Below, in pieces: positions 1-63,021 of a stretch of DNA of 63,021 nt. Each line of letters begins with the position of its first letter. Positions within the stretch are counted from its first letter, which is position 1. The notes beneath the pieces are model-generated. The model was not told where the DNA came from and did not search any database. It saw only the letters and a list, made by a program, of their open reading frames with translations. The DNA comes from an uncultured Hyphomicrobiales bacterium. Its GTDB lineage: Bacteria; Pseudomonadota; Alphaproteobacteria; Rhizobiales; Xanthobacteraceae. A program made the translations under genes and the position numbers. The stretch is from positions 1 to 63,021 of the forward strand of contig CAISIV010000021.1 of assembly GCA_903885555.1 (NCBI GenBank), written 5' to 3'.

Positions 1-11
1 GTAAGCGAGCC

Positions 12-87
12 GGGTGGGGGAGTGCTCTCCGTAGTGAGATGACCCCACCCCGGCGCTACGCGCCGACCCTCCCCTTTCAGGGGAGGG
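12..87. repeat. Structured intergenic repeat with nested inverted repeats
   Basis: Three perfect inverted repeats are visible: GGGTGGGG (12-19) with CCCCACCC (43-50), CGGCGC (51-56) with GCGCCG (60-65), and CCCTCCCC (67-74) with GGGGAGGG (80-87). The element abuts the 3' end of the leftward FAD monooxygenase gene and could act as its terminator, although no clear T-run follows. GC-rich palindromes of this kind are common between genes in Rhizobiales; that family assignment is from memory. Confidence 0.5.
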
Positions 88-93
88 ATAACT

Positions 94-1335
94 CTACTTC
101 CCCTTATTCACCTGGCTCTGCACGAATCCCGCCGTCGAGGCATAACCGCGCACGATCGCCATGCGCTGGTCGTAGCTCAGCACTTTGTCGATATTGTCGA
201 AGCCGTCGGGCGCCAGGTTCTCGACCGCGTCGATAACGCCTTCCGGCCCGCCCTTGCGGTTCATGCGCACGATCTGCGCCGTCATCGGCAGGCGTTCCTG
301 CTCGTAGGCCCACAGCGCGTGCATCGGATTGTCGGCGCTGACCAGGCGGTCGGCGAGGCAGCGTGCATCGAGAATGGCCTGCGACGCGCCGTTGGAGCCG
401 ACCGGATACATCGGATGCGCGGCGTCGCCGAGCAGCGTGACGCGGCCATGCGACCAGCGCGGCAGCGGATCGCGGTCGCACAGCGGATATTCCCAGAACT
501 CGCCGGTGGCCTCGATGAGATGGCCGACGTCGACATAAGGCAGGCGGAAACGCTGCAAATGCGGCCGCAGATCGTCCCAGCGGCCGGGACGCGACCAGTC
601 TTCCTTGCGCGGCGGCACGCCGCCGGCCGAGACCTTCGCCATCACTGCCCAGTTGGTCAGGCGGCGGTCCGGCGCGGAGCCGGCCGCGATCGGATAGAGC
701 ACGAATTTCGCTTCCATGCCGCCGGCGATGATCATGGAGCGGCCGGTCATGAATTGTGGCCAGTCGACCGCGCCGCGCCACAACATAGTGCCGTTCCAGT
801 GCGCCGGGCCTTCATTGGGAAACAGCTTCTCGCGCACCAGCGAATGAATGCCGTCGGCGCCGATCAGGACGTCGCCCTGTGCGGTGCGGATATGCGAGCC
901 GGTGCGGTCGAAGAAATAAGCGGTGACGCCGGTTTCATCTTGCTGGAAGGCGCCAAGCCGGTGGCCGGGATGCACCCGCGTTTCGCCGAGCCGGGCGCGC
1001 ACGGCCTGATAGATGACGTTCTGCAGCTTGCCCCGATGAATCGAGAATTGCGGCACGTCGAAGCCGGCGTCGAGCCCGCGCAATTCGTGCCAGACCGTCT
1101 GGCCGAAGCGGTTGGCGTAGAACAATTCGTGGGTGCGGATGGCGACCGCATCGAGCCGCTCCAGCAGCCCCAGATCTTTGAGTTCACGGATCGCATGGGG
1201 CAGCGTGTTGATGCCGACGCCAAGCTCGCGAATGCTGTCGGCCTGCTCGAAAACCTCGCAGTCGATGCCGCGGGCGTGGAGCATCAGCGCCGTGGTCAGT
1301 CCGCCGACGCCGCCGCCGACAATGATCGCCTTCAT
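94..1335 (-). CDS. FAD-dependent aromatic monooxygenase (salicylate/6-hydroxynicotinate hydroxylase-like)
   Basis: A 413-residue class A flavoprotein hydroxylase, the usual size for the family. The N-terminus is a Rossmann FAD motif (GGGVGGL, residues 7-13). The DG motif GADGIHS lies near residue 160 and the GD motif LLGDAAHP near residue 300, so FAD binding and an NAD(P)H-dependent ring hydroxylation are expected in the cytoplasm. The start at 1335 is chosen because the Rossmann strand follows directly (MKAIIVGGG); an upstream in-frame start would add 24 residues of non-family sequence. It is divergent from the aryl-CoA operon across a 215-bp AT-rich gap, suggesting shared control. The substrate cannot be fixed; a benzoate-type or N-heteroaromatic acid is likely. 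Confidence 0.85.
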   Translation of the reverse strand: MKAIIVGGGVGGLTTALMLHARGIDCEVFEQADSIRELGVGINTLPHAIRELKDLGLLERLDAVAIRTHELFYANRFGQTVWHELRGLDAGFDVPQFSIHRGKLQNVIYQAVRARLGETRVHPGHRLGAFQQDETGVTAYFFDRTGSHIRTAQGDVLIGADGIHSLVREKLFPNEGPAHWNGTMLWRGAVDWPQFMTGRSMIIAGGMEAKFVLYPIAAGSAPDRRLTNWAVMAKVSAGGVPPRKEDWSRPGRWDDLRPHLQRFRLPYVDVGHLIEATGEFWEYPLCDRDPLPRWSHGRVTLLGDAAHPMYPVGSNGASQAILDARCLADRLVSADNPMHALWAYEQERLPMTAQIVRMNRKGGPEGVIDAVENLAPDGFDNIDKVLSYDQRMAIVRGYASTAGFVQSQVNKGK

Positions 1336-1550
1336 GACGCGATACTCGAGAGGAACATGGTAAAATTCACTGCCAAAATTCATTACATTGCGGCGGTTCC
1401 CGGGCAACCCGCCCTTGTAATCATGGTTGAGCAGGGCGGTTAAAAGCGGCGGTTGATGCGAAAAATACTTTAAGTCTAAAATATTTATGTTGCTAATACC
1501 CCGGACGCACCGCAGACTGCCGGTCTGACCATCGACGATGGAGCCGGCGA
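1336..1550. promoter_or_regulatory. Divergent promoter region with candidate MarR operator
   Basis: This 215-bp gap separates two divergent catabolic genes and has an unusually AT-rich core (1461-1497). Within the core are the odd palindrome ACTT-T-AAGT (1467-1475) and the palindrome AAATATTT (1479-1486). A MarR regulator is encoded in the rightward operon, so this is the natural place for its operator. No convincing sigma70 hexamers were identified. The operator assignment is inference. Confidence 0.35.
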
Positions 1551-3842
1551 ATGCGTGCGGCAGTTCTTGGCGGCGGCCCCGGCGGGCTCAATTTCGCAAT
1601 TTCGATGAAATTGCGCGACCCGTCGCACGAAATTCTCGTCGTCGAACGCAACAAACCCGACGATACTTTCGGCTGGGGTGTGGTGCTGTCCGAGGAGACG
1701 CTCGGCAATCTCGAAGCCAACGACCCCGTCAGCGCCGCGGCGATCCGCGCCTCATTCGTCTATTGGGATGACGTCGCCGTGCATTATCGCGGCGCGGTGA
1801 TGCGCTCCGGCGGCCACGGCTTTTCCGGCATTGGACGCCAGCGCCTTCTGAACATCCTGCAAGCCCGTGCCCGCGAACTCGGCGTCGAATTGCGCTTCGA
1901 GACCGAAGCCAAAAGCCTCGAAGACTATCGGGACTACGATCTGATCGTCGGCGCCGATGGCGTGAACTCCCGGGTGCGTGCGGCACACGCATTGATCTTC
2001 AAACCGGATATCGACGTGCGCGCCTGCAAATATATCTGGCTCGGCACGCATCAGAAGTTCGACAAGGCCTTCACCTTCATCTTCGAGGAAACGCCGCACG
2101 GCTGGATCTGGGCGCACGCCTATCAGTTCGATGCCGACACCGCGACCTTCATCGTCGAATTTTCGGAAACGACCTGGCGCAAGGCCGGCTTCGACACGAT
2201 GTCGGCCGAAGACACCATCGCCGCCTGCGAGAAGATCTTCGCGCAATATCTTAACGGCAATGCGCTGATGTCGAACGCCAAGCACTTGCGCGGCTCGGCC
2301 TGGCTCAACTTTAATCGCGTGCTGTGCGAACGCTGGAGCACCGGCAATGTCGTACTGCTTGGCGACTCTGCCGCGACAGCGCATTTCTCGGTCGGCTCAG
2401 GCTCGAAGCTGGCGCTGGAAAGCGCCATTGCGCTGGCGAATTACCTGCACAGCGAGCCGAAGATGCAGGCGGCCTTCGCGCGCTACGAGGACGAGCGGCG
2501 TCTGGAAGTGCTGCGCCTGCAGAACGCCGCGCGCAATTCGACCGAATGGTTCGAGGACGTCGAGCGTTACCTCAATCTCGATCCGGTGCAGTTCAATTAT
2601 TCGCTGCTGACCCGCTCGCAGCGCATCAGCCACGAAAACCTGCGCGCGCGCGATCACGATTGGCTGGCCGCCGCCGAGATGTGGTTTGAAACCAAAGCGA
2701 CCGGTCAGGTGCCGAAAGCCTCGAAGCCGCCGATGTTCGTGCCGCTGCGCGTGCGCGGGATAGAACTCGCCAATCGTGTGGTGGTGTCGCCAATGGCGCA
2801 ATATCGCGCGGTCGACGGCGTGCCCGGCGACTGGCATTTCGTGCACTACGCTGAGCGCGCCAAAGGTGGCGCCGGGCTCGTTTTCACCGAGATGACCTGC
2901 GTTTCGCCGGAAGGCCGTATTACACCCGGCTGCACCGGGCTTTATGACGACGCGCAGGAAAAGGCCTGGAAGCGCATCGTCGATTTCATCCACGCCGAAA
3001 CCGACGCCAAGATCGCGATCCAGCTCGGCCATTCCGGGGCCAAGGGTTCGACCCAGCTCGGCTGGGAAACCATGGATGCGCCGCTTACGTCCGGTAACTG
3101 GGAAATTCTCGCGCCGTCGCCGGTGGCCTGGAGCGCCAATAACCAGACGCCGCGTGAAATGACGCGCGCCGACATGGACACAGTGCGCGACGATTTCGTG
3201 CGCGCGGCTGAAGCGGCGAAGCGCATCGGCTTCGACTGGCTCGAACTGCACTATGCGCACGGTTACCTGATGTCGGCCTTCATCACGCCGCTCACCAACA
3301 AGCGTGCCGATGACTACGGCGGCAGTCTTGAAAACCGCATGCGTTTCCCGCTCGAAGTCTTTCACGCAGTCCGCAAAGTGTGGCCGGACGACAAGCCGAT
3401 TTCGGTGCGCATCTCTGCCAACGACTGGGTCGGGCCGGACGGCATCACGCCGCAGGACGCCGTCCAGATTTCGGCGCTGCTGGTCGAGGCCGGTGTCGAT
3501 CTGATCGATGTTTCGGCGGGGCAAACGTCGAAATTGTCGAAGCCGGTTTACGGCCGCATGTTCCAAACGCCGTTCTCGGATCGCATCCGCAATGAAGTCG
3601 GCGTCGCCACGCTGGCGGTCGGCAATATTTACGATGCCGATCAGGTCAATTCGATCTTGATGGCTGGCAGGGCCGATCTCGTCTGTCTGGCGCGGCCGCA
3701 TCTCGCCAATCCCTATTGGACGCTACACGCCGGCGCCGACGCGCATTATGAAGGCACGGCGTGGCCGAAGCCTTATTGGCCGGGCCGCGATCAACTGCAC
3801 CGTCTCAAGTCGCGTCCCGATGTCATGACAGGGAAGGTGTGA
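1551..3842 (+). CDS. Bifunctional salicylyl-CoA 5-hydroxylase/oxidoreductase (2-aminobenzoyl-CoA monooxygenase/reductase type)
   Basis: A 763-residue fusion of two flavoenzymes. Residues 1 to about 385 are a class A FAD monooxygenase (GGGPGGLNF near the start, GADGVNSR near 145, [11 protein letters not shown] near 270). Residues from about 395 to the end are an Old Yellow Enzyme/NADH:flavin oxidoreductase TIM barrel ([13 protein letters not shown], the HYAHGYL substrate motif, GGSLENR, and a C-terminal LARPHLANP). This architecture is known from 2-aminobenzoyl-CoA monooxygenase/reductase of Azoarcus evansii, which hydroxylates and then reduces the CoA-bound ring, and from proteins annotated salicylyl-CoA 5-hydroxylase. 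ATG 1551 follows a GGAG ribosome site. The next gene starts inside the stop codon (TGATG). The aryl-CoA substrate is inferred from the CoA ligase in the same operon. Confidence 0.9.
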
Positions 3843-4609
3843 TGGGCGCGCTTGATGGCACGCATGCGCTGATCACGGGCGGCGGCACCGGTATCGGCGC
3901 GGCCATTGCCCGCGCGCTGGCGGCTGAGGGCGCCACAATCTCGATTGCCGGCCGCCGCAAGGCGCCGCTCGATGAGGTGGCTGCCAGCCTGCCAAAAGCG
4001 ACGGCGATTGTTGCCGACATTACAAAGAATGAAGACTGCCTCGCGATGGTGGCCGCAGCACGCGCGGCGCATGGCCCGATCGATATCGTCATTGCCAATG
4101 CCGGTGCGGCGTCCAGCGCGCCGGCGGGCAAGATCACACCGCAGCAATGGCAGGAGACTATCGGCGTCAATCTGACCGGGGCCTTCTTTACCGTGCAGGC
4201 GGCGCTCGCTGACGTCACGCGCAAGTCCGACGGTCCACGTCGCATCGTGTTCATCGCCTCGACCGCCGGCCTCAAGGGCTATCCTTACGTCGCCGCCTAT
4301 GTCGCCGCCAAGCATGGCGTCGTCGGCCTGGCGCGGGCGCTGGGCGTCGAACTGGCGAGTACCGGCGTCACTGTCAACGCGGTTTGTCCGGGCTTTACAG
4401 ACACGCCTTTGCTCGCCGCCGCCGCCGATAAGATCGCGGCCAAGACCGGCCGCTCAGTCGAAGATGCCCGCCGCGAACTGGCGAAAGACAATGAAAACGG
4501 CCGCCTGATCACGCCGGAAGAGGTCGCGCAAAGCGTGCTGCGGCTCTGTCTGCCGTCGAGCGCATCGATCAACGGCCAGGCGATCGAAATCACGGGAGCC
4601 ACGACATGA
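3842..4609 (+). CDS. SDR family oxidoreductase (probable 3-hydroxyacyl-CoA dehydrogenase)
   Basis: A 255-residue classical short-chain dehydrogenase. The cofactor motif TGGGTGIG lies near residues 12-19, the NAG motif (ANAGAA) near 86, catalytic Ser in IASTAG near 140 and a canonical YVAAK near 155, so the active site is complete. In the operon it would oxidise a beta-hydroxyacyl-CoA produced after ring reduction or opening, as 3-hydroxyacyl-CoA dehydrogenases do in aryl-CoA pathways. The start at 3842 overlaps the upstream stop (TGATG), and an upstream in-frame start would lie inside the fusion gene. The MarR gene begins within its last codons (ATGA overlap), so translation is coupled. Confidence 0.85.
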   Translation: MGALDGTHALITGGGTGIGAAIARALAAEGATISIAGRRKAPLDEVAASLPKATAIVADITKNEDCLAMVAAARAAHGPIDIVIANAGAASSAPAGKITPQQWQETIGVNLTGAFFTVQAALADVTRKSDGPRRIVFIASTAGLKGYPYVAAYVAAKHGVVGLARALGVELASTGVTVNAVCPGFTDTPLLAAAADKIAAKTGRSVEDARRELAKDNENGRLITPEEVAQSVLRLCLPSSASINGQAIEITGATT

Positions 4610-5085
4610 CAGTTGCCGACAAAGCGCGCGGTGCGCCACGGCCGGTAAGTAAGCAACGGCTGCGGCTGTGGCTCCGGCTGCTGCGCGCCACGCGCGGCAT
4701 CGAATCTGAATTGCGCGAGCGCCTGCGCAAGGAATTCGACGTCACGCTGCCGCAGTTCGACGTCATGGCCGCGCTGGCCCGCAAGGAAGACGGCATGAGC
4801 ATGACCGAGCTGTCGCGCTCGCTGATGGTATCGAACGGCAACGTCACCGGCATCATCGACCGTCTCGCCGCGGAAAAACTGGTATTGCGCCAGGCGCCGG
4901 CCACTGATCGCCGTTCCTACATTGTTCGCCTGACACCAAAAGGTGTGGCGCATTTCGCCGGCATGGCGAAAGCGCATGAGATCTGGATCGATGCGCTGCT
5001 GGCGGATATCGGCGCCGGCGAGGCGGACGACATGATCCCGCAATTGGAAGCCTTGGCGATACGCGCACGGGGAGAAGACAAATGA
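4606..5085 (+). CDS. MarR family transcriptional regulator
   Basis: A 159-residue winged helix-turn-helix protein. The central segment carries the MarR signature: [32 protein letters not shown] and the wing [17 protein letters not shown]. MarR proteins in aromatic-degradation operons usually repress until an aryl-CoA or free acid ligand binds. Here the gene is embedded between catabolic genes with 4-nt ATGA overlaps on both sides, so it is co-transcribed and probably autoregulated. The most likely operator is the AT-rich gap at 1336-1550. The ligand is unknown. Confidence 0.88.
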
Positions 5086-5891
5086 AAATGAAAGATTTCA
5101 AACCGTCATCCTTCAATTGGAAGGTCGAAGGCACCGTCGCGCTCATCACGCTGCGTGGTCCTGAGCGCAAAAACCCGATGACGTTCGAATCCTACGCCGA
5201 GTTGCGCGACACCTTTCGCGCACTTGCCGAGGCCGACGATATCAACGCGGTGGTGTTCGGTTCGAATGGCGGCAATTTCTGTTCGGGCGGCGATGTGCAC
5301 GACATCATCGGCCCGCTGCTCGACAAGGACATGAAGGGCCTGCTGGCCTTCACACGGATGACCGGCGACCTGATGAAGGCCATGCGCGCCTGTCCGCAGC
5401 CGATTATCGCCGCGGTCGACGGCGTCTGCGTCGGTGCCGGCGCCATGATCGCGCTGTTTTCCGACATGCGCTTTGCCGCGCCGGCAGCTAAAACCGCCTT
5501 TCTATTCACGCGCGTGGGTCTGGCCGGCTGCGACATGGGCGCCTGCGCCATGCTGCCGCGCGTCATTGGTCAGAGCCGCGCCGCCGAACTACTCTTCTCC
5601 GGTCGGGTCATGACCGCGGAGGAGGGCGAGCGCTGGGGCTTTTACAGCCGCCTGATTGCGCCCGAAAAACTTGAAGCCGATGCGCTCGCTTTCGCGCAGC
5701 AACTCGCCGAAGGCCCGACCTTTGCGCACATGATGACGAAGACCATGCTGGCGCAGGAATGGTCGATGACGCTCGATCAGGCCATCGAGGCCGAAGCACA
5801 GGCGCAGGCGATCTGCATGCAGACGAAGGATTTCCGCCGCGCCTATGACGCCTTCGTCGCCAAGACGCGTCCGAAATTCGCCGGAGATTGA
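5082..5891 (+). CDS. Enoyl-CoA hydratase family protein
   Basis: A 269-residue crotonase-fold protein. The oxyanion-hole segments are visible: [10 protein letters not shown] near residue 66 and [15 protein letters not shown] near 113. The region that normally carries a PGxGG-type loop and catalytic Glu reads [15 protein letters not shown], so the exact reaction may deviate from plain hydration; related aryl-CoA pathway members include ring hydrolases. It starts in an ATGA overlap with the MarR gene and abuts the acyl-CoA dehydrogenase gene. Beta-oxidation-like processing of an alicyclic CoA intermediate is the likely role; this is inferred from context. Confidence 0.85.
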
Positions 5892-7057
5892 TGATGCCGG
5901 ACGCTTCATTCCTCAATTGGCCGTTTTTCGAGGATCGCCACCGCACTTTTGCGGCAAAGCTTGAGGCGTGGGCGGTCGCCAATCTCGCGAACATCGATCA
6001 TCACGATGTCGACACGGCCTGCCGCAAGCTCGTCGCTGCGCTCGGTAAGGACGGCTGGCTGCAGCACACGGCGCCCGGCGCCGCCGAGACCGAAAAAATC
6101 GACGTGCGCACGCTGGCGCTGGCGCGGGAAATTCTTGCCCGTCATGCCGGGCTTGCCGATTTTGCTTTTGCCATGCAGGGCCTCGGCGCCGGACCGATTT
6201 CGCTGTTTGGCTCACCAGAACAGCGCAAGACATGGCTGCCGAAAACTCGCAGTGGCAAGGCCATCGCCGCTTTCGCACTGACCGAAGCGGCGTCGGGCTC
6301 GGATGTCGCCAATATCACCTCGAGCGCTAAACGCGACGGCAACGGCTACGTCATCGACGGCGAGAAGTCCTGGATCTCGAACGGTGGCATCGCCGACGTC
6401 TATGTTGTGTTCACCCGCACCGGCGAAGCGCCGGGCGCACGCGGTCTGTCGGCTTTCATTGTCGAAGGCGGCAATCCCGGCCTGTCGGTGCCCGAACGTA
6501 TCGACGTCATCGCGCCGCATCCGTTGGCGCGGCTCAAGTTCGACAAATGCCGCGTCAACGCCGATGCGCTGATCGGCAACGCCGGCGACGGCTTCAAGAT
6601 CGCGATGGCGACGCTCGACGTCTTCCGCACCACGGTCGGCGCCGCGGCGCTGGGTTTTGCCCGCCGCGCCATGGACGAAACCGTCAAACGTGCCGGCAGC
6701 CGCAACCTGTTCGGCGCGCCGCTTGGCGATTTGCAGATGGTGCAGGGCCACATCGCCGATATGGCGGTTGAGATCGACGCTGCGGCCTTGCTGATCTATC
6801 GCGCCGCCTGGACCAAGGATCAAGGCGCGGCGCGTGTCACCCGCGAAGCCGCGATGGCCAAATTGTTCGCCACCGAAGCGGGGCAGCGCGTCATCGACGC
6901 GGCGGTGCAAATTCACGGTGGCGATGGCGTGCGCTCCGGCCATCCCGTCGAAACGCTCTACCGCGAAATCCGCGCCCTGCGCATCTACGAAGGCGCATCG
7001 GATGTGCAGAAAATCGTCATCGCTCGCTCAGTCCTTGCCGGGACCACGAGGCAGTAA
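5891..7057 (+). CDS. Acyl-CoA dehydrogenase
   Basis: A 388-residue FAD-dependent acyl-CoA dehydrogenase of normal family length. Typical segments are [14 protein letters not shown] (FAD/substrate contact, near residue 130), [14 protein letters not shown] and the C-terminal [12 protein letters not shown] carrying the catalytic-Glu region. It would introduce an alpha,beta double bond in an acyl-CoA and pass electrons to electron-transfer flavoprotein. The upstream stop overlaps the chosen start as TGATG; a second ATG follows immediately at 5894. Its position between the hydratase and CoA ligase genes fits a beta-oxidation-like lower aryl-CoA pathway. Confidence 0.9.
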
Positions 7058-7058
7058 C

Positions 7059-8693
7059 ATGGCAACCCTTACTCTCGGCCCATCTGCGCACACCGACACG
7101 TTCACGCGCGACAACCTGCCGCCCGCCGATCTGTGGCCGGCTTTACCGATGGACCGGCCGGAATTCCAGTATCCGGATTATCTCAACGCCGCGGTCGAAC
7201 TCACCGACAAGAATGTCGAGCGCGGCTTCGGCGACCGCGTGGCGCTGATCGGCAATGGCCGCCGGCGCACCTACAAGGAATTGACCGACTGGTCGAACAA
7301 ACTGGCCAATGCGCTGGTCGACAATTACGGCCTCAAGCCTGGCAACCGCGTGCTGATCCGCTCCGGCAACAATCCGGCGCTGGTCGCGGCCTGGCTCGCG
7401 GTGACCAAGGCCGGCGGCGTGGTCGTCAATACGATGCCGATGCTGCGCGCCGGGGAACTGACCAAGATTGTCGACAAGGCCGAGATCAGTCTTGCGCTGT
7501 GCGACAGCCGCATCGCCGACGAGTTGATCGCCTGCGCCAAGACCAGCCGCTTCCTTAAGCAGGTGGTCAATTTCGACGGCACATCGAACCACGACGCCGA
7601 GCTGGACCGCGTCGCGCTCGACAAGCCGGTGAAGTTCAACGCGGTTAAAACCGGCCGCGATGACGTCGCATTGCTTGGCTTCACCTCGGGCACAACCGGC
7701 GAGCCGAAGGCGACCATGCATTTCCATCGCGATCTGCTGATGATTGCAGACGGTTATGCACGCGAAGTGCTGGGCGTGACACCGGACGATGTCTTTGTCG
7801 GTTCGCCGCCATTGGCTTTTACATTCGGCCTTGGCGGCCTGGCGATTTTCCCGTTGCGCTTCGGCGCCACCGCGACGCTGCTGGAAACGGCCTCGCCGGC
7901 TAACATGATCCAGATCATCGAGACTTATAAGGCGACGATCTGTTTCACCGCGCCGACCGCCTATCGCGCCATGATGGCGGCGATGGACAAGGGCGCCAAC
8001 CTGTCGTCGTTGCGCATCGCGGTGTCGGCGGGCGAAACGCTGCCGGCGCCGGTGTTCGAGGAATGGACGCGCAAGACCGGCACGCCGATCCTCGACGGCA
8101 TTGGCTCAACTGAGATGCTGCACATCTTCATCACCAACCGCATCGGCGACGCCGTACCCGGCGCGACCGGACGGCCGGTCGGCGGCTACGAAGCTAAGAT
8201 CGTCGACGAGAACATGAAAGACGTTCCGCGAGGTGGCATCGGGCTTCTTGCCATTCGTGGCCCCACGGGCTGCCGCTATCTCGCCGACAAACGCCAGCAG
8301 GCCTACGTCCACGACGGCTGGAACCTGACCGGCGACACTTTCATGCAGGACGAAAACGGCCGCTATCACTTCATCGCCCGCGTCGACGATGTCATTGTCT
8401 CGTCCGGTTACAATATCGCCGGGCCTGAGGTTGAGGCGGCGCTGCTGGCGCATGCCGAAGTCGCCGAATGCGCGGTGGTCAGCGCGCCGGATGTCGAGCG
8501 CGGCCAGATCGTCTCCGCCTTCGTTGTGTTGCGCGCCGGCGTCACCGCCGACGCCGACTGCGTCAAGCGGCTGCAGGATCACGTCAAGGCGACGATTGCG
8601 CCGTTCAAATATCCGCGCGCTGTGACTTTCGTCGACGCTTTGCCGAAGACGCAGACCGGCAAGATCCAGCGCTTCCGCCTCCGGGACCATTGA
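7059..8693 (+). CDS. Benzoate-CoA ligase family protein (2-aminobenzoate/salicylate-CoA ligase-like)
   Basis: A 544-residue ANL-superfamily adenylating enzyme. The phosphate-binding loop FTSGTTGEPKA lies near residue 208, the adenine-binding region GIGSTEMLHIF near 348, the hinge ARVDDVIVSSGYNI near 440 and the C-terminal catalytic lysine in QTGKIQRF near 537. It would activate an aromatic acid to its CoA thioester with ATP, the entry step of the operon. The N-terminal layout resembles benzoate/2-aminobenzoate-CoA ligases. ATG 7059 lies 1 nt after the dehydrogenase stop. A neighbouring aryl-CoA hydroxylase fusion supports 2-aminobenzoate or salicylate as substrate; sequence alone does not decide. 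Confidence 0.88.
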   Translation: MATLTLGPSAHTDTFTRDNLPPADLWPALPMDRPEFQYPDYLNAAVELTDKNVERGFGDRVALIGNGRRRTYKELTDWSNKLANALVDNYGLKPGNRVLIRSGNNPALVAAWLAVTKAGGVVVNTMPMLRAGELTKIVDKAEISLALCDSRIADELIACAKTSRFLKQVVNFDGTSNHDAELDRVALDKPVKFNAVKTGRDDVALLGFTSGTTGEPKATMHFHRDLLMIADGYAREVLGVTPDDVFVGSPPLAFTFGLGGLAIFPLRFGATATLLETASPANMIQIIETYKATICFTAPTAYRAMMAAMDKGANLSSLRIAVSAGETLPAPVFEEWTRKTGTPILDGIGSTEMLHIFITNRIGDAVPGATGRPVGGYEAKIVDENMKDVPRGGIGLLAIRGPTGCRYLADKRQQAYVHDGWNLTGDTFMQDENGRYHFIARVDDVIVSSGYNIAGPEVEAALLAHAEVAECAVVSAPDVERGQIVSAFVVLRAGVTADADCVKRLQDHVKATIAPFKYPRAVTFVDALPKTQTGKIQRFRLRDH

Positions 8694-8697
8694 ACCC

Positions 8698-9105
8698 ATG
8701 ACCGACAATCATTTCACCATCCTGCAGCCGAAAAACTGGCTGGCGCCGAAAGGCTACGCCAACGGCATCGCGGCGGTGGGCAAACAGGTCTTCATCGCCG
8801 GTCAGATCGGCTGGACCGCGGACGCCAAATTCGTCAGCGACGATTTCGTCGCCCAGGTTGGGCAGGCGCTCAGCAACATCGTTGCGGTGCTGGCGGAAGC
8901 GGGCGGCGGCCCTCAGCACATTGTGCGCATGACCTGGTATCTGACCGACAAGAAGGAATACATGGCGCGGCAGAGGGAGGTCGGCGAAGCCTATCGCCGC
9001 GTCCTCGGCCGCCATTTCCCGGCCATGTCGGCCGTTGTGGTCGCCGGCCTGATCGAGGACGGCGCCAAGGTCGAGATCGAGGCGACGGCAGTTATCCCGA
9101 AGTGA
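8698..9105 (+). CDS. RidA family protein (Rid subfamily lacking the usual arginine)
   Basis: A 135-residue YjgF/YER057c/UK114 (Rid) protein covering the whole domain (GQIGWTAD, HIVRMTWYLTD, KVEIEATAV). True RidA imine/enamine deaminases carry an arginine in an FPARS-type motif; here the segment reads FPAMSAVVV, so that Arg is replaced by Met. The protein may belong to one of the Rid groups without proven deaminase activity. It is the last gene of the aryl-CoA operon, 4 nt after the ligase stop. Rid partners are plausible in pathways with enamine intermediates such as 2-aminobenzoyl-CoA, but the missing Arg argues for caution. The stop abuts the convergent hydroxylase stop. Confidence 0.85.
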   Translation: MTDNHFTILQPKNWLAPKGYANGIAAVGKQVFIAGQIGWTADAKFVSDDFVAQVGQALSNIVAVLAEAGGGPQHIVRMTWYLTDKKEYMARQREVGEAYRRVLGRHFPAMSAVVVAGLIEDGAKVEIEATAVIPK

Positions 9106-10638
9106 TTAGGGCTTGAGCTGTGCGGCGAGCGCCGCGATCAGCGCATTGAGTTCGCCGGCCGTGCGCGCGCCGCCGAACACGGTGCGGTCGGGGCGCACGA
9201 TAGCGGCGGTGATGTTGTACCGATCGAGCCAGTCGGAAAACAGTGTTTTCGTCTCTCTGACGACGACGCGCTGGCCGCGCAGGCGGTTCCAGATCGCCAG
9301 CGATTCCGGCGTCAGCGCATTCAGCGCGATGGATGACGCTGCTGCGATCGTGAATTCAGGCTTCAGGAGGTTGTCGAGCCGGACCTCGCCGTTCAGGGTC
9401 GCAATATCGGGCTGCGGGAACAGGGTGCCGGCCGCTGGAGCGCCCTTTGCAATCAGGCCACCTACAAGATCGGGTATGAATTTTTGCCGGTTGGTCTGCG
9501 CCTCTCCCGATTGCAGCTCGGCGCGCAGCTTGTTATCGCGGGCTTCCGCCCTGACTGGATCGAGCTCGCCGATGATCAGGCCGAATTCCTTCGCCAATGT
9601 TACCAGCGCGCTGACATGCGGCTTGCGCTCCTCGGCATAGGTTTCGAGGATCGAAGGCGCGGCATCGCCGCGCAGCACCAGCGCCAGCTTCCAGGCGAGA
9701 TTGACCGCATCGCGCACGCCCGCCGACAGGCCCTGGCCGAGAAACGGCGGCGTCTGGTGCACCGCGTCGCCCATCAACAAAATACGGCCCGATTGCCAGC
9801 TTTGCGCCAGCAGCGCGTGAAAGCGGTAGACGGCCGAGCGCCAGATTTCGAGCTTCGAGGGATCGGTAAAGGCTTTCAGCACCTTCAGCACGTTGTCGCG
9901 TTCGCCGAACGTCGCCGGGTCCTCGCCGGGCAGGATCTTGATCTCCCAGCGTCGCAGCGCGCCGGGTCCTGGCAGAAAGGTGCCGGGCCGCGACGGCCAG
10001 CAATACTGGAAGCATTTCTGCGGCCGCTCGGTGGCGTGATGGTCAAGCGCATCGACCACCATCCACCATTCGTCGAAGGCGAGATCGTCGAAGACAATGT
10101 CGAGTTTCTTGCGGACGAAGCTGTTGGCGCCGTCGCAGCCGACCAGATAACGCGCGCGCAAAATACGCTGCGCGCCGCTCTCGTCCTTGACGGTCAATGC
10201 GACGCCATCGTTATCCTGCGTGACGTCAACGGCCTGCATCGACAGAAACACATCGGCCTTGTCATAGGTGGCGAACTTCGCGCGTAGCGCCGTCTCGAAC
10301 TCCGGCTGCACGAAGGTCGCGGTCGGCGTCCAGCCCAGCGGAAAAGGCGGCGGCATCGGATCGAATATCTTGATGATCTGCTTGTCGACGCCGAGATAAT
10401 GTGTGCCCGGATGCGGCACGGTGTGCTTGGCGATGGTGTCGGCAAGCCCGCAGGCCTGGAACACGCGCAGCACTTCGTGGTCGATGGTGATGGCGCGCGG
10501 CTTGTCGTAGATGCCGGCCGCCTGCTCGACGACGAGAATCCTTAGGCCGTACTTTGCCAGCAGGTTCGCAAACGTCGCCCCGACCGGTCCATAGCCGACG
10601 ATGGCAACGTCATAGAGGGCGGCTTTGTTCGGCGGCAT
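9106..10638 (-). CDS. FAD-dependent monooxygenase, MhpA-like (3-(3-hydroxyphenyl)propionate hydroxylase type)
   Basis: A 510-residue class A hydroxylase with an N-terminal Rossmann motif (VGYGPVGATFANL, near residue 14), a DG motif (VGCDGANSFVRK, near 168) and a GD motif (LLMGDAVHQTPPFLGQG, near 285). The length and the C-terminal thioredoxin-like extension match the PheA/MhpA group. It would hydroxylate a phenolic acid to a catechol, which the co-encoded extradiol dioxygenase can cleave. It is the distal gene of the minus-strand operon TRAP - dioxygenase - GntR - hydroxylase. The exact phenolic substrate cannot be read from sequence. Confidence 0.85.
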   Translation of the reverse strand: MPPNKAALYDVAIVGYGPVGATFANLLAKYGLRILVVEQAAGIYDKPRAITIDHEVLRVFQACGLADTIAKHTVPHPGTHYLGVDKQIIKIFDPMPPPFPLGWTPTATFVQPEFETALRAKFATYDKADVFLSMQAVDVTQDNDGVALTVKDESGAQRILRARYLVGCDGANSFVRKKLDIVFDDLAFDEWWMVVDALDHHATERPQKCFQYCWPSRPGTFLPGPGALRRWEIKILPGEDPATFGERDNVLKVLKAFTDPSKLEIWRSAVYRFHALLAQSWQSGRILLMGDAVHQTPPFLGQGLSAGVRDAVNLAWKLALVLRGDAAPSILETYAEERKPHVSALVTLAKEFGLIIGELDPVRAEARDNKLRAELQSGEAQTNRQKFIPDLVGGLIAKGAPAAGTLFPQPDIATLNGEVRLDNLLKPEFTIAAASSIALNALTPESLAIWNRLRGQRVVVRETKTLFSDWLDRYNITAAIVRPDRTVFGGARTAGELNALIAALAAQLKP

Positions 10639-10657
10639 TATTCAATCCGGCAGAAGA

Positions 10658-11365
10658 CTAGAGCGCGCGGTCGTGCAGCACTTTGCGCACCAGCTCGGCG
10701 GTGTGCTCGAAATGCGCCTTGATGAGTTTGGCGGCGGCCTCGGCGTCGCGCGCCACGACGGCTTCCATCAGCGCCTTGTGTTCGCTGTCGCGGTTCTCGC
10801 CCTTGATGCCGGCCTTGCGGCCGACGTGGCGGTAACGCTCCGAACTGTCGAACAGATGCTCGCAATACTGCTCGATCCGGCTCGAGCCGGAAGCGGCGAT
10901 GAGGCTGGAGTGGAATTTTCGGTGCGCCAGTTCCCACTTCGCGCTGCGGGTATCCTCGCTGCCCGGTTCGAAGCGTGGCGTGCGCGACAGCCGGTGGAAG
11001 CACAGCACCACGTTTTCCTCCCAGGCCGCATCGCCATTGGCGATTGAATTACGGATCGCCAGTTCATTGAGCCACGATCGGGCACGTGTCAGATCGATCA
11101 GATCTTCCTCGCTGAGGCCCGTTACCGCGAAGCCACGATGGTCGATCTGCGTCACTAAGCCTTCGCTCGACAGGCGGCTGAGCGCCTCGCGCATCGGGCT
11201 TAACCCCACGCCGAAACGGTCGCACAGCGAGCGGATGTTGAGTTTCTCGCCCGGCGCGATCGCAACCGTGATGATGGCCTGCCGCAGCCGGTCGTAGACG
11301 GCCGACGCCAGCGTTTCCTTGCGGTCTTCTGTGTCGACGATTTCGAGAGCTGGCACAGCGCGCAC
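10658..11365 (-). CDS. GntR family transcriptional regulator (FadR/FCD subfamily)
   Basis: A 235-residue regulator with an N-terminal winged helix-turn-helix (SAVYDRLRQAIITVAIAPGEKL, then CDRFGVGLSPMREALSRL; residues about 20-75). The C-terminal helical FCD ligand domain includes the metal-site-like segments ELAHRKFHSSLI and HKALMEAV. GTG 11365 is the start, 1 nt after the dioxygenase stop, so the gene is translated as part of the operon. FCD regulators normally sense organic acids. The likely target is the palindromic pair upstream of the TRAP operon (15284-15327). Confidence 0.87.
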   Translation of the reverse strand: MRAVPALEIVDTEDRKETLASAVYDRLRQAIITVAIAPGEKLNIRSLCDRFGVGLSPMREALSRLSSEGLVTQIDHRGFAVTGLSEEDLIDLTRARSWLNELAIRNSIANGDAAWEENVVLCFHRLSRTPRFEPGSEDTRSAKWELAHRKFHSSLIAASGSSRIEQYCEHLFDSSERYRHVGRKAGIKGENRDSEHKALMEAVVARDAEAAAKLIKAHFEHTAELVRKVLHDRAL

Positions 11366-11366
11366 C

Positions 11367-12371
11367 TTAATGGCTCGGCTTGGAGAGATATTTCTCCAAG
11401 GTCATGGGCGTGGGCTTCACTATTGGCTCGCTCACGGAAGCACCAGCGAAATCGGTGGCTTCCTCGAACCAGGCGGCGCGGGCGGGCATGCCCCACGGGA
11501 ACGACACAGTGTGATCGGTGGGATCCCAGCCAACCGGCTCGTTCTCGATGTCCATCGTCTGATAATGCGTGTTGAACAGCTCGACGCGATGGCCGTCCGG
11601 ATCGCGGAAGTAGACGAACATTGCGTGGCCGGGTCCGTGGCGGCCCGGTCCGCGCTCGACTTTGCTGCCGTATCCAAGTTCGCCGGCGACGTCGCAAGCT
11701 TTCAGCAATTGCTGGCCTTCGGCGGCGAGGAACGCGAAGTGATGCAGCCGCGGGCCGGTGCCGTTGAAGAAGACGATATCGTGCGGATTGCCTTTGCGCT
11801 GCAGGAACACGCCACGCAGATCGTGCGTACCCTTCGGCGCGATGTATTCGGTCAGGTGGAAGCCCGCTTCCATGTAGAACTCGCAGGCCTTGCGCACGTC
11901 GGTGGTCAGCACTTGGTAGTGATCGAGCCGTAGCGCGCAGCCGCCACGGTGCTCGGTGAAGGCGGTGATCTTGCGCGGCATCACCGGCATGGTGGCGCAG
12001 AATTCCATCGGCGTGCCGACCGGATCGGTGACGTGCAGCGTGAGGCCTTGGTTCGGCACGTCGGCCCAGGCCGTTTTGCAGCCCTTGGCGTCGAACCAGT
12101 CCTTGCCGCGCTTGAGGTCGTTGTCGGTCAGCATGCGCATGCCGAGCCGTACGCAGGACGGCTCGCTGCCTTTGCGCAGCACCAGGCTGTGATGGCAGGC
12201 TTCCTCGACGCCACGGAGATAAAGTGCGTCGCCTTCTTCCGCGCTGACGATCAGCCCCAGCACCTGGGTGTAGAACTTCTTGCTCGCGGCGAGGTCTTTC
12301 ACCGTCAGCACGACGTGGCTGGTGCGGGTGATCCGGAAGACGGGATCGAGATTGGTGACGGGAAGTGTCAT
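11367..12371 (-). CDS. VOC family extradiol ring-cleavage dioxygenase (homoprotocatechuate 2,3-dioxygenase-like)
   Basis: A 334-residue type I extradiol dioxygenase with two vicinal-oxygen-chelate modules (residues about 13-130 and 145-270). The metal ligands can be placed at His151 (LDHYQV), His210 or His211 (RLHHFAF) and Glu264 (HRVELFNTHY), spaced as in homoprotocatechuate 2,3-dioxygenases. It would cleave a catechol next to the hydroxyl pair using Fe(II) or Mn(II). The gene lies between the TRAP transporter and GntR genes, so the transported acid or its hydroxylated product is the likely substrate. No ring-cleavage-product hydrolase or decarboxylase is visible in the operon. Confidence 0.88.
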   Translation of the reverse strand: MTLPVTNLDPVFRITRTSHVVLTVKDLAASKKFYTQVLGLIVSAEEGDALYLRGVEEACHHSLVLRKGSEPSCVRLGMRMLTDNDLKRGKDWFDAKGCKTAWADVPNQGLTLHVTDPVGTPMEFCATMPVMPRKITAFTEHRGGCALRLDHYQVLTTDVRKACEFYMEAGFHLTEYIAPKGTHDLRGVFLQRKGNPHDIVFFNGTGPRLHHFAFLAAEGQQLLKACDVAGELGYGSKVERGPGRHGPGHAMFVYFRDPDGHRVELFNTHYQTMDIENEPVGWDPTDHTVSFPWGMPARAAWFEEATDFAGASVSEPIVKPTPMTLEKYLSKPSH

Positions 12372-12383
12372 GCGAAAACCCCT

Positions 12384-13688
12384 TTAGCCCTTCAATAGTG
12401 TCGGCAACCACAGCGCCAGTTGCGGAAACAGCGTCAGCAATGCCAGCACGAACAGGTCCGCTACGATAAAGGGCACGATGCTCTTGTAGAGCCGGTGCAA
12501 CGGGATATCGGGCCGCATCGCATGCAGGATGAGAATGACAAGCCCGATCGGGGGGATCACCAGGCCAAGTTCGACGATGATGACGTTGATGATCGCCCAC
12601 CACACCGGGTCATAGCCGAAGTGCACGATGATCGGCAGCGCGAAGGGCAGCGTCACGACCATCGCGGCGAGTTCGTCGAAGATGGCACCGAGCACCAGAT
12701 AGGCGGCAAGCATCAGCGCGATGATGCCGAGCGGCGGCAGATTGACGTGGCCGAGCATCTCGATGAGCTGTTCGGGGATCTTGGCCAGGCTGATGAAATA
12801 GGTGAACACTGATGAGCCGATCAGCACGAAATAGATCATGCCGGCGGTCAGCGCGGTGTCGCGCAGGCCGCGTGCGAAGTTGTCGGGCGTGATGGTCCGG
12901 CGCATGAGCGCGAACACGAAAGACACCACGGCTGCGACCGAGGCGGCTTCGCTGACCGTGAAGATGCCGCTGTAGAGGCCGACGAAGATGACGCCAATGA
13001 GCAGGATCGCCGGCGCGGCGCGCCATAGCGCGGTCAGCTTCTCGGCGCGGGAGACTTCCTGCAATACCGGTGCAATCGCCGGGTTCCACCGCACCACCAG
13101 TGTGATCGCAATGATATTGGCGGCGATGGTGATCAGGGCAGGGATCACCGCGGCGATGAAGACGTCGAAAATGTAAGTCCGCGCCACGACGCAATACAGA
13201 ATCATGCTGAGCGAGGGCGGGATCAATGCCTTCAGCGCGCCGCCGGCGGCGATGGTCGCGCCGGAAAAGCTCGGCGAGTAGTTGCGTGCCAGCATTTCCG
13301 GCAGGGCCACGCGCGTGAAGGTCGCGACTGTGGCGGGCGACGAGCCGCAGATCGCGCCGAAGGCCGCGCTGCCGCCGATGGTGGCGTAGGACAGACCGCC
13401 GCGGCGGTGGCCGAGCAAGGCGGCGGCGGCGGTGTAGAGATCCTTGGAAAAGCCGGAAACATTGACGAAAGCGCCCATCATAAGGAACAGCGGTACGGCG
13501 GCGAGATCCATACTGCCGAGCACCTGCGACGGCTCGTTCGCCAGAAAGGTTAGCGCCGGTCCCCAACTGGTCTGCACCGCGAAGGCGACGATGCCGACCA
13601 CGATCATGCCGAAGGCCAGCGGCACATGAAGGAACACCAGCGCGAAGAGCGCGATGATGCCGGTGACGCCGATGGCGGTCGCGCTCAC
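12384..13688 (-). CDS. TRAP transporter large permease subunit (DctM)
   Basis: A 434-residue, very hydrophobic membrane protein with about a dozen predicted transmembrane segments, starting near residue 4 (IGVTGIIALFALVFLHVPLAF). Segments such as SFVNVSGFSKDL-like AFVNVSGFSKDLY and GAICGSSPATVATF match the DctM family that forms the Na+-coupled translocation channel. The GTG start at 13688 overlaps the small-subunit stop (GTGA). It works with the DctQ and DctP proteins encoded immediately upstream. The substrate is probably an aromatic or related carboxylate, given the co-transcribed hydroxylase and dioxygenase. Confidence 0.92.
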   Translation of the reverse strand: MSATAIGVTGIIALFALVFLHVPLAFGMIVVGIVAFAVQTSWGPALTFLANEPSQVLGSMDLAAVPLFLMMGAFVNVSGFSKDLYTAAAALLGHRRGGLSYATIGGSAAFGAICGSSPATVATFTRVALPEMLARNYSPSFSGATIAAGGALKALIPPSLSMILYCVVARTYIFDVFIAAVIPALITIAANIIAITLVVRWNPAIAPVLQEVSRAEKLTALWRAAPAILLIGVIFVGLYSGIFTVSEAASVAAVVSFVFALMRRTITPDNFARGLRDTALTAGMIYFVLIGSSVFTYFISLAKIPEQLIEMLGHVNLPPLGIIALMLAAYLVLGAIFDELAAMVVTLPFALPIIVHFGYDPVWWAIINVIIVELGLVIPPIGLVILILHAMRPDIPLHRLYKSIVPFIVADLFVLALLTLFPQLALWLPTLLKG

Positions 13689-14194
13689 TGCGGGATCTCC
13701 GGATCGTGCTGGACGGATTTGCCGGTCAGCGTCTGGATCATCACGAAGGCCTGCACCGCGACGCAAACCCACAGAATGGCATCGACCGCGAACCAGAACG
13801 GCGCCTTCGGCACGTTCATCATCCAGGTCACGTCATTTGCCTGCTTGGTCTTGATGCCGAACAGCCAGAATTGCCACGCCATCGCCGCCATGACGACGGT
13901 CATGAGCACATCGGCGAAGATGTCGAAGATGCGTGCGCCGGCCGGCGGCAGAAGGTTCTCGAAGGTGCGCAGCACGATGTTGTTCTTGTGCAGCAGCACG
14001 ATCGGCAGGCAGCAGGCGCCGCAGATCGCGGCGACCAGGTCGCCGATCTCGCGGACGAAATCGAGCGGCGTGTTGGCCAGCGCCCGCAGCAGCCCGTCGA
14101 ACAGCGTGCAGACCGCGAGCGCCAGAAGCACCGTCAATCCGGCGACGGCGAGAGCGTTCGCCGCGCCGGTGACAAATTTTTCGATCAGTTTCAC
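13685..14194 (-). CDS. TRAP transporter small permease subunit (DctQ)
   Basis: A 169-residue protein with four predicted membrane helices (residues about 14-35, 45-65, 88-108 and 130-155), as expected of DctQ. The sequence LDFVREIGDLVAAICGACCLPIVLLH is a family-typical region. A GTG start at 14194 overlaps the binding-protein stop (GTGA), and the large subunit overlaps in the same way, so translation of the three transporter genes is coupled. It stabilises the large permease subunit in the cytoplasmic membrane. Confidence 0.9.
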   Translation of the reverse strand: MKLIEKFVTGAANALAVAGLTVLLALAVCTLFDGLLRALANTPLDFVREIGDLVAAICGACCLPIVLLHKNNIVLRTFENLLPPAGARIFDIFADVLMTVVMAAMAWQFWLFGIKTKQANDVTWMMNVPKAPFWFAVDAILWVCVAVQAFVMIQTLTGKSVQHDPEIPQ

Positions 14195-15198
14195 TTTTTC
14201 GCCCGGATCTCGGCGAGCAAAGCGCGCGCCTTGGTCAGGAGCTCGGCATTCTTTGGATCTTTCGCCGCCCAGTCGGCGGTGACTTTCTCCGAAGCCGCCT
14301 TGATCGCCGGCAGATCGGCGTCGGCCGGCGTCACCACCGTGCGCTTGGTGTCGGCGCGGAATTTCTCGATGACCTCGTTGTTATAGGCGCTGAGGTTCTT
14401 GACGTAAGTGTCGTTGAGCATGCCGGGCGAGTACTTGTTGATGAGATCCTTCGCGGCCTGCGGCAGCGACTCGTACTTGGCGCGGTTCATCAGCACGGCG
14501 AAGGGATTGGTGCCGAGCTGGATCAGGTAGTCGTTGGTGGTGACGCGGTCGATGCCGAAGTCGACGACAGCGGCGGGCACGGTGGTCGTGGCGTCGATGG
14601 TGCCGCGGCCCATGGCCTCGACGACTTCGTTCGGCGGCATCAGCACCGGCACGACGCCGAGTTCCTTCACCGTCTGGCCGATGACGGCGCCGCTGATGCG
14701 CACCTTCATGCCCTTGAGGTCGTTGACCGACTTGATGGCTTTACGCGAGAACACGTGCGCATTGGCGTTCATGAACGAGCCGACGACGACGTAGTCGGAA
14801 TAGCCGCGCAGCAGGTTGGCCTTGAGCAGCGCCTGATAGAGCGCGACGCCTTCCTTCATGTTGCCGACGAGACCGGGCAGTTCGAACACCTGGTCGTCCG
14901 GGAAGCGTCCGGGTACCAGCGCCGGATTGACGAAGGCGATGTCGGCGACGCCGTCGAGGATCATCTGCGGCTGGGCGGGCAGAGCCTTGCCGAGCGCACC
15001 GTTCGGATAGGCCTCTATCTTCACCGCGCCGCTCGGATCGGCATTGATCGCGTCGACCCAGAGCTTGATCGCCTTGGCGTAGTTGACCTCGGTGTCAGAG
15101 GCGAAGAAGGCGAGCTTGAGCGTGACCGGCTGCGCATGGACCGTGGCAGGCACCAAGGCCGCCAGCGCCAGCAGCGCGATTGCGAAAATCCTCGACAT
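14191..15198 (-). CDS. TRAP transporter substrate-binding protein (DctP)
   Basis: A 335-residue periplasmic protein with a Sec signal peptide (MSRIFAIALLALAALVPATVHAQ). DctP-family segments follow, including the ligand-arginine region MKVRISGAVIGQTVKELG and the VVEAMGRGTIDATTT segment. ATG 15198 is preferred because a GGGAG ribosome site stands 8 nt upstream; starts at 15204 or 15207 would be too close to it. It is the first gene of the minus-strand catabolic operon, reading from the palindrome-rich gap at 15208-15367. An organic acid ligand is expected. Confidence 0.9.
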   Translation of the reverse strand: MSRIFAIALLALAALVPATVHAQPVTLKLAFFASDTEVNYAKAIKLWVDAINADPSGAVKIEAYPNGALGKALPAQPQMILDGVADIAFVNPALVPGRFPDDQVFELPGLVGNMKEGVALYQALLKANLLRGYSDYVVVGSFMNANAHVFSRKAIKSVNDLKGMKVRISGAVIGQTVKELGVVPVLMPPNEVVEAMGRGTIDATTTVPAAVVDFGIDRVTTNDYLIQLGTNPFAVLMNRAKYESLPQAAKDLINKYSPGMLNDTYVKNLSAYNNEVIEKFRADTKRTVVTPADADLPAIKAASEKVTADWAAKDPKNAELLTKARALLAEIRAKK

Positions 15199-15283
15199 CA
15201 ACATCACTCCCTATGTCCCGATGGGTTTGCCGTCTCTCGGCCTGCGTGGGCCGGCGGCATTGCCAAAAGATCGTGAAACAGAA

Positions 15284-15327
15284 ATAATCGATTATCAAGT
15301 CGATATTCTAATATAATCGACGATTGT
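15284..15327. promoter_or_regulatory. Candidate GntR operator pair in a divergent promoter
   Basis: The 160-bp gap between the TRAP operon and the rightward SDR gene contains a perfect 12-bp palindrome ATAATCGATTAT (15284-15295). An imperfect second copy, ATAATCGACGATTGT, lies at 15313-15327; start-to-start spacing is 29 bp, close to three helical turns. Two spaced copies of one palindrome in a divergent promoter is typical operator architecture. The GntR protein encoded in the TRAP operon is the obvious candidate ligand-responsive binder; this is inference. Confidence 0.5.
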
Positions 15328-15367
15328 ACCGCATGGCGAAACAGCAGGTAACGTACGGGGAAGAAGC

Positions 15368-16147
15368 ATGAATCTCGGCATTGAAGGCCGCACGGCCATC
15401 GTCTGCGGCTCAAGTCAGGGGCTGGGATTGGCCTGTGCGCGGGCGCTGGCGCTGGAAGGCGTCAACGTCATCGTCAATGGCCGCACGCAGGACAAGCTCG
15501 ACAACAGCGCCGATGAGTTGCGCAAGACCGCGCGCGGCACCGTCACCGCGGTCGCCGCGGATGTGACGACGGCCGAAGGCCAGGCAAAGTTGATCGCGGC
15601 GTGCCCGTCGCCGGACATTCTCATCAACAATAATGCCGGTCCGGCGCCTGGAAATTTTGCCGATCACGACCGCGACAAATGGATGACGGCGATCGAAGCC
15701 AACATGATCGCGCCGTTGATGCTGATCCGCGCTGTGCTGCCCGGCATGAAGGAGCGCAAGTTCGGCCGCATCGTCAACATCACCTCGGCGATGGTGACGA
15801 CGCCGCGCCCGCACATGACACTGTCGTCGGGCGCGCGCGCAGGTCTCAGTGCTGCCGTGAAAGGCATCTCGCTCGACGTCGCGCGTTACAACGTGACGCT
15901 CAACAATCTGCTGCCGGAACGCTTCGACACCGACCGCCAGCACCAGATGGCGAAAGCCGCGATGGTGCGCGAGAGCATCACCTACGAGGAAGCGCGGGCC
16001 AAACAACTCGAATCCATCGCCGCGCGACGGCTTGGTGATCCCAAAGAGTTCGGCGCCACTTGCGCCTTCATCTGCAGCGCCTTCGCCGGTTTCATGTCCG
16101 GCCAGAATGTGCATCTCGATGGTGGCTCGTATCCGGCGCTGATCTAA
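15368..16147 (+). CDS. SDR family protein with degenerate catalytic motif
   Basis: A 259-residue protein with the SDR fold: an N-terminal nucleotide-binding motif (CGSSQGLGLA, residues about 12-21), an NNNAG motif near 88 and a C-terminal GQNVHLDGG. The catalytic Ser is kept (NITSAM). The Tyr and Lys positions of YxxxK read S and R in the segment LSSGARAGL, so classical hydride transfer is doubtful. This SSGAR variant is seen in a subset of SDR-like proteins of proteobacteria (recollection). The gene is first in a short rightward run with a TctC-type binding protein and a FAD hydroxylase, divergent from the TRAP operon. Function unassigned. Confidence 0.85.
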   Translation: MNLGIEGRTAIVCGSSQGLGLACARALALEGVNVIVNGRTQDKLDNSADELRKTARGTVTAVAADVTTAEGQAKLIAACPSPDILINNNAGPAPGNFADHDRDKWMTAIEANMIAPLMLIRAVLPGMKERKFGRIVNITSAMVTTPRPHMTLSSGARAGLSAAVKGISLDVARYNVTLNNLLPERFDTDRQHQMAKAAMVRESITYEEARAKQLESIAARRLGDPKEFGATCAFICSAFAGFMSGQNVHLDGGSYPALI

Positions 16148-16166
16148 AATATTAGGACGCAGTAAG

Positions 16167-17135
16167 ATGATGAAATTCAAACTTCTCGGCGCCTTGTTCG
16201 CCGCCACCGTTTCCCTCGTGCCGGCGCAGGCGCAGATTTATCCAAACCGGGTGATCAAGATGGTCGTTCCGGCCGGCCCCGCAGGCCCGACCGATCTGCT
16301 CGGCAGGCTGGTGGCGAGCTCGTTGTCGAGCACATTGGGCCAACCCGTCATCATTGAAAACAAAGGCGGCGCCGGTGGCGCCATCGGCGCGCGCGCCGTG
16401 GCAACGGCGGCTCCTGACGGTTACACCTTGTTCGTCGGCAACACGGCGACGTTGGCGAATATCCCGGCCGTTTCGGCAGGTGCCGGTTACGATCCGATCA
16501 AGGATTTCGCGCCGATCGCCAAGATCATGGACTCATATCAAATCCTGGTCGTGCGTTCCGGCTTGCCGGTCAAAAGCGTCGCGGAACTGGTCGCCTACGC
16601 CAAGGCAAATCCAGGCAAACTCAATTATGCCGCCGTTGGCGTCGGCAACATCACGCACCTCAGCGGCGAGTTGTTCAAGATCAAGACCGGCACAGACTTT
16701 GCCCTCATTCAGTACAAGAGCGGCGGCGAGGCCATGACGGCGGTGATGTCCGGTCAGGCCGATTTCGCCATCGATAATGTCGCGGTGTCGCGCCCGCAGA
16801 TCACGGCCGGCACAATGCGCGCGCTGGCCGTGACCAGCGCGACGCGGCAGGCGACTTATCCGGAATTGCCGACAATGATTGAAGCCGGCGTACCCGGATT
16901 TGTGGTCACCAGCTTTTTCGGCATCGCTGCGCCTGCCGGTACGCCGGCGCCAATCGTCGCGAAGCTGCACTCGGAAATCGCCGCGGCCCTCAAGACGGAG
17001 AAAATCGTATCGACGTTGGAACAGCTTGGCGCGGTGGCAAGCACGGAGACGCCAGAGCAATTCCAGGCGTCGATCGCCGCCTCGCTGAAACTCTGGAAAG
17101 AGATCGCCGACGCGGCTCACATCAAGATCGATTGA
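16167..17135 (+). CDS. Tripartite tricarboxylate transporter substrate-binding protein (TctC/Bug family)
   Basis: A 322-residue periplasmic binding protein with a short signal peptide (MMKFKLLGALFAATVSLVPAQAQ). The mature protein opens with IYPNRVIKMVVPAGPAGPTD and has IIENKGGAGGAIGA near residue 65, both hallmarks of Bug receptors. These proteins capture carboxylates or amides for a TctAB permease. No tctA or tctB gene is in the window, so it is an orphan receptor here, as is common for Bug proteins. It lies between an SDR-like gene and an aromatic hydroxylase gene in the same direction. Confidence 0.9.
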   Translation: MMKFKLLGALFAATVSLVPAQAQIYPNRVIKMVVPAGPAGPTDLLGRLVASSLSSTLGQPVIIENKGGAGGAIGARAVATAAPDGYTLFVGNTATLANIPAVSAGAGYDPIKDFAPIAKIMDSYQILVVRSGLPVKSVAELVAYAKANPGKLNYAAVGVGNITHLSGELFKIKTGTDFALIQYKSGGEAMTAVMSGQADFAIDNVAVSRPQITAGTMRALAVTSATRQATYPELPTMIEAGVPGFVVTSFFGIAAPAGTPAPIVAKLHSEIAAALKTEKIVSTLEQLGAVASTETPEQFQASIAASLKLWKEIADAAHIKID

Positions 17136-17166
17136 TGCCGCCAGCCACCCACAAAGACTTGAAGAC

Positions 17167-18768
17167 ATGACAAAAGAAACTTTTGTGCTGATCGTCGGCG
17201 GTGGTCCCGTCGGGCTGTCGGCCTCGATCGATCTGTCCTGGCGCGGCGTGCCGCACATTCTCGTCACCGAGAACGTCGAGACCGCGACGCATCCAAAATG
17301 CAACACGACCAATACGCGCTCGATGGAGCATTTCCGCAGGCTTGGCATCGCCAGGGAATTGCGGTCCGAAGCGCTGCCCGCCGAGCTCGAGCGCGCCAGC
17401 GCCTATGTGACGCGCTATTGCGGCTATGAATTAGGCCGCTTGCCGCGCGCCTATGCCGACTGGCCGACGCCGGAGGTGCCCGCCACCATCTCCCAGATCG
17501 TTCTCGAGAAAACCTTGCGCGCAATCGCCGAAAGCCGCCCGCAAGCGGAGATTATGTTCGGCTGGAAGCTTGTGTCCTTCACCACGCGTGACGACGGCGT
17601 CACTGCCGAAATTGAAAACGTCGCGTCCGGCGAACAGCGGACGGTGCGGGCCCGTTTCATGCTTGGCGCGGACGGCGCCAGCAGCACGGTCCGCCGCGCG
17701 CTGGGCTTGCGCATGGTCGGAGACGACGGCGCCGTGCCGCGCGCCTTCATGGGCGGCACCATGTTGTCCTATTTCATACGCGCGCCCGGTCTGACGGCCG
17801 CTAGCGGCCGCCGGCCCTCGCACATGACCTGGATCATCAATCCGCAGATGCGGGCGATGTTCTATGCGCAGGACGGCCGCGAAAAGTGGGTGGTGCACTA
17901 CGCGGTGCCCGTCGGCATCGACTGGCGTGATGTCAATGCGCAGAAGATGATCCGCGACGCGATCGGCGCGGATGTCGAATTTGAAATTCTGTCGGGTGGC
18001 CCGTGGACCGGCGGCTTGGCGCTGGTCGCCGAACACTATCAGTCCGGTCCGGTATTTCTCGCCGGCGATGCCGCCCATCTGTTCACGCCGCTGGGCGGGC
18101 TGGGCATGAACACCGGCATCGGCGACGTCATGAACCTGACGTGGAAGCTCGCGGCCGTTCATGACGGGTGGGGTGGTCCCAACTTGGCACCGAGTTACGA
18201 AGTCGAGAGACGCCCCATCGGCGTGTGCAATTCGCAGCTCGGCGTTCGCTGTGCGGCCGTCATGGACGGCTGGGAAACGCCGCCGGATTTCGAGGCCGAT
18301 ACGCAGTCGGCAGCCACGACCCGTGCGGCGCTTGGCGCGCGCGCCGTTGTCGAGGACAAACCGCAGTACCGCACCTTGGGTCTGCAACTGGGCGAACGTT
18401 ACGAAGATTCGCCGATCGTCATGCCCGACGGCACGCCGAACCCGCCAAACGATCCGGAGAATTACGTTCCAGTCGACCGGCCCGGGGCTCGCGCGCCGCA
18501 TCTCTGGCTCGGCAAGGACCGTTCGCTTTATGACGCGTTGGGCAAGGGCTTCACGCTGCTCGACTTCGGCGAACCGGATGGCGTCGCGGCTTTGGCCGAC
18601 GCGGCGCGGCAGCGCGGTGTGCCGTTGGAGATTATGCCGCTGGGACCGACCGAGGCATCGCCCTATCGCAGCAAGCTCGTTCTGGTCCGGCCCGATCAGC
18701 ACATCGTCTGGCACGGCGAGCGCGTTTCAGACGCACTCGCCGTCATTGATCGGGTCCGCGGCGCCTAG
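17167..18768 (+). CDS. FAD-dependent monooxygenase (PheA/TfdB family)
   Basis: A 533-residue class A hydroxylase. Motifs are the Rossmann IVGGGPVGLSAS (near residue 8), the DG motif LGADGASSTVRRALG (near 165) and the GD motif FLAGDAAHLFTPLGGLGMNTG (near 298; shown as separate family landmarks). The C-terminal thioredoxin-like domain (about 400-533) is present, as in phenol and 2,4-dichlorophenol hydroxylases. It should insert one oxygen into an aromatic ring using NAD(P)H. The stop codon overlaps that of the convergent MaoC gene through a shared CTAG. Substrate unknown. Confidence 0.86.
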   Translation: MTKETFVLIVGGGPVGLSASIDLSWRGVPHILVTENVETATHPKCNTTNTRSMEHFRRLGIARELRSEALPAELERASAYVTRYCGYELGRLPRAYADWPTPEVPATISQIVLEKTLRAIAESRPQAEIMFGWKLVSFTTRDDGVTAEIENVASGEQRTVRARFMLGADGASSTVRRALGLRMVGDDGAVPRAFMGGTMLSYFIRAPGLTAASGRRPSHMTWIINPQMRAMFYAQDGREKWVVHYAVPVGIDWRDVNAQKMIRDAIGADVEFEILSGGPWTGGLALVAEHYQSGPVFLAGDAAHLFTPLGGLGMNTGIGDVMNLTWKLAAVHDGWGGPNLAPSYEVERRPIGVCNSQLGVRCAAVMDGWETPPDFEADTQSAATTRAALGARAVVEDKPQYRTLGLQLGERYEDSPIVMPDGTPNPPNDPENYVPVDRPGARAPHLWLGKDRSLYDALGKGFTLLDFGEPDGVAALADAARQRGVPLEIMPLGPTEASPYRSKLVLVRPDQHIVWHGERVSDALAVIDRVRGA

Positions 18769-19250
18769 ACCGGCCGCTTGAGGATAAAGGCCTGGCGGCG
18801 GCACTCGGCAACCAGCTTGTTGTCCTGGTTGTAGGCGCGGTGATGCAGCTCGACGATGCCGGCATTGGGCCGCGACTTGGATTCGCGCTTGCCGATGATT
18901 TCGGTCGTGCAGTGCACGGTGTCATTCTCGAACAGCGGATGCGGGAACTTGGTGTCGACCATGCCGAGATTGGCAATAGTGGTGCCGACGGTGAGGTCGG
19001 TGACCGAAATACCGATCATTAGGCCGAGCGTGAACAACGAATTCATCAGCGGCTGACCCCACTCGGTCTCTTTCGTGCAGAATTCACGGTCGATGTGCAG
19101 TGGCTGCGGATTGAGCGTCATGTTGGAGAACAACATGTTGTCCATCTGCGTCACCGTGCGGGTCAGCGTGTGCTCATGCAGCTTGCCGACCTCGAAACCC
19201 TCGAAAAACAGGCCGCCGCGCTTGTGGCGGAGGGACGCGTTCGTGCTCAT
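18765..19250 (-). CDS. MaoC family dehydratase (hotdog fold)
   Basis: A 161-residue protein of the (R)-specific enoyl-CoA hydratase/MaoC type. The segment MTLNPQPLHIDREF near residue 45 matches the catalytic Asp/His hydratase-2 region, although the Asp position reads Asn-Pro-Gln. The start at 19250 follows from the conserved hotdog N-terminus; longer in-frame extensions run through the SDR promoter and coding region and are shadows. It overlaps the hydroxylase stop by 4 nt and is divergent from the SDR/hydratase pair. Related enzymes hydrate mesaconyl- or enoyl-CoA; the real substrate is unknown. Confidence 0.82.
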   Translation of the reverse strand: MSTNASLRHKRGGLFFEGFEVGKLHEHTLTRTVTQMDNMLFSNMTLNPQPLHIDREFCTKETEWGQPLMNSLFTLGLMIGISVTDLTVGTTIANLGMVDTKFPHPLFENDTVHCTTEIIGKRESKSRPNAGIVELHHRAYNQDNKLVAECRRQAFILKRPV

Positions 19251-19373
19251 ACCGGCTTCCTTTTTTAGCTTCCTTGGAAAGGTGGATTTTGGCCCACCGG
19301 GCCGGTCGCGGCAAGTTGCCTCAGACCGCTTTTGTTGGCTTAACTGGCGCCCAAAGACAGAGCCGGGGTCATC

Positions 19374-20285
19374 ATGGGTATTGTTGAAGGCAAGGTTGCC
19401 ATTGTCACGGGAGGCGGCCGCGGCATCGGCCGCGCGGTGTCGTTGCTGATGGCGAAAGAAGGCGCCAGCGTCGTGGTTTGCGATATCGGCGCGAGCCTCG
19501 ACGGCTCCGGCGGCGACGCGGGCCCCGCGCAGGAGGTGGTGGCCGAGATCAAGAAGGGTGGCGGCAAGGCGATTGCCTCGACGCTCAATATCGTCGAGCC
19601 GCAGAATGGCGACCTCATCGTCAAGTCGGCGCTCGATGCCTTCGGCCGCGTCGACATCGTCGTCAACAATGCCGGCATCCTGCGCGACCGCATCTTCCAC
19701 AAGATGAGCTGGTCGGACTGGTCGGACGTGATCGCCGTCCACCTGCACGGCTCATTCAACATGTGTCACGCGGTGGCGGGCATCTTTCGCGAACAGAACT
19801 CCGGCGCCATCGTCAACATGACCTCGACCTCCGGCCTCATCGGCAATTTCGGTCAGGCCAACTACATGGCGGCCAAGCTCGGCATCGTCGGGCTGTCGCG
19901 CGGCATCGCGCTCGACATGCAGCGCTACAATGTTCGCTCGAACTGCATCGCGCCGTTTGCCTGGAGCCGCATGATCGGCTCGATCCCGGCCGAAACCGAT
20001 GCCGAGAAGAAGCGGCTCGAACGGTTGCAGCAGATGACGCCGGAGACCATCGCGCCGCTGGTGGTCTATCTTGGCTCGGATGCCGCCGAAGGCATTTCCG
20101 GGCAGATCTTCTCGGTGCGCAATAACGAGGTGTTTCTGTTCAACCAGACGCGCCCGATCCGCTCGATGCATCGCTCCGATGGCTGGACGCCGGAAAAGCT
20201 CAGCCAGCAGCTGAAAGGCGCCTTCGGTCCCTCGCTCACGCCGCTTGATCGCTCCGGCGATGTGTTTAGCTGGGATCCGATCTGA
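19374..20285 (+). CDS. SDR family oxidoreductase, MFE-2 (3R)-hydroxyacyl-CoA dehydrogenase-like
   Basis: A 303-residue dehydrogenase with a complete active site: TGGGRGIGRA near residue 12, NNAGILRDR near 95, catalytic Ser in MTSTSG near 143 and YMAAK near 160. Length and sequence (NNAGILRDRIF, KLGIVGLSRGIALD) resemble the dehydrogenase domain of peroxisomal multifunctional enzyme type 2. It would oxidise a (3R)-hydroxyacyl-CoA with NAD+. The next gene, 2 nt downstream, encodes the matching hydratase-2, so the pair looks like a split MFE-2. The promoter is probably in the 123-bp gap shared with the divergent MaoC gene, where no specific motif was recognised. Confidence 0.87.
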   Translation: MGIVEGKVAIVTGGGRGIGRAVSLLMAKEGASVVVCDIGASLDGSGGDAGPAQEVVAEIKKGGGKAIASTLNIVEPQNGDLIVKSALDAFGRVDIVVNNAGILRDRIFHKMSWSDWSDVIAVHLHGSFNMCHAVAGIFREQNSGAIVNMTSTSGLIGNFGQANYMAAKLGIVGLSRGIALDMQRYNVRSNCIAPFAWSRMIGSIPAETDAEKKRLERLQQMTPETIAPLVVYLGSDAAEGISGQIFSVRNNEVFLFNQTRPIRSMHRSDGWTPEKLSQQLKGAFGPSLTPLDRSGDVFSWDPI

Positions 20286-20287
20286 TC

Positions 20288-21145
20288 ATGGCGATCGACT
20301 ACGACAAGCTGCTGGCACTGAAAATTCCCGATGCCGAGCAAACCTACGGCGCGAAGGATTGCATCCTCTATGCACTCGGCGTCGGGCTTGGTCTCGACCC
20401 GGTGAATGACGATGAACTGCCGTTCGTCTACGAGAAGAATCTGAAGGTGCTGCCGACGCTCGCCGCAGTGCTGGCGTCGCCCGGCTTCTGGATTCGCGAG
20501 CTCGATACCGGCATCGATTGGGTCAAGCTCGTCCACGGCGAACATAGCGTGGTGCTGCACAAGGAACTTGCCGGCAGCGGCACCCTAGTGAGCAAGAGCC
20601 GAGTGCTCGACGTCGTCGACAAGGGCGAGGGCAAGGGCGCCATCGTCTATTCCGAGCGCAGATTGTTCGACAAAGCCGGCGGCGACCTGATCGCGACCAC
20701 CGTGCAGACCACCTTCTGCCGCGGCGATGGCGGCTTCGGCGGCCCGCCGCGTCCGCAACGGCCGGTGCACGCGATTCCAGAGCGCGCACCCGATCTCGTT
20801 TGCGAGCTGCCGACACGTCCTGAAGCCGCGCTGATCTATCGTCTCTCTGCCGATCTCAATCCGCTGCATGTCGATCCGGCAGTGGCCAAAGCCGCGGGAT
20901 TCCCCAAGCCGATCCTGCATGGTCTGGCGACCTTCGGCGTCGCCGGCCACGCCCTGCTGAAATCGGTATGCGGATACGAACCGGCGCGGCTCAAATCCAT
21001 CGCCGGGCGCTTCTCGGCGCCGGTCTATCCCGGCGAAACGATCCGGACCGAGCTGTGGCGAGACGACGCAGTGGTGAGTTTCCGTGCCAAGGTCGTTGAA
21101 CGCGATGTCGTCGCGATCAATAACGGACGCGCCGAGCTGGGTTAA
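20288..21145 (+). CDS. MaoC/hydratase-2 double-hotdog enoyl-CoA hydratase
   Basis: A 285-residue protein with two hotdog repeats. The hydratase-2 motif YRLSADLNPLHVDPAVA lies near residue 183 with the catalytic Asp and His present, followed by the conserved PILHGLATFG. It matches the hydratase domain of MFE-2 and should convert trans-2-enoyl-CoA to (3R)-hydroxyacyl-CoA. Separated by only 2 nt from the SDR gene, it is certainly co-transcribed, and the two steps are consecutive. Substrate chain type is unknown; a branched or alicyclic acyl-CoA fits the catabolic surroundings. Confidence 0.87.
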   Translation: MAIDYDKLLALKIPDAEQTYGAKDCILYALGVGLGLDPVNDDELPFVYEKNLKVLPTLAAVLASPGFWIRELDTGIDWVKLVHGEHSVVLHKELAGSGTLVSKSRVLDVVDKGEGKGAIVYSERRLFDKAGGDLIATTVQTTFCRGDGGFGGPPRPQRPVHAIPERAPDLVCELPTRPEAALIYRLSADLNPLHVDPAVAKAAGFPKPILHGLATFGVAGHALLKSVCGYEPARLKSIAGRFSAPVYPGETIRTELWRDDAVVSFRAKVVERDVVAINNGRAELG

Positions 21146-21196
21146 CCTACAAGAACCGGCAAGTCCCGATCCGCAGCGGTTTGGAATGGGATTTGC

Positions 21197-21889
21197 ATGG
21201 ATTCTGTCAGGATATGCATGAAAAGACGCCATTCGGAGAAATCGGAGTTGGGCGAGACGCGTAAAGGGTCGGAGCCGCCAGGGCAGGGCAACGTGCCGCG
21301 CCCCCGCGACTCCAACCTCAAGATCGCGATCGTCGACGAAAGCCCCATCCGCGCCGCCATCCTCGAGGATGGCTTGCGCGAAGCCGGTTTTACGTTGGTC
21401 GAGCGCATCGCCGAGACCCGCAATCTGCTGGCGCGCGTCTATGCGATGGACCCCGACGTCATCCTGATCGATCTGGAAAGCCCGAGCCGCGACGAACTGG
21501 AGCAGATGTTCCAGGTCAGCCGCGCCGTGAAGCGGCCGATCGCGATGTTCGTCGATCAGAGCGATACCGCCTCGATCCAGGCGTCAGTCGACGCCGGCGT
21601 GTCGGCCTATATCGTCGGCAATCTGCAGAAAGACCGCATCAAGACCATTCTCGATCTGTGTATTTCGCGCTTCAACGCCTTCGCGCGGCTGCAGGGCGAG
21701 CTCGATCAGGCCAAGGACGCCTTGCAGGAACGCAAGATCATCGATCGCGCCAAGGGCGTGCTGATGAAGGCCAAGAAACTGAGCGAGGAGGACGCTTACG
21801 CCCTCCTGCGCAAGACCGCCATGAACGAACACAAGAAAATCGCCGAGATCGCCCAATCCGTCGTTACTGCCGCGGAGCTGTTCAAATGA
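21197..21889 (+). CDS. nasT: ANTAR domain response regulator NasT (nitrate-responsive antiterminator)
   Basis: A 230-residue protein with a pseudo-receiver domain (KIAIVDESPIRAAILEDG from about residue 42) and a C-terminal ANTAR RNA-binding domain (RAKGVLMKAKKLSEEDAYALLRK, then KKIAEIA; about 170-225). In Azotobacter, Bradyrhizobium and Paracoccus NasT binds hairpins in the nas mRNA leader and prevents termination when released from NasS by nitrate or nitrite. The first about 40 residues are extra for the family; ATG 21218 is a possible alternative start. It overlaps nasS by ATGA, and the expected RNA target lies at 23240-23336. Confidence 0.92.
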   Translation: MDSVRICMKRRHSEKSELGETRKGSEPPGQGNVPRPRDSNLKIAIVDESPIRAAILEDGLREAGFTLVERIAETRNLLARVYAMDPDVILIDLESPSRDELEQMFQVSRAVKRPIAMFVDQSDTASIQASVDAGVSAYIVGNLQKDRIKTILDLCISRFNAFARLQGELDQAKDALQERKIIDRAKGVLMKAKKLSEEDAYALLRKTAMNEHKKIAEIAQSVVTAAELFK

Positions 21890-23076
21890 CCGAAACGAAA
21901 CTTCGCATCGGTTTCATTCCGCTGGTCGACGCAGCGGCGCTGCTGGTGGCCGTCGACGGCGGCTTCACCAAGGCGCAGGGCCTCGACGTCGAATTGGTTC
22001 GCGAAGTGTCGTGGTCGAACGTGCGCGACAAGCTCAATCTCGGGCTGTTCGACGCCGCGCATCTGCTGGCACCGGTCGCGGTGGCGTCCAGCCTCGGCAT
22101 CGGCCATGTCCGCGTGCCCATCATAACGCCCTTTAATCTGGGCATAAATGGCAATTCCATCACGGTGTCACCGCGGCTCTACGCCGACCTTTCCGCGGCC
22201 GCCGATGGTGACATCGCCGATCCACTCGTTTCGGCGCGCGCGCTGGCGCGGTTGATTTCCGAACGCAAGAATCGCAATGCCGAACCGCTGACCTTCGGCA
22301 TGACGTTCCCGTTCTCGCACCACAATTACCAGCTGCGCTACTGGATGGCCGCCGCCGGCATCGATCCGGACGAAGACATACGTCTTGTTGTCCTGCCCCC
22401 GCCTTACATGGTCGACAGTCTCGCTAGCGGGCATGTCGATGGCTTCTGCGTTGGCGCGCCGTGGAATTCGGTGGCGGTCGATCTTGGCGTCGGCCGCATT
22501 CTGCATTTCGGTTGCGAGATTCAGTCGCGCGTGACCGAAAAAGTTTTCGCGGTGCGCGAACGCTGGGCTACCGAACATCCCGATACGCTCAACGCCCTCA
22601 TACGGGCGCTGGCCGCGGCCGCCGATTATATCGAGGACAAACAAAATCTCGACGCGGTGTCGACGATCGTCGGCAAGCGGCTCGGCGTCGAATCGGAAGT
22701 GATCATGCGCACGCTCACCGGCGTGCTGAAGGTGGCGACCGACGGTACGACGCGCAGCAGCGACCGCTACATCCTGATCGGCCGCAACAACGCGATGCGT
22801 CCCGATCCGGTTCAGGCCGCCTGGATTTATGCGCAGATCGTGCGCTGGGGGCAGGCGCCGCTGTCGGAAGAACTCCTCAACCTCGCCCAAGCAGTGTTCC
22901 GCGCCGATCTGTTCGACGCGGTCATCGGTGCTGCGCCGTCCCCGAACGGCAGCGAACCGAACGATGGCATTGGCGCCTTTGTCGGCCCCAATTTCGTGCC
23001 GGACGACATCGCCGGACACCTTGCATCCTGGCGTCCCAGGCGCTCGGAACGGCCCCGTTTGTCGATTGTCCGTTAA
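21886..23076 (+). CDS. nasS: NasS nitrate/nitrite sensor (CmpA/NrtA family, cytoplasmic)
   Basis: A 396-residue periplasmic-binding-protein-fold protein without a signal peptide, the mark that separates NasS from the exported NrtA receptor. It starts directly with the fold (LRIGFIPLVDAAALLVA) and contains the ligand-site segments FGMTFPFSHHNYQLRYWMAAAG and GFCVGAPWNSVAV shared with NrtA. NasS holds NasT inactive and releases it on binding nitrate or nitrite. ATG 21886 overlaps the nasT stop. An inverted repeat, CGCTGC (23083-23088) and GCAGCG (23100-23105), just beyond the stop may end this transcript. Confidence 0.92.
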   Translation: MTETKLRIGFIPLVDAAALLVAVDGGFTKAQGLDVELVREVSWSNVRDKLNLGLFDAAHLLAPVAVASSLGIGHVRVPIITPFNLGINGNSITVSPRLYADLSAAADGDIADPLVSARALARLISERKNRNAEPLTFGMTFPFSHHNYQLRYWMAAAGIDPDEDIRLVVLPPPYMVDSLASGHVDGFCVGAPWNSVAVDLGVGRILHFGCEIQSRVTEKVFAVRERWATEHPDTLNALIRALAAAADYIEDKQNLDAVSTIVGKRLGVESEVIMRTLTGVLKVATDGTTRSSDRYILIGRNNAMRPDPVQAAWIYAQIVRWGQAPLSEELLNLAQAVFRADLFDAVIGAAPSPNGSEPNDGIGAFVGPNFVPDDIAGHLASWRPRRSERPRLSIVR

Positions 23077-23207
23077 TTATTGCGCTGCACAAATTAGTCG
23101 CAGCGTGCGTCGGTGCTGGGCATAAACCAAGTTTCGCCGCTGCGGGGCCTGCAAGCTCATTTTTCCTAACTCATTGATAAAGCTTTGATTTGTTCTAATC
23201 CGCTGGC

Positions 23208-23225
23208 TTGGCACGACACTTGAAT
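23208..23225 (+). promoter_or_regulatory. Candidate sigma54 (-24/-12) promoter of the nas operon
   Basis: The segment TTGGCACGACACTTGAAT matches the RpoN consensus TGGCACG-N4-TTGC: GG lies at 23210-23211 and TTG at 23220-23222, with the correct 10-bp spacing between the -24 and -12 elements. Only the final C of the -12 element differs (A). Transcription would start near 23235, just before the first leader hairpin. NtrC/sigma54 control of nas operons is known in Klebsiella. The rest of the 5' part of this gap (23077-23207) shows only the 23083-23105 inverted repeat and no gene; no perfect NtrC site was found. Confidence 0.6.
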
Positions 23226-23239
23226 AGAGAAGGCTTGGA

Positions 23240-23336
23240 AGCGCCATAAGGCGCTGAGCCCGACGTCGGGCTGACAGCAATGCCGCTGTCTGGGGAGCAC
23301 GAATGCGTGCGCTTCAGGCTGCGGCTTTTTTGTTTT
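23240..23336 (+). promoter_or_regulatory. nas leader RNA: ANTAR-type hairpin and competing intrinsic terminator
   Basis: Four structures can be drawn. Hairpin A is AGCGCC/GGCGCT around ATAA (23240-23255). Hairpin B is the 16-bp palindrome AGCCCGACGTCGGGCT (23257-23272). Hairpin C is GACAGC/GCTGTC closing the hexaloop AATGCC (23273-23290), with A at loop position 1 and G at position 4, as known for ANTAR targets. The terminator pairs 23282-23292 (GCCGCTGTCTG) with 23315-23325 (CAGGCTGCGGC) around an internal GCACG/CGTGC hairpin (23297-23310) and is followed by a T-rich run (23326-23336). The 5' terminator arm reuses the 3' arm of hairpin C, so the two are mutually exclusive. NasT bound to hairpin C should therefore allow read-through. 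The remaining stretch to 23407 holds the ribosome site for NrtA. Confidence 0.7.
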
Positions 23337-23407
23337 TGGGGCGGGCGACAGATCAGGCGGCGACGGCAGACCGGGTTTCTCGAAACACCAGAAGGACAGT
23401 GGGACCA

Positions 23408-24727
23408 ATGACGATCAAAAAGACAAACGAAGGCAAGATCACGATCAATCGCCGTTCGTTTTTGAAATCCAGCGCCGGCACCGCAGCGTTGCTGGGCGCG
23501 GTCGGCACACAGTTTCCCTTCGGCGCGCACATCGCGCAGGCCGCCGGACCTGAAACGACCAAGGCGATTCTCGGCTACATCGCGCTGATGGATGCTTCGC
23601 CCCTGGTGATCGCCAAGGAGAAGGGCATCTTCGCAAAATACGGCATGCCGGACGTCGAAGTTTCAAAGCAAGCGTCCTGGGGCGCGACGCGCGACAACAT
23701 GGTTCTCGGCGGCGCGGCGAACGGCATCGATGGCGCGCATATTCTGACGCCGATGCCGTACCTCATCTCGGCCGGCAAGGTGACGCAGAACAACGTGCCG
23801 ACACCGATGTACATCCTGGCGCGCCTCAATCTCGATGCGCAGGCCATCTCGGTCGCCAACGAATACAAGGACCTCAAGGTCACCGCCGACGCTTCGCCCT
23901 TGAAGGCCGCCTTCGCCAAGAAGATCGCTGACGGCAAGAAGGTCAACGTGGCGATGACCTTCCCGGGCGGCACGCACGATCTCTGGATTCGCTACTGGCT
24001 TGCGGCCGGCGGCATCGACCCTGACAAGGACGTCGCCACCATCGTGGTGCCGCCGCCGCAAATGGTGGCGAACATGAAGGTCGGCAACATGGACGCCTTC
24101 TGTGTCGGCGAGCCGTGGGGCGAGCAACTCGTCAATCAGGGCTTCGGCTTCTCGGCCTGCAGCACCGGCGAAATCTGGAGCAAGCATCCCGAAAAAGCGC
24201 TCGGCATGCGCGCCGAGTGGGTCGACAAGAATCCGAATGCCGCCAAGGCCCTGCTGATGGCGGTGATGGAAGCCCAGCAGTGGTGCGACAAGCCGGAGAA
24301 CCGCCAGGAGATGTCGGAAATCGTCGGCAAGCGGCAATGGTTCAACGTGCCGGTCGCCGACATCATCGGCCGTGCTAACGGCGACATCAATTACGGCAAC
24401 GGACGCGTCGAGAAGGGAACCAAGCAGTTCATGAAGTTCTGGCAGGACCACGCGTCCTATCCCTTCAAGAGCCATGACACCTGGTTCCTCACCGAAGACA
24501 TCCGCTGGGGCAAGTTCGAAGCCTCCACCGACGTCAAGGGCATGGTCAACAAGGTCAACCGCGAAGATCTGTGGCGCGATGCCGCGAAATCGCTCGGCGT
24601 CGCCGCCGCCGATATTCCGGCAACGTCATCGCGCGGCAAAGAGACGATGTTCGACGGCAAGGTATTCGATCCGGAAAACCCGTCCGCCTATCTCAAGAGC
24701 CTCGCCATCAAGCGCGTCGAAGTCTGA
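23408..24727 (+). CDS. nrtA: Nitrate ABC transporter substrate-binding protein (NrtA, CmpA/NrtA family)
   Basis: A 439-residue receptor with a Tat signal peptide (twin Arg in INRRSFLKSSAGTAALLGA, cleavage likely after AQAA near residue 45). It shares with NasS the ligand-site segments AMTFPGGTHDLWIRYWLAAGG and AFCVGEPWGEQL. It binds nitrate or nitrite in the periplasm and delivers it to NrtB. ATG 23408 is chosen because an AAGGA site lies upstream and the Tat motif follows; an in-frame start at 23303 lies inside the terminator hairpin of the leader. It is the first structural gene of the operon. Confidence 0.92.
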   Translation: MTIKKTNEGKITINRRSFLKSSAGTAALLGAVGTQFPFGAHIAQAAGPETTKAILGYIALMDASPLVIAKEKGIFAKYGMPDVEVSKQASWGATRDNMVLGGAANGIDGAHILTPMPYLISAGKVTQNNVPTPMYILARLNLDAQAISVANEYKDLKVTADASPLKAAFAKKIADGKKVNVAMTFPGGTHDLWIRYWLAAGGIDPDKDVATIVVPPPQMVANMKVGNMDAFCVGEPWGEQLVNQGFGFSACSTGEIWSKHPEKALGMRAEWVDKNPNAAKALLMAVMEAQQWCDKPENRQEMSEIVGKRQWFNVPVADIIGRANGDINYGNGRVEKGTKQFMKFWQDHASYPFKSHDTWFLTEDIRWGKFEASTDVKGMVNKVNREDLWRDAAKSLGVAAADIPATSSRGKETMFDGKVFDPENPSAYLKSLAIKRVEV

Positions 24728-24733
24728 CGCAAC

Positions 24734-24759
24734 CGGGCCGCCCGTTTTCGGGCGGCCCG
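24734..24759 (+). terminator. Strong stem-loop between nrtA and nrtB (attenuator or mRNA stabiliser)
   Basis: A perfect 11-bp stem, CGGGCCGCCCG (24734-24744) with CGGGCGGCCCG (24749-24759), closes a TTTT loop directly after the nrtA stop. No T-run follows, so complete termination is unlikely. Such hairpins after binding-protein genes commonly protect the upstream mRNA and raise receptor over permease levels; that role is inferred here. Confidence 0.6.
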
Positions 24760-24789
24760 ATTACTTCGTTTAACCGGAGCATTCACGCG

Positions 24790-25698
24790 ATGAACATGCC
24801 AGTGGCGAAATCCGAAATTTCGGCGAGCATACCCTCGGCCCCGACAGCGCCCGCCGCTGCCAAAGTCCTAGCCTTGCCACTGAAGCAAACCGCAATGAAT
24901 ACGCGGATGCGCGCCACGCTCGGCAAATTTGCCGCCGCGGTGCTTCCGCCACTGATCATGGTGCTGCTGCTGATGGTGGTGTGGCAGGTGCTGTGCATGC
25001 GCCCCGGCGCGACGCTGCCGGCGCCGACCAAAATCTGGATCGAGGCGCGCGATCTCATCGTCAATCCCTTCTTTGTGAATGGCCCGCAGGACATCGGCCT
25101 TGGCTGGCGCGTGCTGATCTCCTTGCAGCGCGTTGCCATGGGCTACGGGCTGGCCGCCGTGATCGGCATTGCGCTCGGCACGCTGATCGGCCAATCGGTC
25201 TGGGCAATGCGCGGCCTCGACCCGATCTTCCAGGTGCTGCGCACGATCTCGCCGTTGGCCTGGCTGCCAATTTCGCTGGCGGCATTTCGCGACAGTCAGC
25301 CGTCGGCGATCTTCGTCATCTTCATCACCTCGATCTGGCCGATCATCATCAATACCGCTGTCGGTATCCGCAATATTCCGCAGGACTATCGCAACGTCGC
25401 CGCGGTGCTGCGGCTCAATCCGTTCGAGTTCTTCACCAAGATCATGATCCCGTCGGCGGCGCCCTACATTTTCACGGGCTTGCGCATCGGTATCGGTCTG
25501 TCGTGGCTCGCGATCGTTGCGGCGGAAATGCTGACCGGCGGTGTCGGCATCGGCTTCTTCATCTGGGACGCCTGGAATTCCTCGCGGCTGCCTGACATTT
25601 TCGTCGCTCTCGCCTACATCGGCATCATCGGCTTCGTGCTCGATCGCATCGTCGCGGGCATCGCTTCCGTCGTCACCCGTGGCACCGCTGCCAATTAA
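24790..25698 (+). CDS. nrtB: Nitrate ABC transporter permease (NrtB)
   Basis: A 302-residue membrane protein with about six predicted helices (first at about 52-78, PLIMVLLLMVVWQVLCM). The BPD_transp_1 EAA-type loop is visible (DYRNVAAVLRLNPFEFFTKIMIPSAAPYIFTGLR region near 200-235). Length and the ~50-residue N-terminal extension match NrtB/NasE-type permeases. ATG 24790 is chosen because an upstream in-frame ATG (24571) lies within nrtA. It forms the channel driven by the ATPase encoded 11 nt downstream. Confidence 0.92.
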   Translation: MNMPVAKSEISASIPSAPTAPAAAKVLALPLKQTAMNTRMRATLGKFAAAVLPPLIMVLLLMVVWQVLCMRPGATLPAPTKIWIEARDLIVNPFFVNGPQDIGLGWRVLISLQRVAMGYGLAAVIGIALGTLIGQSVWAMRGLDPIFQVLRTISPLAWLPISLAAFRDSQPSAIFVIFITSIWPIIINTAVGIRNIPQDYRNVAAVLRLNPFEFFTKIMIPSAAPYIFTGLRIGIGLSWLAIVAAEMLTGGVGIGFFIWDAWNSSRLPDIFVALAYIGIIGFVLDRIVAGIASVVTRGTAAN

Positions 25699-25709
25699 GG
25701 AACGAGAAC

Positions 25710-26504
25710 ATGACGCACTATTGCAGAATCGATCACGTCGATAAGTCGTTCAAGCGCGGCAACACCGAAACTCTCGTCCTCAAGGACATCACGCTTGAGG
25801 TGGAGAAGGGCGAGTACGTTTCTATCATCGGTCACTCGGGCTGCGGAAAATCGACGCTGCTCAACATCGTGGCGGGGCTGACGCCGGCGACCAATGGCGG
25901 CGTCATTCTCGAAGGCCGTGAAGTCAACGAGCCGGGACCGGACCGGGCCGTCGTGTTCCAGAACCACAGCCTGCTGCCGTGGCTGACCGTGTACGACAAC
26001 GTTCGTCTCGCCGTCGACAAGGTCTTCGGCCAGACCAAGTCCCGCGCCGAGCGTGACGCCTGGACGTTGCACAATCTCAATCTCGTGCAGATGACGCATG
26101 CCAAGGACAAGCGTCCGTCGGAAATTTCCGGCGGCATGAAGCAGCGCGTCGGCATCGCCCGCGCTCTGGCCATGGAGCCGAAAGTCCTGCTGCTCGACGA
26201 GCCGTTCGGCGCGCTCGATGCGCTGACGCGTGCGCATCTGCAGGACACCGTGATGGGCTTGCATCAGAAGCTCGGCAACACGGTGATGATGATCACACAC
26301 GACGTCGACGAGGCCGTGTTGCTGTCCGACCGCATCGTGATGATGACGAATGGTCCGGAAGCCCAGATCGGCGAAATCCTGAGCGTGCCGCTGATGCGGC
26401 CGCGCAAGCGGCTTGAGCTGGTGGCAGACGCTGCCTTCCTCAAGTGCCGCCAGCGCGTGCTCGAATTCCTCTACGAGCGGCACCAGTACGTCGAGGCGGC
26501 CTAA
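25710..26504 (+). CDS. nrtD: Nitrate ABC transporter ATP-binding protein (NrtD/NasD type)
   Basis: A 264-residue ABC ATPase with a full set of motifs: Walker A GHSGCGKST (near residue 42), the Q-loop VVFQNHSLLPWLTV, signature ISGGMKQRV (near 142), Walker B LLLDEPFGALDA and the H-loop MITHDVDEA. The LLPWLT sequence after the Q-loop is typical of the nitrate/sulfonate/taurate group. It powers the NrtAB importer. The gene follows nrtB by 11 nt and precedes the globin gene by 36 nt, all in one operon. Confidence 0.92.
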   Translation: MTHYCRIDHVDKSFKRGNTETLVLKDITLEVEKGEYVSIIGHSGCGKSTLLNIVAGLTPATNGGVILEGREVNEPGPDRAVVFQNHSLLPWLTVYDNVRLAVDKVFGQTKSRAERDAWTLHNLNLVQMTHAKDKRPSEISGGMKQRVGIARALAMEPKVLLLDEPFGALDALTRAHLQDTVMGLHQKLGNTVMMITHDVDEAVLLSDRIVMMTNGPEAQIGEILSVPLMRPRKRLELVADAAFLKCRQRVLEFLYERHQYVEAA

Positions 26505-26540
26505 GCGGCGAGATCTGTCCGGGCTTTATGGAGTGGGGCG

Positions 26541-26963
26541 ATGACACCGACACAAGTCGAGATGGTTCAGAAGAGCTTTTCGAAAGTAGCGCCGATCGCC
26601 GACCAAGCGGCGGCCTTGTTCTACGACCGGCTGTTCGAGATCGCGCCTGACGTGAAGCCGCTGTTTCGCGGCGACATGAAGGAGCAGGGCAAGAAATTGA
26701 TGGGGACGCTTGCGGTGGTCGTCGGCGGCCTGACCAGGCTCGAGACGATTTTGCCGGCGGCGTCGGGGCTGGCGAAGAAGCACGTCGCTTATGGTGTCGA
26801 TGCCACGCACTACGCCCCGGTCGGCGCGGCGCTGCTGTGGACCTTGGAAAAGGGCCTCGGACCCGACTGGACGCCTGAACTCGCGGCGGCCTGGACCACG
26901 GCCTATGCGACTTTGTCCGGATACATGATTTCCGAAGCCTACGGTCCGGGTACTCCGGCATGA
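26541..26963 (+). CDS. Single-domain bacterial globin (Bjgb-like)
   Basis: A 140-residue globin without the FAD/NAD reductase domain of flavohaemoglobins. The proximal haem His can be placed at His81 (AKKHVAYGV). The sequence TQVEMVQKSFSKVAPIADQAA is typical of the bacterial haemoglobin N-terminus. In Bradyrhizobium diazoefficiens the homologous bjgb lies in the nitrate-assimilation operon and helps detoxify NO formed during nitrate assimilation. Here it overlaps the FAD reductase gene by ATGA, the same neighbourhood, and that reductase may re-reduce it. Nitrosative protection is inferred from this parallel. Confidence 0.9.
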   Translation: MTPTQVEMVQKSFSKVAPIADQAAALFYDRLFEIAPDVKPLFRGDMKEQGKKLMGTLAVVVGGLTRLETILPAASGLAKKHVAYGVDATHYAPVGAALLWTLEKGLGPDWTPELAAAWTTAYATLSGYMISEAYGPGTPA

Positions 26964-28219
26964 GCGAACCGCTCGTCATCGTCGGCAATGGCATGGCCGC
27001 GGCGCGGCTGGTCGAGGAACTGAGCAAGCGTGCGCTCGGCCGCTATTCCATTGCCGTGATTGGTGAAGAGCCGCAGCTCGCCTACAATCGCGTTTTGCTG
27101 TCGTCGGTGCTGGCGAAGGAAGTCTCGCACGGCGACATCGAGCTCAAGCCCGCAAAATGGTGGCGTGATCGCGGCGTGACGCTGCTGTACGGGCAGAGCG
27201 TCGCTTCGATCGACGCCGACATTCGCCGCGTCCGTCTCGCCAATGGCGCGACGCTGCCGTTCACACAATTGGTCCTCGCCACCGGATCACGGCCGATACG
27301 TCTCAATGCGCCGGGCATGGATCTGCCGGGCGTCATGACCTTCCGCGATCTTGGTGACGTCGCGGCCATTGAAGCCGCGGCGGCCAACAAGGCCAAGGTC
27401 GTTGTTATCGGCGGTGGCCTGCTGGGTCTTGAAGCCGCCTATGGGGTGGTCAAGGCCGGCGCCCAGGTTTCGGTCATTCATCTGATGGATCGGCTGATGG
27501 AACGCCAGCTCGATGCGCGGGCGTCGGAAATGTTGCGCGCGCAGATGATGAGCAAGGGGATTCCCGTACATCTCAATGCCGAAACGGCGGGTATTCGCGG
27601 CGACAAACAGGTCCGTTCCGTCCTTCTCAAGGACGGCCGCGAGATCGAAGCCGATCTCGTCGTCGTCGCAGCAGGCATTCGTCCCAATGTCGATTTGGCT
27701 CGGACGGCCGGGCTCGATATCGGCCGCGGCATTGTCGTCGACGACCACATGCAGACCAGCAAAGCGGGTATTCACGCGATCGGCGAATGCGCCGAACATC
27801 GCGGCATTGCTTATGGCTTGGTGGAGCCGGCCTATGAACAGGCGCGTATTCTCGCCATGCGTCTGTCCGGAGACACGGGGAATTACCCCGGCAGTGTGCT
27901 GGCGACGAACCTCAAGGTATCCGGCGTGAATGTCTTTTCGGCGGGAGATTTCCTCGGCGCCACCGGCACCGAGCCAATCGTGCTCTCCGATCCGGGCCTG
28001 GGCACATACAAGAAGCTGGTTATCGCCGATAACCGTCTCGTCGGCGCTGTGCTGTTCGGCGATACCGCCGACGGCCTCTGGTATCTCGAATTGATCCGCA
28101 CTGGCGTGTCGATCGATACGTTCCGCGACGACCTGATGTTCGGCCGCGCCATGGCCGAACGCTCGATGCCGAAGCAACCCAAGCCTGGCGTTGTGCTTGC
28201 CAAAAAACTGGCGGCATGA
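26960..28219 (+). CDS. FAD-dependent NAD(P)H oxidoreductase (NirB N-terminal-like; Flp/NasB-type)
   Basis: A 419-residue pyridine-nucleotide-disulfide-type reductase: FAD motif VGNGMAAARLVEEL at the start, ATGSRPI near residue 110, NAD motif VIGGGLLGLEAAYG near 148, and the FAD-ribityl segment IHAIGECAEH near 270. It matches the flavin part of NAD(P)H-nitrite reductases but lacks their sirohaem and Fe-S domains. In B. diazoefficiens the equivalent Flp lies beside the globin and feeds electrons to nitrate reductase or the globin. Which partner is used here is not decided by sequence. Confidence 0.88.
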   Translation: MSEPLVIVGNGMAAARLVEELSKRALGRYSIAVIGEEPQLAYNRVLLSSVLAKEVSHGDIELKPAKWWRDRGVTLLYGQSVASIDADIRRVRLANGATLPFTQLVLATGSRPIRLNAPGMDLPGVMTFRDLGDVAAIEAAAANKAKVVVIGGGLLGLEAAYGVVKAGAQVSVIHLMDRLMERQLDARASEMLRAQMMSKGIPVHLNAETAGIRGDKQVRSVLLKDGREIEADLVVVAAGIRPNVDLARTAGLDIGRGIVVDDHMQTSKAGIHAIGECAEHRGIAYGLVEPAYEQARILAMRLSGDTGNYPGSVLATNLKVSGVNVFSAGDFLGATGTEPIVLSDPGLGTYKKLVIADNRLVGAVLFGDTADGLWYLELIRTGVSIDTFRDDLMFGRAMAERSMPKQPKPGVVLAKKLAA

Positions 28220-28226
28220 GGCCGTC

Positions 28227-29990
28227 ATGTCGAGCGACTTCACCCCGGACCAGAAACGCTACCTCGAAGGTTTCGCCTCCGGTCTGACGGCGGCGCGGGC
28301 CGCGCGCGGTCAGCTTCCGGCTGGTGTTGCTTCAAGTGAGCCGGTCGGGCCGGACGCCATTCATATCAAGGCGCAGGACCGCACGGTCGCGGCCGGCGGC
28401 AAGCTGTCCGACCAGGAAAAGATCAAGCGCGAGCAGCATCCGTTCGATGCTTACGACCGCCTCAAGAGCCAGGCGAAGAACAACGAAGCGCCGAAGCCGG
28501 CCGATAATTTCCGCTGGCGCTATTACGGGCTGTTCTACGTCGCACCGGCGCAAACGTCGTATATGTGCCGGCTGCGTATTCCCAACGGCATCGTCACGCA
28601 CTGGCAGATGGCTGGCCTGGCCGACCTGGCCGACAAATACGCCCACGGCTACAGTCACGTCACGACGCGCGCCAATCTGCAGATGCGCGAGATCGAGCCG
28701 AAAGATGCCGTCATCTTCGTTGAATCTTTGATGGATCTCGGCCTCGGCTCGCGCGGCACCGGCGCTGACAATATCCGCAACGTCACCGGCACGCCGACGG
28801 CCGGCATCGATCCACAGGAATTGCTCGACACGCGGCCTTTTGCCCGTGCGTGGCATCACCACATTCTCAACGAACGCGCGCTGTACGGCCTGCCGCGCAA
28901 GTTTAACGTCGCATTCGACGGCGCGGGGCGCATTCCGGTGCTGGAAGATACCAACGACATCGGGTTCCAGGCGGTCGAGTTGAAGGACGGCTTCGGTCCT
29001 GAGGCCGGCATCTACTTCCGCCTCGCACTGGGTGGCATCACCGGGCACCGGGACTTTGCCAAGGATACCGGCGTCATTGTCAAGCCGGACGAAGCGACGC
29101 AGGTCGCCGACGCCATCGTGCGCGTCTACATCGAGCATGGCGATCGTACCGACCGCAACAAGGCGCGGCTCAAATATGTGCTGGACGCCTGGGGGCTGGA
29201 AAAATTAATCGCGCATGTCGAGGAAAAGCTCGGCCGTGCGCTGCTGAAAGTGCCGGCGGATGCGTTGCTGCCGCGCCCCATCTACAATCGCTCCGCTCAC
29301 ATCGGCGTGCATCCGCAAAAGCAGCCGGGCCTCAACTGGATCGGCGTCGTGCTGCCGGTGGCGAAGCTGACGTCGGCGCAGATGCGCGGGCTCGCCAAAA
29401 TCGCCGGCGATCTCGGCGATGGCGATATCCGGCTGACCGTCTGGCAGAATTTACTGATGTCCGGCGTGGCCGACGACAAAGTCGCGCTCGCCAAGGCCGC
29501 TGTCGATGCGCTGGGTCTTTCGACCGAAGCGACGTCGATTCGCGCTGGTCTCGTTGCCTGCACCGGCGCGACCGGATGCCGCTTCGCCGCCGCGCACACT
29601 AAAGAGCAGGCCGAGGAAATAGCGCAGTGGTGCGAGGCGCGCGTCGAGCTCGACGGGCCGGTCAATATTCATCTGACCGGTTGCCATCATTCCTGCGCGC
29701 AGCATTACATCGGCGATATCGGCATGATCGCCTGCAAAGTCGATGTCGGCGAGGATGCCGATGCGGTCGAGGGCTATCACATTCTTATTGGCGGCGGCTT
29801 CGGTACCGAGGCGGGGCTGGGCCGGGAAATCTACCGCGACGTCAAGGCGCCTGACGCGCCGCGCACGATCGAGCGCATGCTCAAGGGCTATATGGCCAAC
29901 CGCGCGGGCCGCGACGAAACCTTCCTGACCTTCTCGCGGCGGCACGAAGTCGAGACGCTCAAGACGATGTTCGAGACGGGGGCCGCATGA
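28227..29990 (+). CDS. nirA: Assimilatory nitrite reductase, NirA-type (sirohaem and [4Fe-4S])
   Basis: A 587-residue nitrite/sulfite reductase family protein with two ferredoxin-like half-domains and two sirohaem halves. The coupled [4Fe-4S]-sirohaem cysteines can be placed at CTGATGC (near residues 445-451) and GCHHSC (near 486-490). The NIRNVTGTP-type motif reads DNIRNVTGTP near 186. It performs the six-electron reduction of nitrite to ammonium in the cytoplasm. ATG 28227 is taken because an upstream in-frame codon lies within the reductase gene. Its N-terminal about 20 residues resemble those of the next protein. It overlaps that gene by ATGA. Confidence 0.93.
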   Translation: MSSDFTPDQKRYLEGFASGLTAARAARGQLPAGVASSEPVGPDAIHIKAQDRTVAAGGKLSDQEKIKREQHPFDAYDRLKSQAKNNEAPKPADNFRWRYYGLFYVAPAQTSYMCRLRIPNGIVTHWQMAGLADLADKYAHGYSHVTTRANLQMREIEPKDAVIFVESLMDLGLGSRGTGADNIRNVTGTPTAGIDPQELLDTRPFARAWHHHILNERALYGLPRKFNVAFDGAGRIPVLEDTNDIGFQAVELKDGFGPEAGIYFRLALGGITGHRDFAKDTGVIVKPDEATQVADAIVRVYIEHGDRTDRNKARLKYVLDAWGLEKLIAHVEEKLGRALLKVPADALLPRPIYNRSAHIGVHPQKQPGLNWIGVVLPVAKLTSAQMRGLAKIAGDLGDGDIRLTVWQNLLMSGVADDKVALAKAAVDALGLSTEATSIRAGLVACTGATGCRFAAAHTKEQAEEIAQWCEARVELDGPVNIHLTGCHHSCAQHYIGDIGMIACKVDVGEDADAVEGYHILIGGGFGTEAGLGREIYRDVKAPDAPRTIERMLKGYMANRAGRDETFLTFSRRHEVETLKTMFETGAA

Positions 29991-31621
29991 CGCAGAACAT
30001 GCCGCCGCCGATCCCGTCGCTGGTGCCGGAAACCGCGCCGTTCTCCGAGGACCAGCGCGCCTGGCTGAATGGCTTCTTTGCGGGGCTGATTGCGCTCGAC
30101 GGCTCGGGCATCACGCCGCTGTCAACCGATCAGGGTGCGGCGCTGATGTCGGGCGTGGCCGGCGTCAAGACCGATCAAGAAGAAGATGATGGCGGCGCGC
30201 CGTGGCACGACCAGACTTTGCGGCTGGCCGAGCGCATGAAGCTCGCCGACGACAAGCCGCTGCGTTGGAAGATGATGGCGGCGATGGCGCAGCAGGACTG
30301 CGGCCAGTGCGGCTACGACTGCAAGAATTACTCCGGCGCTATCGTGTCCGGAAAAGAAGAGCGGCTGAATTTGTGCGTGCCGGGCGGCAAGGAAACCGCC
30401 CGCATGGTCAAGAAGCTCGCCGAAGAACTCAAGAGCGCGCCGGCTGCGGCGGCGCCTCAGACTGGGGTCGAACCGGCCATCGTGCCTGCGCCCGCAAATC
30501 AAGCCGCGCCCGGCACGTCGCGTGACAATCCGGCCATAGCGACGGTTTTGTCGCGCACGCTGCTCAACAAGCAGGGCTCGGAAAAGGAAACCTGGCACGT
30601 CGAATTCGATCTCTCGGAATGTGGGCTCGACTATACGGTCGGCGATGCCTTCGGCCTGTTCCCGTCGAACGATCCGGCGCTGGTCGAGGCGGTGATCAAA
30701 GCGCTTGGTGCGCCGGCGGATTTCCCGATCGGCGGCCGAACGCTACGCGAATGCCTGACAGACGGCGTCTCGCTGTCACCGGCACCCGACATGCTGTTCC
30801 AGTTGTTCTCGTACATTACCGGTGGCGACCGCCGGGCGAAGGCGCGCGCGCTGTCGGCTGGCGAGGATCCCGACGGCGATGCTGCGACGCTCGACGTGCT
30901 CGGCGCAATTGAGAAATTCCCCGGCGTGCGGCCGGACCCTGAGGCCTTTATCGAGGCGCTCGATCCGCTGCAGCCGCGGCTTTATTCGATCTCGTCGTCG
31001 CCCAAGGCGAAGCCAGGCTGCGTTTCGCTCACCGTAGATACGGTCCGCTACCGGATCGCCAACCGCGACCGCCTTGGCGTTTGCTCGACCATGCTCGCCG
31101 AGCGTATCGAGCCAGGCGCGTCGTTGAAGGTCTATGTGCAGAAGGCGCATGCTTTCGGGCTTCCGGCCGACCCGAACGTGCCGGTCATTATGGTCGGCCC
31201 CGGCACCGGTGTCGCGCCGTTCCGCGCCTTCCTGCACGAACGCCAGGCGACCAAGGCGCCGGGCCGCAACTGGCTGTTCTTCGGCCACCAGCGGTCGAGC
31301 ACGGACTTCTTCTACGAAGACGAATTGAAGGCAATGAAAGACGCCGGCGTTTTGACGCGTCTGTCTCTCGCCTGGTCGCGCGACACCGGGCAGAAATTCT
31401 ATGTGCAGGACCGCATGCGTGAAGTGGGCCGTGACCTCTGGTCGTGGCTCGCTGACGGCGCGCACTTCTATGTATGCGGCGACGCCAAGCGTATGGCCAA
31501 GGATGTCGAACTAGCGCTGGTCGATATCGTTGCGCAGCACGGCGTACGTAGCCCGGCCGAAGCGGCGGCCTTCGTTGCCGACTTGAAGAAGAGCGGCCGC
31601 TATCAGCAGGACGTGTATTGA
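29987..31621 (+). CDS. Fe-S/FNR flavoprotein, sulfite reductase alpha subunit-like electron donor
   Basis: A 544-residue protein. Residues 1 to about 40 match the N-terminus of NirA. A short Fe-S domain (CGQCGYDC near 104-111, then LNLCVPGG near 129) takes the place of the flavodoxin domain of CysJ. From about residue 185 a CysJ/FNR module follows: FAD motif RLYSISSSP, GVCST, NADP motif GPGTGVAPFRAF, FGHQRSSTDF and YVCGDAKRMAKDV. It should take electrons from NADPH and pass them through an Fe-S cluster, most likely to NirA or the nitrate reductase. It overlaps nirA (ATGA) and the nitrate reductase gene (TGATG). Confidence 0.87.
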   Translation: MTQNMPPPIPSLVPETAPFSEDQRAWLNGFFAGLIALDGSGITPLSTDQGAALMSGVAGVKTDQEEDDGGAPWHDQTLRLAERMKLADDKPLRWKMMAAMAQQDCGQCGYDCKNYSGAIVSGKEERLNLCVPGGKETARMVKKLAEELKSAPAAAAPQTGVEPAIVPAPANQAAPGTSRDNPAIATVLSRTLLNKQGSEKETWHVEFDLSECGLDYTVGDAFGLFPSNDPALVEAVIKALGAPADFPIGGRTLRECLTDGVSLSPAPDMLFQLFSYITGGDRRAKARALSAGEDPDGDAATLDVLGAIEKFPGVRPDPEAFIEALDPLQPRLYSISSSPKAKPGCVSLTVDTVRYRIANRDRLGVCSTMLAERIEPGASLKVYVQKAHAFGLPADPNVPVIMVGPGTGVAPFRAFLHERQATKAPGRNWLFFGHQRSSTDFFYEDELKAMKDAGVLTRLSLAWSRDTGQKFYVQDRMREVGRDLWSWLADGAHFYVCGDAKRMAKDVELALVDIVAQHGVRSPAEAAAFVADLKKSGRYQQDVY

Positions 31622-34323
31622 TGAACGCGCCCGCGCAGCATCCGCCCGCCGTGCGCACGACGTGCCCCTATTGCGGCGTCGGCTGCGGCGTTCTGGCCAA
31701 GCCCGACGGCCGCGGCGGCGCGGTGATTGCCGGCGATCCCGCACATCCCGCGAATCTCGGGCGGCTGTGCTCGAAGGGCTCGGCGCTGGGCGAGACGCTG
31801 GGGCTTGAGACCCGTCTGCTTGATCCATCGCTGCGCGGCGCGGATGGTGCGCTGACGAAAATGTCCTGGGACGCTGCGCTCGATAAAGTCGCGCAGGGCT
31901 TCGCCGACACCATTGCCAGGCACGGGCCGGACTCGGTGGCGTTCTATCTGTCGGGTCAGCTGCTGACCGAGGACTATTACGTCGCCAACAAGCTGATGAA
32001 GGGCTTCATCGGTTCGGCCAATGTCGACACCAATTCGCGGCTGTGCATGTCGTCGACTGTTGCCGGTCATCGCCGTGCCTTCGGAACGGATACCGTGCCG
32101 GGCAGCTATCAGGATCTCGACAGTGCCGATCTGCTGATCCTCGTCGGCTCCAATGCGGCCTGGTGTCATCCAGTGCTGTATCAGCGGATGATCGCCAACA
32201 AGCGCGAGCGCGGCGCCAAGATAATCGTGATCGATCCGCGCCGAACGGCGACAGCTGAGGAGGCCGATCTGTTTCTCAGCGTCGCGCCCGGCATGGACAC
32301 CGCGCTTTTTTCCGGTCTGCTGGTGCATCTCGCCGACACGCTGGCGCTTGATTATCTATATATCGACGCCCACACATCCGGCCTTACCGAGGCGCTGGTG
32401 CGCGCGCGTGAAATCGCGCCGGACTTGATGGCGAACGCGAAAGCTACAGGCTTGGCTGAATCCGATGTCGCACGGTTTTTCCATCTGTTCCGCACGACGC
32501 CGAATGTCGTCACCTGCTTCTCGCAAGGCGTAAACCAGTCGGCGCAGGGCACCGACAAGGTCAGCAGCATCATCAACTGTCATCTTGCCACCGGCCGCAT
32601 CGGCAAGCCTGGCATGGGGCCGTTCTCGCTGACCGGCCAACCCAATGCGATGGGCGGACGAGAGGTTGGCGGGCTCGCCAATCAGCTCGCCGCACATATG
32701 AACTTCGGTCATGAAGACGTCGACCGCGTCGGCCGGTTCTGGAACGCGCGTGCCATGGCGCAGCGCGAGGGTCTCAAGGCCGTGCAGATGTTCGAGGCGA
32801 TCGAGCGCGGCGAGATCAAGGCGCTGTGGGTGATGGCGACCAATCCGGCAGTATCGCTGCCGCGTGCCGCGGCGATGCGTGCCGCATTATCGAAACTCGA
32901 CGTCTTCGTCGTCTCCGAGAACGTGCTGTCCAACGACACCGTCACCGCCGGCGCGCAGATCCTGCTGCCGGCCGCGGCCTGGGGCGAAAAGGACGGCACC
33001 GTCACCAATTCGGAACGCTGTATCTCGCGGCAGCGGCCGTTTCTGCCGCTGCCGGGCGAGGCGAAGCCCGACTGGTGGATCGTCACGCAGGTGGCGCGCC
33101 GCATGGGCTTTACCGAGGCTTTCAGTTTCGATTCCGTTGCATCGATCTTCCGCGAGCACGCCGCGCTGTCGGCCTTCGAGAACGAGGGAACGCGCGATTT
33201 CGACATCGGTGGGCTGATGCAGATCGACGATGAGGCGTTCAACGGCCTCGATCCGGTGCAGTGGCCGGTGCGAAAAGGTGAAGCGCGCGGCGAAAGTCGT
33301 TTCTTTGCCGAGGGCGGCTTCTTCACGCCCGACCGCAAGGCGCGGATGATCGCGCCGGAATTGCCGAAGCCAAGCGCGGTGCTGTCGAACGAATTTCCGT
33401 TGCGGCTCAATACCGGCCGCGTGCGCGATCAATGGCACACCATGACGCGCTCGGGCTTGAGCCCGCGGCTCGGCGCGCATCTGCCGGAGCCCTTCGTTGA
33501 AGTGCACCCCGCGGACGCCGAAGCGTTGGGCCTCGCCAATGGCGGCTTCGCACGCCTGACGTCGCCCTATGGCGCCTGCGTGCTCAAGGTCGCGGTCAGC
33601 GAAGGCCAGCAGCGCGGCTTGCTGTTTGCGCCGATCCACTGGAGCAATGAGACGGCGTCGTCGGCGCGCGTCGGCGACATGGTCACGCCGGCCAACGATC
33701 CATATTCCGGGCAGCCCGAAGCCAAGGCGACGCCGGTGTCCATTGCGCCGGTCGCTTTCGCCTATCGCGGTTTTGTACTGGCGCGCGCGCCGCTCGCCTT
33801 GCCCGCCGACGCATGGTGGTCGAAGGTTGCGATTGCGAGCGCGACAGGCTGGTTGCTGGCGAGCAATGACAGTCCGGAAACCTGGCGCGAACACGCGCAA
33901 GGTCTGTTCGCCGGCGCCGAGCTTGCGGAATATGTCGACGCGCCGCGCGGCAGCTATCGCGTGGCGGCCTTCGCTGACGGCCGGCTGACCGGCGCGCTGT
34001 TCATCGGTCCCGCCGAAGCCGCGCCACATTGGGATACGGTGAAGGCTTTGTTCGAGGCCGAGAGCGTCGGCGACGCGCAGCGTCGCGGTTTGTTGTCGGG
34101 AAAATCGACCGACGGTCTGGCCGATCCCGGTCCGGTGATCTGCGCCTGCTTTGGCGTCGGCCTCAACGTCATCCGCGCGGCGCTCGACAGCGGCGCTGCG
34201 GCAAATGTCGAGGACATCGGCAAGGCTTTACGCGCGGGCACCAACTGCGGCTCGTGTTTGCCGGAATTGAAGAAGATCGTGAGCCAAAAGGTTGAGCATG
34301 AGCGTGTCGCGCAAACCGTCTGA
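31621..34323 (+). CDS. nasA: Assimilatory nitrate reductase catalytic subunit (NasA/NasC)
   Basis: A 900-residue molybdenum enzyme. The N-terminal [4Fe-4S] motif is TTCPYCGVGCGV with a later CSKGS (residues about 14-55). The Mo-bisMGD domains include NSRLCMSSTVAGH, GSNAAWCHPV and the GQPNAMGGREVGG region near 342. A C-terminal BFD-like [2Fe-2S] domain (ICACFGVG and GTNCGSC, about 838-885) replaces a separate electron-transfer subunit. It reduces nitrate to nitrite in the cytoplasm; no Tat signal is present. ATG 31621 overlaps the flavoprotein stop. cysG begins inside its last 26 nt. Confidence 0.93.
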   Translation: MNAPAQHPPAVRTTCPYCGVGCGVLAKPDGRGGAVIAGDPAHPANLGRLCSKGSALGETLGLETRLLDPSLRGADGALTKMSWDAALDKVAQGFADTIARHGPDSVAFYLSGQLLTEDYYVANKLMKGFIGSANVDTNSRLCMSSTVAGHRRAFGTDTVPGSYQDLDSADLLILVGSNAAWCHPVLYQRMIANKRERGAKIIVIDPRRTATAEEADLFLSVAPGMDTALFSGLLVHLADTLALDYLYIDAHTSGLTEALVRAREIAPDLMANAKATGLAESDVARFFHLFRTTPNVVTCFSQGVNQSAQGTDKVSSIINCHLATGRIGKPGMGPFSLTGQPNAMGGREVGGLANQLAAHMNFGHEDVDRVGRFWNARAMAQREGLKAVQMFEAIERGEIKALWVMATNPAVSLPRAAAMRAALSKLDVFVVSENVLSNDTVTAGAQILLPAAAWGEKDGTVTNSERCISRQRPFLPLPGEAKPDWWIVTQVARRMGFTEAFSFDSVASIFREHAALSAFENEGTRDFDIGGLMQIDDEAFNGLDPVQWPVRKGEARGESRFFAEGGFFTPDRKARMIAPELPKPSAVLSNEFPLRLNTGRVRDQWHTMTRSGLSPRLGAHLPEPFVEVHPADAEALGLANGGFARLTSPYGACVLKVAVSEGQQRGLLFAPIHWSNETASSARVGDMVTPANDPYSGQPEAKATPVSIAPVAFAYRGFVLARAPLALPADAWWSKVAIASATGWLLASNDSPETWREHAQGLFAGAELAEYVDAPRGSYRVAAFADGRLTGALFIGPAEAAPHWDTVKALFEAESVGDAQRRGLLSGKSTDGLADPGPVICACFGVGLNVIRAALDSGAAANVEDIGKALRAGTNCGSCLPELKKIVSQKVEHERVAQTV

Positions 34324-35749
34324 GACGCGGCCTGAACGCATGGGCGCGCTGGCGCGGCTGCCGGTGTTCCTGGCGCTGGATGGCAAGCGCTGCGTGCTGG
34401 CGGGCGGCAGTCATGCTGCGGCCTGGAAGGCCGAGTTGCTGTCGGCGGCGGGCGCGCGTGTCGAAGTGTTTGCCGATGAAGTTTCCGACGAGATGCGCCA
34501 GGTCGCGGCCGATGCGCCGCGTGGCGATATCGTCATTGTTCAACGTGTCTGGACACCGGAGGATATTCGCGGTGCGGCCGTCGCCATCGGCGCTTTCGAG
34601 GATAACGAGACGTCGGCTGTTTTCGCCGCCGCGGCGCGCGCCGCCGGTGTGCCGGTCAATGTCATCGACAAGCCTGCCTTCTGCGACTTCTCCTTCGGTG
34701 CCATCGTCAATCGCTCGCCTTTGGTGATCGGGATTTCGACCGATGGCGCGGCGCCGGTATTCGCACAGGCGATCCGCGCCAAGCTGGAGGCGCTGCTGCC
34801 GACCGGCTTTGCGCAATGGGCTGCTGCCGCCGGACGCTGGCGCGCGATGGTCAAGGAATCCGGTCTGTCCTTCGTGGCCCGCCGCAAGTTCTGGCAGGTG
34901 TTTACCGCGCACGCGGTCGCCAATCCGGAAAGCGTCCCAACTGAAAACGATTTCGCGCGCTTTGTGGCCGAGGTGAAGGGCCTGGGCGCCGCCGTCGAGA
35001 ACGGCTCGGTCACTTTGGTCGGAGCAGGGCCGGGCGATCCGGAACTGCTGACGCTGCGTGCTGTGCGCGCGCTGCAATCGGCCGACGTCATTCTGTTCGA
35101 CGATCTGGTGTCGCGCGATGTGCTCGACTTCGCCCGCCGCGAGGCGCGAAAGATGCTGGTCGGCAAGACCGGCTTCGGACCGTCGTGCAAGCAGGATGAC
35201 ATCAATGCTCTGATGGTCGGGCTGGCGAAGCAGGGCAAGCGCGTCATCCGCCTCAAGGGCGGCGATCCGCTGATCTTCGGCCGCGCCGCGGAAGAGATCG
35301 ATGCCTGCAAGGCCGCCAATATCGCTGTCGATATCGTTCCCGGCATCACGGCCGCGCAGGGTGCCGCCGCCAAGCTCGGCATTCCGCTGACCGACCGCGA
35401 CAATTCCCGCCGGCTGCAATACGTCACCGGGCACGCTCGCAGCGGCAGACTGCCCGACGACATCGACTGGCGCGCTTTGGCCGATCCGACGACGACGACC
35501 GCGATCTACATGCCCGTCAAAACGCTCGAAGTGTTGGTCGCCAAGGCGACGGCCGAAGGTCTCGACCCGCTGACGCCTTCACTCGCCATCTCCCGCGCCA
35601 CACGGCCCGATCAACAGGTCGTCTCGGCACCGATTGCCGAACTCTCCACTCGCATCGCGGAAGCCAATCTGCCGGGCCCGGTGCTGGTGATGCTGGGACA
35701 CGCCATGGCCGGCGCGCAGGCTGTTCGGAAAGTGGCCGCCGCCGGCTAG
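34298..35749 (+). CDS. cysG: Sirohaem synthase CysG (precorrin-2 dehydrogenase/ferrochelatase and uroporphyrinogen-III C-methyltransferase)
   Basis: A 483-residue bifunctional enzyme. The N-terminal half (about 15-225) is the Sirohm_synth dehydrogenase/ferrochelatase (DGKRCVLAGGSHAAAWKAELL). The C-terminal half (about 230-475) is the SAM-dependent methyltransferase (VTLVGAGPGDPELLTLRA, LKGGDPLIFGR and PGITAAQGAAA). It makes the sirohaem needed by NirA, which explains its place at the end of the nas operon. ATG 34298 lies within the nitrate reductase gene, so translation is coupled. Its TAG stop shares a CTAG with the stop of the convergent hydrolase gene. Confidence 0.93.
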   Translation: MSVSRKPSETRPERMGALARLPVFLALDGKRCVLAGGSHAAAWKAELLSAAGARVEVFADEVSDEMRQVAADAPRGDIVIVQRVWTPEDIRGAAVAIGAFEDNETSAVFAAAARAAGVPVNVIDKPAFCDFSFGAIVNRSPLVIGISTDGAAPVFAQAIRAKLEALLPTGFAQWAAAAGRWRAMVKESGLSFVARRKFWQVFTAHAVANPESVPTENDFARFVAEVKGLGAAVENGSVTLVGAGPGDPELLTLRAVRALQSADVILFDDLVSRDVLDFARREARKMLVGKTGFGPSCKQDDINALMVGLAKQGKRVIRLKGGDPLIFGRAAEEIDACKAANIAVDIVPGITAAQGAAAKLGIPLTDRDNSRRLQYVTGHARSGRLPDDIDWRALADPTTTTAIYMPVKTLEVLVAKATAEGLDPLTPSLAISRATRPDQQVVSAPIAELSTRIAEANLPGPVLVMLGHAMAGAQAVRKVAAAG

Positions 35750-36636
35750 CTTCGATCGGCTTCAAGAAACGGCAGCATCGCCGCCAGCAAAGCGTCCGGG
35801 CTTTCTTCCGGAACATAATGTCCGCAGTTCGGAATGACCGCGCCACTCAATTGCGGTGAGAAGGGTGCGAAGGTGCCCCGCATCGCTTCGCCGAGTCCCC
35901 CCGAGCCGCCGATGGCCAGAACCGGCATCGTCAACTTCGTCTCCGCCGTGGTTTTGTTCTGCGCGATCGAGTCGAAGATGGCGCGGTAGTAGCCGAGCCC
36001 GTTACTCCACGCACCGGGCTTGGCATACAGGCGCACATATTCATTCATCGCATCCGTATCGAACGTTTTGGCGAAGTCGATCGACTTGGCCTTGAACAGC
36101 CAGGTCAGAAATTCCCGCTCGCGGCCGGTGATCAGCAGTTCCGGCAACTCGGGCAGGAAGTTGAACGCAAAGTGCCACGTCTTGTGCAGCCGTTCCGGCG
36201 TCATCGTGTAAACGTCCGGCGGCGCCATGCCGGGAATCGCGGCGTCGATCGCCACCAGCCGCCGCACGCGCGCCGGATTGCGCACCGCATAGGCGTAGCC
36301 GAGCCAGGCACCGATATCGTGCGTGACCAGGAGGCAATCCTTGGCGCCGAGATCGTCCAACAGCGGATTGATGTGATCGGCGACGTTGGCGGTGTCGTAG
36401 CCTTTGACCGGTGGCGCAGAGTCGCCGATGCCCGGCGGGTCGAACGCCACGACATGAAATTGCGCGGCAAGCCGCGGCATCACCTTGCGCCAGGCATGCA
36501 GCGATTGCGGCCATCCCGGCACCAGCAGCACCAGCGGCCCGCTGCCGCCTTCGACGATCTGCAATTCGGCGCCGTGCGCGATCACGCGCCGCCGTTTGAA
36601 AATCCGGTCGAAGGTCGCGCGGTCGTAGTCGCTCAT
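35746..36636 (-). CDS. Alpha/beta hydrolase (haloacetate dehalogenase/epoxide hydrolase-like)
   Basis: A 296-residue alpha/beta hydrolase. The nucleophile elbow reads VTHDIGAW near residue 108 (Asp nucleophile), and an oxyanion-hole motif VPGWPQSLHAW lies near 44, so it belongs with dehalogenases and epoxide hydrolases rather than Ser esterases. The C-terminal GHYVPEESPDAL supplies the likely catalytic His. The start at 36636 is preferred over an upstream one that adds 22 basic residues without family similarity. It lies 26 nt downstream of another hydrolase gene on the same strand, so they may be co-transcribed. Substrate unknown. Confidence 0.85.
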   Translation of the reverse strand: MSDYDRATFDRIFKRRRVIAHGAELQIVEGGSGPLVLLVPGWPQSLHAWRKVMPRLAAQFHVVAFDPPGIGDSAPPVKGYDTANVADHINPLLDDLGAKDCLLVTHDIGAWLGYAYAVRNPARVRRLVAIDAAIPGMAPPDVYTMTPERLHKTWHFAFNFLPELPELLITGREREFLTWLFKAKSIDFAKTFDTDAMNEYVRLYAKPGAWSNGLGYYRAIFDSIAQNKTTAETKLTMPVLAIGGSGGLGEAMRGTFAPFSPQLSGAVIPNCGHYVPEESPDALLAAMLPFLEADRS

Positions 36637-36662
36637 GCTTGATCCTCTGTGACGCCGCAATC

Positions 36663-37502
36663 TTACGCGGTTGCCGCGCCCTTTGTCGCCTGACGCAACC
36701 ATTTCAGGATCAGTTCAGAAACAGACTGTTCCTGCCCGGTATAGAAGTGATCACAGTCCGGCAGGATGCGCACCTCACAGGGGCTCGTGCAGTTCGCCGC
36801 ATAGGCCTCGGCCGGATAGAGCTCCGCTGGTTCCTTGTCGCCGCGCAAAAACAGCACTGGCACTTTTGTCCGGCCGGCGCATTCGACGGTGTCCGGCATG
36901 TTGACGGTATAGTCGAGCACGCATTCGGCGCTGGCGACCCACCACCAGCCGGGCAGCAGCATCAACTCCTTGCCGCGGCCTTCGGCGGCCATCTGTTGGG
37001 CGCGTGCTTCAATTTCCGGCAACTGATCGCGACCGAACAGGCCATTCGCGCTCATGCGCCGCGTGATGGATTTGCCGCCGACATGGGCCGACATCAGAAC
37101 GACGGCCGGCGTCTCCGGATGTTCGGCTGCATAATGTGCGGCCAGCACCCCTCCGTTGCTGTGGCCGATCACGATTGGATTGTCGAAGCCCCGTGCGCGC
37201 AGCCACGCGGCGGCATGATTGTTATCGGCGATGGCTTCGTGCGCGAGTTGAAACGAACCGCCGCCGATGTCCCGTCCGCCGAGCGATGTGACCATGTCGT
37301 GGCCGCGCCGGTTGAAGGCAAGGCAGGCGATACCCTCGGCCAGCAAGGTCTGCGGCATGAAGCGCGATGGCCCCATGTAGAAGTTGTGGCAGTTGCCGTG
37401 AAAGAACAGCGCAACCGAGCGGATCGGTCCATTGTTTGGCGTATAGAAAATCCCGTCGAGCGGGACCGTGTCGGTTTCGATGGAAATGAGTTCGAGGTTC
37501 AT
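36663..37502 (-). CDS. Alpha/beta hydrolase (serine hydrolase type)
   Basis: A 279-residue alpha/beta hydrolase with a Ser nucleophile in GHSNGG near residue 118 and the oxyanion region FFHGNCHNFYMGP near 40. The late segment LPDCDHFYTGQEQ supplies the likely catalytic His. The start at 37502 (MNLELISIETD) is preferred over longer in-frame alternatives rich in arginine. The product probably hydrolyses an ester, amide or C-C bond; nothing nearby fixes the substrate. It is divergent from the orphan binding-protein gene across a 209-bp gap in which no clear motif was seen. Confidence 0.82.
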   Translation of the reverse strand: MNLELISIETDTVPLDGIFYTPNNGPIRSVALFFHGNCHNFYMGPSRFMPQTLLAEGIACLAFNRRGHDMVTSLGGRDIGGGSFQLAHEAIADNNHAAAWLRARGFDNPIVIGHSNGGVLAAHYAAEHPETPAVVLMSAHVGGKSITRRMSANGLFGRDQLPEIEARAQQMAAEGRGKELMLLPGWWWVASAECVLDYTVNMPDTVECAGRTKVPVLFLRGDKEPAELYPAEAYAANCTSPCEVRILPDCDHFYTGQEQSVSELILKWLRQATKGAATA

Positions 37503-37711
37503 GGGTCTGGTCTCGTCCACGCCCTGGGCGCGGTCAAGCCGTCGAACGGCATGCATACGCCGCAAAAACACAGCCGGTGTGGGCAGCACAGGGATAGCGA
37601 CCCACTGCCTGTTGCCGATTGTTGGGGTGCGGGATTGGGCCTATCATGGTCTCAGGCGGGATAGCCGCCATTTAAGCCCTTTCAAAAATGGGCGACAGGG
37701 GAGACGCAACA

Positions 37712-38740
37712 ATGTCAGTCAACAAGACAATTCTGTCCGGCGCACTTGCACTGGCATTTGGCGCAGGACTGGTCGTCGCGCCATCGATCGCTCACGCACA
37801 GGCGCCGCTGACGGTGAAGTTCGTGCAGCAGCGCGGCTTGTTGTACTTGCCAATAGATATGATGGTCAGCGGCGGCATCCTGCAACAGGAAGCAACCAAG
37901 CTCGGGCTCGGCAAAGTCGAGGCTACCGTAGTGACGCTAAGCGGGCCGGGGCCCGTCACCGACGCCCTGTTGTCGGGCGCCGCCGACTACGGCACCGCAG
38001 CGTTGCCGTCTTTGCTGACCCTGTGGGACAAGACCCACGGCACCGCCAATGAAGTCAAAGCCGTGGGCACTGTCGCGAATGGCGCCATGGTGCTTTACAC
38101 CATCAATCCGAACGTCAAGACCATCAAGGATTTCACCGACAAGGACCGCATCGCGGTGCCGTCGGTGCGCATATCGTTCAACGCCATGATGCTGGAGATG
38201 GCGGCGGAGAAAGAGTGGGGCGACCCCCACAAGCTCGATCACCTCACGGTGGGGCTCGGTCATCCTGATGCCGTTGTGGCGCTGTCCGCCGGTTACGGCC
38301 AAGCCAGCATCACCGCACATATCGCGGTGCAGCCGTTCACCGACCGTGGGCTGAAACTGCCCGGCGCGCACGTGATCGCCGACAGCCGCGAAGTTTTCGG
38401 TGGGCCACTGACGCAGATCACGCTGCTGGCGACGAAGCAGACCAAAGACAAGAACCCGCTGCTGTTCAAGGCAGTAGCCAACGCGCTGGAAGAATCGATC
38501 AAGGTCGCCAACGCGGACAAGCGCGCTGCGGCCGTGCTCTGGAAAGACGCGAACAAGGCGAGCGAAAGTGTCGAGGAACTTACGGCCCTGTTGTCAGACC
38601 CAGGCTTTGCTTTCACTGCGGAACCGCATCGGATTGCTTTTTTTGCGGCATTCCTCAATCGCATCGGCAGCCTGAAATCGAAAGTCGGCGACTGGAAGGA
38701 ACTGTTCTGGGAAACGGCGCACCATCAGAAGGGTGACTGA
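37712..38740 (+). CDS. Orphan ABC transporter substrate-binding protein (NrtA/SsuA/TauA-like)
   Basis: A 342-residue periplasmic receptor with a clear signal peptide (MSVNKTILSGALALAFGAGLVVAPSIAHAQ cleavage region, AHAQ). The mature part resembles nitrate/sulfonate/taurate receptors (LSGAADYGTAALPSLLTLWD). ATG 37712 follows a GGGGAG site; an in-frame ATG at 37688 lacks one and would precede the signal peptide with charged residues. No permease or ATPase gene is adjacent, so it must pair with a transporter elsewhere or act as a sensor. A strong hairpin ends the gene. Confidence 0.87.
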   Translation: MSVNKTILSGALALAFGAGLVVAPSIAHAQAPLTVKFVQQRGLLYLPIDMMVSGGILQQEATKLGLGKVEATVVTLSGPGPVTDALLSGAADYGTAALPSLLTLWDKTHGTANEVKAVGTVANGAMVLYTINPNVKTIKDFTDKDRIAVPSVRISFNAMMLEMAAEKEWGDPHKLDHLTVGLGHPDAVVALSAGYGQASITAHIAVQPFTDRGLKLPGAHVIADSREVFGGPLTQITLLATKQTKDKNPLLFKAVANALEESIKVANADKRAAAVLWKDANKASESVEELTALLSDPGFAFTAEPHRIAFFAAFLNRIGSLKSKVGDWKELFWETAHHQKGD

Positions 38741-38770
38741 GTTTCATTCTGATTATTTCTATTGATGCCT

Positions 38771-38816
38771 CATCAAGCCGGCGCGGTTCCATCAGTGGGT
38801 CGCGCCGGCTTTGATG
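38771..38816 (+). terminator. Intrinsic-type terminator after the orphan binding-protein gene
   Basis: AAGCCGGCGCG (38775-38785) pairs perfectly with CGCGCCGGCTT (38801-38811), and the stem extends with CATC/GATG across one bulged T. The 15-nt loop is longer than usual and the following bases are only partly T-rich. It isolates the binding-protein gene from the molybdenum hydroxylase genes. The rest of the 248-bp gap (38817-38988) is AT-richer and presumably holds the next promoter; no exact hexamers were recognised. Confidence 0.6.
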
Positions 38817-38988
38817 TTTATACCGCACTGCAAGAATTGAATTGTGCGATGCGAAAAATTGCCGCTGGCAATGGAATATCTTTTTAGAACGATTGTTGAT
38901 TGAGCATAGTCCGACTACGCTCTTTGTATCTGTTCTGATCTGCCTGTCCGGCAGAAGAAGAAAATAAATCCCGAGGGGGAGGCAAAAA

Positions 38989-39438
38989 ATGATCAATCTC
39001 ACTATCAACGGCAAATCACATAGTGTCGACGTCGAGCCGGATACACCGCTGCTCTGGGTGATCCGCGACACGATCGGCATGACCGGCACCAAATACGGCT
39101 GCGGCATCGCGCAATGCGGTTCCTGCACCGTGCACATCGATGGCGCGGCGACGCGCTCGTGCGGCATGACCGTCGGCGACGCGGCCGGCAAAAAAATCAC
39201 GACGATCGAAGGCCTCGCCGACAATGGCGTGCTGACCAAAGTGCAGCAGGCCTGGGTCGAACACGATGTGCCGCAATGCGGCTATTGCCAGAGCGGCATG
39301 ATCATGGCGGTTTCGGCGCTGCTGAAGGAAAAGCCGAAGCCGACCGACGCCGACATCAACGAAGCCATCACCAATATTTGCCGGTGCGGCACCTTCCAAC
39401 AAGTGCGGCTGGCGATTCACGCCGCCGCCAAAGCGTGA
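38989..39438 (+). CDS. (2Fe-2S)-binding subunit of molybdenum hydroxylase (isoquinoline 1-oxidoreductase alpha-like)
   Basis: A 149-residue protein with two [2Fe-2S] clusters. The plant-ferredoxin-type motif is [11 protein letters not shown] with an upstream Cys in the same loop region (residues 41-49), and the helical-domain motif is CGYCQSGM followed by NICRCGT (about 98-135). These clusters relay electrons from the molybdenum subunit encoded 14 nt downstream. A GAGGGGGAGG ribosome site precedes ATG 38989. The absence of a FAD subunit gene matches the two-subunit isoquinoline oxidoreductase/aldehyde dehydrogenase group, which normally passes electrons to a cytochrome. Confidence 0.92.
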
Positions 39439-39452
39439 GGGAGGACAGAGCC

Positions 39453-41612
39453 ATGAATCATATGCCCAAACTCAGCCGCCGTACCTTCGTCGTCGGAACC
39501 GCCACCGCCGGCCTGTCGCTCGGCTTCAACGTTCCGTTCCTGACCTCGACCAGCGCCCAGGGCGCGCCCGAGATCAATGCCTGGGTCGTCATCAAGCCTG
39601 ATGACACCGTCGTTATCCGCATTGCTCGCTCCGAAATGGGGCAGGGTACGCTCACTGGCCTCGCTCAGATGGTGGCCGAGGAACTCGAATGCGACTGGTC
39701 GAAGGTCACGACCGAATACCCGACACCCGGACAAAGCGTCGCTCGCAAGAATCCATGGGGTGATTTCGGCACCGGCGGTAGCCGCGGCATCCGCACCTCG
39801 CACGACTATGTGCGTAAAGGTGGCGCCGCTGCCCGCATGATGCTGGTTGGCGCCGCCGCCGCCGAGTGGAAAGTGCCGGTGTCGGAGTGCAGCGCTGCAA
39901 ACAGCGTGATCACGCACAAGCCGTCCGGCCGCACCACGACCTACGGCAAGGTCGCCGCTGCCGCCGCTCAAATCGAAGCGCCGGCCGACGTTCCGCTGAA
40001 GGATCCGAAGGACTGGAAGCTGATCGGCAAGAGCGTCAAGCGACTCGACACAGTCGACAAGACCACCGGCAAGATGATGTACGGCATCGACGTCAAGTTG
40101 CCGGGCATGTTGCACGCGACCATCAAGGCGTGCCCGGTGTTCGGCGGTAAGGTGAAGAGCTTCGACGCCGCCAAAGTCGAGAAGATGAAAGGTGTCAAGA
40201 AGGTCGTGCAGGTCGGCAGCAACGCCGTCGCTGTCGTCGCCGACAGCTGGTGGCATGCCAAGACCGCGCTCGACGCACTGCCGATCGTCTGGGACACCGG
40301 CGAAAACGCCAAGGTCACCAGCGCATCGATCTCGAAGTGGCTCAAGGAAGGCTTCGACGCCGAACAGGCTTTCGTCTCGAACAAGGTTGGCGACGTCAAG
40401 GCGGGTCTCGCCTCGGCGGCAAAGACTGTCGTGGCGGAATACGCCTATCCGTACCAGAACCATGCCTGCATGGAGCCCTTGAACGCGACCGCGGTTTACA
40501 CGGCCGACAAGTGCGAAGTGTGGGCTGGTACCCAGCACGGCCAGGCGGCCTTCGCCGCGGCGCTCGAAGCCTCGGGTCTGCCGGCCAGCAAGGTCGAGTT
40601 CTACAAGGTGATGCTAGGCGGCGGCTTCGGCCGGCGCGGGCGCACCGACTATGTGACTCAGGCCGTGCTGATCGCCAAGCAGATGCCCGGCACGCCGATC
40701 AAGCTGTTGTGGTCGCGCGAAGAAGACATGGGGCAGGGCACCTACCATCCGGTGACGGAATGCCGGTTGACGGGCGGCCTCGACGACAAAGGCAACCTGA
40801 CGTCGCTGCATGTCCGGCTGTCCGGTCAGTCGATCCTGACCGCGTTGCGTCCGGAAGCGCTCGTCAACGGTATGGACCCGGCGACGTTCGCCGGTCTCGC
40901 CCCGACGGGTGAGGCGGCGATCGGTTACGGGGTGCCGAACCTCTTGGTCGACCACTCCATGCGCAATCCGCATGTGCCGCCGGGCTTCTGGCGCGGCGTC
41001 AACGTCAACCAGAACGCCATCTACCTCGAAAGCTTCATGGATGAACTGGCCAAGACGGCCGGTGTCGATCCGCTGGAGTTCCGCCGCAGGTTGATGGCGA
41101 AATATCCCAAGCACCTCGGCGTTCTCAACGCCGTGGCGAACGGCATCGGTTGGGACAAGCCGGCGCCGGCCGGCGTGTTCCGCGGCATCGCCCAGCACAT
41201 GGGCTACGGCAGCTACGTCGCCGCCGCTGCGGAAGTCTCGGTTGATGGCAACAAGGTGAAGATCCACCGCATCGTTGCCGCGACCGACCCCGGCTATGCG
41301 GTCAATCCGGGACAGATCGAACGGCAGATTTCCGGCTCGTTCGTCTACGGGTTGTCGGCGTTGTTCAACGGCGAGTGCACCGTCAAGGATGGCGCCATCG
41401 AGCAGACCAACTTCGACAGCTACGACTCGATCCGTATCTCGCAGATGCCGAAGGTCGAATGCATCGTCATGCCGTCCGGCGGGTTCTGGGGCGGTGTCGG
41501 CGAGCCGACGATCTGCGTGGCGCCGCCCGCGGTGCTCAACGCGATCACGGCCGCGACCGGCAAGCGCTATCGCTCGATCCCGTTGAAGAACCACGGGCTC
41601 ACGCTGGTGTGA
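39453..41612 (+). CDS. Molybdopterin-binding xanthine dehydrogenase family subunit (isoquinoline 1-oxidoreductase beta-like)
   Basis: A 719-residue catalytic subunit with a Tat signal (SRRTFVVGTATAGLSLGF, residues about 6-24), so the complex is probably periplasmic. Family landmarks are IARSEMGQGTLTGLAQ near 50, MLGGGFGRRGRTDY near 387, and the C-terminal GGFWGGVGEPTICVAPPA containing the catalytic Glu (GVGEP). The protein hydroxylates an aldehyde or N-heteroaromatic carbon using water. ATG 39453 follows a GGAGG site. A strong terminator follows the gene. The true substrate is unknown; aldehyde oxidation is as likely as heterocycle hydroxylation. Confidence 0.9.
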   Translation: MNHMPKLSRRTFVVGTATAGLSLGFNVPFLTSTSAQGAPEINAWVVIKPDDTVVIRIARSEMGQGTLTGLAQMVAEELECDWSKVTTEYPTPGQSVARKNPWGDFGTGGSRGIRTSHDYVRKGGAAARMMLVGAAAAEWKVPVSECSAANSVITHKPSGRTTTYGKVAAAAAQIEAPADVPLKDPKDWKLIGKSVKRLDTVDKTTGKMMYGIDVKLPGMLHATIKACPVFGGKVKSFDAAKVEKMKGVKKVVQVGSNAVAVVADSWWHAKTALDALPIVWDTGENAKVTSASISKWLKEGFDAEQAFVSNKVGDVKAGLASAAKTVVAEYAYPYQNHACMEPLNATAVYTADKCEVWAGTQHGQAAFAAALEASGLPASKVEFYKVMLGGGFGRRGRTDYVTQAVLIAKQMPGTPIKLLWSREEDMGQGTYHPVTECRLTGGLDDKGNLTSLHVRLSGQSILTALRPEALVNGMDPATFAGLAPTGEAAIGYGVPNLLVDHSMRNPHVPPGFWRGVNVNQNAIYLESFMDELAKTAGVDPLEFRRRLMAKYPKHLGVLNAVANGIGWDKPAPAGVFRGIAQHMGYGSYVAAAAEVSVDGNKVKIHRIVAATDPGYAVNPGQIERQISGSFVYGLSALFNGECTVKDGAIEQTNFDSYDSIRISQMPKVECIVMPSGGFWGGVGEPTICVAPPAVLNAITAATGKRYRSIPLKNHGLTLV

Positions 41613-41619
41613 TCGACAT

Positions 41620-41652
41620 GGCGCGGGCGGCTTGCTGCCCGCGCCTTTCTTT
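41620..41652 (+). terminator. Intrinsic terminator after the molybdenum hydroxylase genes
   Basis: GGCGCGGGC (41620-41628) pairs perfectly with GCCCGCGCC (41637-41645) around an 8-nt loop and is followed by TTTCTTT (41646-41652). It separates the molybdenum hydroxylase transcript from the flavocytochrome/sox genes, which begin 40 nt further on. Confidence 0.75.
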
Positions 41653-41691
41653 CGTCAAGACAGCGCGTCATCAGGTCGTATGGATGCGCCT

Positions 41692-42963
41692 ATGAACAAA
41701 GATCGCGCGACAAGACGCGACGTCCTGAAAACTGCAATGGCGGCTTCGGCCGCCATTTTTCCTTTGCCCGCGATCGCCCAGGGTACCGCCGAACGCGTCG
41801 TCGTGATTGGCGGCGGATTTGGCGGCGCGGCCTGCGCGCGGGCACTGAAGCGTTCGAGCGCAAAGCTCTCCGTCACCTTGATCGAGCCGAACCGCGTCTA
41901 CACCGCTTGTCCCATGAGCAATGCGGCCATTGCCGGTTTGCGTGAGTTAACGAGCCAGGAATTTGGCTACGGCCGCCTTCAAGGCGAGGGCATCGACACG
42001 GTCTTTGCCGCGGCGGAATCGGTCGATGCCGCGGCACGCAGTGTCACGGTCACCGGCGGGCAACGGTTCGAATATGATCGCCTGGTGCTGTCGCCGGGCG
42101 TTGATTTTCGATGGGACGCGCTGCCCGGCTATTCGCGCGAGGTCGCGAAGACGATGCCGCATGCCTGGATCGGCGGCGACCAGATTGCACTGCTGGCGCG
42201 GCAGATCGCCGCGATGGAGGATGGCGGCGTGGTCGTTGTTTCGGTGCCGGTGACGCCGTCGCGCTGCCCGCCGGCGCCTTACGAGCGCGCCAGCCTGATT
42301 GCGCACATGTTCAAGACGCGGAAGCCGCGCTCAAAGGTCATCGTGCTCGATGCCAAGGACAGCTTCACCATGCAGCGCCAGTTTCAAGGTGCGTGGAAGC
42401 AGCTTTATCAAGGCATACTGGAATATGTTTCACTATCCGACGGCGGGCTGGTCACCGAAGTCGATCCGGTTAGCAAGGTCGTCTCGACGGACTTCGATAA
42501 ATACAAACCGGCGGTCGCGAATATTATTCCACAGCAGAAGGCCGGCACCATCGCCGAGCTTGCCGGCGTGGCGGACCGCACCGGCTGGTGTCCGGTCGAT
42601 CCCATCACGTTCGAGTCGAAGCTGCAGGCCAATATTCACGTCATCGGGGACGCTGCTATCGCCGGCGCCATGCCGCGCTCGGCCTCGGCGGCCAGTTCGC
42701 AAGCGCGGATCTGTGCCGCTGCGGTGGTGGCTTTGCTGTCAGGGAACAAGCCGCAAGCGCCGACGCTCAACAGCTCGTGCTTCAGCCTGATCGCGCCTGA
42801 CTATGCGATCTCCCAGACCGGCCGTTATCGCCCCGTCGGCGATCTCTATACCGAGGAGGCGAGCGAGATCAGTCCGGTCGATGCGCCGCAAAACCTGCGC
42901 GCCAGAGAGGCGAGCGACGCCGAAGCCTGGTTCACCGCCACGACAGCCGAGGTGTTCGGATGA
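41692..42963 (+). CDS. FAD-dependent sulfide dehydrogenase flavoprotein (FccB/SoxF-like)
   Basis: A 423-residue flavoprotein with a Tat signal peptide (TRRDVLKTAMAASAAIFPLPAIAQG, twin Arg near residue 8; cut likely after AIAQ). The mature part has a Rossmann motif (VVIGGGFGGAACARAL) and a C-terminal FCSD-type flavin-binding domain (TLNSSCFSLIAPDYAIS). Cys residues in YTACPMSN near 78 and CPPAPYE near 208 are placed like the redox-active cysteines of flavocytochrome c sulfide dehydrogenase. SoxF-like proteins oxidise sulfide or support thiosulfate oxidation. The soxX gene starts within its stop (ATGA), so it is the first gene of the sox operon. Confidence 0.88.
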   Translation: MNKDRATRRDVLKTAMAASAAIFPLPAIAQGTAERVVVIGGGFGGAACARALKRSSAKLSVTLIEPNRVYTACPMSNAAIAGLRELTSQEFGYGRLQGEGIDTVFAAAESVDAAARSVTVTGGQRFEYDRLVLSPGVDFRWDALPGYSREVAKTMPHAWIGGDQIALLARQIAAMEDGGVVVVSVPVTPSRCPPAPYERASLIAHMFKTRKPRSKVIVLDAKDSFTMQRQFQGAWKQLYQGILEYVSLSDGGLVTEVDPVSKVVSTDFDKYKPAVANIIPQQKAGTIAELAGVADRTGWCPVDPITFESKLQANIHVIGDAAIAGAMPRSASAASSQARICAAAVVALLSGNKPQAPTLNSSCFSLIAPDYAISQTGRYRPVGDLYTEEASEISPVDAPQNLRAREASDAEAWFTATTAEVFG

Positions 42964-43406
42964 CGGCGCGCGCGGCGATGGGGGTGTTGCTCGCCTCGCT
43001 CGCTGGTGGGGCTGGCTATGCGGACGAGCTTCTTCCGTACCGAATTGAAGGCAACGCCGTTCCTGTGTCGCTTACCGGCAAGCCGGGCGACGCCGCGCGC
43101 GGCCGGACCATCGTGACCAACCGGACCTTAGGCTTATGCCTGTTGTGTCATTCGGGCCCGTTCCCCGAGGAGCGATTTCAGGGCAATCTGGCGCCGGACA
43201 TGCGGGGCGCCGGAACCCGTTGGTCCACGGGCGAACTGCGGCTGCGCATGGTCGACAGCCACAGGCTCAATCCCGACACCATTATGCCGGCCTATTACAT
43301 GATCGACGGCCTCAACCTGGTGGCGCCGGCCTTTCGCGGCAAGCCGCTGTTGACGGCCGAACAGATCGAAGACGTGGTGGCGTTTCTCGCCACGCTGCGT
43401 GACTGA
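42960..43406 (+). CDS. soxX: Sulfur oxidation c-type cytochrome SoxX
   Basis: A 148-residue periplasmic monohaem cytochrome with a signal peptide (MGVLLASLAGGAGYA, residues about 7-21) and haem motif CLLCH at residues 60-64. The likely distal Met lies in DTIMPAYY near residue 110. SoxX partners SoxA, and together they attach thiosulfate to the SoxY cysteine. It overlaps the flavoprotein gene by 4 nt and is followed 8 nt later by soxY. Confidence 0.92.
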   Translation: MTARAAMGVLLASLAGGAGYADELLPYRIEGNAVPVSLTGKPGDAARGRTIVTNRTLGLCLLCHSGPFPEERFQGNLAPDMRGAGTRWSTGELRLRMVDSHRLNPDTIMPAYYMIDGLNLVAPAFRGKPLLTAEQIEDVVAFLATLRD

Positions 43407-43414
43407 GGGATCCT

Positions 43415-43885
43415 ATGAAACAACGCAATCAAGGTTCGACGCGGCGCGAGATCCTGATCGGCAGCCTGGCCGGCGGCCTTGTTGCGACGTTCCGTATTTC
43501 CGATGTCGCGGCAACGCCCGAGGCGATGCGCTCTGCCATCCGTCAGATCGTCGGTACGGCGCAGGTCCGCAAGGGCCGCGTCGATCTCGACGTGCCGCCA
43601 TTGGTCGAGAACGGCAATACGGTGTCGCTGGTCGTCTCGGTCGACAGCCCGATGACCAAGACGGACTATGTCAAAAGCATTCACGTCTTCAACGAGAAGA
43701 ACCCGCAGCCGAACGTTATCGGCGTCCATCTGGGTCCGCGCGCCGGCAAGGCGAAGATCGCAACGCGCTTCCGGCTCGCCGATACACAAGTGATCACGGC
43801 GATCGCCGAAATGAGCGACGGTACCTTCTGGTCGGCGTCGGCGGAGATGATCGTGACCATGGCTGCCTGCGTGGAGGTTCTCTAG
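43415..43885 (+). CDS. soxY: Thiosulfate oxidation carrier protein SoxY (variant C-terminus)
   Basis: A 156-residue exported protein with a Tat signal (STRREILIGSLAGGLVATF). The core matches SoxY (VENGNTVSLVVSVDSPM, then YVKSIHVFNEKNPQP). SoxY normally ends in GGCGG, whose Cys carries the sulfur substrate on a flexible arm. Here the end is MAACVEVL, so Cys152 sits five residues from the C-terminus without flanking glycines. The cysteine is kept, so carrier function is possible, but the arm differs. soxZ follows with no gap. Whether the variant is lineage-wide cannot be judged from this window. Confidence 0.88.
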   Translation: MKQRNQGSTRREILIGSLAGGLVATFRISDVAATPEAMRSAIRQIVGTAQVRKGRVDLDVPPLVENGNTVSLVVSVDSPMTKTDYVKSIHVFNEKNPQPNVIGVHLGPRAGKAKIATRFRLADTQVITAIAEMSDGTFWSASAEMIVTMAACVEVL

Positions 43886-44206
43886 ATGGCCCGTCCGCTC
43901 GTCAACGTGCCGGCCAAAGTCAAGCGTGGCCAGGCATTCGAGATCAAGACGTTGATCTCGCACATCATGGAAACCGGTTTCCGCTATACGACCACCGGCG
44001 AACGAATTCCGCGCGACATCATTACGTTCTTCTCGTGCAGCTATAACGGCGAGGAGATTTTCCGGGCCGACCTCTACCCCGCTATTTCCGCCAATCCGTT
44101 TTTTACCTTCTTCACCACGGCGACCGAGAGCGGCACGCTCGAGTTCAAGTGGACGGGCGATAACGGATTTGCCGAAACCGCCACCGCAAAGATCACGGTG
44201 GAATGA
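43886..44206 (+). CDS. soxZ: Thiosulfate oxidation carrier complex protein SoxZ
   Basis: A 106-residue protein with the SoxZ sequence pattern: VKRGQAFEIKTLISHIMETG near the start, FSCSYNGEEIFRADLYPAI in the middle and WTGDNGFAETATAKITV at the end. It has no signal peptide of its own and is presumably exported as a SoxYZ complex by the Tat signal of SoxY. It starts at the first base after the soxY stop and overlaps soxA by ATGA, consistent with stoichiometric production. Confidence 0.93.
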   Translation: MARPLVNVPAKVKRGQAFEIKTLISHIMETGFRYTTTGERIPRDIITFFSCSYNGEEIFRADLYPAISANPFFTFFTTATESGTLEFKWTGDNGFAETATAKITVE

Positions 44207-44982
44207 AACGCTTTCACGCGCTGATGTGTGCGGTGGTTCTGGCTGCTGTGGCCGGACCGGCTGGCAGCGCCGATATTCCGCTCGACCAGCGGCGTTCCGG
44301 TTACGCCGATCTTGGTCGCGATACAAAGGCCATGCAGGACGACGACACCTCCAACCCTGCAAGTCTGGGGGTACAGGATGGCGAGGCTCTGTGGAGTCAA
44401 AAGGCCGGCACCGCGGGCAAGGCCTGCGCGGAATGTCACGGTGACGCTGCCGCAAGCATGAAGGGCGTGGCGGCGCGCTATCCGGCCTTTAGCCCCGCCC
44501 GCAAGGGGCCAATCGATCTCGAACAGCGCATCAATCTATGCCGCACCGAAAACCAGAAGGCCGAGCCGCTGGCCTTTGAAAGCCGCGAATTGCTGGCGCT
44601 GACCGCCTATATCGGCCGCCAGTCGCGCGGTATGCCGATCGTGCAGTCGGATGCGCGGCTCACGTCTGCCATCGATGCTGGCCGCAAGCTTTTCACGCAG
44701 CGCATCGGCCAGATCAGCCTCAGTTGCGCGCAATGCCACGACGACAATTGGGGCAAGCAGCTTGCCAGCAGCCTGGTGCCGCAGGGCCATCCGACCGGCT
44801 ATCCGATCTACCGGCTGGAATGGCAGAGCCTCGGCTCGCTGCAGCGGCGCCTGCGCAATTGCATGATCGGGATGCGCGCCGAGCCCTATGCGTACGGCGC
44901 GCCGGAGAGCGTCGAATTGGAGCTCTATCTGATGTGGCGCGCGCGCGGTCTGACAGTCGAGACGCCGGGCGTGCGGCCTTAG
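44203..44982 (+). CDS. soxA: Sulfur oxidation c-type cytochrome SoxA (dihaem type)
   Basis: A 259-residue periplasmic cytochrome with a signal peptide (residues 1 to about 25). Two haem motifs are present, CAECH (75-79) and CAQCH (175-179), so this is a dihaem SoxA. The catalytic cysteine that is modified to a persulfide can be placed at Cys220 in LRNCMIGMRAEP. With SoxX it conjugates thiosulfate to SoxY. It is the last gene of the fccB-soxXYZA operon; no soxB or soxCD gene is in the window. A palindromic repeat lies just downstream. Confidence 0.93.
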   Translation: MKRFHALMCAVVLAAVAGPAGSADIPLDQRRSGYADLGRDTKAMQDDDTSNPASLGVQDGEALWSQKAGTAGKACAECHGDAAASMKGVAARYPAFSPARKGPIDLEQRINLCRTENQKAEPLAFESRELLALTAYIGRQSRGMPIVQSDARLTSAIDAGRKLFTQRIGQISLSCAQCHDDNWGKQLASSLVPQGHPTGYPIYRLEWQSLGSLQRRLRNCMIGMRAEPYAYGAPESVELELYLMWRARGLTVETPGVRP

Positions 44983-44990
44983 TCATTTTT

Positions 44991-45039
44991 GCGCATGATC
45001 TTATCCGAAAACCGATTCCCACTTTTCGGGATCATGCGC
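44991..45039. repeat. Rhizobiales-type palindromic intergenic repeat (bidirectional terminator?)
   Basis: GCGCATGATC (44991-45000) and GATCATGCGC (45030-45039) are perfect arms, with inner arms CCGAAAA (45005-45011) and TTTTCGG (45023-45029). I recognise this sequence type as a dispersed palindrome of Rhizobiales genomes. It lies between the convergent soxA and MBL-fold genes and can form a hairpin on both transcripts. Its right arm contains the TGA stop of the MBL-fold gene, which suggests insertion at the gene end. Confidence 0.7.
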
Positions 45040-45913
45040 TGAATCGCGGCTTGAATCCCGTCGCCGTCTTGTCGATGAAGCCGGCAAACGGCGCGCCGAC
45101 GTGGCCCGGAAACACCATCGCACCGGTGGCGGCGCAATCCTCGAACACACGGCGGCGGCTGACACGGGCCTCGTTGGCGTCCGAGTTCTTCGGAAAATTC
45201 CAGTCCGGGTAATAGACCTGCAACAGGTGATGAAACACGTCGCCGGTGATCATTGCCGTGCTGCTGCCGAAGTTCATCTTGAAGGCGAAATGCCCCGGCG
45301 AATGGCCGCCGGCCGGCAGAATGTCGATGAACTCGTTGAGCTTGTGCGGCCCGGTGACGAGGTCGGCGCGGCCGGCCTCGATCACCGGGATGACGCATTC
45401 GCGGAAGGTGCCGAACTCAGCCGGCGCGGTGGCTGGATCGGCGTCCATCTTGGTGAAGTAGTCGAAGTCGAGTTTCGAGAACACGTAACGCGCATTGGGA
45501 AACGTCGGTACCCACTTGCCGTCGCGCAATTGCGTGTTCCAGCCGAGATGGTCGTGGTGTAAATGCGTGCACATCACCATGTCGATCTCGTCGGGCCGGG
45601 CGCCGGCCGCCGCGAGGCGGTCGAGCCACGGTTCGTTGAGCATGTTCCAGAACGGGCGGGACGGCCGCGGCTTGTTGTTGCCGCAGCAGCAGTCGATCAG
45701 GATCTTCCTGCCGTCGACCTGCAGTAGCCAGCTGTGCACGCTGAGCTTGATCTTCTTGCTGGCGATTTCGTAGTGGTCCGGCGCCAGCCAGTGACCATGC
45801 TCCTTCATGTCGGCTTCGGAGAATTCCGGAAAGATATCGGCGATCGGATAGATCGCTTGATACGTTTCCTCGATCCGCGTGATCGTCGCCTTGCCGACCT
45901 TGAAGACCTGCAT
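45032..45913 (-). CDS. MBL fold metallo-hydrolase
   Basis: A 293-residue metallo-beta-lactamase-fold protein. The metal motif THLHHDHLGWN lies near residue 118, with further ligands likely in AGGHSPGHFAF (near 205), MITGDVFHH (near 222) and VFPGHVG (near 268). An unusual CCCGNN run follows the second strand (ILIDCCCGNN). Related enzymes include lactonases and glyoxalase-II-like hydrolases. The stop codon lies in the arm of the 44991-45039 palindrome. An SDR gene lies 28 nt upstream on the same strand, suggesting a two-gene operon. Substrate unknown. Confidence 0.85.
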   Translation of the reverse strand: MQVFKVGKATITRIEETYQAIYPIADIFPEFSEADMKEHGHWLAPDHYEIASKKIKLSVHSWLLQVDGRKILIDCCCGNNKPRPSRPFWNMLNEPWLDRLAAAGARPDEIDMVMCTHLHHDHLGWNTQLRDGKWVPTFPNARYVFSKLDFDYFTKMDADPATAPAEFGTFRECVIPVIEAGRADLVTGPHKLNEFIDILPAGGHSPGHFAFKMNFGSSTAMITGDVFHHLLQVYYPDWNFPKNSDANEARVSRRRVFEDCAATGAMVFPGHVGAPFAGFIDKTATGFKPRFSA

Positions 45914-45941
45914 TCCGCTCCCCCGGGCTTTTTTGGTTGTC

Positions 45942-46736
45942 CTACCAGAGCCCCTTCAGCCGGCCGCCGTCAAGATTGAGCGAGACGCCGGTGATATAGC
46001 TGGCGCGTTCCGAGCACAGGAACACGCTGGCGTTCGCCAGTTCTTCAGGCTTGCCCATACGGCCGAGCGAATTTTTCTTGGCCGCGAGTTTACGGGCTTC
46101 TTCTTCGCTGGTGACGTTGAGCTCTTTCTTCAGCCCTTCGGTGTTCTGGACCCAGAGGTTGGTCGCGACCCAGCCGGGGCAGATCGCGTTGACCAGCACG
46201 TTGTCCGGACCGAATTCTTCCGACAGCGATTTCGTCATGTTGAGGAGCGCACTGTTCGTCATGGCGCTGCCGAACATATACGGGTCCGGCTCCTTGCCGG
46301 CGCCGCCGATGGTGTTGACGATGCGACCCCATTTCTGCGCCGCCATCAATGGATAGACGAGGCGGATGGCGCGCATGAAGCCGAACAGCTTGGTCTCGAA
46401 CTGATTCTTCAGTTCGTCGTCCTTGAGCGCGGCGAAACGGCCGGAATACATCGTGCCGGCGTTGTTGATGAGGATATCGACGCCGCCGAGCTTTTCCTTG
46501 GCGGTATCCACCATGCGCTTGATGTCGGCTTCGTTGCGCATGTCGACCTGCACGGCGTGAACTTCGCCGCCGGTCTTCTTGGCCAGTTCGTCGCGCGCCT
46601 TGTTGATCTTGTCGAGCGTGCGGCCCGCGATCAGAACGCGGACGCCTTCCTCGAGGAACTGCCGCGCTGTCTCGAAGCCGATGCCGCTACCGCCGCCGGT
46701 GACGATTGCGCGCTTGCCCTTAATACCCAAATCCAT
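45942..46736 (-). CDS. SDR family protein lacking YxxxK
   Basis: A 264-residue protein with an intact nucleotide-binding half (TGGGSGIGFE near residue 12, NNAGTMYSG near 90) and a conserved C-terminal VSLNLDGG. The active-site region reads NTIGGAGKEP, then FGSAMTNSAL: Ser is replaced by Gly and the Tyr/Lys pair of YxxxK is absent, with Asn near the Lys position. Two neighbouring SDR genes carry the same pattern (S-x-x-[ST]-N-A). A binding or non-redox role, or a shifted catalytic set, must be considered. It reads leftward with the MBL-fold gene. Confidence 0.85.
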   Translation of the reverse strand: MDLGIKGKRAIVTGGGSGIGFETARQFLEEGVRVLIAGRTLDKINKARDELAKKTGGEVHAVQVDMRNEADIKRMVDTAKEKLGGVDILINNAGTMYSGRFAALKDDELKNQFETKLFGFMRAIRLVYPLMAAQKWGRIVNTIGGAGKEPDPYMFGSAMTNSALLNMTKSLSEEFGPDNVLVNAICPGWVATNLWVQNTEGLKKELNVTSEEEARKLAAKKNSLGRMGKPEELANASVFLCSERASYITGVSLNLDGGRLKGLW

Positions 46737-46836
46737 GTCTCGTTCCTTCCCTTGCCTTCTGCTTGGCTTGACGCCCTAGGCTCATCCATAGAGTATTCGG
46801 CCAACCTCATACATCATAAGAAAAGCGAGGGGGAGG

Positions 46837-47643
46837 ATGGATCTCGGCCTTCGTGGCAAAGTCGCCCTGATTACCGGCGCATCGCGCGGAATCGGCAAGG
46901 CGGTTGCTCAAACTCTTATCAATGAAGGCTGCCGCGTTGCGATCTGCGCGCGCGATGCCGAACGTTTGCGCGCGGCGGTGAGCGACCTTTCACATGGCGC
47001 AAACAATTCCCAGCCCAATGACGTCATTGGCGTGCCCACCGACGTCACCGACGAAGCGGCGGTGCAGCATTTCGTCGCCACGGCGCACAAGACATTTGGC
47101 CGCATCGACATCCTGGTCAACAACGCTGGTACCCATCTGCGCGGGACGGTCGATACGACAACCCTCGATATTCTCAATCGGCAATTGCGCGACAAGGTGT
47201 TCGGGTTCTTTGCCATGATCCAGGCGGTATTGCCGATCATGCGCAGCCAGAAAGACGGGCGTATTGTGAATGTCATCGGACAAGCAGCGCGACATCCGCA
47301 TCCCGATCGCTTCCCGTCAGGTGTGACCAATGCGGCCTGCATGGCGCTGACCAAGTCGGTCGCCGACGCCGTCGCGCGCGACAATATCCGAGTCAATGCG
47401 GTGTGCCCGCAATATATCGAATCCGAGTTGCTGGCCTCGCTGATCGACAAGGAGATGCGCGAGCGAAACGTCGACCGCGCCACAGCGTCCGCCGGCTTCT
47501 CGCGTGCCAATCCGCTGGGCCGCACCGGCACGCCGGAAGAGGTCGCCGATCTGGTGTCATTCCTGGTATCGGACAGCGCTAATTTCGTCGCCGGCAGTGC
47601 GGTCAGTATCGATGGCGGTTATCACCGCTACGTGTTCGGGTAG
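46837..47643 (+). CDS. SDR family protein lacking YxxxK
   Basis: A 268-residue SDR-fold protein with TGASRGIGKA near residue 13 and NNAGTHLRG near 92. The active-site region reads NVIGQAARHP, then FPSGVTNAACMALTKS, so catalytic Ser is replaced by Gly and YxxxK is absent, as in the adjacent SDRs. The C-terminus (AVSIDGGYHRYVFG) is normal. A GAGGGGGAGG ribosome site precedes ATG 46837. It opens the rightward run SDR - SDR - ABC ATPase - permease - binding protein and is separated by 100 bp from the divergent SDR gene. Confidence 0.85.
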   Translation: MDLGLRGKVALITGASRGIGKAVAQTLINEGCRVAICARDAERLRAAVSDLSHGANNSQPNDVIGVPTDVTDEAAVQHFVATAHKTFGRIDILVNNAGTHLRGTVDTTTLDILNRQLRDKVFGFFAMIQAVLPIMRSQKDGRIVNVIGQAARHPHPDRFPSGVTNAACMALTKSVADAVARDNIRVNAVCPQYIESELLASLIDKEMRERNVDRATASAGFSRANPLGRTGTPEEVADLVSFLVSDSANFVAGSAVSIDGGYHRYVFG

Positions 47644-47649
47644 GCGCGC

Positions 47650-48429
47650 ATGGACCTCGGACTCACCAATAAAGTAGCTTTGATCACCGGCGGAAGCAGC
47701 GGCATTGGCCTTGCGGTTGCCGCCAAGCTCGCGGCCGAAGGCTGCAAGGTGGCGATTGCCGGCCGCAACAAGACGAAACTCGCCGTGGCGGCGGCTGGAA
47801 TTCCGGGCGCAAAAGCTTTCTCCGGCGACGTGCGCGAACCCGCACAGGTCGCGCGACTGGTCGATGACGTGATCGCCGCGTTCGGCCGCATCGATATCGT
47901 CGTCAGCAATGCCGGCACGCATCTGCCGGGACGCATGGAAGACGTCGAGACTTCGGCACTGCTGCGTCATATCGAAACCAAAGTGATCGGCGCCTGGGAA
48001 CTGGCCAAGTGCGTCACGCCGCATATGCGCAAGCAGGGCGGCGGACGATTCATCGTTATCATCGGTCAGGCCGGCAAGGTGCCGCAAGCCAACGGCATTG
48101 CCTCGACCATCAGCAATGCTGCGCAGCATGCCTTTGTGAAGTCGCTGTCGGACGATCTGGCGAAGGACAACATCCTGGTCAACGCCGTTTGTCCGAGCCG
48201 CATCAAGTCGCCGCTGACCGAAGCGCTGGGACATCTCTACAACGAGGTCTATTACGGCCGCAGCCTCGAGCAGCAGGAGTCCAAGTGGGGCGCCGAAGTG
48301 CCGCTTGGCCGCTGGGGCACACCCGACGATATCGCCAATGCCGTGGCTTTCATTGCGTCGGAACGCGCCGCCTTCATCGTCGGCGCTAATATCGACGTCG
48401 ATGGCGGCCACCAGCGCATGATTTTCTGA
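47650..48429 (+). CDS. SDR family protein lacking YxxxK
   Basis: A 259-residue SDR-fold protein with TGGSSGIGLA near residue 13 and SNAGTHLPG near 85. The active-site region reads VIIGQAGKVP, then IASTISNAAQHAFVKS, again with Gly for Ser and no YxxxK. The similarity to the preceding protein (IGQA, SxxxNAA, NAGTHLxG, C-terminal VDGGHQRMIF) indicates a tandem duplication. Six nt separate it from the first SDR gene, and its stop overlaps the start of the ABC ATPase gene (TGATG), tying these proteins to the transporter. Confidence 0.85.
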   Translation: MDLGLTNKVALITGGSSGIGLAVAAKLAAEGCKVAIAGRNKTKLAVAAAGIPGAKAFSGDVREPAQVARLVDDVIAAFGRIDIVVSNAGTHLPGRMEDVETSALLRHIETKVIGAWELAKCVTPHMRKQGGGRFIVIIGQAGKVPQANGIASTISNAAQHAFVKSLSDDLAKDNILVNAVCPSRIKSPLTEALGHLYNEVYYGRSLEQQESKWGAEVPLGRWGTPDDIANAVAFIASERAAFIVGANIDVDGGHQRMIF

Positions 48430-49208
48430 TGACCGGCATGATCGAAATCCAGCATGTTTCAAAGGGTTTCCGGCGCGGCGACAATGTCGTCGAGGCGCTG
48501 CGCGATTTCAACCTGACGATCGAGAAGCGCGAAGTCATCGCCATTATCGGACCGAGCGGTTGTGGCAAGTCCACGCTGCTGAACATGATTGCCGGGCTCT
48601 ACATGCCGAGCAAAGGTCGCGTCATCTACAAGGGCGCGGCCGTCACCGACGTCAACACCGATGTTGGCTACATGACGCAGAAGGACAATCTGCTGCCGTG
48701 GCGCAATGTCCGCGATAACATCGCCTTTCCGCTTGAGCTTGCCGGTGTCGACAAAGCAGAGCGCGAGGCGCGGGCGGTAGCGGTGATAAAACAGGTCGGC
48801 CTCGACGGATTCGAGGCGCGTTTCCCGACAGAGCTGTCCGGTGGCATGCGCAAGCGCGCCTGTCTTGCTCGCATGATGCTGTACGGAGCGGAAACGGCGC
48901 TGCTGGATGAGCCTTTCGCCGCGCTCGATGCCCAGCTCAAGCTCGTCATGCATGAATTGTTGCTGCGGCTGGCGGCGGAGAATGGGCAGACCGTGGTGTT
49001 CGTAACGCACGATCTGATGGAAGCCGTGACGCTCGCCGATCGCGTTATTGTCTGCACGCGGCGGCCGGCGATGATCGCGCTAGAGCAGAAGATTTCACTG
49101 CCGCGGCCGCGCGACGTGCTCAACGTGCGCTTCACCAACGAGTTCAAGGAACTGTACGATGCACTGTGGGAGCGCCTGCGCGTGGAATATCAAGAGGAAC
49201 GGGTGTGA
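48429..49208 (+). CDS. ABC transporter ATP-binding protein (SsuB/TauB/ThiZ-like)
   Basis: A 259-residue ATPase: Walker A GPSGCGKST near residue 40, Q-loop YMTQKDNLLPWRNV, signature LSGGMRKRA near 138, Walker B ALLDEPFAALDA and H-loop FVTHDLMEA. The LLPW sequence places it in the nitrate/sulfonate/taurate/pyrimidine importer group. A further ATG lies 9 nt downstream and could be the true start. The stop overlaps the permease start as GTGA. Substrate unknown. Confidence 0.92.
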   Translation: MTGMIEIQHVSKGFRRGDNVVEALRDFNLTIEKREVIAIIGPSGCGKSTLLNMIAGLYMPSKGRVIYKGAAVTDVNTDVGYMTQKDNLLPWRNVRDNIAFPLELAGVDKAEREARAVAVIKQVGLDGFEARFPTELSGGMRKRACLARMMLYGAETALLDEPFAALDAQLKLVMHELLLRLAAENGQTVVFVTHDLMEAVTLADRVIVCTRRPAMIALEQKISLPRPRDVLNVRFTNEFKELYDALWERLRVEYQEERV

Positions 49209-50017
49209 CGGTGTCCAACGACCAGCTCGAAATCGCCGAGAATGAAATGTCCACCGGGACTGGCAACCTTGTCATGGTGCTGTGCCAGACCGCGCTCGGC
49301 ATCGCCATTTTGTTTGTCTGGCAGGGCGTCTCGGGCCGGCTGGTCGATAATTTCTTTATCTCCAACCCGCTCGATGTCGGACGCCGTCTGCTGGGTTGGA
49401 CTTTGGATGGCTCGATCTTTCTGCACTTGTGGGCGACGGTCTACGCGACCATGCTCGGCTTCATTATTGGTGCCGTCATCGGCGCAGCCCTTGGCATCTG
49501 GCTCGGCATCTCGACATTCGCCAGCCGTCTGTTGAATCCCTATCTGAATGCGCTCAATGCCCTGCCTAAGGTCGCGCTGGCGCCGCTGTTTGTCTTGTGG
49601 TTCGGCCTCGGCATTGAATCCAAGATCGCGCTGGCCGCCTCGCTCGTGTTGTTTCTGGTATTTCTCAATACCTTTGCCGGCGTGCGGCAGGTCGACCAGG
49701 ATCTCATCGACGGCGCACGGCTGATGCGGGCCACGCGGCTGCAGGTCGTCACCAAGGTCATTGTTCCCTCGGCGCTGTCCTGGCTGTTCGCCGGGCTGCG
49801 CGTGTCGGTTCCCTATGCCCTGATCGGCGCCGTGCTGGGCGAAATGATCGCATCCAACCGTGGTCTTGGTTATCTGGTACAGTTTTCCGGCGCTCAGTTC
49901 GATACGGCCGGCGTCTTTGCGGTGCTGATTGTGATCGCGCTGCTGGCAATGGCCCTTAACTTCGTTGTCGATATCGTTCAAAATCGCATGGAAGGCTGGC
50001 GGATCGTAAGCCGCTGA
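49205..50017 (+). CDS. ABC transporter permease (BPD_transp_1)
   Basis: A 270-residue inner-membrane protein with about six predicted helices (first at about 18-40, LVMVLCQTALGIAILFVWQGV). The coupling loop is visible near residue 175 (DGARLMRATRLQVVTKVIVP). GTG 49205 is chosen because it overlaps the ATPase stop (GTGA), which is common in this window; longer in-frame starts lie inside the ATPase gene. It belongs to the importer with the adjacent ATPase and binding protein. Confidence 0.9.
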   Translation: MTVSNDQLEIAENEMSTGTGNLVMVLCQTALGIAILFVWQGVSGRLVDNFFISNPLDVGRRLLGWTLDGSIFLHLWATVYATMLGFIIGAVIGAALGIWLGISTFASRLLNPYLNALNALPKVALAPLFVLWFGLGIESKIALAASLVLFLVFLNTFAGVRQVDQDLIDGARLMRATRLQVVTKVIVPSALSWLFAGLRVSVPYALIGAVLGEMIASNRGLGYLVQFSGAQFDTAGVFAVLIVIALLAMALNFVVDIVQNRMEGWRIVSR

Positions 50018-50058
50018 TAAAAAGAAAAGAACGAACAGATAATCCGGGAGGAAGCGTC

Positions 50059-51039
50059 ATGAGGTTCCTGAGAACGTCGATCATCGCCGCATCCGCATTA
50101 CTGTCATTCGCGGCCTGCGCCGAAACGGTCAAGATCACCAATATCGGGCACGGCTATTATTCAGGTGCGCTCTATGTTGCCAAGCGCGAGAAGCTGTTTG
50201 AAAAATATGGTCTGGAGCCGGAAATTTCATTCGTGCAAGGCGGTCCACTGGCCTTGCAGGCGGCGCTGACAAAGCAGGCCGATATTTCTGTCGTCAGCTA
50301 TGAACACATTCTGACCTCGGCGGTGCAGGGCAAACAGGTCGTCGCGATTTTCAATATCGCCAACCGGCCGGTGAACAATGTCATCGGCAACGATAAGCTG
50401 ATGCAAGGTGCGGAAAAGCTCAGCGTCGAGGACAAGATCAAGCGTCTGAAAGGCATGCGCGTGGCTATGCCATCGGCCGGCGGTTCCGGCGAAAAAATGC
50501 TTGGTGTGCTCGCCAAGAAATACGGGCTGACGCTGCCGGGCGATATCACGTCGGTCTATCTCGGCGCCGAAGCGCCATCTTATGTTGCTGCGTTCCAGCG
50601 CGACCTGATCGACGCGGCTCTGCCGTTCGAGCCGGCCGGCGTTCTGGTGCAGCAGTCCGGCAAGGGCAAGATCTATCTTAACATGATGAACGGCGAAGTG
50701 CCGGAAGTGCGCGACATTCTGTTCATGGTGCTCGGCACGCATCCCGACAACATCAAGGAAAAGCCCGAGATGTTGCGCAAGGTCGCCGCTGTGTTTGCCG
50801 AAGCGGTGAAGATTTTGAAGGGTGACCCGAAGCGCGGCAAGGCGCTGATGGCCCTGGAATATCCGTCGATGACGCCGGAAACCAACGATGAAGCCTACAA
50901 CATTGTCAGCCAGATCTGGACCAAAGACGGCAAGATGAGCGAAGCGCAAGCGCGCGCCACGTTCAACTATTTGCAGCCGTCAGGCACCCAGCCGGTCAAC
51001 TTCCCGGCGACTTTCACCAACGACTTCCTGCCGAAGTAG
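50059..51039 (+). CDS. ABC transporter substrate-binding protein (NMT1/ThiY-SsuA-like)
   Basis: A 326-residue receptor. The signal region MRFLRTSIIAASALLSFAACAE contains a Cys at a lipobox-like position, so it may be a lipoprotein, although Phe at -3 is unusual. The mature part follows the NMT1/SsuA fold (GHGYYSGALYVAKREKLFEKYGLEPE). A GGGAGGAAG site precedes ATG 50059. It completes the importer with the two upstream genes. The ligand is unknown; the fold binds nitrate, sulfonates, pyrimidines and aromatic acids in different families. Its stop is 6 nt from the convergent upp stop. Confidence 0.88.
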   Translation: MRFLRTSIIAASALLSFAACAETVKITNIGHGYYSGALYVAKREKLFEKYGLEPEISFVQGGPLALQAALTKQADISVVSYEHILTSAVQGKQVVAIFNIANRPVNNVIGNDKLMQGAEKLSVEDKIKRLKGMRVAMPSAGGSGEKMLGVLAKKYGLTLPGDITSVYLGAEAPSYVAAFQRDLIDAALPFEPAGVLVQQSGKGKIYLNMMNGEVPEVRDILFMVLGTHPDNIKEKPEMLRKVAAVFAEAVKILKGDPKRGKALMALEYPSMTPETNDEAYNIVSQIWTKDGKMSEAQARATFNYLQPSGTQPVNFPATFTNDFLPK

Positions 51040-51045
51040 GCGGAG

Positions 51046-51675
51046 CTACTTGGTGCCGTAGGCGCGGTCGCCGGCATCGCCGAGACCGGGCACGATATAA
51101 GCGTGGTCGTCGAGACGTTCGTCGACCGCAGCGGTCCAGATCGGCACGTCGGGGTGGTGAGCGCGCAACCGCTCGATGCCTTCCGGCGCCGCCAGCAGGC
51201 ACACGAAGCGGATTTCCTTGGCGCCGGCTTCCTTGATTCGGTCGATTGCGGCCACGGCCGTATTCGCGGTCGCCAGCATCGGGTCGATAACGATGACCAG
51301 CCGCTCTTCCAGATTGACCGGCGCCTTGAAGAAATATTCGACGGCCACGAAGGTCACCGGATCGCGATAAAGTCCGATATGCGCGATGCGGGCCGACGGC
51401 ACGAGGGTGATCATACCCTCGACGAAGGAAAGTCCGGCACGCAGGATCGGCGCGAACACCAGCTTCTTGCCGGCGATCTCCTTGCCGGTCATTGGCGCGA
51501 CCGGCGTTTCGATTTTCACGTCGGTGAGCGGCAGATCGCGCGTCACCTCGTAGCACAGCAACATCCCGATCTCGTTCAAGAGCTCGCGGAATGATTTGGT
51601 CGAACGCTCCTTGTCGCGGATCAGTGTCAGCTTGTGCTGAACCAGCGGATGATCGACGACCGTGACGCCTTCCAT
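51046..51675 (-). CDS. upp: Uracil phosphoribosyltransferase
   Basis: A 209-residue enzyme of standard UPRT length. The PRPP-binding loop is [23 protein letters not shown] near residue 130, and the uracil-binding C-terminal region is [17 protein letters not shown]. It makes UMP from uracil and PRPP in the cytoplasm. It is the last gene of a minus-strand run with URC4- and URC1-like genes. In the yeast URC pathway the equivalent enzyme (FUR1) is needed for uracil catabolism, so here it may serve degradation rather than, or besides, salvage. Confidence 0.95.
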
Positions 51676-51699
51676 GATGTTCTCCCTATAATCTTTGTA

Positions 51700-52935
51700 T
51701 CAAAAAACCGTGCCGTCACTGATGACTTTGATCGGCGGCGAACCGTCGGTGCGGCGTTCGCGCGCAAGAATGCGTCCGGTGGCCCAGGTACCACCTTCGA
51801 GAATTTTCGCCAGTGGCAGCGATTGCGCATCCATATTGAGCTTCTGCCGAATGACGGCTGCGAGTTTGTCGAGCAGGGCGACCGTGAGCGAGCGCCATTC
51901 GACGACCAATTCGGAGTCGACACCGTGCTGGCGTTCCGCCTGAGCAGCGTCGCGCAAATTCAGCACGCCGGCATCGACGAAAAGTCCGCCGTTACGGTAT
52001 TCGGCCAGCCCGGTCAGTCCGTCGATATCGGTAACGGTGAGACCCGCCTGTTGCAGCGGCTCGATCAACGAATAGGCCAGCCATTGCGACAGCTTGTGCA
52101 ACGGCACGATGCCGTTGGTGGCGTCCGCCGTCGTCATCACCGGGTGCCGCCAGCAATCGCCGAGCGGTATGTCGCCAAGAGAAATTCGCGATGGCCAGAT
52201 CGGGCCCAGTTCATGCAGCAGTTCGGACAGGATTTCCGGCGCGGCGATCGCGTTCTCATCGGCCAATCCGGCCAGATGATCGAACAGCCCGCCCGGACGC
52301 GGACTGTCATTGCAGGCGAATACGCCGGAGTTTTCCGAAACAAGGGTGCCCAGCGAACGCAGCAGCGCGGCACGGCCTTCGACGCCGACCAATGGATTGT
52401 CCGCGGTCACCTGGAAACCGTCGCGCAATTGGTCGGCGCTCAAACCTGACAGCGCCATTGCGTCGACGCGGTAGGGATCGGCACGGTTAGCCGAGAGCGC
52501 GCCGCGCGCAAACATGTCGAGGCTCGCCAGCGCCAGGCCTTCCGAACGGCCGATGCGTTTGCCCGTGCTCTTGTCGAGATAGCTCCACTGCGTGCCGGCA
52601 CCGGCATCGAGAAACACGCTGATGATCGCCAGATCGAACATCGCGCGGCCCTTCGCCGCGGCATCGCGCCAGTGCGCGTTCTTGGCGATTGTCTCGAAAC
52701 GGTCGATGCCGTCGACGACAAAATGACGCCAGCGCGAATGGAACGGCACATCGAGTGACGGATAGGCTTGCCGCGTCGTGGCGATCACGCGTTCGGCTGT
52801 CGTATCGAGCAGCGACAGATCGATCGTGAAATTCGCCAGCTTGTTATCCAAAGCCAGCGCCAGCATGCGCTGAGAGCGTTCGCGCACCGCGGCGGCACTC
52901 AAAAGCGAAAAGGCTGCGGCCGTTTCATTACCCAT
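51700..52935 (-). CDS. URC4/Urg3 family protein (DUF1688, uracil catabolism)
   Basis: A 411-residue protein that I recognise as the DUF1688/URC4 family of the yeast-type uracil-catabolic (URC) pathway. Typical segments are VPFHSRWRHFVVDGIDR near residue 60, FLDAGAGTQWSYLD near 105 and FTDAGVLNLRDA-like LFVDAGVLNLRD near 330. The chemical step performed by URC4 is not settled. The start at 52935 fits the family N-terminus; an upstream start adds 16 arginine-rich residues. Neighbours upp and URC1-like confirm the pathway assignment. Confidence 0.87.
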   Translation of the reverse strand: MGNETAAAFSLLSAAAVRERSQRMLALALDNKLANFTIDLSLLDTTAERVIATTRQAYPSLDVPFHSRWRHFVVDGIDRFETIAKNAHWRDAAAKGRAMFDLAIISVFLDAGAGTQWSYLDKSTGKRIGRSEGLALASLDMFARGALSANRADPYRVDAMALSGLSADQLRDGFQVTADNPLVGVEGRAALLRSLGTLVSENSGVFACNDSPRPGGLFDHLAGLADENAIAAPEILSELLHELGPIWPSRISLGDIPLGDCWRHPVMTTADATNGIVPLHKLSQWLAYSLIEPLQQAGLTVTDIDGLTGLAEYRNGGLFVDAGVLNLRDAAQAERQHGVDSELVVEWRSLTVALLDKLAAVIRQKLNMDAQSLPLAKILEGGTWATGRILARERRTDGSPPIKVISDGTVF

Positions 52936-52957
52936 AAGATTATCCCGGAGCCTTCGC

Positions 52958-54211
52958 CTAGTACTTGTCGAGCGCGCGGCCAACGGTATCGTTGAGGTCC
53001 TGCGGCTTCGGCGCTTCCGGCGAGTAGTAACCGGCAGCCTTCTTGGCCGCGATCTCGACCTGCGCGTCAGACGGCACCAGATAATCCGGGATCGGAACGC
53101 GCTCCACGATCGTAACGCCTTGCGACACGAGCGCGTCGTATTTCATGTCGCTCATCGAGATGAAATGATCGATACGCTTCAACCCGAGCCAGTTGATGCA
53201 ATCGGGCATGAGCTGCTGGAAGCGCGCGTCCTGCACGCCGGCAACGCACTCGGTGCGCTCGAAATAGGATGCCGCTGCATCGCCGCCTTCCTGACGTTTG
53301 CGTGCGTTGTAGACCAGGAATTTGGTGACCTCGCCGAGCGCGCGGCCTTCCTTGCGATTGTAAACGATGATGCCGAGGCCGCCTTCTTGCGCGGCGCGCG
53401 CGCATTCCTCGATGCCGTGAATGAGATACGGCCGGCAGGTGCATATGTCGGAGCCGAACACGTCGGAACCGTTGCATTCGTCATGCACCCGGCAGGTGAT
53501 CTTGGTGGTGTGATCGGGAAGTTTGGTGACGTCGCCGAACATATAGATCGTCGTGCCGCCGATCGGCGGCATGAACACCTGCAGGTCCGGGCGCGTTACC
53601 AGCTCGGGAAACATGCCGGCGGTCTGTTCGAACAAGGCGCGGCGCAAATTGGTTTCCGGCGTGCCGAATCTCTCGGCGATTCCAGGGAGATACCAGACCG
53701 GATCGATCGCGATCTTGACCACGCCGACACTGCCATTGGCATGCACGACATCGCCGTCGACTTTCAGCCGGCCGGTGGCGACCGCCTGCTGCATCTCGTT
53801 GAGATCGAGGCGGGCCTTGGTGATCGCGATGCTCGGGCGGATGTCGATACCTTCGGCAATCTCGTCCTTGAAAGCGTCGGCGGCGAGATGGCCCCACGGG
53901 TCGAGCGAGACGATACGCTTCGCATCGGTCCATTGTTCGAACGGACCGACGGTCGCGGCGGGAAACGTATTGGTGAGATCGGGACGGCGGATCGGATCGA
54001 GCGCGCCAGACGACACCGCCAGCGCGCGATACAGCGCATAAGAGCCGCCATGGCTGCCGATGACATTGCGGTCGCCGGGCCGCGATACCGTGCCGATGAC
54101 TGGCCCGCGTTCACGCGCGGTTGGCGCGCCCCAGTGGATCGGGAAACGCGGCTTGCCGCCCGGCGGGTGCGAGGTGAGGCGAATATGATCGGGTCTATTC
54201 GTACGAGTCAT
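52958..54211 (-). CDS. GTP cyclohydrolase II-like protein, URC1 type (uracil catabolism)
   Basis: A 417-residue RibA-like protein. The zinc site is conserved as HDECNGSD followed by ICTCRPYL (Cys-x10-Cys-x-Cys), and VYNRKEGRALG corresponds to the QEGRGIG-type loop, altered from the canonical sequence. A roughly 190-residue N-terminal extension and these changes match URC1 rather than riboflavin biosynthesis enzymes. In Lachancea kluyveri URC1 is needed for degradation of uracil to urea and 3-hydroxypropionate. The start at 54211 follows from MTRTNRPDHIRL. The gene leads the URC1-URC4-upp run and lies downstream of lysR in the same direction. Confidence 0.87.
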   Translation of the reverse strand: MTRTNRPDHIRLTSHPPGGKPRFPIHWGAPTARERGPVIGTVSRPGDRNVIGSHGGSYALYRALAVSSGALDPIRRPDLTNTFPAATVGPFEQWTDAKRIVSLDPWGHLAADAFKDEIAEGIDIRPSIAITKARLDLNEMQQAVATGRLKVDGDVVHANGSVGVVKIAIDPVWYLPGIAERFGTPETNLRRALFEQTAGMFPELVTRPDLQVFMPPIGGTTIYMFGDVTKLPDHTTKITCRVHDECNGSDVFGSDICTCRPYLIHGIEECARAAQEGGLGIIVYNRKEGRALGEVTKFLVYNARKRQEGGDAAASYFERTECVAGVQDARFQQLMPDCINWLGLKRIDHFISMSDMKYDALVSQGVTIVERVPIPDYLVPSDAQVEIAAKKAAGYYSPEAPKPQDLNDTVGRALDKY

Positions 54212-54367
54212 TTTCAAAAGCCCAAATGGCGATGGCCCGCCGGTGAGGACGGGCCTGACGTTCAGATCACAAATATTCCACTGGAAACCGGCCAATTACC
54301 GGCCTTCAGATACCCAGTATAGCGAACTCGATGGCGCTGGCAACATTGTCGAATGGCATATCAGCCA

Positions 54368-55300
54368 TCAGGCTTTGCGTTTGGCATTGATGCTTCCCGC
54401 CGCTGCCATTGTTTTCAACGATGCAATGACGCGCTCGGCGAACACCGCGGTCGCCACCGGAAGATTGCGATCGCGCAGACGGCCAAACACGAGATTGGCG
54501 CTCGGCACATCGCGATCGTCAATCTCACGCGCCACCATGCCGAGCTTGTTGCCTTCCGCCATGGTGCCGATGCGGATTTGAAACGAGATCAAACCGGCGT
54601 GGATGACAAGGCCACGCAGCATTTCGAACGAGTTTGATTCCGCCGCGATCTTGAATTTCACGCCACTGCGCGTCACGGCATCTTCCAGCAACTGTCGCCC
54701 GCCGATCGAGCGTTCAGCAAGCGCAACAGGATAGGGCGCGCAGTCGCGCAAACGTACTTTGCGCTTTTCAGCGAGCGGATGACCTTTCGCCATCAGCACG
54801 ACAAGGCGCTGTTCGAGGGTGATGAGCGGATGAAAGTTGGCCATATAAGGCGGCCGATAAACGAGGATCAGGTCGACCTCGAAATTCGCCAAAGCCGTCA
54901 TGGCGTATTCGTGGTCGACAACCTTGACCTCGAATTCGACCAAAGGATGAGTCTTGCGAAAGTCGGCGATGGCTTTCGGCAAGAATTCGAGCGCCAGCGC
55001 CTGGCTGCAGGCGACTCGAATCGTGCCGCGTCGAAGGCCCTTGAGGTCTTCGATATGGGACTTCATGCGCTCGACTTCGCCGTTCTGCTTGCGCAGATAA
55101 TTGACGAAAACCTCGCCTGCCGACGTCAGCCGCACGCCGCGCGGCAAGCGCTCGAAGAGTGGCGCGCCGAGCTCGATTTCGAGATCGGCAATGCGGCGAT
55201 TGACCGCCGATGCGGTGACGTTAAGGGTTTCCGCCGCCTTGCGGATCGATTTGGCGCGGGCCACCTCGTCGACGTAGTCCAAAATCCTCAAGTGTTTCAT
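54368..55300 (-). CDS. LysR family transcriptional regulator
   Basis: A 310-residue LysR regulator. The helix-turn-helix is ARAKSIRKAAETLNVTASAVNRRIADLE (residues about 14-41), followed by LGAPLFERLPRGVRLT. The C-terminal part is the substrate-binding fold. The start at 55300 (MKHLRILDYVDEV) is preferred, since upstream residues are outside the family domain. It is divergent from the transporter/amidohydrolase operon and upstream of the URC genes on the same strand, so it could control both pyrimidine-type modules. A T-N11-A box lies 27 bp upstream of its start. Confidence 0.9.
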   Translation of the reverse strand: MKHLRILDYVDEVARAKSIRKAAETLNVTASAVNRRIADLEIELGAPLFERLPRGVRLTSAGEVFVNYLRKQNGEVERMKSHIEDLKGLRRGTIRVACSQALALEFLPKAIADFRKTHPLVEFEVKVVDHEYAMTALANFEVDLILVYRPPYMANFHPLITLEQRLVVLMAKGHPLAEKRKVRLRDCAPYPVALAERSIGGRQLLEDAVTRSGVKFKIAAESNSFEMLRGLVIHAGLISFQIRIGTMAEGNKLGMVAREIDDRDVPSANLVFGRLRDRNLPVATAVFAERVIASLKTMAAAGSINAKRKA

Positions 55301-55326
55301 GGGCCTAGCCACCTCGGATGGGGTGA

Positions 55327-55339
55327 TGCCTTTTTGGCA
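55327..55339. promoter_or_regulatory. Candidate LysR T-N11-A box
   Basis: TGCC-TTTTT-GGCA (55327-55339) has dyad symmetry and the T-N11-A spacing of LysR-type operators. It lies in the 134-bp divergent gap between the LysR gene and the binding-protein gene, the usual place for autoregulation and target activation. A second small palindrome, GTTGGCAAC, occurs further right in the gap. Confidence 0.45.
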
Positions 55340-55434
55340 CCGGTCCAGCAATAAATCAGCAGTAGTTGGCAACGCTCCCTCAGTCTAGCTTTTTGTGCAT
55401 CGCACGCGCCGGAAGCTCTGACAGGAGTCGACCC

Positions 55435-56472
55435 ATGATCTCGAAGTCCCGCTCGCTATTCGTTGCATTGATCGCCACCGCCGCCATCGCCGCGCCGCCC
55501 GGCGCCACACCGGCCGCCGCGCAAACCAAGCTGAAGGTGGTGCTGAACTGGAAATACCAGGGTCCGCAGGGAATGTTCTTCCTCGCCGACGACCGCGGCT
55601 ACTTCAAAGCCGAAGGCATCGAAGTCCAACTCGATCAAGGTAACGGCTCCGGCGGCGTGCCGGCGCTTGTCGGCAACGGCACCTACGATGTCGGTTTCGG
55701 CGATATGAATGCGCTGATCGAAATGGCGGCGAAGAAGCCGGACGACGCGCCGGTCGCGGTCTACGTCATGTATAACCAGCCGCCTTTCGCCATCGCGGTG
55801 AAAGCCGACGGCCCGATCAAGACCGCCAAGGATCTCGAAGGCAAGTCGATTGGTGGACCCGCCAATGACGGCGCGCTCAAACTGTTCCCCGCCTTCTGCA
55901 AGATCGCCAAGATCGATTGCACCGGCGTCAAACTCAGCAACATGCAGCCGAACCTGCGTGAGAACATGCTGATGCAGGGCCAGGTCGATGGCACCTTCGG
56001 CTACGTCAACACCATCCGCTTCTCGGCGAAGCTTGCCAAGATCGAGGAAAGCCAGATCCGCTACATCAAGTACAGCGACTACGGCATGGACCTCTATTCC
56101 AACGTCATCATCGTTCCGAAAAAATTGGCGAAGGAAAAGCCTGAAGTCGTGAAAGGCTTCCTGCGCGCACTCAACAAGGGCATGCAGGACTCGATCAAAG
56201 AGCCGGAAGCTTCCGTCGCCTCGGTCGCCAAGCGCGAACCGCTGATCAACCTGAAGCTCGAACGCGAACGCTTCGACGCGACCTTCGCCGACGAGATGAA
56301 CCATCCCGAGATCAAGAAAATCGGTCTCGGCAGTGTCGACGAGGAGCGCCTGAAGCGTTCCATCGACATCATGGTCGACGCGCTGGCGCTGCCGCGTTCG
56401 CCAGCCGTGAGCGAGGTCTGGAACGGCTCGTTCCTGCCGCCGGCCGCCGAACTCCCGCACAAACTGTTCTAG
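55435..56472 (+). CDS. ABC transporter substrate-binding protein (NMT1/ThiY-like), copy 1
   Basis: A 345-residue receptor with a signal peptide (residues 1 to about 29, ending PAAAQ). The mature part opens KLKVVLNWKYQGPQGMFFLA and contains YDVGFGDMNALIE, both close to the receptor at 60418-61452, so the two are paralogues. The family includes receptors for hydroxymethylpyrimidine and other small cyclic molecules. ATG 55435 follows an AGGAG site. It is first in the operon divergent from lysR and is followed by a terminator-like hairpin, so it is probably made in excess over the downstream genes. Confidence 0.88.
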   Translation: MISKSRSLFVALIATAAIAAPPGATPAAAQTKLKVVLNWKYQGPQGMFFLADDRGYFKAEGIEVQLDQGNGSGGVPALVGNGTYDVGFGDMNALIEMAAKKPDDAPVAVYVMYNQPPFAIAVKADGPIKTAKDLEGKSIGGPANDGALKLFPAFCKIAKIDCTGVKLSNMQPNLRENMLMQGQVDGTFGYVNTIRFSAKLAKIEESQIRYIKYSDYGMDLYSNVIIVPKKLAKEKPEVVKGFLRALNKGMQDSIKEPEASVASVAKREPLINLKLERERFDATFADEMNHPEIKKIGLGSVDEERLKRSIDIMVDALALPRSPAVSEVWNGSFLPPAAELPHKLF

Positions 56473-56486
56473 AAGCCCGCTGAACT

Positions 56487-56517
56487 GCCGCTCCCCTTGA
56501 CGGGGGAGCGGCCTTTT
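56487..56517 (+). terminator. Intrinsic terminator or attenuator after the first binding-protein gene
   Basis: GCCGCTCCCC (56487-56496) pairs perfectly with GGGGAGCGGC (56503-56512) around a 6-nt loop, and TTTT follows at 56514-56517. The same-strand SDR gene begins 27 nt later, so partial read-through is likely and would give more receptor than enzymes. Confidence 0.7.
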
Positions 56518-56543
56518 CCAGAACCACTGCGGCGAGAGCGACG

Positions 56544-57335
56544 ATGAAGCTGGATCTCGAAGGTCGCATTGCGATGATCACCGGCCCCGCCAAAGGCATG
56601 GGCGCCGCGATCACCAAGGCATTTGCCGCCGAAGGTGCCAAGCTGGCGCTGATCGGCCGCGATATTGCTGCGATCGATCCGGTCGCGGCGGAAGTCAAAG
56701 CGGACGGCGCTGAAGCGATCGTCGTGAAGTGCGATCTCACCGACGCCAAGCAATGCGAGGCCGCGGCGGCCAGGACCAAGGAGGCCTTCGGCCGCATCGA
56801 TATTCTGGTGAATGTCGCCGGCGGTTCCGGACCGGTCGGCAAGCCCGGCGTCGAAACCACGCCGGAAGAATTCGACGAAATCATCAAGCTCAACATGAAC
56901 GGTTGCTTCCACACCATGCGTGCGGTCCTGCCGGCCATGATTACGCAACGCTACGGCAAGGTCGTGAACGTCGGCGGCACCTTCGGCATGCGGGGCCGGG
57001 CCGGGCGCATGGCCTATTCGGCCTCCAAATGGGGCCTGCGCGGCATCACCAAGAGCTTCGCCCTCGAAGTCGGCCAGTACAACATCAACGTCAACAACGT
57101 GGCGCCGGGCATGGTCGACGGACCGCGCTTTCGCGACAAGGTTTGCGCCGATATGGCCAAGCGCCTCGGCATTACGGTTGAGGAAGCGATGGAGCGCCAC
57201 GCATCCGAATATGCGCTCAAGCGCGTCACCGTCGACAGCGATGTCGCCAATGCGTGTCTGTTTTTCGCCAGCGACGTCTCCCGTCAGATCACCGGCGCCG
57301 ACATTCCGGTCGACGGCGGTTGGGCCATGCTGTGA
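56544..57335 (+). CDS. SDR family oxidoreductase (canonical active site)
   Basis: A 263-residue short-chain dehydrogenase with TGPAKGMGAA near residue 13 (a slightly altered cofactor loop), NVAGGSGPVG near 90 (NVAG replacing NNAG) and a canonical YSASK near 156. The catalytic Ser position reads Gly/Thr (NVGGTFG), so the triad is not fully standard. It should be an NAD(P)-dependent alcohol or ketone oxidoreductase. It lies between the receptor gene and the amidohydrolase gene in a catabolic operon; the substrate is unknown. Confidence 0.87.
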   Translation: MKLDLEGRIAMITGPAKGMGAAITKAFAAEGAKLALIGRDIAAIDPVAAEVKADGAEAIVVKCDLTDAKQCEAAAARTKEAFGRIDILVNVAGGSGPVGKPGVETTPEEFDEIIKLNMNGCFHTMRAVLPAMITQRYGKVVNVGGTFGMRGRAGRMAYSASKWGLRGITKSFALEVGQYNINVNNVAPGMVDGPRFRDKVCADMAKRLGITVEEAMERHASEYALKRVTVDSDVANACLFFASDVSRQITGADIPVDGGWAML

Positions 57336-57343
57336 GCGCCCCC

Positions 57344-58786
57344 ATGACCGCTGATCTCGTCATTCATAACGGCAAGGTGGTGTCGCCCGATAACGTGATC
57401 GAGGCGAGCATCGCCATCAAGGATGGCCGCGTGCTCGCCATCGGCGCCGCGGATGCCATGCCGCCGGCCACTGAAACATTCGACGCCAAGGGGCTGCACA
57501 TTCTGCCCGGCGCCATCGACGTTCATGTGCATTTCCGCGATCCCGGCTATCCGCACAAGGAAGACTGGGAAAGCGGCACGGCCGCAGCGGCGTTCGGCGG
57601 CGTCACGACCGTGTTCGACATGCCCAACACCATTCCGCCGACCGGGACCGCGGAAATTCTCGCGGCCAAGCACAAGATCGCCGCCAGTAAGGCGCATGTC
57701 GACTTCGGGCTCTACGGCCTGCTTGGCGACGACACCATTGAGGCCGTGCCCGCCTTGGTCGAAGGCGGCGTCATCGGTTTCAAATGCTATATGGGAAATA
57801 CCTTCGGCAAGATCCCATCGCCTTCGACCGGCGCCATGCTGGAAGCATTCGAAGTCGTCGCGCCGACCGGCAAGCGGATCTCGCTGCACGCCGAGACCAA
57901 CGACATCATGGAGCGGCGGCAGAAACGGCTGATGGCCGCCGGCATCCACGATCAATACGCTCATCTCGCCGCGCGGCCGCCCGTGGTGGCGGTCGAGGCG
58001 GTGAGCCGCGCCGCGATCCTCAGCGAATGGACCGGTGCCCGTATCCACGTTCTGCATATCTCGTCGGCCGCCGAACTGCGGCCGCTGCGCGAGGCCAAGG
58101 CGCGCGGCGTCGACATCACCGGCGAGACCTGTCCGCATTATCTGCTGCTGTCGACCGAGGACTATGACCGCGTGCCGGGCGTTATCGCCGTTAATCCGCC
58201 CGTGCGGCAAAAGGTCAATCAGGAACCGATATGGGCCGCCTTGCTCGACGGCGCGATCGACATGATCGCCACCGATCACGCGCCCCATACGCCGGAAGAG
58301 AAAACCCGCAATGATATCTGGACCGTCGATTGCGGCTTTCCCGGCGTCGAAACGCAGATGCCGCTGATGCTCAACGAAGTGAACGCAGGTCGTATGTCGA
58401 TTTCCGATTACGTCCGCATGAGCTCATACAATCCGGCGCGCATCTGGGGTTTGTTTCCCCGCAAGGGCGCGCTGCAGCCTGGTTCGGATGCCGACATCGC
58501 GATGGTCGACCTCGGTCGCGAGCATGTCATTCGCGACACGGAGATCCAGTCGCGCTCCAAGATCTCGCCCTGGGACGGCCGCAAGATCAGAGGCCTGCCG
58601 GTCCACACGCTGGTGCGCGGCCGTTTTGTCATGAAAGACCGAACGCTGGTGGCCGGCACCAAGGGCTGGGGCCATTCCGTGCACACGATCCAGAAAATGC
58701 CGCCGCCGGACGTGCGTAACGCCGAACATTCGATGCAAGCGATCACCACTCAACGCTCTGCCGGGCGAAGGGAAAAGATTGCATGA
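57344..58786 (+). CDS. Dihydroorotase/allantoinase-like cyclic amidohydrolase (AllB type)
   Basis: A 480-residue metal-dependent amidohydrolase. The metal ligands are HVHFRDPG (His61, His63), a probable carboxylated Lys in GFKCYMGN near 150, SLHAETND near 186, HVLHISSA near 242 and ATDHAPHT near 315. Such enzymes open cyclic ureides or imides such as dihydroorotate, allantoin, hydantoins or dihydropyrimidines. ATG 57344 is listed; GTG 57332, overlapping the SDR stop as GTGA, is an equally possible start. Position next to a ring-opening amidohydrolase and an importer points to use of cyclic amides as nitrogen source. Confidence 0.87.
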   Translation: MTADLVIHNGKVVSPDNVIEASIAIKDGRVLAIGAADAMPPATETFDAKGLHILPGAIDVHVHFRDPGYPHKEDWESGTAAAAFGGVTTVFDMPNTIPPTGTAEILAAKHKIAASKAHVDFGLYGLLGDDTIEAVPALVEGGVIGFKCYMGNTFGKIPSPSTGAMLEAFEVVAPTGKRISLHAETNDIMERRQKRLMAAGIHDQYAHLAARPPVVAVEAVSRAAILSEWTGARIHVLHISSAAELRPLREAKARGVDITGETCPHYLLLSTEDYDRVPGVIAVNPPVRQKVNQEPIWAALLDGAIDMIATDHAPHTPEEKTRNDIWTVDCGFPGVETQMPLMLNEVNAGRMSISDYVRMSSYNPARIWGLFPRKGALQPGSDADIAMVDLGREHVIRDTEIQSRSKISPWDGRKIRGLPVHTLVRGRFVMKDRTLVAGTKGWGHSVHTIQKMPPPDVRNAEHSMQAITTQRSAGRREKIA

Positions 58787-59622
58787 CGACCGCTATTGCT
58801 GAGGCTCCTCCGAGAACAGAGGACACCTTCATCGAGCTGGAAAATGTCACGCTTACTTATGGGCATGGCGAGAAACAAACGACCGCGCTCGGCCTCACCA
58901 ACCTGCGGGTCAACCAGGGCGACTTCGTCGCGCTGGTCGGGCCCTCGGGCTGCGGCAAGTCGACCATCCTCAAGCTGGTCACCGGACTGATCAAGGCGTC
59001 GGAAGGCTACGTCTATGTCGCCGGCCGCGAGGTCGGCGCGACGCCGGTGCGGGTCGGCATGGCGTTCCAGAACCCGACGATGCTGCCGTGGCTTACGGTG
59101 CGCGACAACGTCATGATGCCCCTCAAGATCGTGCCGCCGTTCCGGCAGGAATACCGCAGCAAGAAAAATACCGAATTTCGCGACCGCGCCGAGGCTTTGT
59201 TGAAGGAGGTAGGGCTCGCCAATTTCGGCGACAAGCATCCGTGGCAATTGTCCGGCGGCATGTTGCAGCGCGCTTCGCTGTGCCGTGCGCTGATCCACGA
59301 GCCGCAACTGCTGATGCTCGACGAACCTTTCGGCGCGCTTGACCAGTTCACCCGCGAGGAACTGTGGGCGGTCATGCAGGAACTGTGGATGAAGCTGAAG
59401 CCCACGGTGCTGCTCGTGACGCACGATTTGAAGGAGGCCGGCTATCTCGCCACCCGCATCTGCGTGATGCGGGCGCGGCCGGGCCAGATCGTCGATGACG
59501 CGGAGGTGCCGTTCCCGCGGCCGCGCACCATCGACATGTCCTACACGCCGACCTTTGTATCCATGACGCAGCGCCTGCGCGAACTCATCGTGTCGCAGCG
59601 GCCGGTGAAGGAGACGGTGTGA
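58783..59622 (+). CDS. ABC transporter ATP-binding protein (nitrate/sulfonate/pyrimidine group)
   Basis: A 279-residue ATPase: Walker A GPSGCGKST near residue 53, Q-loop AFQNPTMLPWLTV, signature LSGGMLQRA near 158, Walker B LMLDEPFGALD and H-loop LVTHDLKEA. The roughly 15-residue N-terminal extension is unremarkable. It overlaps the amidohydrolase stop (ATGA) and the permease start (TGATG), tying enzyme and importer together translationally. Confidence 0.92.
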   Translation: MTTAIAEAPPRTEDTFIELENVTLTYGHGEKQTTALGLTNLRVNQGDFVALVGPSGCGKSTILKLVTGLIKASEGYVYVAGREVGATPVRVGMAFQNPTMLPWLTVRDNVMMPLKIVPPFRQEYRSKKNTEFRDRAEALLKEVGLANFGDKHPWQLSGGMLQRASLCRALIHEPQLLMLDEPFGALDQFTREELWAVMQELWMKLKPTVLLVTHDLKEAGYLATRICVMRARPGQIVDDAEVPFPRPRTIDMSYTPTFVSMTQRLRELIVSQRPVKETV

Positions 59623-60395
59623 TGAACCAGCAGCTTCGCCTCAAAATCTGGTCCGGCGTTTTGATTGTCGGCTTCTTCCTTCTTTGGGAGGCCCTGTGCT
59701 GGCTGTTCAATGTCAGTGACATCATCGTGCCCAAGCCAAGCCAGGTGATCGTTACGCTGATCCAGCGCGCGCCTGCGCTGTGGCCGCATACGCTGCAGAC
59801 GCTCTACACCACGATCGTCGGCTTCGGCCTGGGTATCGTCATCGGCATCGCCCTCGGCGTACTGATCGGCTCGTCCAGACTTGCCTATGCCGTGGCCTAT
59901 CCGCTGCTGGTCGGGTTTGCCTCGATCCCGAAAGTCGCGGTGGTGCCGATCTTCGTTCTCTGGTTCGGCGCCGGGACCGTGCCAGCCGTGCTGACCGCGA
60001 TGATCATGTGCATCTTCCCGATCGTCGTGAACGTCGCGACTGGCTTGGCGACGACGGAACCCGAACTTGAAGACGTCATGCGGGCGTTGCGCGCCACCAA
60101 AACGGACATTCTCTGGAACGTCGGCCTGCCGCGCACCATGCCGTTCTTCTTCGCGTCGCTGAAAGTCTCGGTCACGCTCGCTTTCGTCGGCACCGTCATT
60201 TCCGAAACGGTGGCGTCGAACCGCGGCATCGGCAACGTCATGATGATCGCTTCGTCAAACTTCGACGTGCCGCTGGTCTTTGCCGGACTGATGATCCTCG
60301 CGTTTCTTGGCGTCTCGCTCTACGCGATTTTCTCACTCATTGAGGGCCGCATCACGGGATGGGCTCACCGCAAAGACGAATTCGCAATGGGCTGA
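59622..60395 (+). CDS. ABC transporter permease (BPD_transp_1)
   Basis: A 257-residue membrane protein with about six predicted helices (first at about 9-30, WSGVLIVGFFLLWEALCWLF). The coupling loop is near residue 150-165 (DVMRALRATKTDILWNVGLP). ATG 59622 overlaps the ATPase stop; an in-frame GTG at 59619 is an alternative. It forms the channel of the importer served by one or both paralogous receptors of this operon. Confidence 0.92.
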   Translation: MNQQLRLKIWSGVLIVGFFLLWEALCWLFNVSDIIVPKPSQVIVTLIQRAPALWPHTLQTLYTTIVGFGLGIVIGIALGVLIGSSRLAYAVAYPLLVGFASIPKVAVVPIFVLWFGAGTVPAVLTAMIMCIFPIVVNVATGLATTEPELEDVMRALRATKTDILWNVGLPRTMPFFFASLKVSVTLAFVGTVISETVASNRGIGNVMMIASSNFDVPLVFAGLMILAFLGVSLYAIFSLIEGRITGWAHRKDEFAMG

Positions 60396-60417
60396 TCGCC
60401 CGCAACAGGAGTTTGTT

Positions 60418-61452
60418 ATGAAATTGACCCGCCTCGCGCTCGCCCTTGCCTTGAGTACGATCTGCGCCGTTTCCTCGGCACACGCGCAGGAAATGACCAA
60501 GATCAAGTTCACGCTCGACTGGAAGCTTCAGGGCATCCACTCCTGGTATCACTGGGCCAAGGAGAAGGGCTATTTCGCCGCCGAGAAGCTCGATGTCACC
60601 ATCGATCAGGGCGAGGGCTCTGCCGCGACCGTGTCGCGCATCATGTCGGGCGCCTATGACGCCGGCTTCGGCGACACCAACGCTGTTATTCAAACCGCTG
60701 CGACCAAGCCGGGCGAAGCACCGGTGATGGTCTACATGATCTACAGCAAGGCGCCGTTCGCGCTGCTGACCAAGTCGTCAAGCTCGATCCATACTGTAAA
60801 AGACCTCGCCGGCAAGAAGCTCGGTACCGCGCCGGGTGGCGCGTCGCTGAAGCTGTTGCCGCTGCTGGCCAAAAAGAATGGCCTCGACGACTCGACCATC
60901 GCCATCACGCAAGTGGCGCCGAACCTGCAGGAACAGATCTTGATCCAGAACCAGGTCGATGTGTCGGCCGTGTTCACCGCGACCAGCTACATGAACCTCG
61001 TCGCGCAGAAGCTCGATCCGGACAAGGATTTCCGCTGGATCTATTACGCCGACTCCGGCCTTGAACTGTATTCGAACGGCGTCATGGTTTCGGCCAAGCT
61101 TGCCAAGGAAAAGCCCGAGGCTGTGAAGGGCCTGGTCAAGGCGATCAACCGCGCACTCAAGGAAACGATGGCCGACCCGGATGCTGCCATCGCGCTGCTG
61201 GCGGGCATTGAGCCGCTGATCAACAAGGACATCGAAAAGCGCCGCATGATTTATGTCTACAACAGTCTGATCGATACCGACGAGGCGCGTTCGCTCGGCA
61301 TCGGCGATGTCGGCGACGCCAAGCTCGCCGCCAGCAGCGCGACCATCGCGGAAGCCTACGGTCTGCCGCGCACGCCGACGGCGGCCGAGATCTTCAACCG
61401 CTCGTTCCTGCCGCCGAAGGCCGAGCGCCTACCGGTCAAGCTGACGAACTAA
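60418..61452 (+). CDS. ABC transporter substrate-binding protein (NMT1/ThiY-like), copy 2
   Basis: A 344-residue receptor with a signal peptide ending AHAQ near residue 23. It opens KIKFTLDWKLQGIHSWYHWA and shares YDAGFGDTNAVIQ, KLAKEKPEAVKG and a C-terminal FNRSFLPPKAERLP with the receptor at 55435-56472. A CAGGAG site precedes ATG 60418; a long in-frame upstream extension overlaps the permease gene and is rejected. It follows the permease by 22 nt. Two receptors for one transporter suggest two related ligands. Confidence 0.9.
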   Translation: MKLTRLALALALSTICAVSSAHAQEMTKIKFTLDWKLQGIHSWYHWAKEKGYFAAEKLDVTIDQGEGSAATVSRIMSGAYDAGFGDTNAVIQTAATKPGEAPVMVYMIYSKAPFALLTKSSSSIHTVKDLAGKKLGTAPGGASLKLLPLLAKKNGLDDSTIAITQVAPNLQEQILIQNQVDVSAVFTATSYMNLVAQKLDPDKDFRWIYYADSGLELYSNGVMVSAKLAKEKPEAVKGLVKAINRALKETMADPDAAIALLAGIEPLINKDIEKRRMIYVYNSLIDTDEARSLGIGDVGDAKLAASSATIAEAYGLPRTPTAAEIFNRSFLPPKAERLPVKLTN

Positions 61453-61462
61453 ACGGAACGGG

Positions 61463-61485
61463 GGCGGGAGCCTGAAGCTCCCGCC
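61463..61485 (+). terminator. Stem-loop after the second binding-protein gene
   Basis: GGCGGGAGC (61463-61471) pairs perfectly with GCTCCCGCC (61477-61485) around a 5-nt loop. No T-run follows, so this is more likely an mRNA-stabilising or attenuating structure between receptor and amidohydrolase genes than a full terminator. Confidence 0.5.
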
Positions 61486-61504
61486 GCTGAAAGGCTCTTC
61501 AAGC

Positions 61505-62596
61505 GTGCCAGTCGCAAAAGTTCACCGCATATCCGCCGCCGCGCCTGACGATGTCAGCCGCATCGAAGTCGCGATTAAAGCCGGCCGGATTGATCCGGCC
61601 GGCGTCATCGCCGTGCTGGCAAAGACCGAAGGCAACGGCCTGGTCAACGACTTCAGCCGGGGGCTCGGCACTACCTCGCTTTCGCTGCTGTTTCGCCGCT
61701 ATCTGCCGGTCGAGGCGGCCGATAAAATATGTCTGGTGATGTCCGGCGGCACCGAAGGCGGGATGGCGCCGCATTGGGTTGTGCTTGAGCGCGCCGAGGG
61801 CGGAAGCGGGGCGAGCCCCGCGCTCGCGATCGGCCGTGCGCACACGCCGCCTTTACCGTTTGAACAGCTCGGCCGGATGTTCGAGGTCGAGCAGGTCGCC
61901 GAAGGCGTTCGCGCGGCAATGCAGGACGCCGGAATTGCCGACGTGGCCGACGTTCATTTCGTCCAGATCAAGTGTCCGCTTTTGACCTTGCAGCGGATCG
62001 GCGAGGCCGATGCGCGGGGCGCCAAGGTCCTGACGCGCGACACCTTGAAATCGATGGGTCTGTCGCGCGCCGCCAGCGCCTTAGGCGCGGCCGTGGCGCT
62101 CGGTGAGATCGACAAGGCCAGAATTTCGGACGCCGATATTTGTGTCGATTTCACGCTGTGGTCCGGCCGCGCCAGCGCGTCGGCCGGCATCGAACTGCTC
62201 AATCACGAGATCGTTGTGTTGGGCATGTCGAAGGCGTGGTCGGGCCCTTTGGTCATCGACCACGGTGTGATGGCCGACGCCGTCGATATCGAGCCGGTGC
62301 GGGCGGCGCTCGGTCGTCTCGGACTGCCGACACAAGGTCAATTAAAGCCGGAAGACCGCAAACGCGTCGTCGCGTTGCTCGGGAAAGCCGAAGCCAGCCA
62401 CGACGGACGGCTACGAGGCAATCGTCACACCATGTTGGACGATTCCGATATTTCCTCGACGCGGCATGCGCGCGCTTTTGTCTGCGGCGCGCTCGCCGGG
62501 CTCATCGGCCATGCCGAGATCTACGTCTCGGGTGGCGCCGAGCATCAGGGCCCCGACGGCGGCGGCCCGGTGGCGCTGATCGTCGAACGAGGCTAG
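61505..62596 (+). CDS. Ring-opening amidohydrolase (barbiturase / cyanuric acid amidohydrolase family)
   Basis: A 363-residue member of the AtzD/TrzD/barbiturase family, whose threefold-repeat fold carries three Ser-Lys dyads. Landmarks are SGGTEGGMAPH near residue 80, the middle-repeat ASASAGIELLNHEIVVLG near 225 and the final YVSGGAEHQGPDGGGP near 342. These enzymes open barbiturate or cyanuric acid without the usual amidohydrolase fold. With a dihydroorotase-like enzyme and URC genes nearby, a pyrimidine-type substrate is more likely than an s-triazine, but residues deciding this were not checked. The stop shares CTAG with the convergent acetamidase gene. Confidence 0.88.
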   Translation: MPVAKVHRISAAAPDDVSRIEVAIKAGRIDPAGVIAVLAKTEGNGLVNDFSRGLGTTSLSLLFRRYLPVEAADKICLVMSGGTEGGMAPHWVVLERAEGGSGASPALAIGRAHTPPLPFEQLGRMFEVEQVAEGVRAAMQDAGIADVADVHFVQIKCPLLTLQRIGEADARGAKVLTRDTLKSMGLSRAASALGAAVALGEIDKARISDADICVDFTLWSGRASASAGIELLNHEIVVLGMSKAWSGPLVIDHGVMADAVDIEPVRAALGRLGLPTQGQLKPEDRKRVVALLGKAEASHDGRLRGNRHTMLDDSDISSTRHARAFVCGALAGLIGHAEIYVSGGAEHQGPDGGGPVALIVERG

Positions 62597-63021
62597 CGCC
62601 CGCGTAAGTACGACTTCTTCAGCATCACATGGATGCCCTTGCTGACGTTCACCAGTTGCGTGACGTGCATGTCGGCGGCGACGCTGCAGAGTGAGTAGGC
62701 GTCGGCGGCGGATAGCCCAGTACGCTGGCTGATCAATTTGATCATCTCGCGCAAGGCATCCTTGGCGGCAAGATCGAGATCGGGATCGAACGCCATCGTG
62801 ATGACGTGCGTTGCGGTTTCGGCCCAGGGGCGGGAAATGCCAGTGTTCTTCTTGATCGACAGCTTGATGGTGCCGCGCAGGAGGTGCGGATCGATTTCGG
62901 CACGCATCCGGACTTCACCTTCACGCCGTTGATCTCGGACATCGGCACGCTTCCCGCCGAGAGTTCGCTCGTGATCCCGGTCACGATCCGCCGCGTTACC
63001 CCGGCGACGGGGCGGGCGTAC
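62593..63021 (-). pseudogene. Acetamidase/formamidase family protein, C-terminal part with apparent frameshift (runs off the window)
   Basis: Codons from 62593 to about 62907 encode a typical acetamidase/formamidase C-terminus (RPWAETATHVITMAFDPDL, GLSAADAYSLCSVAADMHVTQLV, KGIHVML). Upstream of about 62910 this frame has poor third-position GC, whereas another frame on the same strand, open to the window edge, has strong coding character (VPMSEINGVKVKSG). The two join near 62900-62915, implying a one-base gain or loss: a true frameshift or a sequence error. If intact, the enzyme would release ammonia from a small amide, fitting the neighbouring ring-opening amidohydrolase. The 5' end is outside the window. 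Confidence 0.6.

Follow-up and report, generated by a model that had tools for sequence, protein, structure and literature searches.

The window, i.e. the whole stretch of 63,021 nucleotides analysed here, carries a nitrate assimilation cluster on its plus strand, preceded by the genes of a NasS-NasT system. nasT (21197-21889) encodes a protein with a receiver-like domain (Pfam Response_reg, 37.8 bits) and an ANTAR RNA-binding domain (73 bits), the two domains looked for in the NasT of such a system. Its stop is overlapped by nasS (21886-23076), which encodes a substrate-binding-protein-like putative nitrate sensor (Pfam NMT1_2, 238 bits). The name nasS was given from neighbourhood and resemblance, and nitrate sensing is predicted; the family and the position of the gene both fit a NasS-NasT system. 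The first gene that would be controlled encodes an nrtA-like nitrate ABC transporter substrate-binding protein (23408-24727; Pfam NMT1_2, 356.9 bits; TAT_signal, 21.7 bits, slightly below the cut-off of 22.7) and is followed by a nitrate ABC permease (24790-25698; TIGR01183 ntrB, 308.6 bits) and an ATPase (25710-26504; TIGR01184 ntrCD, 345.2 bits), both above the cut-off. The remaining assimilation genes (26541-34323) encode a globin, a NirB-N-like reductase, NirA and CysJ-like and NasC-like proteins; the NirA family (1013 bits) and PRK06214 (905 bits) were matched above the cut-off, the NirB and NasC models below theirs. The cluster downstream of the leader is thus one for nitrate assimilation, and nrtABC are probably cotranscribed with the assimilation genes behind them. 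Among the matches listed, the nearest named relatives of nrtA were from Hyphomicrobiales (Rhizobiales), and the upstream region of a MAG labelled Pseudolabrys sp. recurs in a genome that belongs to the genus of the window (L002 and L084).

NasT is related to EutV (chain 6wsh; phmmer, 1.8e-20). Five residues of EutV, R142, K149, E160, Y164 and M172, have been assigned roles in RNA contact (PMC8934654), and NasT has R179, K186, E197, Y201 and M209 in the aligned positions (hand count on the alignment, offset 2); on this alignment, all five contact residues have kept equivalents in the NasT of the window. A single ANTAR match was obtained from the draft genome (95% complete, 320 contigs), namely the NasT of the nas locus. 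In the longest nasT frame, some 38 to 40 residues precede the receiver-like domain (21197-21310), and since the matches to EutV and Rv1626 start at residues 42 to 46, the true start of nasT may lie downstream of 21197.

Between the end of nasS at 23076 and the ATG of the nrtA-like gene at 23408 lies an intergenic region of 331 bases with three hairpins and a terminator, all on the plus strand; nasT-nasS are thus indeed just upstream of the leader, as the first-pass annotation had stated. Hairpin A (23240-23255; AGCGCC-AUAA-GGCGCU) is the 5'-proximal one and occupies the P0 position of relatives. Hairpin B (23257-23272; AGCCC-GACGUC-GGGCU) has a hexaloop with G at position 1 (G1) and G at position 4 (G4) and is closed by a C:G pair. 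Hairpin C (23273-23290; GACAGC-AAUGCC-GCUGUC), which had been described before with this loop and its A1 and G4, was borne out by direct reading and by the predicted fold, with A1 at 23279, G4 at 23282 and a C:G closing pair; its A1/G4 hexaloop (23279-23284) overlaps the intrinsic terminator (23282-23337). The latter had been given as 23282-23292 pairing with 23315-23325 before a T-run, which is right apart from one U.U mismatch and a stem that extends further: 23282-23286 pair with 23321-23325 and, beyond the mismatch, 23288-23295 with 23312-23319, an inner hairpin follows at 23297-23310, and the T-rich tail (23326-23337) reads TTTTTTGTTTTT from 23326.

RNA folding predicted hairpins A, B and C for 23235-23292, and none of 200 shuffles folded as well. 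For 23235-23336, the minimum free energy fold kept A and B but had C replaced by the terminator, and again no shuffle out of 200 was as good. Hairpin C and the terminator share 23282-23290 and are therefore mutually exclusive, as had been claimed. Forcing hairpin C in place of the terminator cost 6.5 kcal/mol (-47.2 versus -53.7 kcal/mol), a preference for the terminator that answers the check by folding with and without hairpin C that the first-pass annotation had proposed; at this cost, hairpin C should have to be held in place for readthrough. The combination is hardly one of chance: the two strands of the window together have 27 ANNGNN hairpins with C:G closing and four or more Watson-Crick pairs, hairpin C is the only one of them that overlaps a terminator, and dinucleotide shuffles of the 331-base region gave the hairpin-terminator combination in 4 and any such six-pair hairpin in 6 of 3,000 cases. 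A simple terminator scan did not flag the nas-leader terminator, presumably owing to its loop limit of 8 or to the interrupted stem, and Rfam gave no match at the gathering threshold over the window; near the leader there was one chance-level match (E 3.9) on the opposite strand at 23350-23373. Hairpin A was also considered as P1, the first hairpin of a two-hairpin ANTAR target, and rejected: its loop AUAA (drawn as a hexaloop, CAUAAG) has neither A1 nor G4, and the corresponding loop in the related leader L006 has 5 nt.

Upstream of the hairpins, a sigma54-type promoter (TGGCACGACACTTGAA, 23209-23224, plus strand) contains all 11 fixed letters of the pattern used. This pattern was defined after inspection of relatives, and the leaders were trimmed at their best match to it, so that the position of the promoter is not an independent observation. 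In shuffles, 11 letters were reached in 0 and 10 letters in 23 of 2,000 cases; at their best place, 141 of the 149 leaders of relatives described below scored at least 9 of 11, and P1 loops sit 51 to 75 bases downstream of the pattern. A sigma54 gene is present in the same genome. The -12 element of the window promoter, TTGAA, differs from the sigma54 consensus, TTGC, and a simple sigma70 scan found no promoter at the leader. Counting from the -24/-12 letters by the usual rule, the RNA would start near 23235. Hairpin A would then begin at about the sixth base, leaving no additional hairpin upstream of it in the RNA.

Leaders of relatives were collected from the best 80 loci of at least 591 nrtA relatives in named genomes, from 21 of 43 genomes of the genus and from 167 of 296 genomes of the family, the last contributing 30 loci (11 already in the set) and 60 further upstream regions. 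From 181 upstream regions, 28 that had an exact 80-base stretch in common with another, L001 and 3 that were too short were removed, leaving 149 distinct regions, and a script recognised two hairpins in 76 of them. The search for P2, the second hairpin of the target, required A or G at position 1, G at position 4 and limited letters at positions 5 and 6, and counts of P2 letters are biased by this conditioning. For P1, the loop letters were left free; a hexaloop, at least four pairs and a set distance from P2 were required, and C:G closing was favoured. Two leaders (L083 and L123) have a P1 with A1 and G4 that the script missed and are therefore uncounted. A T-run was found by pattern in 69 of the 76 leaders, and among the other 7, L034 has one that the pattern overlooked. 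The alignment comprised 59 of the 69; L109 was omitted, as were nine leaders with a bulged or shifted P1 or a long linker (L008, L013, L075, L110, L112, L121, L122, L157 and L159). A covariance model of P1 and P2 (the P1P2 model) was built from 53 of the 76 leaders, including that of the window.

In its commonest form, the leader of relatives is a standard two-hairpin ANTAR target, for example with GGUCC-AAUGAC-GGACC (P1) immediately 5' of CAGC-AACGCC-GCUG (P2). In the 59 aligned leaders, 97.6% of the cells of the P1 stem were paired and four of its five pairs had two-sided changes. The covariation score over P1 and P2, 0.245, was reached by none of 500 shuffles (0.136) and did not exceed 0.071 with the partners slid, and cells with two-sided changes numbered 25, versus 6.7 in shuffles (0 of 500). 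The picture was the same in a second alignment of 53 leaders. P2 was nearly invariant; its top two pairs were constant, and the fifth pair was missing in 38 of 58. The five core pairs of the terminator, GCCGC/GCGGC, were formed in 59 of 59 leaders and a sixth in 15, with no two-sided change and no more covariation than in shuffles; since this core hardly varies, conservation is shown for it and not covariation. RNAalifold selected P1 and the terminator and not P2 on this alignment, which fits termination as the state without bound protein, and the terminator was within the predicted minimum free energy fold of 66 of 68 leaders folded (exceptions, L104 and L153). The covariation analysis of homologous leaders that had been suggested for the window thus came out in favour of the layout, with P1, P2 and the terminator in relatives, a covarying P1 and a conserved terminator core. 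Hairpin C is the P2 and, by position and covariation, hairpin B the P1 homologue of the two-hairpin ANTAR target. Of the observation that neither A nor B shows a clear A1/G4 hexaloop, the part on A stands; B has a drawable hexaloop, GACGUC, that keeps G4 and the C:G closing pair and lacks only A1 (G at 23262). The window does contain a variant of the two-hairpin target, as had been proposed, but the reason is a different one: B is a P1 homologue without A1 and not an unrelated hairpin.

When the genome of the window was searched with the P1P2 model, the nas leader was the best place, with 40.2 bits and an E value of 1.2e-4 (150 of 5,262 first-look candidates scored). The next best (L183, 25.3 bits, E 0.12) falls within a reading frame and was taken for a chance match; four further matches had E values of 0.7 to 6.8. 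Judged by these scores, the genome has a single convincing target of the P1P2 type. Of the 43 genomes of the genus, 26 had a match at an E value of 0.01, and the P1 of these leaders had A1 and G4 in 24 and G1 in the window and in the genome of L006.

The letters at positions 1 and 4 of the P1 loop behaved differently. Position 4 was G in 75 and C in 1 of the 76 leaders, the C being that of L109 (CAUCCG), whose P1 has neither A1 nor G4. Position 1 was A in 67, G in 4 (the window, L006, with the loop GAUGUC, L156 and L180) and C in 5 (L051, L109, L117, L120 and L178). A recount used 75 leaders, with L109 dropped and L157 set by hand; we retained the 76 for P1 because the closed loop that was the ground for dropping L109 would equally exclude the window. 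The losses of A1 were distributed over the genus codes g1, g17, g26 and g43 and thus go back to more than one event. G1 together with G4 also occurs in 5'-proximal P0 hexaloops (L024, L025, L138 [GACGAA] and L149 [GAUGAU]), beside loops of the AACGAC type. By the P1 and P0 tallies, what is fixed is G4 with the C:G closing pair, and G is allowed at position 1. Pairing between positions 1 and 6 (G-U counted) was possible in 20 of 75 P1 loops versus 3 of 75 P2 loops, the latter from the conditioned search. Self-complementary or nearly self-complementary P1 loops that have A1 and G4 are AUCGAU (L110, L112, L121 and L159) and AUUGAU (L157 and L177); that of L110 was predicted to be closed by A1-U6.

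In P2, A1 was found in 74 of 75 leaders, with A or G allowed by the search, and A2 in 66 of 75 without any such conditioning. These letters lie outside the terminator stem, and their retention argues against a plain attenuator, i.e. a real terminator that is controlled by something besides NasT or by nothing. That hairpin A is a strong hairpin would suit such a device, but the only ANTAR match of the genome adjoins its only convincing ANTAR-type target, and we consider this explanation improbable.

The G1 form of P1 is shared with L006, which is from another species and a separate assembly. Over the promoter and leader, 117 of 123 letters (95%, insertions in L006 uncounted) were identical between the two, versus 89% in nasT, 86% in nasS, 86 to 88% in nrtA and 67% in the DNA directly before the promoter. 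No letter differs in the stems of A, B and C; the two leaders differ just 5' of the putative RNA start, in the loop of A (where L006 has one insertion), in the loop of B, at the terminator tip and in a single pair of the terminator stem, changed from U-G to U-A. With the leader at 95% and the genes at 86 to 89%, the G1 form looks maintained, and the comparison gives no sign of decay of hairpin B. It also speaks against an error in the assembly, which the 320-contig draft state of the window genome might bring to mind: GAUGUC stands at the same place in the separately assembled L006, and G1 recurs in L156 and L180, so that a spurious change from A1 to G is most improbable. Among L002, L003, L005, L006 and L007, L006 was closest to the window in nasT, nasS, the leader, the permease, the ATPase and nirA (window 21311-29990). 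The body of nrtA, however, was closer to L003 (89%) than to L006 (86%), and this may reflect recombination inside the operon. An NrtA tree made with a quick method left the window and L006 in an open fork, not resolved as sisters, and required at least seven changes of P1 state; it was not used for dating the loss of A1.

Other leader types were seen among the relatives. In 34 leaders of L031 to L081 (e.g. L033, upstream of 5001), which we call the Rhizobiaceae type, a 5' hairpin with the loop AACGGC or AAUGGC (the feature used for selection) is followed by a middle hairpin, seen by eye, and a last hairpin of the form GAC-hexaloop-GUCGC that has A1 and G4 in 34 of 34. The loop-to-loop distance is 46 to 51 nt and exceeds the linkers that EutV tolerates. 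The NasT equivalent of EutV Tyr164 was Phe in 26 of 26 proteins that go with a Rhizobiaceae-type leader and Tyr in 29 of 30 others (one unreadable). The NasT proteins with Phe form one clade, so that the cases are not independent, and a coordinated change of protein and RNA is possible. Twelve leaders (L063, L079 [named Bradyrhizobium], L155, L158, L161 to L164, L167, L170, L173 and L176) have a single A1/G4 hexaloop hairpin near the RNA start (loops AUUGAA in 5, AUUGUA in 4, AUUGAU in 2 and AUCGAU in 1) and no P2 found by the script, and 10 of the 12 lack a TTTT run. In the Ancylobacter-type leaders L019 to L022, L028 and L151, P1 and P2 were kept, but no TTTT run follows them within the stretch read. 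Three ANTAR-like hairpins in series, with an A1/G4 P0 before P1 and P2, were present in L012, L015, L022, L136, L143, L144 and others of the Xanthobacter/Ancylobacter type.

We propose, with a probability of about 0.83, that the leader is a NasT antitermination switch of the nitrate assimilation (nas) operon and a variant form of the dual-hexaloop target already known, one whose P1 lacks A1. The anatomy and folding energies, the low chance expectation, the unique target, the covariation of P1 and the NasT residues support this reading. The absence of A1 from P1 together with the tetraloop predicted below, the linker of 0 nt between B and C, the P1 of L109 without A1 and G4, the miss by the terminator scan and the lack of an Rfam family above threshold speak against it. 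The sole genomic ANTAR match, the contact residues, the layout in relatives and the covariation of P1 leave antitermination by NasT through hairpin C, as first suggested in the earlier annotation, the best explanation. NasT binding, the response to nitrate, the RNA start and the recognition of hairpin B, with its G1, through G4 are what we infer from the DNA. RNA polymerase would start at around 23235 at the sigma54-type promoter. Without nitrate, NasS would hold NasT, the 3' arm of hairpin C would pair with 23312-23325 and the terminator would halt the polymerase at the T-run. When nitrate is present, NasT would be free to meet hairpin B (P1, the recruitment hairpin, with G1 and G4) and then hairpin C (P2, with A1 and G4); by keeping hairpin C shut, it would allow transcription to continue into nrtABC and the reductase genes.

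What hairpin B contributes is less certain. ViennaRNA gave a probability of 0.97 for pairing of G1 with C6 in its loop, which leaves a tetraloop where alignment with the P1 of 58 relatives gives a hexaloop with G4 and C:G closing; opening the pair would cost 2.2 kcal/mol. NasT might thus act via hairpin C alone, with the G1-C6-capped hairpin B as an unbound spacer or stabiliser. P2 is indeed intact in leaders whose P1 hexaloop is, as judged by eye, not drawable (L010 and L100) or weak (L179), or is devoid of A1 and G4 (L109); EutV binds P1 and P2 singly, and the minimal site has been redefined as one hexaloop (PMC8934654), and NasR is reported to bind P2 alone at ~12 µM versus ~1 µM for both hairpins (PMC7496416). 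On the other hand, hairpin B keeps G4 and the C:G closing pair, its stem shows compensatory changes among relatives and is the same in the window and L006, deletion of P1 ablated induction by EutV (PMC3369931), and the EutV dimer was concluded to need contact with each hexaloop to prevent termination (PMC8934654). We regard an unbound hairpin B as possible but rather doubtful. Within the antitermination switch proposed above, NasT may open the loop of B and use it for recruitment with G1 and G4, towards which the conservation of B leans, or the switch may be carried by P2 alone, towards which the predicted closed loop leans.

By its published definition, the two-hairpin ANTAR motif has A1 and G4 in each loop (Ramesh 2012, PMC3369931). 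Like the eut, nasF and amiE leaders of that paper, the leader of the window has adjacent hairpins of at least three pairs (B and C), an A1/G4 P2 that overlaps an intrinsic terminator, C:G closing pairs and an encoded ANTAR protein; what sets it apart is a P1 with G1 in the place of A1 and a loop that can close. The linker also differs: it is 0 nt with a six-pair P2, and short in the aligned relatives too, versus 5 to 12 nt in the eut genes of Enterococcus faecalis, and cutting the linker to 3 nt already lowered induction by EutV drastically (PMC3369931). NasT is taken to be under the control of NasS, and EutV under that of phosphorylation. In Paracoccus denitrificans, nasT-nasS, a leader with hairpins and nitrate assimilation genes follow in the same order, the nasA leader is bound by NasT (PMC3795266) and growth on nitrate was lost when a hairpin of this leader was mutated (PMC5424462). 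In the window, the first genes are those of a nitrate ABC transporter, and binding of NasT to the leader, demonstrated in Paracoccus, is predicted. Bradyrhizobium diazoefficiens, an alphaproteobacterium of the same order, has a NasT regulon under antitermination (PMC6759348), with several candidate targets as reported there versus the one convincing P1P2 target in the genome of the window. Control of nas leaders by NasS-NasT is therefore already established; what is new is the P1 without A1 and the tally of positions 1 and 4. We found no description of P1 variants without A1 among the open-licence papers listed for ANTAR and NasT leaders.

Genetics and structure give different pictures of what A1 and G4, and P1 and P2, do. 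In the genetics, all four letters matter; in E. faecalis, induction fell when A was changed to U at position 1 of P1, and binding was lowered by mutations at either position, 1 or 4 (Ramesh 2012, PMC3369931). In the structure of EutV, in contrast, G4 stacks on Tyr164, A1 is without specific contacts, its proposed role being to prevent pairing across the loop, and Met172 was proposed to exclude smaller loops such as tetraloops (Walshe 2022, PMC8934654). Natural P1 loops that have G4 in 75 of 76 leaders and lack A1 in 9 of 76 are ready RNAs to settle these roles. They also suggest that target searches that fix A1 in both loops, like the published seed (PMC3369931), can miss or down-score real targets. 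We suggest tentatively that P1 of the window is now a loop-closed hairpin without A1 and that NasT antiterminates either via the P2 hexaloop only or via a G1/G4 loop that is pried open. If so, nature would have provided with this leader a test of whether, as proposed, A1 serves only to keep the loop open and G4 is the contact; across leaders, P2 would be fixed and its upstream partner a relaxed, interchangeable hairpin.
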